From: a virus | Virus record (IMG/VR): IMGVR_UViG_3300021432_000039 | Span: 1-22,589 of that record | Reading direction: 5' to 3' (one strand) | DNA length: 22,589 nt | In this document: one piece after another, positions 1 through 22,589 of the stretch | Position numbering within the stretch: position 1 is the stretch's first letter | Layout: every line of letters starts with the position of its first letter | Notes under the pieces: model-generated | The model's database searches: none | What the model saw: the letters and a program-made list of their open reading frames with translations, nothing else | What the model was told of the DNA's origin: nothing | Made by a program: the position numbers and the translations under genes

Positions 1-222
1 AGCGAGTGGGGTACCGCCGACGTTGGCCCAGGTAGCGACGTCACCGACGACGGTGGTAGCAGGGCCGATGGTGTGAGAGCCACCAGCCGGAAATGCATGC
101 GGGGGCGCGGCAACGCCGGTCAGGTTGCCACAGAGGGTGTTGGCTGGGAACCGGCCGGTGCATTGCGCGGACGCGGCGGAAGGGATTAGCAACAGTGCCA
201 GTGCTATTAGAAGCTTCTTCAT
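1..222 (-). CDS. Signal-peptide protein, phage accessory/tail-type, partial (3' end beyond window)
   Basis: The frame is open from ATG at 222 to the window edge, giving 74 residues. The start overlaps the stop of the upstream gene as ATGA, and the N-terminus begins MKKLL. A classic Sec signal peptide is visible: two lysines, a leucine/alanine core, then a SAASA motif before Q20, the probable cleavage site. The mature part is rich in G, T, A and P and begins with a paired-cysteine stretch (QCTGRFPANTLCGN). I recall this type of stretch at the N-terminus of tail-fibre-like or decoration proteins in environmental phages, but I cannot name a family. It is the third signal-peptide protein of this operon. 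Function is unknown. Confidence 0.7.
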   Translation of the reverse strand, partial: MKKLLIALALLLIPSAASAQCTGRFPANTLCGNLTGVAAPPHAFPAGGSHTIGPATTVVGDVATWANVGGTPLA

Positions 223-647
223 TGTGCGTTGCTCCATCCCATTTGAGCAGAGACTGGGAAGAGGATGTAACCGCCGTAATCAACAGCGACGACGATGGAG
301 GGGGTGCCCATTATGTTCTCGGCGCCAGAGAAGGGGTTGATGGTGATGTTATAGGTCGAGGCGTTGCCACCGATGTCGACGATGGTAATTGGGGTTTTGG
401 TGTAGGGCCCTGGCATCGCGCTGGGTGGAACGGTGGGGTCGATCGCGGAGGGGAGGGTCACAGTCACTAGGCCAGCGCAGTTGACTTGAACCAAGGAGGT
501 GCCATAGACGAGTTGATAGGTGCCTGCGGCGGTGATGAGTAGAACGTTTCGCTTTGCGGTATAGACCCACCCAACCGATGGGCCAAGGTAGACCCTCTCC
601 CACTGGCGGTAGGTTCCCCCTTGGTCCAAGTCGAGTTGGGAGGCCAT
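219..647 (-). CDS. Conserved phage hypothetical, beta-rich, probable virion accessory protein
   Basis: This is 142 residues. ATG at 647 overlaps the TAA of the upstream gene (TAATG), and its own stop overlaps the next start (ATGA), so it sits inside a translationally coupled series. The N-terminus (MASQLDLDQGGTYRQWERVYLGPSVGWVY) is of a type I associate with small phage proteins encoded near tail or decoration genes. The remainder is beta-strand-like, with alternating V/T/I and many G and P and no membrane segment. It has no signal peptide, unlike its downstream neighbour. A virion or tail-fibre accessory role is inferred only from position and composition. Confidence 0.7.
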   Translation of the reverse strand: MASQLDLDQGGTYRQWERVYLGPSVGWVYTAKRNVLLITAAGTYQLVYGTSLVQVNCAGLVTVTLPSAIDPTVPPSAMPGPYTKTPITIVDIGGNASTYNITINPFSGAENIMGTPSIVVAVDYGGYILFPVSAQMGWSNAQ

Positions 648-1213
648 TAGGCTGCTCTACGTTTGCCTTCGGTGGATTGCTTCGCGAGGAGGGAGATGAT
701 CTCGCTGTTTTGTTTCATCATCGCGGTCATGGCAGAGATGAGTTCGCCGATCCCTTCGATCTGCGGGGCCTTGTGGACCTCGTCCTTGAGGGTGTTCATC
801 TGGCCCATGAGGTCGTCGATGACTTGGTTGGCAAAGGAGGCGCGTTGGGACTCGTCGTCGGCGCCGGGGGTTGGGTTCCAAATCCCCTTCGAGCACTGGG
901 CCGTGATGGCCTTGGCTTCGTCATCGAGTGGGAGCATCCCAGGGGTGGGCTTGCCCTCGAAGAGGATATCGCGCTGGTTCACGCCAGGGGCGTCGGTAAC
1001 GACGATGATGTAGTCTTCGACATCACGCGAGGGGAAGGCCGGGTCCGGCTGGCCGTGCTTGGTCAGGTCGTCGATCGACTTCGGGTCGAGTTGAAGCGGG
1101 ACGGAGAAGACTTCGCGCTTGGGGCGGCCGGTTCGGCGGTCGATTGAGTTGTACTCCCAGGCGGTGCCGGGGACTTTGAGGTAGTGGGCCTCGGTTAATT
1201 TCCATCTAGCCAT
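647..1213 (-). CDS. Conserved phage hypothetical protein
   Basis: This is 188 residues, with ATG at 1213 preceded by AGGAG at a good distance. The N-terminal half (MARWKLTEAHYLKVPGTAWE, then the RRTGRPKREVFSVPLQLDP region) resembles a small protein recurrent in phage structural operons. It includes a DAPGVNQRDILFEGKPTPGM-type segment often followed by an alanine- and glutamate-rich helix. The C-terminal third is predicted helical, possibly a short coiled coil (about residues 125-180), and ends in a basic KRRAA tail. There are no enzymatic motifs, membrane segments or cysteine clusters. It lies between the LamG-like protein gene and a small beta-rich gene, which suggests a virion or assembly role, but function is unknown. 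Confidence 0.75.
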   Translation of the reverse strand: MARWKLTEAHYLKVPGTAWEYNSIDRRTGRPKREVFSVPLQLDPKSIDDLTKHGQPDPAFPSRDVEDYIIVVTDAPGVNQRDILFEGKPTPGMLPLDDEAKAITAQCSKGIWNPTPGADDESQRASFANQVIDDLMGQMNTLKDEVHKAPQIEGIGELISAMTAMMKQNSEIISLLAKQSTEGKRRAA

Positions 1214-1222
1214 TTCATTCTC

Positions 1223-2002
1223 CTATATTCCAGCACCAACTAAGGTGCGCCAAGTTGCCTTTGCACCAGATGGTGCGGTTGTGGATAATACGTCGAAGAT
1301 CAAGCTCTCGACTGTCGGCGGATACCAGAAGTCCCAAGGACGTTGTGCCCATAGGAGAAGCTGCGGCATTGAAAGGTATGTCGGCGTATAAGAACACGGT
1401 CCATATACGAAACCAGTCAACGTTCCCCAACTTATAAATCCGCCGCTTGTCGCGAAAGAAGATGTTGTGGTCCCGGTCTGTGTTTGAATGACGCCAGTTC
1501 TTAAATTCAGAGCAAGAAGATTATAACCAATGGCACTATAGCCCGAACCTGCCAAAAAATACGGCACTCCAGTAGTTAGTGCAATGCCCCCTAGTGTAGT
1601 TCCGTTTATTTTAATAGAAAACGATCCTGAAACACAAATCAATCCGTTAACCTGACTAGAAGAATCCATAAACGTGTTGGCATTTGGACTAGTTGTGAAA
1701 AAACAAATAAGAGCCCAAGTCCTACCCGGCGATGTGTTGGTCGCAAGAATGCTAGAATTGAAAAATCCGGTTGATGTAAACCCAGGACCAATCACGCCAT
1801 TAATCACTGCCGCAAGAGTTCCGCTAAGATGAAGGCTCTTTAGAGTCAGCAAGTCAAAATACGTAGTGCCCACAGGGAAACACGAAGCCCCGAGTGAACC
1901 GACCATTCCTTGCGCCGCCGGGTGCGTCGGATCAAATCCCGGCTTCCTGCTGCCCGGAAACGAGAGGGGATTAGCTCGACGATATGTCAGCGGCAGTCCC
2001 AT
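1223..2002 (-). CDS. LamG/concanavalin-like probable virion surface protein
   Basis: This is 259 residues from ATG at 2002. The N-terminus has a PGFDPTHPAAQGMV stretch, of the sort that leads into LamG or jelly-roll domains in phage proteins. A strand-rich core follows (about residues 45-220) with patterns such as WALICFF, GSFSIKINGT and FISWGTLTGFVYGP. Near the C-terminus, LLLWAQRPWDFWYPP resembles the closing strand of such modules. Base use differs from its neighbours: it is visibly AT-richer with many A/T third positions, and no clear Shine-Dalgarno precedes the ATG. Both suggest recent acquisition. A glycan- or host-surface-binding role is inferred from the fold type and position. The LamG assignment is tentative. 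Confidence 0.65.
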   Translation of the reverse strand: MGLPLTYRRANPLSFPGSRKPGFDPTHPAAQGMVGSLGASCFPVGTTYFDLLTLKSLHLSGTLAAVINGVIGPGFTSTGFFNSSILATNTSPGRTWALICFFTTSPNANTFMDSSSQVNGLICVSGSFSIKINGTTLGGIALTTGVPYFLAGSGYSAIGYNLLALNLRTGVIQTQTGTTTSSFATSGGFISWGTLTGFVYGPCSYTPTYLSMPQLLLWAQRPWDFWYPPTVESLIFDVLSTTAPSGAKATWRTLVGAGI

Positions 2003-2005
2003 TTG

Positions 2006-2503
2006 CTAGTTATTTAGGTTGATGTTATAAGTACGATACTTTACAGTCTGCGTTCCACTAGTCAAGGTAAAGCCAGAATTGTTCTGGATCGCTACGCGAA
2101 ACGATCCCGGTGGGATAACTATCCCTTGACTAAACCCAAGCAAAGCAGTCTGCCCCGTCGCAGCAACAAGGGGCATAACAGCGCATGGAGGAAAGGTTGG
2201 GGTTTTGGCGGCGCCGGTACCGGCAGTGAATTGACCGTCGCCATAAGTCGTCCCATCTTGGTTGAGCGCGTAGAGCCAAAACGCGAGGTTGGCACCAGCA
2301 ACGATTGTATTTGATGCGATGACCAGCGACGCGGAGATGTCCATGAAGATGTCAAGGGCGGTCCCATTGGCGATATCAGCGACGCTAGATAACACAGTGT
2401 TGGCAGTGGCTAATGGCCCAGTCGTCATGTCAGTTGAGTTTATAAGCGTACTCCACGTTAGCCCAACGCCATTACCAGCGGTCCATGCGGTTCTAGCAGT
2501 CAT
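2006..2503 (-). CDS. Hypothetical beta-rich virion accessory protein
   Basis: This is 165 residues. ATG at 2503 overlaps the upstream TAA (TAATG). The protein is rich in T, A, G and N, with alternating hydrophobic strands. It has an ALDIFMDISASLVIASNTIV segment and a C-terminal SFRVAIQNNSGFTLTSGTQTV segment, which read like a beta-sandwich or jelly roll. There is no signal peptide or membrane helix and only one cysteine. It sits among several small proteins of similar character and probably contributes to virion decoration or fibres. I do not recognise a named family. Confidence 0.65.
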   Translation of the reverse strand: MTARTAWTAGNGVGLTWSTLINSTDMTTGPLATANTVLSSVADIANGTALDIFMDISASLVIASNTIVAGANLAFWLYALNQDGTTYGDGQFTAGTGAAKTPTFPPCAVMPLVAATGQTALLGFSQGIVIPPGSFRVAIQNNSGFTLTSGTQTVKYRTYNINLNN

Positions 2504-2955
2504 TAGGAAAGCCCTGCAGCAGTTACGTCGGGTTGACTGATTGGGCCGGAGTAGCCATTAGCCTGCCACCAGGGAGTGACAGCGGCTTGGGCCAAAGCGG
2601 TAAGGGCGAGGATGGTTGGACCGGAATGATTGGTGAAGTAATCAAGGATCATGCCATCGGCCATCTGCGCGGTGTTAGCGCTGCCGCCAATGAGCAGGCC
2701 AGGGCTGTTACACAGAGCCAACAAGTTGGCCTGTTGTGTTGCGGTAAGCGCCTTGAACTCCGCATAGTTAATGCAGTTAAGAAGCTGAGTGCCAGTAACG
2801 CTAAGAACAGTGGGTACTGTACCGGTAATGGTCCAACCATTGACGGCGATGATCTTATTAGCGGTGGTTAGGCCGGTGAGTGGAGTGCCGGTAACGCCGG
2901 TAGGTGGTTGCGTCGCTGAGTTCCAAGCATTGATAAGATTGGTGTAGTAGGACAT
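2503..2955 (-). CDS. Conserved phage hypothetical protein
   Basis: This is 150 residues from ATG at 2955. The N-terminus (SYYTNLINAWNSATQPPTGVTGTPL) has a form I associate with small proteins of phage structural regions. The GLTTANKIIAVNGWTITGTV segment looks like a helix followed by strands. The middle is helical (EFKALTATQQANLLALC), as is the C-terminal ILALTALAQAA stretch before WWQANGYSGPI. There are no catalytic motifs or membrane segments. It is coupled to the downstream gene through a TAATG overlap. The role is unknown; position suggests a virion-associated protein. Confidence 0.7.
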   Translation of the reverse strand: MSYYTNLINAWNSATQPPTGVTGTPLTGLTTANKIIAVNGWTITGTVPTVLSVTGTQLLNCINYAEFKALTATQQANLLALCNSPGLLIGGSANTAQMADGMILDYFTNHSGPTILALTALAQAAVTPWWQANGYSGPISQPDVTAAGLS

Positions 2956-2965
2956 TGTAATCCAA

Positions 2966-3295
2966 TCAGGCTAGAAGGTAGGAGATCATCCCACCTATCG
3001 CGACGCCAGAGGAGAGGTTGAGATTAAGGCTATCGCTGACGGCTGTTTGGCACCAGCCACCTGCATTGAAGGGGAGAATGTAGCCACCATTCTGAGCGAG
3101 ATAGGCGTAGCCAGAAAGATCGACTGAGCCGGTTGAGGTTTGCCATTTGACGTTAACTGCTGCGTTGGCAATGATAGAGGCAGAGAGGAGGACGATGCGT
3201 TTGCCTATGATACCAAGCACAGCAGTGCCACTGGCTGAGAGTTCGATTGCAGCGTAGTTGATACCTGCAGGGATTTCGGCCCGGAAGAGTTCCAT
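2966..3295 (-). CDS. Small beta-sandwich phage protein, probable decoration/fibre module
   Basis: This is 109 residues. ATG at 3295 overlaps the stop of the coiled-coil gene (TGATG). The pattern is a strand ladder with conserved-looking turns: AVLGIIGKRIVLLSASIIA, VNVKWQTSTGSVDLSG, LAQNGGYILPFNAGGWCQTA, then SLNLNLSSGVAIGGMISY. I recognise this as a recurring small module in tailed-phage proteins, found alone or in fibres, with a GKRI motif and a closing N-L-N-L-S strand. It has no standard name that I can give with confidence. A structural role on the virion is likely; enzymatic activity is unlikely. Confidence 0.7.
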   Translation of the reverse strand: MELFRAEIPAGINYAAIELSASGTAVLGIIGKRIVLLSASIIANAAVNVKWQTSTGSVDLSGYAYLAQNGGYILPFNAGGWCQTAVSDSLNLNLSSGVAIGGMISYLLA

Positions 3296-3666
3296 CAGGC
3301 GAAGTGCTTCTCACGGATCGAGGCGAGGGAGGCTTCGATGGCGTCGTGCTGAGCGGAGGCGGAGTTGACGCGGGCTAGGACTTCGTCGAGTTCGGCCTTG
3401 GCGGCTTTGGTCTTTTCGCCCAGGTCGCGGAGTTCGATCTGCTTGTCATAGATCGCGACGTCGTGCTCCTTCTGGGCTTTGATCTGCGCAGCGGAGAGGC
3501 CCGCTGTCGCGGAGGCGAGTTCGGCGTTCTTGGCCTCGAGCTCCTTCTGCGTGGCCTCGAGGTCTGCCTGCGCAGCGGAGTGTTGGTCTTTGATCGCTTC
3601 GAGATTGACGTTGTGCTCGCGGAGCTCGGTCAAGGCCGCGATCACTTTGTCGATGGTTTCGTTCAC
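3295..3666 (-). CDS. Coiled-coil hypothetical protein
   Basis: This is 123 residues starting with GTG at 3666. The start overlaps the stop of the frame that covers 3663-3812 (GTGA). Almost the entire length is heptad-like helix rich in A, E, K, Q and D, with no prolines or glycines until the middle and no aromatic core. The longest run is about residues 20-118. This predicts an extended, probably oligomeric coiled coil. No membrane segment is present. It may be a spacer, scaffold or chaperone for the adjacent fibre-like proteins, but nothing in the sequence fixes this. It is one of two coiled-coil proteins in the window; the other is at 16535-17185. Confidence 0.7.
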   Translation of the reverse strand: MNETIDKVIAALTELREHNVNLEAIKDQHSAAQADLEATQKELEAKNAELASATAGLSAAQIKAQKEHDVAIYDKQIELRDLGEKTKAAKAELDEVLARVNSASAQHDAIEASLASIREKHFA

Positions 3667-3812
3667 TTGTCGGCTCCGTGGTTCAGGTTCCAGTTAAACG
3701 GCCAAAGGTCGGTCGCTTGTTCGTAGGTCAGCCAGTGGTGGTAGAGGCCAAGATCGGCGGTGGTAGAGAGGGTCCCAAGACCAACACCAATCACGAGAAA
3801 GGCAACCCGCAA
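3663..3812 (-). CDS. Small membrane ORF nested in the 3' end of the ligase-like gene (or its frameshifted C-terminus)
   Basis: From a possible TTG at 3812 this frame encodes 49 residues. It opens with a single hydrophobic helix (RVAFLVIGVGLGTL) and continues into a polar tail (LYHHWLTYEQATDLWPFNWN). Its codons end mostly in C or G. The ligase frame over the same bases becomes proline- and arginine-rich with poorer third positions, so this frame is the protein-like one. Its TGA overlaps the GTG of the coiled-coil gene exactly as other junctions do. It could be a separate small membrane protein. Alternatively the ligase could shift +1 into this frame near 3800, through a programmed slip or a sequence error. 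The start codon is uncertain because no well-spaced Shine-Dalgarno is seen. Confidence 0.5.
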   Translation of the reverse strand: MRVAFLVIGVGLGTLSTTADLGLYHHWLTYEQATDLWPFNWNLNHGADK

Positions 3813-4764
3813 CCACCATGCCAAGGAATGCCAAGGGTGGGCAATGGAGGGGGAAGGAGAAGAGGCAGCAGACGGCGAAGCCGATGTAAGCGGGCCATTC
3901 AGGACGCGAGGCGTTTGCGCAGGGGTAGAGTAGCAGTGCAATCGCGGGAATGGCTCCCACACCGTACTGATATGTGAGGTCGAGGAACTCGTTATGTGCG
4001 TAAGCTGGGGCATAGAGGTGGCCATTGAAATGGATGATAACGGCTTCGATGGAGCCAGCGCCGTGGCCCCAGAAAGTGAGGAAGTGGTAAAGGACTCGCC
4101 AAACGAGCCAGCGGAAGTCATCAGCGGTGTCGTGCTGGACAAGGGCGACCCAGGTAAGGGGGCACGCAGCGGACCAGAGTACCCCGCGTGAGGGGCGGCA
4201 GTACATGAGGACGAGGCCTACAGCCAGAGCCAGAAGAGCAGCCCGAGACTGAGACAGAATAAGACCAGGAAGAAGTAGGAGGCTGAGTAGCCAGAGACGA
4301 TACGGCAGAAGTAGCAGGATGACCAGTGCACAGCCCTCTCCAAGGATAACGGGGTTGAACATAAGGCCTGATGGGCGGCAGGGGATGTATTCGATTATCC
4401 AATCGAAGCCCAGAGCTTGTAGAATAGCCAGAAGACTAGAAGCGCCGAACCCGATAGCAAGGCCAATCGCAACCAGCCGTAGATTGGGGAGTTGGGCTCC
4501 AGCATAGAAGGCTCCAGCCATAAGGGCGTATTGCCAAAGGGTGCTGAGGGCGGTGTCGGGATTGTCGACCCAGGTGAGGGAGTTGATGGCGTAGAGGGCG
4601 AAGAGGAGGCCGAGGGCTAGGGGGAGAGGGGAAGCGAGCTTTGCCTCCCCTCTCCAGGTGACGAGTGGTAGGCCTGCGGAGAGGACTGCCCATCCAGTCG
4701 CTATCACCGCCCCGGTTACGCCGGGGATGTAGGCGACGGGAAGGAGGATGGACAGCGCAAGCAT
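3694..4764 (-). CDS. O-antigen ligase/polymerase-like (WaaL/Wzy_C type) membrane protein
   Basis: This is 356 residues with about ten hydrophobic segments. The features of the O-antigen ligase/polymerase superfamily appear in order. There is a periplasmic-loop region with PCRPSGLMFNPVILGEGCAL (residues 129-146) and SQSRAALLALAVGL (171-184) with the arginine typical of this family. A large loop follows with GHGAGS (233-238) and AHNEFLDLTYQYGVGAI (256-272), including the His-Asn pair. Such enzymes transfer or polymerise undecaprenyl-linked glycans on the periplasmic face of the inner membrane. ATG at 4764 overlaps the preceding stop (TGATG), so the gene is embedded in the virion operon rather than in a separate conversion cassette. 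After about residue 326 this frame loses coding character (see 3663-3812). Substrate is unknown; alteration of host surface glycan is inferred. Confidence 0.78.
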   Translation of the reverse strand: MLALSILLPVAYIPGVTGAVIATGWAVLSAGLPLVTWRGEAKLASPLPLALGLLFALYAINSLTWVDNPDTALSTLWQYALMAGAFYAGAQLPNLRLVAIGLAIGFGASSLLAILQALGFDWIIEYIPCRPSGLMFNPVILGEGCALVILLLLPYRLWLLSLLLLPGLILSQSRAALLALAVGLVLMYCRPSRGVLWSAACPLTWVALVQHDTADDFRWLVWRVLYHFLTFWGHGAGSIEAVIIHFNGHLYAPAYAHNEFLDLTYQYGVGAIPAIALLLYPCANASRPEWPAYIGFAVCCLFSFPLHCPPLAFLGMVVAGCLSRDWCWSWDPLYHRRSWPLPPLADLRTSDRPLAV

Positions 4765-5600
4765 CAGCGGGCTCGACGGCAGGTGATGGAACCGAAGCCC
4801 CAGAGTTGAGAGGTGGCGAAGGTGGCACCACCGACGAGGTAGATGGTAGTGGTTGACGCAAGAGATTGGCGAACAGGGCCGAGTTTGAGGTCAACGCCCC
4901 GACCACCGATCGCTGACGCTGGGATCACGGTGTTAACGCCGTCGGTGCCTTGAGTGCCAAGGACGGAGTTGTTGGTACCAACGGTGGCGGAGAGTTGGGT
5001 AACGGTAGTGGTGTTGGAGATCGCCTCTGACATCGTGCTACGGCAGTCCCAATCACCGGCGGTTAGGGAGAGTGAGGCCAACTGTTGTGAGGAGTTGGTA
5101 GTGATCTGCACGGCAGAGCCGAGGGGGACGTTGGTGGTGGCGACTTCGCCGATGTTGCCTGCAGCGGCGTTGTCGTTGGTGGCAGTGCCGGGGGTTTGAC
5201 CCGCGGCGCCGATAGCGGTGTAGGACCAGTTGGTTCCGGTCATTGGGAAGATGGTCAGGCGGCCGTAGGTTCCGCAGAAGGTGATGGAGTTCGAGGAACC
5301 GTTGATGGTATCGCCGGACTGGGGCGCGACGATTATGCAGGAGTTGGAACCACCGATGTTGCCTTGAGAGTCGATGATTTGGATTGCGCCGTTGATGTTG
5401 GTCCCACCCGCGTAGGGGAGGGTCCAGGTTCGGTTGGCGGTGAGGGCTACAACAGGGACGAGGGTAGAGTCCGTATTGAGCATCGTGTAGTTGACGTTGC
5501 CAACCAGGGTTTGGGGAGCGACGGTGCCCCAAGCCCAGTTAAGCGCGACGATGCTGGCAAGGGAGCCGGCAAGGCCAAGAGCGAGGAGGAGCTTGCGCAT
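4764..5600 (-). CDS. Signal-peptide beta-rich protein, phage accessory
   Basis: This is 278 residues from ATG at 5600, preceded by GGAGG at 5-nt spacing. The N-terminus MRKLLLALGLAGSLASIVAL followed by NWAWG is a Sec-type signal peptide or membrane anchor. The rest is strand-rich and low in charge. It includes LTANRTWTLPYAGGTNINGA and a GRLTIFPMTGTNWSYTA segment, a pattern I associate with phage fibre-type or decoration domains. Four cysteines are present in the mature part, which fits export to an oxidising compartment. It ends with SITCRRAR. It lies directly between another signal-peptide protein and the O-antigen ligase-like gene, so an envelope-directed role is possible. I cannot name a family. 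Confidence 0.68.
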   Translation of the reverse strand: MRKLLLALGLAGSLASIVALNWAWGTVAPQTLVGNVNYTMLNTDSTLVPVVALTANRTWTLPYAGGTNINGAIQIIDSQGNIGGSNSCIIVAPQSGDTINGSSNSITFCGTYGRLTIFPMTGTNWSYTAIGAAGQTPGTATNDNAAAGNIGEVATTNVPLGSAVQITTNSSQQLASLSLTAGDWDCRSTMSEAISNTTTVTQLSATVGTNNSVLGTQGTDGVNTVIPASAIGGRGVDLKLGPVRQSLASTTTIYLVGGATFATSQLWGFGSITCRRAR

Positions 5601-6257
5601 TTATTCCTCCGTGTATTCTTCGGTAACGTCCATCAGGTTGCCTGAACCTGGGCCGGTGCCGACTGCGGAGGAAAGGGCAAGGCATTGGGCGACGCCACGA
5701 AGGACGACTGCGGAGCCGGGGTGGTTGCCGAAGTCGATGATCGTGGGGCCCTCACCGGAAGTGCCGGTGGTTAGGTTGCCGAGGGTGATCTGGCCCGACC
5801 AGATGAAACCGGCGGAGGTGACGATGGGAGTGCCGACGGTTGGGTTGGCGGTCCAGGCGGTGGTAAGGGCGGTCCCTGCGGCGATGGAGGAGTCGTAGGG
5901 GTAGCCAACGACCGCAGCGCCAGCGAAGGGCTGGCCAGAGGCGATGGTGCCGCCGGTTGCTGCGGTGGAGGTTTTGAGGACTTGGACATCGGCTCCGGCG
6001 ACAGCGGTCGCGCGACCCGAGATGGTGAAGCGGGTTACGCGGACGGTGGTCGTGGCCGAGCCGCAGATTTGCCACCAGGTCGTTGGCGAAGAGGCCAAGA
6101 CGAGGTTGGTCATCGACATCGAGTAGGTGCGCTTGATCGAGTCGATAGGGATCGACCATTGGGTCTGGAAGTTGGAGTTAACCCCAGGTGACTGAGCGAG
6201 GGCGACTACGCCAAGGGCGCAGAGCCCGACCCCAGCGAGGAGGAGAGATTTTCTCAT
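5601..6257 (-). CDS. Signal-peptide hypothetical protein, beta-rich
   Basis: This is 218 residues from ATG at 6257 with GGAG upstream; its stop directly abuts the next gene. The N-terminus has MRKSLLLAGVGLCALGVVALAQ, a good Sec signal peptide with probable cleavage after ALA (about residue 21). The mature part looks like a jelly-roll or beta-sandwich with T, A and G runs and ends in an acidic VTEEYTEE tail. It follows the cement-protein gene, where BPP-1-like phages carry further virion genes. Signal peptides are unusual on cytoplasmically assembled virion proteins. The protein is therefore either exported or has an N-terminal hydrophobic anchor. Function is unknown. Confidence 0.68.
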   Translation of the reverse strand: MRKSLLLAGVGLCALGVVALAQSPGVNSNFQTQWSIPIDSIKRTYSMSMTNLVLASSPTTWWQICGSATTTVRVTRFTISGRATAVAGADVQVLKTSTAATGGTIASGQPFAGAAVVGYPYDSSIAAGTALTTAWTANPTVGTPIVTSAGFIWSGQITLGNLTTGTSGEGPTIIDFGNHPGSAVVLRGVAQCLALSSAVGTGPGSGNLMDVTEEYTEE

Positions 6258-6267
6258 CTGAGGCTCC

Positions 6268-6801
6268 TTAGTTGGCGACGGTGATGCCGGCTGGGTAGCC
6301 AGACATCACAGCGTTGTTGGTGCCGGTGTAGTATTGGTCCATACGATCGAGGATGATGAGGGCTTCGACCGTACCGGCGGTCATCGTTGCGCCGCCGATA
6401 ACATAGGTGAGGCGAAGGAAGCGAGGGATCGGAATGCCATCCGGCGGGCGTGGCATGTCCATGTCCATCAACCGACCGCCGACCACGAGAGTGGCGAGGG
6501 CGTAGGTTGGGGTGGTGTACCACGTCGTGAAGGTGAGCGGGGCGCCTGAGCCGTTGTCCGCGGCACCTTGAAGGTTGACGGCGAGGGTACCAGCGCCACC
6601 GGAGGTGAAGGTGGTGGTGACCTGGACCAGGAGCTTCATCGCAGGGTTGTCGCCGATGCCGATGTCTCGGGCGCCTTGGCCAGAGGCAAGGACGGGGATG
6701 CCGGGGCCACCGAGGTCGATTACGTTGGTGGAGTTGTAGGTCCCGGCGATCTGGGCGAGGTTGTTCGAAGAGTCGAACTGGAGGAATGCATCAAGGATCA
6801 T
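6268..6801 (-). CDS. Capsid cement/decoration protein, Bbp16-like
   Basis: This is 177 residues with AAGGAG ideally spaced before ATG at 6801. The N-terminus (MILDAFLQFDSSNNLAQIA, then STNVIDLG) matches what I recall of the Bbp16 cement proteins of BPP-1-like podoviruses, which bind the capsid exterior and stabilise it. The later RDIGIGDNPAMKLLVQVTTTF segment, a strand-rich core and a closing LRLTYVIGGATMTAGTVEALI strand agree with a jelly-roll decoration protein. It lies immediately after the major capsid gene, as in BPP-1. The family call is from memory of sequence features and synteny. Confidence 0.82.
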   Translation of the reverse strand: MILDAFLQFDSSNNLAQIAGTYNSTNVIDLGGPGIPVLASGQGARDIGIGDNPAMKLLVQVTTTFTSGGAGTLAVNLQGAADNGSGAPLTFTTWYTTPTYALATLVVGGRLMDMDMPRPPDGIPIPRFLRLTYVIGGATMTAGTVEALIILDRMDQYYTGTNNAVMSGYPAGITVAN

Positions 6802-6811
6802 GTGCTGCTCC

Positions 6812-7852
6812 TTAGATAGCGGCTTCGTTGTTGAGGATTTGATCGCAGGTCCGACAGGGGATACCCCGGAAGGTTGTGATCGGCTTACCGTCGAACTCTT
6901 CGATGCGGAGCAGGACGTTGGTTTTGTTCATAGCTTGGAGGTCCAGATACGTTCTGATCACACGGTTGCAGTAGATGACCGTGCGACCCATGTTGGCCCG
7001 GACCTCGGGGGTGTCGGACGTCTGAATGGTACCAGCCGAGACGGGCTGGGTGGGGAGCTTGTAGATTGCGCGAACGATGAGATTGATAAGGTTCGCGGCG
7101 GACACGCCCGTAAGTTGGGTGATGTCGATGTTGGCAATACGTGCGACGTATCTCCAATCTCGAAGAACATACCCAATCTCCCACTTGAAGTGGTCACGGT
7201 AGGCCTGGTAGGTATTGCTTGAGGAGTCCGTGACAGGCCACTCACCCATATCTCGGTGCTGGAGGCCGGTGATCTTTCCCTTTGGGAAAATGCCATGGGC
7301 GGTATCATCGCCCCAGACGTGGACCCAGATGGAGGTATTGGTGGAGGCAGCGCCGCCACCAGAGAGGACGTTGTTGGCGGTCTGCGAATTTGCAACAGTG
7401 CTTGTGCTGTACCTCGGCGATAGCCCGGTAAACCGTTCCGGGTTCACGAACTGGTTGCCGTAGATGAGGGTACCGGCCACTTGCTGAGACATCCCTTCAA
7501 GGAAGGCCTTAGTCTCCGAAAGCCGGAACTCTTGGGTGTTGCCATTGAGGTCCGCGATGTCCTTGTCGATCACGGAGTAGGTTTCGAGGTTGCCACACGC
7601 GTCGACGATCTGCGCGGTGGTGGACTTCGCGTTCGGGACGCCTTGGTTGAGCAAGCGCCAAGTGGCCTGGGGCAGGCCGGTTCGGACGGTGGTCTTATGA
7701 CCGGTGGGTTGGTTGCCCTCGACGACCATCATGTCTTCGAGGACTTCGTTGGTTTGGGACAGGAGTTCGATGATACGGGCGACCTTATACCCGTCTTCGA
7801 CTCGCTTGGCCCAATCGGCGTAGGTGAGTGAGAGGTTGCCAATCGTTGCCAT
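6812..7852 (-). CDS. Major capsid protein, BPP-1 (Bbp17)-like HK97 fold
   Basis: This is 346 residues from ATG at 7852 with AAGGAG upstream, a strong initiation site as expected for the most abundant virion protein. Supporting segments include LTYADWAKRVEDGYKVARII and ELLSQTNEVLEDMMVVEGNQ near the N-terminus. A GLPQATWRLLNQGV stretch and SVIDKDIADLNGNTQEFRLSE follow, with FRGIPCRTCDQILNNEAAI at the C-terminus. These are typical of the podovirus major capsid group that includes BPP-1 Bbp17. The length is normal for an HK97-fold capsid subunit without a delta domain. It lies between scaffold and cement genes, which confirms the role. It probably assembles the procapsid around the scaffold before packaging. 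Confidence 0.9.
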   Translation of the reverse strand: MATIGNLSLTYADWAKRVEDGYKVARIIELLSQTNEVLEDMMVVEGNQPTGHKTTVRTGLPQATWRLLNQGVPNAKSTTAQIVDACGNLETYSVIDKDIADLNGNTQEFRLSETKAFLEGMSQQVAGTLIYGNQFVNPERFTGLSPRYSTSTVANSQTANNVLSGGGAASTNTSIWVHVWGDDTAHGIFPKGKITGLQHRDMGEWPVTDSSSNTYQAYRDHFKWEIGYVLRDWRYVARIANIDITQLTGVSAANLINLIVRAIYKLPTQPVSAGTIQTSDTPEVRANMGRTVIYCNRVIRTYLDLQAMNKTNVLLRIEEFDGKPITTFRGIPCRTCDQILNNEAAI

Positions 7853-7874
7853 TTAAGGCTCCTTGTTGCAGGGG

Positions 7875-8633
7875 CTAGCGGCGATCGCTCGCCGATGGGA
7901 GTGTGGGCCACATGGCCGCTGCTGCTCCCGGCTCGGACCTAGCGCCGGGTGCGGATTGACCGAACCTGCTAGGGCCGTTGCCTGCAACATGCGTACCTTC
8001 GGTCAGCTGCTTGGCGAAATGGTCCATCATGCGGATGAAGGCAGGGTGGTTGCCAACTCCGGTGATGTCCATCGCCTCGCGGAAGTCCGAGGCCAGCTTC
8101 GCGTCGGGGACTCCGTCGAGGAGCTTCCCGATTCGAACATTGACTTCCTGACCCGGGCCGAGTTTGCCGCGCAGGTCGGGGTGGTCTTGAGCTTCTTTCA
8201 GCCAACCGGAGACGGTGTCCTGATAGGCTTTGAAGGGGGCTTGGAAGGCCTCGGTGGTGAGCTCGCGATACATGTCGACAAGCTTCTGCGCACCATCTTG
8301 AGGAATGCCGAGCTGTTTAAAAAGGCTATCCGCTTTCGTCTTGACATCTGGGTCAAGAGTGAAACCGTCAGGGACCTTGTAGTCTTCATATTTTTCAGGG
8401 GCGCCCTTTGCGGCTTCCTTGCCTTCGTCTTTCTTCTCGCCTTCGGCCTTTTGATTGAGGACGGACTTGCCTTCATTGCTTGACTCGGTCTTCGTCTGGG
8501 TCGTGCCTTCGGATGTAGTCGTCGATGCCGTCGTCGTCTCGTTCGACTTCGCCGTCCCCTGATCCGCTATCGTCCCGTCCCCGGTCCGGGCTATGCCCGA
8601 GGTGTCGGTTGTCGTCGTCTGTTCGTCCGCCAT
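7875..8633 (-). CDS. Capsid scaffolding/assembly protein
   Basis: This is 252 residues from ATG at 8633 with AGAGG six bases upstream. The first 75 residues are low-complexity T, S, E, K and G, typical of phage scaffolds. A PEKYEDYKVPDGFTLDP motif follows, and this Y-x-x-Y/F-x-x-P pattern is common in scaffold and head-assembly proteins. Then comes a helical region (about residues 95-215) with VKTKADSLFKQLGIPQDGAQKLVD and LREAMDI-like segments, and a glycine/alanine-rich C-terminus. It sits directly upstream of the major capsid gene. Its first 161 bp overlap, in a different frame, the tail of the preceding Bbp19-like gene. No protease motif is seen. Confidence 0.83.
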   Translation of the reverse strand: MADEQTTTTDTSGIARTGDGTIADQGTAKSNETTTASTTTSEGTTQTKTESSNEGKSVLNQKAEGEKKDEGKEAAKGAPEKYEDYKVPDGFTLDPDVKTKADSLFKQLGIPQDGAQKLVDMYRELTTEAFQAPFKAYQDTVSGWLKEAQDHPDLRGKLGPGQEVNVRIGKLLDGVPDAKLASDFREAMDITGVGNHPAFIRMMDHFAKQLTEGTHVAGNGPSRFGQSAPGARSEPGAAAAMWPTLPSASDRR

Positions 8634-8925
8634 CGTTGGCCTCTCGCATCATGAAGATGAATTGATCTGGGCAGGCACGGAGCAGGTCTGCGATTAGCTC
8701 CAGGCCGATGTTCTGTTCACCGAGTTGGAAGTTGGTCGCGGCGTCGTCGCCGGTGTAGGGGGTTTTGAAAGCGTGACAGCGGGCGATGAGGCGCCACATC
8801 CAGGCACGGCCATTGGGGGTGGTCATGATCATTGTAAGGACGCCGTCGTCCAGAGCGCGATCGGTCTTCGAGCGCTTCTGGGCGGCGCGGATCATACGCG
8901 TGTCGGAGGCGTTGTAATCACTCAC
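8473..8925 (-). CDS. Bbp19-family phage protein
   Basis: This is 150 residues. GTG at 8925 overlaps the stop of a 30-residue membrane ORF (GTGA). The core (residues about 24-96) has LTMIMTTPNGRAWMWRLIARC, FKTPYTGDDAATNFQLGEQNIG and LIADLLRACPDQFIFMMREAN. This fits the Bbp19-like family found beside portal genes in BPP-1-type phages: a TPxGRxxxWRLL helix, a PYTG loop, an N-x-G-x-x-L helix and a closing MMREA. The last 54 residues are D, R and G-rich low complexity, encoded entirely within the overlap with the scaffold gene. The molecular function of the family is not known to me; head assembly is inferred from synteny. Confidence 0.8.
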   Translation of the reverse strand: MSDYNASDTRMIRAAQKRSKTDRALDDGVLTMIMTTPNGRAWMWRLIARCHAFKTPYTGDDAATNFQLGEQNIGLELIADLLRACPDQFIFMMREANDGGRTDDDNRHLGHSPDRGRDDSGSGDGEVERDDDGIDDYIRRHDPDEDRVKQ

Positions 8926-9014
8926 CGTGTCTGGTTCCTTGCATAAGCAACGAGAAAGCCAATAACTACAACGACTACAACCGTACCAATAAATGCTAGT
9001 GTGAACTCCATCAT
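8922..9014 (-). CDS. 30-residue single-pass membrane peptide
   Basis: ATG at 9014 overlaps the portal stop (ATGA) and its TGA overlaps the GTG of the Bbp19-like gene (GTGA), so the frame exactly fills the gap between two certain genes. The peptide is MMEFTLAFIG, then a run of six valines, then IGFLVAYARNQTR. It is one transmembrane helix with a short basic C-terminus. Such tight coupling on both sides argues that it is translated. Possible roles include a tiny holin-like or membrane-targeting peptide, but size and topology alone do not decide this. It is well below the usual ORF length cut-off. Confidence 0.65.
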   Translation of the reverse strand: MMEFTLAFIGTVVVVVVIGFLVAYARNQTR

Positions 9015-10828
9015 GGTGCAGCCCCCGTCAGCTTCGTCATAAGCGAGCCCTGACCAGGGGAGGCTTCGCTGAGGGACTTGGCGCCAGCGGCAAGCTTCTG
9101 TGCGGTGTCGGCCTGAGCGGCGACCTGGGCCTGTTGCTGTTGCTGAGCGCGCTGATCGCGGATGGCTTGGAGTTGCTGAGGCGATCGGATTAGCTTAGGA
9201 TCGTTGTTGTAAAGGAAGGAGATTTTGTCAAGGCCGTAATCGATGTCGACGTTATCGGTCGCGGCAGGGTCGATGCCTGCGAGGCCGCCGACCATGTTGA
9301 AGAGCCGTTCGATGCCAGAGGCCTGCGCGCCGTTCTGGGCAAGCTCGATCATGGAGGTGAATTGGGTGTGGATGTTGGCGCCGGCGATGGCGGGTGGGGC
9401 TGGGGGGAGGATACCAGCGCGGCTAGCGATGCCGAAAATTCTCTCATGCATTGGGGCAAAGGCTTCGTGATTGAGTCTTTCCAACACCGGTCCAAGCATA
9501 AGCATGGCTTCGGCCCGTCGAGCATCAATCTCAGTTGCAGTAACATTGGACCTCGTCTCGAATTGGGAGATGACTTGGAAGAGGTTGTTATAAAAGGTCT
9601 CTTTAATCCGGGAACGGACATCGGCCATCTGCTCCATCATTTCCTTGACCTGGGGATTGACGAGATAGGCAGGGGCGAAGCCGGATTTGCCGGAGACGGT
9701 CATGCCGTTGACGTAGGTCACGCCGCCGGGGAGGAGTGAGGCGGGTTGGTTTTTGAGTTGGATGTCGCCCACCATCGGGGGGTTGACCATCTTGTCGATG
9801 CCCTGCGAGAGGCGCTTGGTTTCTACCTGGAGTTGTTTAATGTCTGGGAGCGCGTCCATACCAGGGGATCGGCCGTAGGCGTCATTGGACACCAGGTCCC
9901 ATCGAGTCGTAATAGCAGGGTTTTCGTGGAAGCCACGGGAGGAAAGTAGGCCACGAACGTTACCACCTCCCCCGCCCTGGGGCGAAGCCGAACCTCCCCA
10001 CTCCCAATAGCACTCACGGAAAGGGAAGAGTTCAGGGACACCGTACTTGCGGCCATCTTCGTTTGGCTCCACGAGGTGGGCGACGACTAATTCACGAGTA
10101 AGTGAGGTACCTCCTTCAGTCCATAGGCGGGCGGTGGAAGGGGAAAGGTTCTCCACCCCGAAGCGGTTAGCACACTGATCAACTGTGTTCGTGAACTCAC
10201 GGGCGAAGACATTCGGACGATAGTACCCGTCTTGATCGATGTAGTATTCTCCGAAGCAGGGATTGAAGCATCGGATAACATTTTCAAAGTCCTCATAGAT
10301 GAGCATCACCGCCGTGCCGAAGACGACGAGGTCGAAGTAGAAGATGGCGAGGGAGTCGTAGAAGTTGGACTGGAGGAGGATGAGGTTGATGAGGCGCTCG
10401 ACGGCGGAGAGCCAGAGGCTGATAGGAGAGGTCTGGGTCGAGTCGATGTTGTTGATCTTGTAACGGAACCAACGCTTGGTGGGGTCCGAGCAACCCATCA
10501 TCATACCCGCAGCCAAGTTCCGTGCTGCTAATGTGCCAGTAGAGTCGAGGATATGCTGGTTGATAGGTGACCCGCGTTGTTGCTGGTTTGGGGTGATCAG
10601 CCATTTGTATCTCCGAGGAAGGATGTAGTCTGCGAGCTCACGGCCGTGGACCCACCAGGAGTAGCGGTTGATCCGGAGGCCGAGGAGGCGGCTTTCAGCT
10701 TTCTGTCTAAAGAGTTGCTCAGGGGTGTCAAGCCTTATGTTAGCGCGCATCGTTGCGCGGTTGACCTTCGCCTGCATCGCGGGATGGAGGCGCATGAAGC
10801 CGGAATTGTAGGCGGATTGTTCAGGCAC
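9011..10828 (-). CDS. Portal protein (head-to-tail connector)
   Basis: This is 605 residues starting with GTG at 10828, inside the end of a small upstream ORF (8-bp overlap). The segments ADYILPRRYKW, HILDSTGTLAARNLAAGMMMG and DPTKRWFRYKI are hallmarks of the podovirus head-tail connecting protein family (T7 gp8/BPP-1 type). Later come WTEGGTSLTRELVVAHLVEPN, GRSPGMDALPDIKQLQ and a long helical stem ending in FETRSNVTATEIDARRAE. The C-terminal 60 residues are Q and A-rich. The portal forms the dodecameric ring at one capsid vertex, through which the terminase translocates DNA and to which tail parts attach. Position after terminase and before scaffold fits. No truncation is seen. Confidence 0.92.
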   Translation of the reverse strand: MPEQSAYNSGFMRLHPAMQAKVNRATMRANIRLDTPEQLFRQKAESRLLGLRINRYSWWVHGRELADYILPRRYKWLITPNQQQRGSPINQHILDSTGTLAARNLAAGMMMGCSDPTKRWFRYKINNIDSTQTSPISLWLSAVERLINLILLQSNFYDSLAIFYFDLVVFGTAVMLIYEDFENVIRCFNPCFGEYYIDQDGYYRPNVFAREFTNTVDQCANRFGVENLSPSTARLWTEGGTSLTRELVVAHLVEPNEDGRKYGVPELFPFRECYWEWGGSASPQGGGGGNVRGLLSSRGFHENPAITTRWDLVSNDAYGRSPGMDALPDIKQLQVETKRLSQGIDKMVNPPMVGDIQLKNQPASLLPGGVTYVNGMTVSGKSGFAPAYLVNPQVKEMMEQMADVRSRIKETFYNNLFQVISQFETRSNVTATEIDARRAEAMLMLGPVLERLNHEAFAPMHERIFGIASRAGILPPAPPAIAGANIHTQFTSMIELAQNGAQASGIERLFNMVGGLAGIDPAATDNVDIDYGLDKISFLYNNDPKLIRSPQQLQAIRDQRAQQQQQAQVAAQADTAQKLAAGAKSLSEASPGQGSLMTKLTGAAP

Positions 10829-10985
10829 CGGGCGAGGGCTCCGATGGTGCGGGGGTGCCTTTGGACTTGGAGATGGTGCCGAGCTTGTGCATGGTGGCGA
10901 GGGCCATGAGCATGTCGGTTTCGGAGGGCTGGGGCTGCTGCGCAGGTTGGCCCTTGGCTTGGCCCTTGGCGAAGGGGACGATCAT
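10821..10985 (-). CDS. 54-residue hypothetical protein between terminase and portal
   Basis: ATG at 10985 overlaps the stop of the preceding 64-residue ORF (ATGA), and the portal GTG lies within its last codons. The protein begins MIVPFAKGQAKGQ, continues with a Q/P-rich stretch, a short helix (TDMLMALATMHKLGTI) and a proline-rich end. The exact chaining of starts and stops supports translation. It has no recognisable domain. Small proline- and glutamine-rich proteins between terminase large and portal genes occur in many podoviruses, with unknown function. Confidence 0.6.
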   Translation of the reverse strand: MIVPFAKGQAKGQPAQQPQPSETDMLMALATMHKLGTISKSKGTPAPSEPSPGA

Positions 10986-11176
10986 GCAAACCCCGCTCCG
11001 CCGATCAGGGATTTGTTGCCCTGGTTCTGCTGCGAGGCTGCGAGGCCCGCACCGAGGTAGGTGGGTTGGGAGGATTTGGCTTGGGGCTTTTGACCTGGGC
11101 CCGCTTGGCCGAACATCGGCGGGGCCGCGGGAGCCGAAGGCAGGACAGGAGGCGGAGGGGTTGGAGGCGACATCAT
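10982..11176 (-). CDS. 64-residue proline/glycine-rich hypothetical protein
   Basis: The start at 11176 abuts and overlaps the terminase stop by one base, and the stop overlaps the next ATG (ATGA). The first 35 residues are mostly P, A, S and G (MMSPPTPPPPVLPSAPAAPP). They are followed by a G/Q/A/S-rich tail with LGAGLAASQQNQGNKSL and a GGAGFA end. The protein is probably disordered. It is a virion-operon accessory protein by position. No motif or family is recognised. Confidence 0.62.
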   Translation of the reverse strand: MMSPPTPPPPVLPSAPAAPPMFGQAGPGQKPQAKSSQPTYLGAGLAASQQNQGNKSLIGGAGFA

Positions 11177-12696
11177 TATGCAGCCCTCACTTCGTCTTCG
11201 TAGCGCTCGAAGGGGTCATAGTCGTGTTCCACATTGGGCTTGTGGGGGTGGTCGCCACCGGCGTATTCGTGCGGGGCGAGGGCGTTCGAGAAGGTCAGGG
11301 CGAGGGCGTCGATATCGTCGAGCTCGAGATCGGGGTCGAGCTTGAGCATATCTTCCTTGGAGATGAGTTGGATTTCATCCCGCTTGTTGAAGGTGTACTT
11401 GATCGCCATGAACTGGCGCTTAAGGTCCGGGTCGTCAGGGAGGCAACCGGTCTTCGCCCAGGCGCGCAGGGCCCCATACATGCCGCTGCGCATGTTGGCG
11501 TAGCGCTCCTGTTCGGAGCCGAAGGACCTATGCGGAGTCATATCTTTGCTACCAAATTGTACCTCGTAGCAGAAGAGGGCCTTATGCCGGATTTGGTCTA
11601 CGACGCCACCACCAACGCCGCCCCCGTCAACCATGATCCCATCCGCGTGCAGGCGGAAGTTGGCGTCGAAGACCTTCTCCGCTAGTTGTACAGTTGAAAG
11701 CCCTTGAAATCGTTCTCGAGGGTAGGTACGAGCGTCCCGTCCCTTGCGCGGGAAAATGACAGAAGCGTTCTTGCCATATCGAGCCACGTCCACCCCAAGG
11801 GCAAGCGGGTCGGTGAGGGAGGAGGCAGCGTCTCGGGACATGGCGTCGGTGATTTCGGCAGCATTGAAGAACTCCATCTCGCCGACTTTGGGGAACATGC
11901 CGTAGACGCGAATGCGGACGAAGTCGGAGTCTTCGCCGTAGGCTTCGATCCAACGGGCGATCTGATCCTTATTCGTAAAATCAATTGAGCGTGAGTCGAC
12001 GCAGGCGGTTTGCCAGAGCTTGGCGAACATGCCGCCGGGGAAGCATTCCTTGAAGCGGCCGGTATTGCGAGTCGGGTTGCCGTAGACGAGCCAGAGGATT
12101 TGGGTGTCCTTGTCGGTGAGGGCGCCTTCAGAGGTTTCCCAAATGATGTCGTCAATGGCGGAGGCTTCGTCCATGATCAGGAGGATGCGACGGCCCTGGT
12201 TGTGGAGGCCTGCGAAGGCCTCGGGATTGTTCTTGGACCAGGGAACTTGATCGAGGCGCCAAGTGCGTTCGTACTCGGGGTGGTAATACGACGTGGCTGT
12301 GAGCTTGAAAGTGTCCTTGGTTATGCTTGAGGCGTGCCATTTGCCAAGCTCGGCCCAGGTCTTGCCCTTCAGCTGCGGCTCGGTATTGGCGGTGACCACG
12401 CCCCTGGCATCGGGCATCGTATCGATCCCCCATTTGCAGAGCCAAGAGACTTCAGCGGATTTGCCTACGCCGTGGCCGGAGGCGCGGGCCTGCAAGATGG
12501 GTTGCAACGCCTCAGTCAAATTCGAGGTCGACATCAGCCGATCACGAATGCCCTTGAGTTGATCCTCTTGCCAATAGTTGGGGCCCTGGAAGTTGGCAAG
12601 GCGCGTACCGGGCTGACCCCATTCCCAAGCGCCGAGGACGTAGGCGAAGGGGTCCTTGCTTACGCTCGCAAGCCAGTTGACGAGGCTCTCATCCAT
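11176..12696 (-). CDS. terL: Terminase large subunit (packaging ATPase/nuclease)
   Basis: This is 506 residues from ATG at 12696. ATPase motifs: Walker A ASGHGVGKS (72-80), Walker B ILLIMDEAS (171-179) with D176 and E177, and coupling motif YGNPTR (205-210). Nuclease: LGVDVARYG with D303, IMVDGGGVGGG with D357, and DDIDALALTFS with D463, giving a plausible RNase H-like metal-binding triad. Both domains are therefore intact. The protein pumps DNA through the portal into the procapsid and cuts concatemers. The variant Walker A (G-H-G-V-G-K-S) is common in one branch of phage terminases. Terminase small lies directly upstream. The packaging strategy (headful or cos) cannot be read from this sequence. 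Confidence 0.95.
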   Translation of the reverse strand: MDESLVNWLASVSKDPFAYVLGAWEWGQPGTRLANFQGPNYWQEDQLKGIRDRLMSTSNLTEALQPILQARASGHGVGKSAEVSWLCKWGIDTMPDARGVVTANTEPQLKGKTWAELGKWHASSITKDTFKLTATSYYHPEYERTWRLDQVPWSKNNPEAFAGLHNQGRRILLIMDEASAIDDIIWETSEGALTDKDTQILWLVYGNPTRNTGRFKECFPGGMFAKLWQTACVDSRSIDFTNKDQIARWIEAYGEDSDFVRIRVYGMFPKVGEMEFFNAAEITDAMSRDAASSLTDPLALGVDVARYGKNASVIFPRKGRDARTYPRERFQGLSTVQLAEKVFDANFRLHADGIMVDGGGVGGGVVDQIRHKALFCYEVQFGSKDMTPHRSFGSEQERYANMRSGMYGALRAWAKTGCLPDDPDLKRQFMAIKYTFNKRDEIQLISKEDMLKLDPDLELDDIDALALTFSNALAPHEYAGGDHPHKPNVEHDYDPFERYEDEVRAA

Positions 12697-12714
12697 CGAC
12701 GGGGCCCCCGACCC

Positions 12715-13329
12715 CTAAGCAACCCGACGGCGCTTGGTCGTGAGGATCGACGCGAATGAAGGACGAGCCGGGGGCGGGGCGAGTGATGTGGGCACTGGCG
12801 GTGCCCCCGGCTCTGAAGTCAGTGAGGAGGGAACCGCGCTGACTTCAACGGCAGTGGACTCGATCACCTTCACTTCCTTTGCCTTCCCGCTGCGTTCGAT
12901 CGCGCGGTCCAGCAGGGCAGCGAAGTCGTGTTTGTGTTCGACCTGGGAGGTCTTGGGATAGCCGAAGCGATCAGCGCGGTCTTGCGAGAGGCGGTTGAGG
13001 GTAAGGAGCGGAAGTTCCTCTCCCTTCTCATCGGCATCATCCAGCTTATCTTGGATCATCGCCTCCGCGCGGATCATATTCCCCATCCCGAGGTCGAGGT
13101 ATTGATCCACGTTTCGGTTCCAAATCTTCTCAACGTCGTCGCGGTAGAGGGTGACGAGCTCCTTGAAGGAAGGGTCGGCGAGGAGGATTGAGATACGCTT
13201 GAACGAAATCCCCGTCTGACGGCGGATATGGTCATGGGTCGCGCCGATGGCGACGAGCCGAGCGACCGCGTGATGGCGTTCGCGGTACTGATCAAGCTGT
13301 CGTCCGGCGGCGGTGAGGGCCCCCATCAC
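12715..13329 (-). CDS. terS: Terminase small subunit-like DNA-binding protein
   Basis: This is 204 residues from GTG at 13329, overlapping the nuclease stop (GTGA); an ATG follows directly and could also serve. Residues about 20-60 (AVARLVAIGATHDHIRRQTGISFKRISILLADPSFKELV) form a helix-turn-helix with the spacing of phage small terminases. A helical oligomerisation-type segment follows (about 62-120). The C-terminal 70 residues are P, A, S and T-rich with a basic end (TTKRRRVA). Terminase small recognises pac or cos and delivers DNA to terminase large, which follows immediately. The assignment rests on the HTH and position. Confidence 0.8.
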   Translation of the reverse strand: MMGALTAAGRQLDQYRERHHAVARLVAIGATHDHIRRQTGISFKRISILLADPSFKELVTLYRDDVEKIWNRNVDQYLDLGMGNMIRAEAMIQDKLDDADEKGEELPLLTLNRLSQDRADRFGYPKTSQVEHKHDFAALLDRAIERSGKAKEVKVIESTAVEVSAVPSSLTSEPGAPPVPTSLAPPPARPSFASILTTKRRRVA

Positions 13330-13754
13330 GCAGCCCTCCGACGAACCGAGCCGTAGGTATTGCCATGCATAAGCGAAGTCGCGCGCGGTGCGTCTGCGAT
13401 AAGCTTTGCCACCTTTGGGACCATTGACACGTCAATGTAAGTCCGTTTCAAAAGCTCGTTATGCTCGGGGAGATAACGCTGGATCAGCTTCATCTCCTCC
13501 GCGTCGAGCCTTTCGATTGGGACCCACTTGACTTTGATTGTATCGAACTCAATAAGCGGGACCTCCTCCTTGCCTTTGGCTGGACGGAGCCCTTTCTTAA
13601 ACCGCCGCATCCCGCTAATATGCTGGCCAATCCGGTGAAAGACGTTCAACGACTTCCCAACGTACAGCACTTCCCCCTTGCCAATGAGCAAGTAGACCCC
13701 CGTCCCAGGCTGGGGGTGCCCAAAAGGCTCAAACCCCTCCCGTTCCGATGCCAC
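13326..13754 (-). CDS. GIY-YIG domain nuclease
   Basis: This is 142 residues from GTG at 13754, chosen because GGAGG (13760-13764) lies five bases upstream. The longer frame starting at 13823 would include the promoter itself. The GIY-YIG core is clear: GVYLLIGKGEVLYVGKS (19-35), the downstream NVFHRIGQH with the catalytic-type arginine R41, and LDAEEMKLIQRYLPEHNE (83-100) with metal-binding-type glutamate and asparagine. It is therefore probably an active endonuclease. It is the first gene after the operon promoter and directly precedes the terminase genes. A free-standing homing nuclease or a packaging/host-DNA nuclease are both possible. Its small size and lack of a separate DNA-binding domain are notable. 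Confidence 0.85.
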   Translation of the reverse strand: MASEREGFEPFGHPQPGTGVYLLIGKGEVLYVGKSLNVFHRIGQHISGMRRFKKGLRPAKGKEEVPLIEFDTIKVKWVPIERLDAEEMKLIQRYLPEHNELLKRTYIDVSMVPKVAKLIADAPRATSLMHGNTYGSVRRRAA

Positions 13755-13776
13755 ACGATCCTCCATCATGCCAACT

Positions 13777-13805
13777 ATTGTATCACGTTCCTGCCTCAAA
13801 GTCAA
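13777..13805 (-). promoter_or_regulatory. Sigma70-like promoter for the packaging/virion operon
   Basis: On the minus strand TTGACT (13805-13800), a 17-base spacer, then TACAAT (13782-13777). The predicted start lies near 13770, only about 16 bases before the GTG of the nuclease gene, so the leader is minimal. The first 14 bases around the -35 (CTTGACTTTGAGGC) recur exactly in the promoter at 18112 on the other strand. Confidence 0.8.
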
Positions 13806-14094
13806 GTCAATTCTCGTCGTCAACTCGCGCCTCTCTCCCCACGTGATCGGTATGGGTTGTTCCTTGCAACAAAAATTTGCGGGGCACCACTGGGCTCGGC
13901 CACGCGCGCGATTTTGGGGGTGGGGGTGGCCGCAAAGTCACAGTGTGGCTCAAGGGCCACAGCTGCGCCCAACGCATAGCAGCCATGCAAACATATCAAT
14001 ACGTTCACGGTTTGTTTGTGCTATGCTATTCGGTAGTGCAAATCGCAATTCCGCTGTTGCACAACACAAGCCCCACGGGGCAGGAGAGATAGTC
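13806..14094. other. Divergent intergenic control region
   Basis: Non-coding gap between the leftward virion operon and the rightward small-gene block. It contains a short inverted repeat (TTGTT ccttgc AACAA, about 13858-13873), a G-run segment (13916-13929), a GTGGC/GCCAC hairpin near 13952-13967, and an extended -10 candidate (see 14019). No credible gene is seen; the long open frame through here lacks coding character. Confidence 0.5.
14019..14027 (+). promoter_or_regulatory. Possible extended -10 promoter for the 14095 gene
   Basis: TGCTATGCT is an extended -10 form (TGn followed by TATGCT) placed about 70 bases before the ATG at 14095. The -35 position at 17-base spacing (ATACGT) is poor. 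A promoter is expected here because the upstream gene is divergent, but this exact element is only a candidate. Confidence 0.35.
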
Positions 14095-14424
14095 ATGGCT
14101 AAGGAAGATTGGAAGCAGGTTGATTTGCAAGCCCTCACAGTGGCCGTTGGCAAGGACAAGGCCGACGGATTGTGGGCGCTGTACGAGAATAGCAAGGCCG
14201 CGTATCGGGCATACAAGGTTGAGCGCGATACATTCGAGCGGGAGATGCAAGCCGACTTTGCTGATAAGATGCCAAGCGGCCACGAACTCAAGTTCGGTTA
14301 TAACTTTGGCAAGCTCTCGATTGCAGTTGGGCCGGTGAGCGAGCGCAAGGCACAGCCGAAGGCGGAGAGCGAGAGCCTGGGCGATTGGTTGGCGAGCCAA
14401 GCGGCGAGTGGGCAGCGGTGCTGA
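14095..14424 (+). CDS. Conserved phage hypothetical protein
   Basis: This is 109 residues from ATG at 14095, preceded by CAGGAGAG with normal spacing; the longer frame upstream is non-coding. The protein is helical at first (WKQVDLQALTVAVGKDKADGL, YENSKAAYRAYKVERDTFE). It then has ELKFGYNFGKLSIAVGPV, a segment I associate with small phage or prophage proteins. The C-terminus (LGDWLASQAASG) looks like a short amphipathic helix. No catalytic motif is visible. It is the first gene of the rightward block and is probably an early protein. Confidence 0.75.
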   Translation: MAKEDWKQVDLQALTVAVGKDKADGLWALYENSKAAYRAYKVERDTFEREMQADFADKMPSGHELKFGYNFGKLSIAVGPVSERKAQPKAESESLGDWLASQAASGQRC

Positions 14425-14425
14425 T

Positions 14426-14656
14426 ATGAGCGCGATCACGTTCATTGATTGGTCAATCAATCCAGGGTGTGCCATGACAACATATCAGGGGATTGATTAC
14501 AACGCAGAGGCAGGAGAGCAGAGTGCATATGCGGTCGGTTGGCGGACGCCACGCTATCCGATGCCAGCGCCAATAATCGAATACGAGTTCGGCTGGTCAT
14601 TGAACGAGGCTAGGCCAGTGTGGCTTGTGATAACATCTGAGCGATACGACGGATAA
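14426..14656 (+). CDS. Hypothetical protein
   Basis: From ATG at 14426, two bases after the preceding stop, this is 76 residues. An alternative ATG at 14474 (60 residues, beginning MTTYQGIDYNAE) has a weak AGGG upstream and may be the true start. The protein is rich in Y, W, P and E (TPRYPMPAPIIEYEFGWSLN). The C-terminal WLVITSERYDG stretch looks like a folded small domain. I do not recognise a family. It is followed by a strong hairpin terminator. Confidence 0.55.
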   Translation: MSAITFIDWSINPGCAMTTYQGIDYNAEAGEQSAYAVGWRTPRYPMPAPIIEYEFGWSLNEARPVWLVITSERYDG

Positions 14657-14686
14657 CGTTCTAGCCTCTAGATACGAGTTGGGAAT

Positions 14687-14709
14687 AGCGCGGTCATACC
14701 CGCGCTTTT
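14687..14709 (+). terminator. Rho-independent terminator
   Basis: A 7-bp perfect stem, AGCGCGG (14687-14693) and CCGCGCT (14700-14706), with a six-base loop, ends in four T. It closes the first rightward unit. The next 200 bases to 14913 are non-coding; TATAAC at about 14876 is a weak -10 candidate for the next unit. Confidence 0.75.
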
Positions 14710-14913
14710 CTCGTTAGTGCTGGCGCACAAAGTTCCAATCGCCCACAAATGGCCGCTGACGCGAGTTGCGACAGGCGGCTAGGGCAGTAGCGCCCACACT
14801 CGGCAAACGCACCCAAGACGATCTATGGCCGATTGCGGGGCATCGTGGGAACGGGCGAGGGTGGCGCGGCGCGACTATAACTTTGGCCCAGTAGAAAGGG
14901 CAAGGAGAGAGCA

Positions 14914-15093
14914 ATGGCACAACGATTGAAACTAGGTACAATGCCACGTCCATCTAAAGACAAGAAGAAAATGCGCGAAGCGGCTATTAAGACCGGCCGT
15001 AAAGTATTGTGGAAGGATGGTCAAGGCGTATGGCACGCTGCAACGGATCGGGACAATACGCCATATTGGGCAGTTGAAACGGAGGATGTATAA
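14914..15093 (+). CDS. 59-residue basic hypothetical protein
   Basis: ATG at 14914 follows AAGGAGAG with good spacing. The protein has a lysine-rich N-terminal third (PRPSKDKKKMREAAIKTGRK), then VLWKDGQGVWHAA and an acidic end (WAVETEDV). Its stop overlaps the ATG of the next ORF (TAATG). It is small and basic and might bind nucleic acid, but no fold is recognised. It is just below the usual 60-residue cut-off. Confidence 0.62.
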   Translation: MAQRLKLGTMPRPSKDKKKMREAAIKTGRKVLWKDGQGVWHAATDRDNTPYWAVETEDV

Positions 15094-15185
15094 TGCCAAC
15101 AATGAGAGAATGTATCATGCTGATAGTGCTAGTCACAGTGCCCATCCTGCTGATGGGAATGTTCTGGGGAGGACAGGGGCAATGA
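15093..15185 (+). CDS. 30-residue single-pass membrane peptide
   Basis: ATG at 15093 overlaps the upstream TAA and is preceded by GGAGG. Its TGA overlaps the next ATG (ATGA). The peptide is a short polar N-terminus followed by one hydrophobic helix (CIMLIVLVTVPILLMGMFW) and GGQGQ. Coupling on both sides supports translation. The role is unknown; it resembles in size and topology the peptide at 8922-9014. Confidence 0.6.
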   Translation: MPTMRECIMLIVLVTVPILLMGMFWGGQGQ

Positions 15186-15352
15186 CCGGCAAGAGCCAGA
15201 TAGAGGTGAGATATTGTGAGAAGAGTAACACGCAGAGTCATTACCTAACCTGTATAACACGCTTCACGGATTGGTATGACTTTGCAGATTGGTTGAAGCA
15301 AGCAACGCTGCAAGGGCCTGTGCTTATCACGAGTTGGAACTATGTGAAATAG
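15182..15352 (+). CDS. 56-residue hypothetical protein
   Basis: ATG at 15182 overlaps the preceding stop (ATGA) and has GGGGAGG upstream. The long open frame extending further 5' is not used, because two coupled ORFs occupy that stretch in other frames. The protein has two cysteines and a C-terminal aromatic-rich half (FTDWYDFADWLKQATLQGPVLITSWNYV). This reads like a small alpha/beta domain. No family is recognised. Confidence 0.62.
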   Translation: MTGKSQIEVRYCEKSNTQSHYLTCITRFTDWYDFADWLKQATLQGPVLITSWNYVK

Positions 15353-15405
15353 CGATCAATTCGTGTTCACGGAAATGTTACACAGGGTGATCACGAAGAT
15401 TTGAT

Positions 15406-15434
15406 TTGACTGTGAAGGGCTGATATGCTACGTT
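15406..15434 (+). promoter_or_regulatory. Sigma70-like promoter for the 15459 gene
   Basis: TTGACT (15406-15411), a 17-base spacer, and TACGTT (15429-15434). The start would be near 15441, 18 bases before the ATG at 15459. The bases after the -35 (GTGAAG) resemble the TTGAGG/TTTGAGGC context of the other two strong promoters. Confidence 0.65.
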
Positions 15435-15458
15435 GGGGGATCGTGAAAGAGGCCAAGC

Positions 15459-15671
15459 ATGGATGACCTGGAAAAGCAACTAGCAACTATCGTTGGTGAG
15501 CATGGAATGGTCAAGGTGATAAGGGCCTTAACCACGATATGCTTCGCAATAGCTACCAAAGAAATAGCAGTCAGGGAAAAGGACGATCACTTTCCTTATC
15601 ATGGTTGGCGTCATCTTGGATTGAGATTGAGAAAAGCAGCTGATCATGCTTCGGACCTTAGGATGAAATGA
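15459..15671 (+). CDS. Hypothetical helical protein
   Basis: This is 70 residues from ATG at 15459, with AGAGG six bases upstream and a promoter just before it. The protein is mostly helix: LEKQLATIVGEHGMVKVIRAL, then ICFAIATKEIAVREKDD and LGLRLRKAADHASDL. It resembles small phage proteins with an HGM-x-x-V-x-x-AL motif, which I have seen without a known function. A terminator hairpin begins four bases after the stop, so it is probably a single-gene transcript. Confidence 0.65.
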   Translation: MDDLEKQLATIVGEHGMVKVIRALTTICFAIATKEIAVREKDDHFPYHGWRHLGLRLRKAADHASDLRMK

Positions 15672-15674
15672 TTT

Positions 15675-15698
15675 GAGAGGCGCAAATGCCTCTCGTTT
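15675..15698 (+). terminator. Hairpin terminator
   Basis: GAGAGGC (15675-15681) and GCCTCTC (15688-15694) form a perfect 7-bp stem with a six-base loop, followed by GTTTG. The T-run is short, so termination may be incomplete. Confidence 0.6.
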
Positions 15699-15766
15699 GT
15701 CCATTTGCAACGGATAGCCGAAGGGCCTGCGGCTTAGTGACGGGCTCAATAAGAGGTTAGCTAACA

Positions 15767-16465
15767 ATGGCTAAGATACAGATACCAATTCCGAAGGCGG
15801 GTGTGGGCGTCACGTTCGAGGTGGATACAGACACCTTCAATGATGACAAGTTCCCGCTGCCGGTTTACCTGGAGATCATGCTTCAGGGGTGCAAGACCTT
15901 GCTTAACAGAGGCCAGAGCAAGCTCAAGTCGAGCAAGGGCCTGGAAGGGAATGCGCTTACAGCGGCACAGGCAGCCATCCTGGCCGTGGTGCAGGTGCAA
16001 TATGAGGCCATGCTGAAGGGCGAGACGAGGATCACCGGAGGCAAGGCGAAGCTCAAGGGCGTGGAACGGGAAGTCAAGGCCGAGGCCATGCGGCTTGCGC
16101 GCTTGGCGGTACGCGATGCGATCAAAGCCTCTGGTGGCAAGATCAGTCACTACTCCGCCAAGAAGATCACCGAAGCGGCGGAGGAGGTCCTTGCAGATGA
16201 GGAGCGTGGGCCGCAGTTCATGGAGATCGCGAAGGCGAACGTTGCCAAGCGGCATGAACTCGATGAAGGGGCGAAGACCCCGGATGAGGCCAAGGCGAAG
16301 GGCGCTGCGCTGATTAAGGCGCTTGCGCTGGAAGCCGACCCGAAGCTCGTGGCCAAGGCGGAGAAATCTGCCATGGAGAAGAAGGCGAAGAAGGGAGAGA
16401 AGGTCTCCGCTGGGGTGCTGGCACAGGCGAAGCCAACAGCGGGCCAGAGCCACGCGAAGCATTAA
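15767..16465 (+). CDS. Phage hypothetical protein with lysine/alanine-rich C-terminus
   Basis: This is 232 residues from ATG at 15767. Residues about 1-90 include VGVTFEVDTDTF, LPVYLEIMLQGCKTLLNRG and ILAVVQVQYEAMLKGE. The middle (about 90-160) is helical and charged (RLARLAVRDAIKASGGKISHYSAKKITEAAEEVLADEE). The last 70 residues are dominated by K and A (AKAEKSAMEKKAKKGEKVSA), like histone H1-type or other basic tails that bind DNA non-specifically. A nucleic-acid-binding role is therefore possible, but this is inference from composition. It is followed by a strong hairpin terminator. Confidence 0.7.
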   Translation: MAKIQIPIPKAGVGVTFEVDTDTFNDDKFPLPVYLEIMLQGCKTLLNRGQSKLKSSKGLEGNALTAAQAAILAVVQVQYEAMLKGETRITGGKAKLKGVEREVKAEAMRLARLAVRDAIKASGGKISHYSAKKITEAAEEVLADEERGPQFMEIAKANVAKRHELDEGAKTPDEAKAKGAALIKALALEADPKLVAKAEKSAMEKKAKKGEKVSAGVLAQAKPTAGQSHAKH

Positions 16466-16484
16466 CCTAGACTGACGATTGCGA

Positions 16485-16516
16485 CCCTAGGGGGAATAGT
16501 CCCCCTAGGGATTTAT
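16485..16516 (+). terminator. Hairpin terminator
   Basis: CCCTAGGGGG (16485-16494) and CCCCCTAGGG (16501-16510) form a perfect 10-bp stem with a six-base loop (AATAGT), followed by ATTTAT. It is very stable with a short T-run. It may be bidirectional. Confidence 0.7.
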
Positions 16517-16534
16517 GCTTGAAAGGCTGAACCA

Positions 16535-17185
16535 ATGCCCATAGACACAGACTATGAATATCACAATCCCCAAACCCAGGAGCCCAAAGTGAACGAGACA
16601 GTGCAGGAGTTACCCGCCGTGGCCAAGCTCAGAGAGGCATTTGATACCGCACGCAACGCGTTGATTGATGGGAGTGAACTCGCCAAGCAAGTGGGCGAGA
16701 TGTCAATCACTGTGCAAACTCTCAAAGGCGAAGTCTCTTCCCTACAGCGTGATCTGGAGTATGTCCGCAACCGTAACCGGGAGTTGGATGAGCAGGTCAC
16801 GCAGGTGCGACGGGCCAGGGATGAGGCGATGGCCGATGCGAGTGAGCAACGTGTTAAGGCCGATGGCTTACAGAAGCAACTCGAAACTGAACAGATAGCC
16901 AATGAGGGCCTCCGCGTTTCCCTTTCTGGCATGTATGATCGCATCGACGCGCTCAAGAAGGAACGGGACGATGCACAGATGGCGCAGATGGAGATGGAGG
17001 ATAAGCTGAAGGCCGCAGAGGCGAAGCTGGCGAAGATCGCCGAGATGTTTGGCTCTGGCGAGACGAGTGTGAACCAGGACAAGCCAAAGCCTCACTACGA
17101 GACCCAGCCCCGCGATGAGGTGGGCAAGTTCCAGCCCATTGAAGAGCCGAAGAACTACGGAAGCGGATCGCAGGGGTCATTCTAA
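16535..17185 (+). CDS. Coiled-coil hypothetical protein
   Basis: This is 216 residues from ATG at 16535, with GAAAGG upstream. An acidic, polar N-terminus is followed by a long heptad-patterned helix (about residues 28-175) rich in E, Q, K, R and A with few aromatics. It includes VQTLKGEVSSLQRDLEYVRN and LDEQVTQVRRARDEAM. The C-terminal 40 residues are proline-, glycine- and serine-rich and probably flexible (QPRDEVGKFQPIEEP). Extended coiled coils in early phage regions can be anti-host or assembly factors, but nothing specific can be said. A terminator follows. Confidence 0.7.
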   Translation: MPIDTDYEYHNPQTQEPKVNETVQELPAVAKLREAFDTARNALIDGSELAKQVGEMSITVQTLKGEVSSLQRDLEYVRNRNRELDEQVTQVRRARDEAMADASEQRVKADGLQKQLETEQIANEGLRVSLSGMYDRIDALKKERDDAQMAQMEMEDKLKAAEAKLAKIAEMFGSGETSVNQDKPKPHYETQPRDEVGKFQPIEEPKNYGSGSQGSF

Positions 17186-17196
17186 CCAGGGAGAAG

Positions 17197-17221
17197 GGGG
17201 AGGTGGAGAGCCTCCCCTTTT
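17197..17221 (+). terminator. Rho-independent terminator
   Basis: GGGGAGG (17197-17203) pairs with CCTCCCC (17211-17217) around a seven-base loop and is followed by four T. It lies 12 bases after the stop of the coiled-coil gene and just before the next start, so read-through is presumably needed to express the two following genes. Confidence 0.7.
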
Positions 17222-17228
17222 CTATGTC

Positions 17229-17399
17229 ATGGACACCATGCGCAGCATACTCCGCCGAGGCGCGGAGCGGTACTTGGATGGGGAGATGACGATGGGGGAA
17301 TGGGAGCAGGGGCTTGTCATGGCCATCGCAGAGGCCCCCGAAGGGGAGCAGAAGCAACTCGATTTGGCATGGTTGGCCAAGCTGATAGTGGAGAACTAG
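17229..17399 (+). CDS. 56-residue hypothetical protein
   Basis: The part after ATG at 17229 (MDTMRSILRRGAERYLDGEM) looks coding: helical, charged, with MGEWEQGLVMAIAEAPEGEQ and a final LAWLAKLIVEN helix. Earlier codons of the same frame translate through the terminator hairpin and are rejected. The Shine-Dalgarno is weak because the hairpin occupies the region, and ATG at 17238 is an alternative. The stop codon directly abuts the next ATG. No family is recognised. Confidence 0.55.
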   Translation: MDTMRSILRRGAERYLDGEMTMGEWEQGLVMAIAEAPEGEQKQLDLAWLAKLIVEN

Positions 17400-17603
17400 A
17401 TGGCCAGAGGACAGGTTGATATCTACGAATTGATCCAACGGATCACAGGGGTGCCCATGCGTGGGGTGTTCGTTCCCCAGCACCCTTACATCGCCAAACG
17501 CTCCGGGCCTAGGAAGCCTCCCCAGCGTGGCCTTAACCGATCGACTAAGCTAGAGGGGAAGCCGGGATACTACGACGGTAGGCCAATCCGCTCTAAGTTC
17601 TAA
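17400..17603 (+). CDS. 67-residue basic hypothetical protein
   Basis: ATG at 17400 follows the preceding TAG without a gap and has GGAG nearby. The N-terminal half (DIYELIQRITGVPMRGVFV) is helix then strand. The C-terminal half is basic and proline/glycine-rich (AKRSGPRKPPQRG, PIRSKF). It could bind nucleic acid or be a disordered tail protein. No family is recognised. A strong terminator follows, marking the end of the block. Confidence 0.6.
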   Translation: MARGQVDIYELIQRITGVPMRGVFVPQHPYIAKRSGPRKPPQRGLNRSTKLEGKPGYYDGRPIRSKF

Positions 17604-17610
17604 TAGCTAG

Positions 17611-17654
17611 TGCCCTGAGTAGTCTGAAAAGGCATACTCAGGGCATTTCTGTTT
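17611..17654 (+). terminator. Rho-independent terminator
   Basis: TGCCCTGAGTA (17611-17621) and TACTCAGGGCA (17635-17645) form a perfect 11-bp stem around a 13-base loop, followed by TTTCTGTTT. It is the strongest terminator in the window and separates the small-gene block from the control region. Confidence 0.82.
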
Positions 17655-17759
17655 CATCTGCCCTGGCCTTCCGGCACCTTACCTGCGTCGAAAGTCGAAC
17701 TCCCACGATCGCTCACGCGACTTCGCCTCACCATCGTGCGATGCCAGCTTCTGCTGGAT

Positions 17760-17817
17760 CAGTAACCCTAGTGGACCCTTGGTGATACTCTGGTGGTACC
17801 CTAGTGATACTCTCAAT
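17760..17817 (+). repeat. Left arm of imperfect inverted repeat, built of ~11-bp tandem units
   Basis: Units read TAACCCTAGTGG (17763-17774), ACCCTTGGTGA (17775-17785), TACTCTGGTGG (17786-17796), TACCCTAGTGA (17797-17807) and a partial TACTCTCAAT. The consensus is close to TACYCTRGTGR at one per helical turn. The arm matches the reverse complement of 17932-17989 in about 50 of 59 aligned columns with one gap on each side. Confidence 0.85.
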
Positions 17818-17860
17818 CTAGGCTTTTGGATCGGGAAGGGCAATGGTGCCCATAGGCTAA

Positions 17861-17887
17861 TTATTTTTTTTTTTTTTTTTATTAAAT
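17861..17887. other. AT-rich core with 17-base T homopolymer
   Basis: Between the two repeat arms lies a segment of only A and T: TTA, then 17 T (17864-17880), then ATTAAAT. This is the only such tract in a GC-rich window. It could be a melting or bending element. Its exact length may be uncertain because homopolymers are error-prone in sequencing. Confidence 0.6.
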
Positions 17888-17931
17888 CCCACCCTCCGAC
17901 CCCCATCGCCCCACTCGGCTCAAAGGTTCCT

Positions 17932-17989
17932 ATTGAGAGTACCACTAGGGTTACTCTAGAGTACCACAAGGGTACCACCAGGGTTACTG
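17932..17989 (-). repeat. Right arm of the inverted repeat, ~11-bp units on the minus strand
   Basis: Read on the minus strand: TAACCCTGGTGG, TACCCTTGTGG, TACTCTAGAG, TAACCCTAGTGG, TACTCTCAAT. The arm mirrors the left arm across a 114-bp centre that contains the T17 tract. The repeats would allow cruciform or long RNA hairpin formation, or symmetrical protein loading. Confidence 0.85.
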
Positions 17990-18078
17990 GCTCTGCGAGA
18001 CCTGCCCAGCGACTCCCAGATCTGCTCACACGCTTTGCACCCGCCTCCATACCCATCGCGGGAACCCGGACTCTTCAA

Positions 18079-18105
18079 CGTGCGATTTATTCACTCCGTG
18101 CGATT
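18079..18105 (+). repeat. Direct repeats CGTGCGATT, operator-like
   Basis: CGTGCGATT occurs at 18079-18087 and 18097-18105, 18 bp apart, ending six bases before the -35 of the 18112 promoter. A third copy, CGTGCGAT, is at 17735-17742. The spacing and position suit an activator or repressor binding on one face of the helix. Confidence 0.5.
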
Positions 18106-18111
18106 ATCTTC

Positions 18112-18140
18112 TTGACTTTGAGGCGGATGTGTGGTACAAT
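18112..18140 (+). promoter_or_regulatory. Near-consensus sigma70 promoter of the helicase operon
   Basis: TTGACT (18112-18117), 17-base spacer, TACAAT (18135-18140). The start is expected near 18147, giving a leader of about 37 bases to ATG 18184. The 14 bases CTTGACTTTGAGGC are identical to the virion-operon promoter on the minus strand. Confidence 0.82.
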
Positions 18141-18183
18141 GCGGACAATGGGACCTCGTCCCGCGCTTAGAAGGCTGACTACC

Positions 18184-18669
18184 ATGACCATGTCCCTCTA
18201 CACCCTCCACTCATCTCCGACCGACGGCGAGTTCATCATCCAGAAATTCAACACGGACTACCATTGTGAGAGCGTGTACGCGCTAACGCAGTCCGAGTGC
18301 CAATGCCCCCAGGGCAACAAGCCCCGGTGCAGGCATCGTACGATGCTGCCGATGTTTCTCAAGCACAACCACATCGGCGACGGCTGGTTCCTTGAATGGG
18401 ACACGCGCCTTTGGCGCAAGCCAGTCAACGACATCAGCATCGACCCACCCGCCCTCGCCGATGAGACGGTAATGGGTACATCGGCTGGCGCGGAGGGGTC
18501 CTCACACACCCCTCCTGCGCCTGAGGTGGAGGCACCCTCGCCACAGGGGATTTCGCCTCCACCTCCTTCGCCACCGGAGGGGAAACAGTCTCCCCAAGCT
18601 GCCGAAGCGGCTCCAGCCAGCCCGGTGGGGGTTGGGGCCATCGTTGTCAAGAGGAGGAAGATACCATGA
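18184..18669 (+). CDS. SWIM-type zinc-finger protein
   Basis: This is 161 residues from ATG at 18184. An ATG two codons later is equally possible. Upstream codons in the frame lie in or before the promoter and are excluded. Residues about 1-75 are a compact domain: YTLHSSPTDGEFIIQKFNTD, then SECQCPQGNKPRCRHRTMLP containing C-x-C ... C-x-H, the SWIM zinc-binding signature. An aromatic closing part follows (DGWFLEWDTRLWRKPV). The C-terminal 75 residues are proline-, alanine- and serine-rich with a basic KRRKIP end. SWIM domains bind nucleic acid or protein partners. As first gene of the helicase operon it may act in replication or recombination, which is inferred from context. Confidence 0.78.
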   Translation: MTMSLYTLHSSPTDGEFIIQKFNTDYHCESVYALTQSECQCPQGNKPRCRHRTMLPMFLKHNHIGDGWFLEWDTRLWRKPVNDISIDPPALADETVMGTSAGAEGSSHTPPAPEVEAPSPQGISPPPPSPPEGKQSPQAAEAAPASPVGVGAIVVKRRKIP

Positions 18670-18842
18670 CCCAATACAATCCTGAAGAAGATGCTATCTT
18701 CTTTCACATAACTCCGAAGCCAAATGCCTGTGACCACGACTTTAAGGGCTGGCGAGAGTTCGAGGATGGCTCTGGTGGCGAACAAGTCTGCACCAAGTGC
18801 GGTATGGGCGCCATGGAATACTCACTCCGAACAGGATTTTGA
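18666..18842 (+). CDS. 58-residue zinc-ribbon-like protein
   Basis: ATG at 18666 overlaps the preceding stop (ATGA). The second half contains ACDHDFKGWREFEDGSGGEQ followed by VCTKCGMGAM. The cysteines and histidine are arranged as C-x-H ... C-x-x-C, a small zinc-binding knuckle. Phage proteins of this type (HDFxGW ... EQVCxKCG) are familiar to me as small conserved hypotheticals. The N-terminus is acidic and aromatic. The function is probably DNA or protein binding; the exact role is unknown. It falls just below usual ORF length cut-offs. Confidence 0.72.
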   Translation: MTQYNPEEDAIFFHITPKPNACDHDFKGWREFEDGSGGEQVCTKCGMGAMEYSLRTGF

Positions 18843-18845
18843 GCT

Positions 18846-19157
18846 ATGAAAGCCCATCCCCTCTGCCCCTCAATCTTCCGCGACGCGGATACCCTCTACC
18901 TCGACTTCGGGACGATGGTGGTCCCTTTCCCCTTTACTGAAGGGGGCCTAGGCAAAGCCCTGGCCCACATCCCCAACATCTCCGGCCCCCGCGGCGGGCA
19001 CCTCACCGGCCGATCCAACTTTCCCAAGGTCACGACCGTGAAGGGCCACGTCGCCCGCGTTACCTACTCCAAGCACAAGCGGCCGATCCTTGACCTGCCT
19101 GATGGCATGCGCGAAGCGGCCTTAGCCGTGGTCAAGCGCAGGGGGATGGGGAAATGA
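18846..19157 (+). CDS. Conserved phage hypothetical protein
   Basis: This is 103 residues from ATG at 18846, three bases after the previous stop. The N-terminal half has DADTLYLDFGTMVVPFPFTEGGL and GKALAHIPNI, the form of a small beta-alpha domain I associate with phage early regions. The C-terminal half is basic (TVKGHVARVTYSKHKRPILD) and ends in a helix (GMREAALAVVKRRG). No catalytic residues stand out. It may bind nucleic acid. It is coupled to the next gene by ATGA. Confidence 0.7.
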   Translation: MKAHPLCPSIFRDADTLYLDFGTMVVPFPFTEGGLGKALAHIPNISGPRGGHLTGRSNFPKVTTVKGHVARVTYSKHKRPILDLPDGMREAALAVVKRRGMGK

Positions 19158-19354
19158 GCATCTGCACCGTCGACCAAGCCACCTACGACAACATCTACTA
19201 CTCCACCATAGTCCGGTTCATAAACTCCGGTATGGACCTCCCCGCTGCCCGTAACCTCGCTAAGGAGTTAATGGACAATGCCTTCCGAACCGACGACACC
19301 AGCCGAGATGATGCCCGAGACGCCCGAGACGCCGCCAACGGCCTTGCCGACTGA
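19154..19354 (+). CDS. Hypothetical protein
   Basis: This is 66 residues; ATG at 19154 overlaps the preceding stop (ATGA). The helical protein begins CTVDQATYDNIYYSTIVRFI and continues LPAARNLAKELMDNAFRTDD. It ends in an acidic, D/R/A-rich tail (SRDDARDARDAANGLAD) that lies within the 77-bp overlap with the next gene. The family is unknown. Confidence 0.62.
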   Translation: MSICTVDQATYDNIYYSTIVRFINSGMDLPAARNLAKELMDNAFRTDDTSRDDARDARDAANGLAD

Positions 19355-19577
19355 ACTCTCCATCTCCTCCCTCCTTGCCAAGACCAACGCCGCCGAAGAC
19401 CACGACCACGCAATCATCATGGCCGGGGTCATTAACATCTACTCCGAGGCCCTCAAACGCTTCCAGGGCCGGGCCGTCTGGAAAGGCACCGATGGCCAAC
19501 GCCTCGCCCGGATCATGAACCTGCTCATGGAGCTTAACATCGACGAGGCGAAGATCACCGGGAAGCCGCAGCGATGA
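19278..19577 (+). CDS. Hypothetical protein
   Basis: This is 99 residues. ATG at 19278 is supported by AAGGAG ten bases upstream, inside the preceding gene, giving a 77-bp out-of-frame overlap. Internal ATGs at 19308 and 19311 are alternatives. The first 30 residues are P/T/E-rich, and the remainder is helical (IIMAGVINIYSEALKRFQGRAV, GQRLARIMNLLMELNIDEAKI). No motif identifies a function. It is coupled to the next gene by ATGA. Confidence 0.62.
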   Translation: MPSEPTTPAEMMPETPETPPTALPTELSISSLLAKTNAAEDHDHAIIMAGVINIYSEALKRFQGRAVWKGTDGQRLARIMNLLMELNIDEAKITGKPQR

Positions 19578-19921
19578 GTGAGCCCTACCTCATCCTCCAT
19601 AAGGTCCGTGGCGAACCAGCCTTCGACATCGCGGAGCCTTTAATCATTGGCGATGAGGAGGGCTGGATAATCCCCACTTCTGGACATCGTGCCTACCCTA
19701 TCACTTGGTGGAACATGAACGAAATCGGTATTCGCAAATTCGGTGAAGATATGTGCCACGTACTCCACAACGACTATCCTGACTGGCTTCATCTCCCCGA
19801 CCACTACCAAGCCAGCGAAGCCCGCTCTCGCCTCGCCACCGCCGCCTCGGACATCCTCTCCCTGATGGGGATCGGCAAGCCGAAGCCTCAGGCCCCAGTC
19901 AAGCGCCGGGTGATACCATGA
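19574..19921 (+). CDS. Conserved phage hypothetical protein
   Basis: This is 115 residues from ATG at 19574 (ATGA overlap). The opening YLILHKVRGEPAFDIAEPL and the later GWIIPTSGHRAYPITWW are distinctive conserved blocks I recall from phage early genes. The middle is aromatic-rich (MNEIGIRKFGEDMCHVLHND), followed by DWLHLPDHYQA. A basic, proline-containing tail ends the protein. Function is unknown. The sequence looks like a single small globular domain with no membrane or catalytic signature. Confidence 0.72.
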   Translation: MSEPYLILHKVRGEPAFDIAEPLIIGDEEGWIIPTSGHRAYPITWWNMNEIGIRKFGEDMCHVLHNDYPDWLHLPDHYQASEARSRLATAASDILSLMGIGKPKPQAPVKRRVIP

Positions 19922-20175
19922 AGATGTGCATCAGCGTGATCCACCTCGGCCGATACAAGATTGATATGCTTGATGACAATAACCAAATTATCAGAGGCTA
20001 TGACTGCGGCCTCGCTGGTGTCCTCGTTGCCCTTAACAATTGGATATTCGTTCCCGAACACGTCGCCTATCAAGCCGATCAGCGGAAGTCATCAGACGAG
20101 CTTGGCAAAGAGGCCATCCGCAGAATGAAGGCTGATCCAATCCTAAACCCTAAAGGCTTAGAGCCCCCTCGATGA
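19918..20175 (+). CDS. Hypothetical protein
   Basis: This is 85 residues; ATG at 19918 overlaps the preceding stop (ATGA). A strand-like N-terminus (MCISVIHLGRYKIDMLDDNN) is followed by GYDCGLAGVLVALNNWIFVP, a helix with two cysteines in the first half of the protein. A charged helical end follows (SSDELGKEAIRRMKADPILN). No family is recognised. Confidence 0.6.
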   Translation: MKMCISVIHLGRYKIDMLDDNNQIIRGYDCGLAGVLVALNNWIFVPEHVAYQADQRKSSDELGKEAIRRMKADPILNPKGLEPPR

Positions 20176-20423
20176 CCAACCGCCTCGACTACTCCACCAC
20201 CGCTGGCCAAGTCAGCGAGGCCGACACCTTTGCCCAACTCATGGAACACCTCCGCCTCGCCGAAGAGGCCGCGGCCATGCTTGGCCACTTGGCCAAGGCC
20301 CAAGACGACAACGTCAAAGGCCAAGGTTGGCTGGCCATTTCCGAAATGTTCAAGATGACTCAGACCAACGTCCTCAAGCTGGCTACCCTCTCCGCCAAAG
20401 GCGGGATCGGTTGGCGTCAGTGA
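20172..20423 (+). CDS. Conserved phage hypothetical helical protein
   Basis: This is 83 residues; ATG at 20172 overlaps the preceding stop (ATGA). The sequence is helical: QVSEADTFAQLMEHLRLAEE, then AAMLGHLAKAQDD and GWLAISEMFKMTQTNVLKLA. I recall similar small proteins in phage replication regions, without known function. It may be an accessory or oligomerising factor for the nearby helicase, which is speculation from position. Its TGA overlaps the GTG of the next gene. Confidence 0.66.
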   Translation: MTNRLDYSTTAGQVSEADTFAQLMEHLRLAEEAAAMLGHLAKAQDDNVKGQGWLAISEMFKMTQTNVLKLATLSAKGGIGWRQ

Positions 20424-20587
20424 GCCACCTCTGGTCCTGCATCTGGGCCGTCCATGACCACCACTCCGGTTGCGGGGACCTCCTCTGGCTCAACGACGCC
20501 GTCGACGACTGGCTCGCGATCATCTGCTTCATCGCCTTCGGCGGCCTGATCGCCTGGATCACCTACGACCAATGGAGTCACCTTTGA
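20420..20587 (+). CDS. 55-residue small membrane protein
   Basis: GTG at 20420 overlaps the preceding stop (GTGA). A longer reading with an upstream start covers the same frame inside the previous gene and is less likely. The N-terminal half has histidines, cysteines and tryptophans (SHLWSCIWAVHDHHSGCGD). Residues about 32-47 (WLAIICFIAFGGLIAWI) form one transmembrane helix, followed by TYDQWSHL. It is encoded directly before the helicase gene. Its role is unknown; a membrane anchor for replication proteins is one possibility. Confidence 0.58.
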   Translation: MSHLWSCIWAVHDHHSGCGDLLWLNDAVDDWLAIICFIAFGGLIAWITYDQWSHL

Positions 20588-22029
20588 GAGCCCTCAAAGC
20601 CGCCCCTTCCCTCCCACTCACGCCCCCGCCCACCGCCGAGCAGGACCACATCCTCTCCCTGGTGCAGTGCACCACCTCCAACCTCATCATCAAGGCCCTT
20701 GCGGGGTCTGGAAAGACCACTACCCTGGAGATGATTCAAAATGCCCTCGCGCCGCCTGTGCTATGTCTTGCTTTTAATAGACGTATTGCTGATGTCATGG
20801 TTAAACGATTTAAATCCACAACCACAGTCCGCACTTTTAACGGGCTTGGGCATAGAATTTGGAGTACTGCTTGCGCTGGTCGCGTATCTTTAGACCCCCG
20901 CAAAACCCCCGACCTCCTCCGACAACTAATAAAGGAGCTCCCCCGTGGCGAAGCCGGCGAAGCCTGGGAAGTCTACTGGGAAGTCATCGCTGCGATTGGA
21001 TTGGCTAAGTCACTTGGATACATCCCTGATGGAAAATACCCAAATGCCAAACGACTCATCGGAAAAGAAAGCTTTTATGGAATTCTTGGAGAAGAACTCG
21101 GGCCTATCGGCCCCTTCCTCCTCGAAGAGGTCCTCCTCCGCTCGATCAAAGCCGCGTACGCGGGGCTTATCGACTATAACGATCAGGTATATATGCCCGC
21201 ATTGTTCGGTGGTACATACCCGAAGTTTCCGACTGTCCTCATCGACGAAGCGCAAGACCTATCCCCCGTCAATCATCAAATGCTCAGTCACCTCTCAAAA
21301 AGTCGGCTTATTGCAGTTGGGGACCCGTATCAGTCTATTTACCGATTTCGGGGGGCAGAAACCAACGGAATGAGCAAGCTCGCCTCACGCTTCGCTATGA
21401 CCCCCGCCGACCTCAGCGTAAGCTTCCGCTGCCCCAAGGCGATCGTCGAGGCCGTCCGCTGGCGGGCCCCCAACATGCAATGGCTCAAGGAGGGTGGCCG
21501 TGTCGCAAGCCTTCGCAATCCTTCTCCTTCTAGCTTCCTCGATGGCTGCGCCGTTATTTGTCGCAATAACGCTCCCTTATTTGCACTCGCCCTACGACTT
21601 CTTGCTGCTGGTCGGAGTGTTTCTGTCTCTGGGAGCGATGTTGGCCCTCGTGTTGTGGGGATCATGCGGCGACTAGGCGACGAGAATTTACAACGGGAGG
21701 CCCTCCTTGAAGAAATCAACCACTGGCAAACTGAGAAAATCGCAAAGGGCTCGACCACAGCGCCCGATATCGCGGATTGCATGCGAGTTTTTGCAGACTC
21801 TGGAACCACACTTGGACAGGCCATTGCGTACGCTGAGCACTTATTCAAACAGCAAGGAAGCATTCAGCTGCTTACTGGTCATAAAGCAAAGGGGTTGGAA
21901 TGGTCGACTGTCTATCACCTGGACCCCTGGCTCCTCCGCCCCGACGAGCAAGACCTAAACCTCCGCTACGTCATCACCACCCGCGCGATGGAAACTTATT
22001 ACGAAATCAACACGGCGGATATTAAATGA
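20584..22029 (+). CDS. UvrD/Rep-like superfamily 1 helicase
   Basis: This is 481 residues from TTG at 20584, which overlaps the previous stop (TTGA) and has GGAG six bases upstream. ATG at 20572 is an alternative. Helicase motifs in order: Q-motif TAEQ (Q20), Walker A AGSGKTT (40-46), Ia CLAFNRRIA (61-69), II VLIDEAQD (218-225), III AVGDPYQSIYRFRGA (244-258), IV SFRCPKAI (280-287), V TGHKAKGLEW (431-440) and VI RYVITTRAMETYYEI (461-475). The arginine finger is probably R467. It is shorter than cellular UvrD (about 720), with reduced 1B/2B regions. It should unwind or remodel DNA in replication or recombination. Third-position use alternates between GC-rich and AT-rich patches. Confidence 0.9.
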   Translation: MRALKAAPSLPLTPPPTAEQDHILSLVQCTTSNLIIKALAGSGKTTTLEMIQNALAPPVLCLAFNRRIADVMVKRFKSTTTVRTFNGLGHRIWSTACAGRVSLDPRKTPDLLRQLIKELPRGEAGEAWEVYWEVIAAIGLAKSLGYIPDGKYPNAKRLIGKESFYGILGEELGPIGPFLLEEVLLRSIKAAYAGLIDYNDQVYMPALFGGTYPKFPTVLIDEAQDLSPVNHQMLSHLSKSRLIAVGDPYQSIYRFRGAETNGMSKLASRFAMTPADLSVSFRCPKAIVEAVRWRAPNMQWLKEGGRVASLRNPSPSSFLDGCAVICRNNAPLFALALRLLAAGRSVSVSGSDVGPRVVGIMRRLGDENLQREALLEEINHWQTEKIAKGSTTAPDIADCMRVFADSGTTLGQAIAYAEHLFKQQGSIQLLTGHKAKGLEWSTVYHLDPWLLRPDEQDLNLRYVITTRAMETYYEINTADIK

Positions 22030-22259
22030 TCGGCTACGAAGGCTATTCTTGGGTCTGCTACTTCTGGTTTGTGGGATGGGAGTGTATCTCATTTGGTATA
22101 CATTTCGATATTAGCCGTAGACCTCATATTGAACTACACATTCCATTCGGTTGGATTAGAATTGGAAGGCAGCGAAATCACGAACCAATATACAATCAGG
22201 CAGGTTGGCACTTACACAAAAATAGGAACTTTAATAAGCCACAGAGATGGAGAGCGTAG
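22026..22259 (+). CDS. Conserved phage hypothetical protein
   Basis: This is 77 residues from ATG at 22026, which overlaps the helicase stop (ATGA). The protein is aromatic-rich: GYSWVCYFWFVGWECISFGIHFD, then RRPHIELHIPFGWIRIGRQR, a strand-turn-strand block I associate with small phage proteins. A histidine/asparagine-rich tail follows. Another open frame overlaps it (22069-22266) but lacks the coupled start and the aromatic block. The region is AT-richer than its flanks. Function is unknown. Confidence 0.6.
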   Translation: MIGYEGYSWVCYFWFVGWECISFGIHFDISRRPHIELHIPFGWIRIGRQRNHEPIYNQAGWHLHKNRNFNKPQRWRA

Positions 22260-22262
22260 CCT

Positions 22263-22589
22263 ATGACAGTCTCCACCTCCCGCGCCGCCTACGAAGACTG
22301 CTTCCACCTCCTCGATCGGGCGATGGACTCCCCCGCAGGCATCCGCCATTCCTGCCCCACCTCGGGCGCCGCCCACCACCTCCGAGTCCGGCTCAACTAC
22401 GCCCGCATCCTTTCCCGTAACGAACACTCCGTCCTGGCCACCGACGACCCCCACCTGGGCACTTCGCCCTACGACGCCCTCATCCTCCCCAACCCCCGCT
22501 TCATCGACGGGAAATGGTGGGTCTATATCGAGCCCCGGCGCCTTCCCGGCGAGACCGAGGAGCTCTCACCGATCGAGACCAGCCAAAAC
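22263..22589 (+). CDS. Conserved phage hypothetical protein, partial at window end
   Basis: The frame is open from ATG at 22263 to the window edge, 109 residues. Third positions are strongly G or C. The segments AAYEDCFHLLDRAMDSPAGI, AAHHLRVRLNYARILSRN and KWWVYIEPRRLPG are typical of a conserved protein of phage early regions with no function known to me. It has a helical first half and a strand-rich end. It starts three bases after the previous stop and therefore belongs to the same operon. Confidence 0.68.
   Translation, partial: MTVSTSRAAYEDCFHLLDRAMDSPAGIRHSCPTSGAAHHLRVRLNYARILSRNEHSVLATDDPHLGTSPYDALILPNPRFIDGKWWVYIEPRRLPGETEELSPIETSQN

Follow-up and report, generated by a model that had tools for sequence, protein, structure and literature searches.

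The locus lies in a 22.6-kb virus record, the whole of which was analysed and is called the window here. Its late block runs leftward (terminase, connector, scaffold position, GP7 capsid, Bbp16 cement and tail-side genes) and its replication-type genes, among them one that we take from its sequence to encode a UvrD-like helicase, are on the plus strand. The features of the late block are as follows, in leftward order:

11176–12696, minus strand: large terminase (best listed hits to epsilon15-like and other podoviruses, 36–43% identity)
9011–10828, minus strand: head-tail connector or portal protein
6812–7852, minus strand: major capsid protein, GP7 family, epsilon15-like
6268–6801, minus strand: cement/decoration protein, Bbp16, phrog_427
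5601–6257, minus strand: island protein of 218 aa with a Sec signal peptide and no family match
4764–5600, minus strand: fibre-like protein of 278 aa with a Sec signal peptide, translationally coupled to the Wzy-like gene
3694–4764, minus strand: Wzy/WaaL-type (Wzy_C superfamily) polytopic glycosyltransferase of 356 aa, by profile, fold and residue alignment
4243–4245, minus strand: codon of Arg174 (SQSR motif), candidate diphosphate-binding arginine, aligned with the SR of bacterial Wzy_C proteins
4111–4113, minus strand: codon of Arg218, a conserved arginine in a periplasmic helix (model helix 213–229), also a candidate for diphosphate binding
3994–3996, minus strand: codon of His257 (YAHN motif), candidate catalytic base activating the acceptor, by alignment and its equivalent in 7TPG
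3295–3666, minus strand: coiled-coil-like protein of 123 aa, directly downstream of the Wzy-like gene, with no confident family
647–1213, minus strand: conserved 'MARWKL' protein, the downstream landmark of the island, with no family match
1–237, minus strand: N-terminus of a fibre-like protein that runs past the window edge, with a Sec-type signal peptide by eye

The open reading frame at 3694–4764 was confirmed as a real gene for a 356-aa product, with an ATG start, on the minus strand (a detail absent from the first-pass annotation of this DNA), and all three motifs quoted in that annotation were found in its product: SQSRAAL at residues 171–177, GHGAGS at about residues 233–238 and AHNEFLDLTYQYGVG from residue 256. 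The ATG shares one base pair with the stop codon of the 4764–5600 gene (TGATG at 4764), and a 27-bp gap separates the Wzy-like gene from the next gene (3295–3666). Around it are genes of virion or virion-like type, encoding the GP7 major capsid protein, the Bbp16 cement protein, the connector/portal and a protein with a gp9/TNF-like fibre fold. The placement among structural genes first suggested is borne out. Across 12 wzy starts, including that of the window, a 1-bp overlap occurs in seven and a 4-bp overlap in two; the genes abut in L012 and lie three bases apart in L041, and for L003 no long upstream reading frame ending nearby was found.

The GP7 capsid, Bbp16 cement, connector and terminase genes place the window phage among the epsilon15/BPP-1-like podoviruses. 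Epsilon15 itself resembles it in its terminase (37.6% identical), its capsid protein gp7 and its BBP16-type gp8. Just upstream of the small terminase position of the window, the minus-strand stretch 13326–13823 encodes what we take to be a GIY-YIG-like N-terminal motif, and two related loci (L001:5457–5960 and L012:8041–8535) carry a small gene between the capsid and cement genes that presumably resembles an HNH homing endonuclease.

Queried singly, the window protein matched the Pfam family Wzy_C (PF04932) weakly (E 0.019, 15.2 bits, below the cut-off of 31.7 bits) and gave no match in NCBIfam, PHROGs, PDB sequences, phages or plasmids; the L027 and L041 copies as single queries gave none in phages. 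At the level of the family, Wzy_C was matched by nine of the 11 members (alignment A2, 11 rows; best E 5e-10), with L027 alone passing the curated cut-off (39.8 versus 31.7 bits). The A2 profile was also compared with eight bacterial Wzy_C proteins, chosen from 12 bacterial proteins with a readable frame, and hhalign returned a probability of 96.8 and an E-value of 2e-10. A reverse search with the phage profile found matches in 31 of 385 genomes from the class of Agrobacterium. Among PDB sequences, WaaL was not reached by the family profile, by the bacterial Wzy_C profile or by a single bacterial protein.

The AlphaFold2 model of the Wzy-like protein was moderate (pLDDT 65.5, pTM 0.67), with pLDDT < 50 at residues 254–262, around His257. 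Structure searches with this model were divided: plain Foldseek against PDB and BFVD yielded nothing at E ≤ 0.001, but a second look with VIA-align ranked the O-antigen ligase WaaL (GT121, 7TPG) first (Z 13.2 over 291 residues, rmsd 4.6, 15% identity), followed by the SEDS proteins RodA and FtsW (GT119; Z 6.3–8.0, RodA 8.0), which have a related GT-C fold. By the tool's own caveat, unrelated helical bundles can also score Z 13, and the WaaL match counts here because it agrees with the profile result. The phage protein has two arginines and one histidine in the same order as WaaL, but it is shorter, at 356 aa, and phage-borne.

In 7TPG, Arg-191 and Arg-265 are assigned to phosphate binding and His-313 to acceptor activation, according to a passage of PMC10920833. 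Arg174, Arg218 and His257 of the window protein align with SR, R and AHN in the six top-scoring of 12 aligned bacterial proteins, in a register that is identical in hhalign and in a separate HMMER alignment; the first-pass annotation had made its proposal depend on this Arg/His correspondence. The residues were mapped via bacterial homologues and not directly on 7TPG, because the PDB sequence searches missed WaaL, and the assignment of His257 rests on sequence because the loop around it is modelled at pLDDT < 50. Both arginines are present in all ten A2 rows that reach the catalytic region and His257 in eight; a HAYN variant, with Tyr in the His257 column and His two residues earlier, occurs in L041 and in the first copy of L005 and was read by eye in L090. 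Arg174 and Arg218 are candidate diphosphate-binding residues and His257 a candidate catalytic base. SEDS proteins are described as using a catalytic Asp (PMC10920833), unlike the phage family, in which that column holds His, or Tyr in the HAYN members.

Profile, WaaL-like GT-C fold and the two arginines with a histidine all point to the Wzy_C superfamily, and the identification of the gene product as a divergent Wzy/WaaL-type (Wzy_C, GT-C) membrane glycosyltransferase, the class named in the first-pass annotation, is well supported. The conditions under which that annotation would have been abandoned, a missing ligase/polymerase fold or misaligned Arg/His residues, were checked and went in its favour, with the reservation that WaaL was ranked first by the VIA-align second look and not by plain Foldseek. 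PglL/PilO-type O-linked oligosaccharyltransferases belong to the same broad superfamily. They likewise have a periplasmic active site, but PglL_A and Wzy_C_2 domains were found in none of the 11 phage members, for which Pfam at E ≤ 1 gave Wzy_C and two chance-level families; a small O-oligosaccharyltransferase lacking both domains would also fit. The Wzy-beta proteins of phages epsilon15 and D3 are also phage-encoded membrane proteins of the Wzy_C superfamily, and a Wzy_C domain is reported for that of epsilon15 (PMC4815439).

Relatives of the Wzy-like protein were collected from IMG/VR (five with the single protein, eight in all with the first alignment), and further members came from a profile search of the loci around 80 capsid relatives; the same search on 25 capsid relatives from genome contigs yielded L090. 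Relatives are 68–72% identical to the window protein, or 92% for one partial copy. Position was scored between two landmarks, the capsid gene and the conserved downstream 'MARWK' gene (window 647–1213). Both were present in 40 of the 80 capsid-sampled loci, and a wzy-like gene lay between them in six of these 40 (L011, L012, L027, L028, L041 and L063, of which L027 equals L028 over 7 kb) and was absent in 34. L004 carries the gene on a locus that stops short of the MARWK landmark, and eight more loci with at least 4 kb of downstream sequence and no MARWK match contained no wzy. Every wzy-bearing locus with both landmarks (13/13, including wzy-selected loci and the window, and amounting to 11 contigs because two pairs, L011/L002 and L063/L003, each share one contig) holds the gene between capsid and MARWK gene, so that the survey of related phages recovers one slot. 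The order shared by these uncultured soil podoviruses is capsid, cement, exported fibre-like protein or proteins, Wzy-like protein, tail side. A profile search of 35 records found the gene in ten, with one match in nine of them and two in the record of L005, where a tandem pair (L005:6992–8892) joins one HAYN-type and one AHN-type copy by a 4-bp overlap.

dN/dS values of 0.15–0.28 (ten pairs, five sequences) indicate purifying selection; dS is close to saturation in most pairs, and the least saturated pair, window and L004, gives dN/dS 0.23 at dS 0.20 over 158 codons. A tree that includes 13 bacterial proteins puts the 11 phage sequences in one group (support 91/90) with deep branches. Because most relatives lack the gene, its product is not needed for virion assembly; patchy occurrence, a single slot, the dN/dS values and the phage-only grouping together describe a gene that is optional yet long maintained in one place. 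Its optional status within the phage group and the Sec signal peptides of its neighbours go beyond the first-pass annotation.

Several observations on the relatives stand apart from this argument. In L041 (G010:C1:12425–13381) the wzy-like match extends upstream past the start that is used and across two TAA codons, and the N-terminus is possibly decayed. Despite turnover of its neighbours, the MARWK protein recurs on the downstream side of the capsid gene in 40 of the 80 capsid-sampled loci, many of the other loci being short. Among capsid relatives in genome contigs, the closest come from metagenome-assembled contigs with the labels Terriglobia (84%) and Telmatospirillum (83%), possibly phage contigs that were mis-binned; those in isolates of Bombella, Saccharibacter, Acetobacter and Agrobacterium are at 42–57%. 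GP7-type capsid genes at 41–45% identity were also seen in L099–L105, L107–L111 and L113 (labels Gastranaerophilales, Cyanobacteria and uncultured bacterium). Limnohabitans phage DC33 (L157, PQ492659.1) is classed in the Inoviridae, yet this podovirus capsid protein turns up in its 39-kb record, and its filing is probably a taxonomy slip.

The slot is part of an island which, in the soil group, reaches about 6 kb and encodes proteins predicted to be exported. Sec signal peptides were called with a home-made rule (basic n-region, hydrophobic core, Ala at −1) on longest-ORF calls, not with SignalP. In 46 distinct loci, some of them wzy-selected, this rule flagged 85 of 129 genes between the cement gene and MARWK or the locus end, compared with 4 of 223 genes upstream as far as the capsid end, and produced at least one likely false call; flagged island genes were present in 40 of the 46. 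In two long genomes that were checked, nearly all flagged genes lay inside the island, the extras in G001 being an outer-membrane-like protein and one likely false call. The outer-membrane-like protein (G001 36256–36951, L121:16256–16951) has a signal peptide and no family match; we take it to resemble rhizobial Omp proteins, and it gave one weak match (E 5.2e-4) in the 385 genomes of the class of Agrobacterium.

Flagged island proteins include some with an S74 chaperone (just under the cut-off), with BNR_4 repeats or with a match to a tail-fibre PHROG. The model of the 278-aa protein (pLDDT 70.6) matches T4 gp9 and gp10-type connectors towards the N-terminus and, towards the C-terminus, lectin or fibre-tip domains of TNF/C1q-like (jelly-roll) type, with Z 8–13 and with phage tail-fibre matches in BFVD; on this predicted structure, the 4764–5600 product is a fibre-like protein bearing an N-terminal signal peptide. 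The fibre-like protein at 1–237 has a homologue in G001 of 793 aa, also with a signal peptide. Signal peptides on such fibre-like or accessory proteins (window 4764–6257 and 1–237) are odd for virion proteins assembled in the cytoplasm, and we found no report of Sec-exported tail fibres in the open-access literature. In Caulobacter phage Jess A, the cement-position gene is separated from the next tail-side gene by one small gene, where the soil group has the island, which makes the island an addition in the soil group, at least relative to Jess A. A specific acceptor partner for the enzyme was also considered, and strict pairing was rejected: depending on the phage, the adjacent upstream gene belongs to the 278-aa family or to other families.

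Between capsid and wzy no minus-strand terminator-like site was found, and the sole minus-strand promoter-like site falls inside wzy. With the gene order and the overlap, this makes late co-expression with the capsid genes the simplest inference, and the Wzy-like gene is probably expressed late, together with capsid and fibre genes. Phage O-antigen polymerases are textbook lysogenic-conversion genes. The setting here differs from a conversion cassette apart from the late genes, as the first-pass annotation had noted: in epsilon15 an 'O-antigen ligase family protein' is encoded after the tailspike gene, on the opposite strand and beside an alpha-polymerase inhibitor, with an integrase next, whereas in the window phage the gene lies within the structural row, on the same strand. 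Tyrosine integrase (PF00589) or resolvase (PF00239) was detected in none of 17 long virus records (39.7–51.8 kb, possibly incomplete), in searches whose positive controls—two bacterial genomes in the first search and control genomes—were matched. Our searches of the open-access literature showed no report of a Wzy/WaaL gene within a phage structural operon.

The most economical function for such an enzyme is a change of host surface glycan late in infection. The protein would sit in the inner membrane with its active site on the periplasmic face, as in its homologues; the two arginines would bind an undecaprenyl-linked host glycan through its diphosphate, with His257 activating the acceptor. 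Made late, along with capsid and fibre proteins, it would cause host surface glycan to be ligated or polymerised differently during the last part of infection, altering the glycan that the phage's own fibre island recognises as receptor. Re-adsorption might then decrease, so that fewer progeny are lost to debris, or superinfection might be limited. To this reading—a late periplasmic glycan transferase that changes host surface glycan and so limits progeny re-adsorption or superinfection—we assign a probability of about one half; counting against it, a late enzyme has little time for remodelling pre-existing surface glycan, and no companion inhibitor such as Iap was recognised. Its interpretative core was already present in the first-pass annotation, which as a whole is partly supported. 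D3 provides a precedent for glycan change, but in a lysogenic setting: its Wzy-beta and Iap are reported to alter O-antigen linkage and D3 infection to confer superinfection resistance (PMC4815439), and a passage of PMC8787464 proposes the same for Kapi1.

The abundance of Sec signal peptides in the island (85/129 versus 4/223), some of them on proteins with fibre hallmarks, suggests another use of the same chemistry. The enzyme could be an O-oligosaccharyltransferase that moves undecaprenyl-linked host glycan in the periplasm onto Sec-exported phage proteins, for example the coupled fibre-like protein, the glycosylated products joining or coating virions or coating the cell surface. The gp9/TNF-like fibre or lectin fold and signal peptide of the coupled upstream protein fit this idea, and the GT-C fold would place the enzyme and the exported proteins in one compartment. 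Against it, the 11 members have neither PglL_A nor Wzy_C_2 in Pfam, and the family of the preceding gene varies among wzy-bearing phages and has relatives in the wzy-less loci L013 and L067. Because tailed phages assemble their virions in the cytoplasm, any fibres that had been exported would have to be attached once the cell has lysed. We consider this alternative unlikely, and slightly more so its extension to a periplasmic assembly island, in which Sec-exported fibres would be glycosylated by a phage O-oligosaccharyltransferase before meeting the virion at lysis; the host glycan on the phage fibres would then camouflage them or determine their binding.

Superinfection exclusion in a lysogen or pseudolysogen, with a D3- or epsilon15-like Wzy-beta expressed from a carried genome and changing O-antigen over the long term, would suit the shared superfamily with the annotated 'O-antigen ligase family protein' of epsilon15, a terminase relative with the same capsid family. 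It is improbable given that integrase or resolvase was seen in 0/17 long records (which may be incomplete) and that the gene shares a strand and a tight overlap with structural genes, with no separate above-chance promoter upstream. Still more doubtful is a reading in which the Wzy-like protein is catalytically dead or repurposed, interferes in a dominant-negative, Iap-like manner with the Wzy/WaaL complex of the host and so shortens O-antigen late. The two lineages (AHN and HAYN), one without His at the canonical position, and the tandem pair in L005 could be read in this way, and a disturbed interaction between native Wzy and Wzz is reported as an effect of D3 Wzy-beta (PMC4815439), but R174, R218 and His257 are all kept in eight of the ten aligned members reaching the region, which suggests catalysis in most members. 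Least probable of all is neutral cargo (a moron) acquired from a bacterium and retained for an unrelated host benefit, which would account for the patchy distribution (6/40) but sits poorly with a separate long-branch phage group (91/90) apart from 13 sampled bacterial proteins and with dN/dS of 0.15–0.28, which speaks for long-term maintenance in one slot.

A Wzy/WaaL enzyme kept in the structural row of phages in which integrase was undetected would make surface-glycan remodelling part of the lytic cycle, and raises the question of whether phages change glycan late to block re-adsorption of their own progeny. The island of signal-peptide fibre proteins raises a second question, whether in some tailed phages the fibre proteins pass through the periplasm. 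A soil virus of bacteria may thus alter the surface of its host during the production of new viruses.

Follow-up and report, generated by a model that had tools for sequence, protein, structure and literature searches.

SaPI origins carry two opposed iteron sets that flank an AT-rich stretch and lie directly downstream of rep. The SaPI/SCC initiator helicases (SaPI Rep, Cch and Cch2) bind iterons through their C-terminal domain, apparently as two hexamers (PMC7581432). In HSV oriS, inverted initiator boxes are split by an AT-rich spacer and the site has hairpin-forming potential (PMC12543377), archaeal oriC with its ORB repeats offers a precedent for a symmetric layout (PMC4010727), and in lambda ori and iteron plasmids, initiator repeats in phase with the helix adjoin an AT-rich element (PMC5043065). 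Origins are unmapped in most lytic phages.

Here we describe a quasi-palindrome at positions 17760-17989 of a 22.6-kb phage fragment (IMG/VR record IMGVR_UViG_3300021432_000039; the whole analysed stretch is called the window), which, judging from its sequence and that of its relatives, is probably the replication origin of an uncultured family of short-tailed phages. As in the self-loading Rep systems of SaPI and SCCmec, relatives encode what is predicted, from a structural model and secondary structure, to be an MCM-like AAA+ helicase with a winged-helix-like C-terminus. Unlike in SaPI, the palindrome lies 7.8-22 kb upstream of the gene for this helicase (roughly 13-20 kb in most relatives), its units measure 11 bp rather than 5-6 bp, its core is a homopolymer enclosed by a long inner stem, and the helicase family is DUF3987, whose binding role is a prediction. 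HSV oriS has one or two boxes per side, compared with about five here, and its initiator is the SF2 helicase UL9/OBP, for which a profile search (PF02399) gave no match in 13 genomes, with an equally silent control. An archaeal origin needs an adjacent Cdc6/Orc1, and none was noticed in our general family scans, whereas in lambda the repeats lie to a single side of the AT region and host DnaB is loaded through O/P. An earlier note on this DNA, made from the letters alone, had called the symmetric facing arrangement unusual and without a described phage counterpart; this needs narrowing, as the layout has precedents outside lytic phages (SaPI, HSV oriS, archaeal ORB) and is therefore not a new category.

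Anatomy of the palindrome

In a self-comparison of the window, no other inverted repeat comes near 17760-17989 in strength (score 59, E 9e-20; runner-up 22), and relatives keep its architecture. The outer arms (17760-17818 and 17931-17989) are identical in 50 of 59 columns of a gapped alignment between the left arm and the reverse complement of the right, in agreement with the figure first reported in the earlier note. The 58-bp arms described there are present at their positions, but the similarity reaches further inward, to 88 columns, with a score of 40 compared with 9.1 +/- 0.9 in shuffles (maximum 11). Both arms are indeed composed of tandem ~11-bp units, five per arm and all facing inward. 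Read from the sequence, the family motif and the periodicity, the left array (17766-17818, + strand) has a consensus near CYCTNRTR plus three further positions, and its units start at 17766, 17776, 17788, 17799 and 17810 (spacing 10, 12, 11 and 11). The right array (17932-17986, - strand), read from the sequence and the family motif, points left to the core, with units starting on the reverse strand at 17932, 17943, 17954, 17965 and 17976, a spacing of exactly 11.

Inside the arrays, the arm alignment defines a left inner stem (17819-17857) and a right inner stem (17888-17931) that are partly complementary, for example GGGCAATGG / CCATCGCCC. These enclose an AT-only 30-mer (17858-17887), in which the run of 17 T reported earlier occupies 17864-17880. 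No other 30-bp site in the window is as unstable as this core (z 4.8, rank 1) and, given the stability scan and the T-runs of the closest relatives, we propose it as a putative DNA unwinding element. A bacterial oriC was rejected as a candidate, as no DnaA box (TTWTNCACA) occurs within 17760-17989.

The position of the site between a terminator and the promoter of the helicase operon, as previously described, was recovered. On the left, a terminator-like hairpin (17611-17645, + strand) with a perfect 11-bp stem (17611-17621/17635-17645) and a T-rich tail ends the upstream + strand operon; the automatic terminator scan did not catch it because its loop is 13 nt. One relative, G001 (IMGVR_UViG_3300050821_005377), has a hairpin at the same place with another stem. 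On the right, 122 bp from the palindrome, is a sigma-70-like early promoter (TTGACT-17-TACAAT; 18112-18140, + strand), and most relatives have a near-consensus promoter shortly right of the palindrome, at a variable distance of up to 264 bp. The first early gene (18184-18669, + strand) encodes a SWIM-like CxC...CxH protein with homologs in several, not all, family genomes, and a UvrD/Dda-like SF1 helicase is encoded at 20470-22029 (+ strand). The region had been taken as non-coding, and this holds only in part: weak ORFs overlap the palindrome on the + strand (17779-18669, with a TTG start) and on the - strand (17679-18056), but the first early gene likely starts at ATG 18184, outside the palindrome, rather than at that TTG.

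Conservation among related phages

The portal encoded in the window is similar to podovirus portals, such as those of phiV10 and BPP-1. A distant nucleotide search found no match to the window in cultured phages, and a helicase profile search found no relatives in GTDB genomes, so no host is assigned to the window phage. Relatives were collected via the SF1 helicase of the window. Each locus was compared blindly with itself; where it extended far enough upstream, this in most cases found a single dominant quasi-palindrome of 190-400 bp, located 3-9 kb before the helicase; the arrangement thus recurs at the syntenic place where the earlier note had suggested looking for it. The five closest T-run relatives have T21-T28 at the corresponding place. 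The palindrome is present also in members without a T-run, and cores of other members are A-runs, TATATATA, TATATA, CTCTCT or CACACA. The T-run itself is not the conserved part of the element.

What is conserved is the arrangement of the arms. Over 58 arms, the 11-bp periodicity has z = 19.5, 13.8 and 8.3 at lags 11, 22 and 33, and the family motif near CYCTNRTR points toward the core 78 times and away from it 3 times, at a spacing of 11 or 22. As an EM motif search converged on base composition, the motif is a pattern derived by reading the arms themselves; its enrichment over background is accordingly partly circular, whereas the facing-versus-away and spacing counts are free of this circularity. 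The locus combines repeats phased with the DNA helix and an adjoining, easily melted AT-rich core, the features by which iteron origins are recognised. In 27 of 29 phages, the best match of the left arm is the phage's own right arm (mean score 38, compared with 10.5 against the arms of other phages). The letters of the arms differ among phages yet change together within one phage.

In every member whose core is a homopolymer of at least 12 nt, stability within the locus is lowest at the core, and in Kuura this holds for the entire genome, while CTCTCT and CACACA cores appear only weakly as easily melted sites in the stability scan. Long A/T runs (at least 12 nt) are otherwise rare: the complete genomes, 835 kb in all, contain five, of which three lie within palindromes. 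One genome (L103) has a second long homopolymer, A21 at 2393-2413, without facing arrays. Two circular assemblies, G001 and G037, are broken exactly at the homopolymer, and the two copies of the run at the ends of the G001 contig read T24 and T28, which suggests length variation or assembly slippage.

No clear palindrome was found in two of 16 complete family genomes, G017 and G020, the latter having a weak one. Upstream of the helicase of G038 there is likewise no clear palindrome, and a T22 run there has arms no better than shuffles. G038 possibly has a degenerate or a different origin. Two other phages, G044 and G046, have strong palindromes with cores of T8 and A13, respectively. Among cultured relatives, candidate palindromes in 119X, LS06, VS-ABTNL-3 and Kuura are tentative, being of modest significance and partly picked by eye, and Tiera has none in the part examined.

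GC skew around the palindrome

A switch in GC skew, which the earlier note had proposed to look for, lies close to the site. In the window, the major switch, from + to -, is ~0.4 kb from the T-run. As many relatives are circular assemblies, circularly detrended skew could be computed. Among 14 complete genomes of this kind (46-52 kb), which are related rather than independent and include one with a weak palindrome (G022), skew maxima fall between -2.3 and +2.6 kb relative to the palindrome, and minima at a distance of 19-25.5 kb. The maximum is closest in the T-run subgroup (about 0.4 kb). Elsewhere the switch is displaced sideways by 1-2.6 kb and tracks an early gene block whose side of the palindrome varies. 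In G001 and G007, third-position skew per gene shows + strand genes to be G-rich left of the site and C-rich right of it, and the opposite switch falls among co-oriented tail genes, which shows that the switch in these genomes is positional and does not follow gene strand.

The polarity across the palindrome, G-rich to C-rich, is the inverse of the bacterial convention for an origin and corresponds to that of a terminus. More distant phages that carry a palindrome, or a candidate for one, close to the early/late junction have a skew minimum nearby instead, at -1.2 kb from the palindrome in G046 and roughly 0.3-2 kb from the candidate palindrome in G046, 119X, VS-ABTNL-3, LS06 and vir526 as a whole, where it may follow gene strand. 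Hence the polarity is not conserved but the boundary is. If the palindrome is an origin, leading strands would be C-rich in the family of the window phage and of the usual polarity in the more distant relatives. Skew thus supports a replication boundary near the site, but alone it does not fix that boundary on the palindrome. The minimum of the family genomes is located within coding DNA and its position among the genes varies, and a comparison of the minimum with the antipode or a tail gene is not decisive.

Replication genes and DUF3987

The palindrome recurs in phages that have only replication genes in common with the family (UDG-exonuclease/PolA and DUF3987). G044 and G046 encode DUF3987, and tblastn detected no homolog of the family terminase, portal or capsid in them, a failure that is no proof of non-homology. 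Kuura shares replication genes with the family, and its terminase and portal are unrelated. DUF3987 was found in 15 of 15 other genomes tested, leaving out the truncated window; in relatives its gene lies downstream of the helicase operon, past the point at which the window fragment ends. No phage DnaB helicase was found in 13 genomes.

An earlier study predicted a replicative helicase function for DUF3987 (PMC5862659). A first fold from nine sequences was poor (pLDDT 52), whereas the model built from a 43-sequence alignment reached pLDDT 88, with MCM helicases as its best PDB matches. Its C-terminal helices and two strands resemble a winged helix at the level of secondary structure. The model thus points to an AAA+ helicase of MCM type whose C-terminus is winged-helix-like. 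Matches to pentatricopeptide designs were dismissed as chance, covering a short stretch in artificial proteins. In a Mantel test, arm similarity between phages tracked the DUF3987 C-terminal domain no better than other proteins, and no protein was singled out. The SWIM protein and the product of the gene at 18846, which had been put forward as binders of the repeats, are outranked as initiator candidates: the SWIM gene occurs patchily, and the conserved partner of the palindrome is the DUF3987 ATPase.

Alternative explanations

The rival that survives best, though we consider it unlikely, is a genome terminus or packaging site, at which the small terminase binds the arrays (or a hairpin forms) and the concatemer is cut beside them to give terminal repeats, with replication starting elsewhere, for instance at the skew minimum. 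PhageTerm assigned Kuura ends with 606-bp direct terminal repeats (PMC9959647). The second copy of this repeat, from 43208 of the Kuura genome (L168), begins between the A12 core (43141) and the right array; this start inside the palindrome is the strongest evidence for packaging, even though the palindrome is weak there and its arms only modestly exceed shuffles. Canonical skew polarity would also place a terminus at the palindrome, and some contigs end at or near it (G001, G025, G037), but these are circular assemblies with k-mer overlaps or homopolymer breaks. A packaging site would also have to account for the palindrome of G044 and G046, which accompanies replication genes without detectable family packaging or capsid genes, and for that of Kuura, with its unrelated terminase and portal. 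The palindrome adjoins an early promoter, ~5 kb from terL/terS, and the skew minimum, with its inconstant position in coding DNA, is a poor alternative start site. As a further observation on Kuura, the weak facing-repeat palindrome round A12 spans 43050-43270, and the cumulative skew maximum is also located there.

Plasmid R1 parC has 11-bp repeats in two sets of five, and these repeats are direct. The number and length of the units recall parC, and most relatives have a promoter immediately beyond the right arm, so that the arrays might be read as an operator or a centromere-like site, bound by a ribbon-helix-helix repressor or by ParR, for control of the early promoter or DNA positioning. 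We regard this as quite improbable. The arrays here face each other, an operator would need neither an AT or homopolymer core nor strict mirror symmetry, and the distance to the promoter is variable. A search for ParM (PF06406) gave no match, and its control was equally silent.

A replication terminus or fork trap, in which opposed arrays halt converging forks and the origin is on the opposite side, fits both the terminus polarity of the skew maximum and the layout of opposed Ter sites. The AT-only core and the neighbouring early promoter are features of an origin instead, and the five distant phages with a nearby skew minimum have canonical origin polarity, subject to the same possible influence of gene strand; a trap is therefore highly improbable.

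A long RNA hairpin alone, as a transcribed regulator or terminator, is scarcely credible: the arms are complementary and the fold of one strand, computed with DNA parameters, is much more stable than those of shuffles (z -7.2), but the palindrome, following a terminator and preceding a promoter, is probably untranscribed, arm mismatches are mainly transversions with a small G-U-compatible excess (145 vs 106), the 11-bp periodicity is left unexplained, and the sole Rfam match, a plant miRNA far below cutoff, is a long-hairpin artefact. Profiles for protelomerase (PF16684) and tyrosine integrase (PF00589) matched nothing in 13 genomes while their controls were positive, and an N15-type hairpin telomere and an attP or integration site were rejected.

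Proposed mechanism and implications

A replication origin, our preferred reading, accounts for the computed anatomy, conservation, co-variation of the arms within a phage, weak core, replichore boundary and tie to the replication gene module. The suggestion that iterons and an AT-rich element mark a candidate origin has thus gained from the syntenic conservation, the nearby skew switch and the unlikelihood of a transcribed RNA hairpin. From this pattern we infer not only origin activity but also its bidirectionality, which protein acts as initiator and that this protein recognises the units. Most likely, the MCM-like DUF3987 protein or a partner would bind the 11-bp units of both arms and, because the units face each other, two oligomers would assemble head to head, one per side of the core. 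These oligomers would strain and melt the AT-only core, at which two ring helicases would be loaded and leave in opposite directions, resulting in bidirectional theta replication of the circularised genome. The PolA-type polymerase, Sak4, the Cas4-like nuclease and the SF1 helicase would act once the origin is open, and the inner stem might also extrude as a cruciform.

It is tempting, if speculative and on balance doubtful, to go further and see here a new class of phage origin licensing, in which facing 11-bp arrays that drift fast but in step within each phage set two MCM-like DUF3987 rings head to head round a homopolymer or alternating core, as a phage counterpart of the archaeal and eukaryotic MCM double hexamer. 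Facing 11-bp arrays with a weak core beside an early promoter provide a computable signature of a likely origin in dozens of uncultured phage genomes, tied to DUF3987, a poorly characterised family of MCM-like helicases, and the Caulobacter phage Kuura is a cultured distant relative. It will be interesting to explore what makes the two arms of a phage evolve in concert and what lies behind the inverted GC skew of the family.

The early + strand gene block (15.7-17.6 kb of the window; 23370-26790 in G007) is found to the left of the palindrome in phages of the T-run subgroup and to its right in other phages (L117, L118, L146), so either the palindrome or the block has moved. On either side, the block keeps a G-rich coding strand. 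At 15761-16465 of the window, two long ORFs of 233 aa (- strand) and 232 aa (+ strand) overlap nearly fully on opposite strands.
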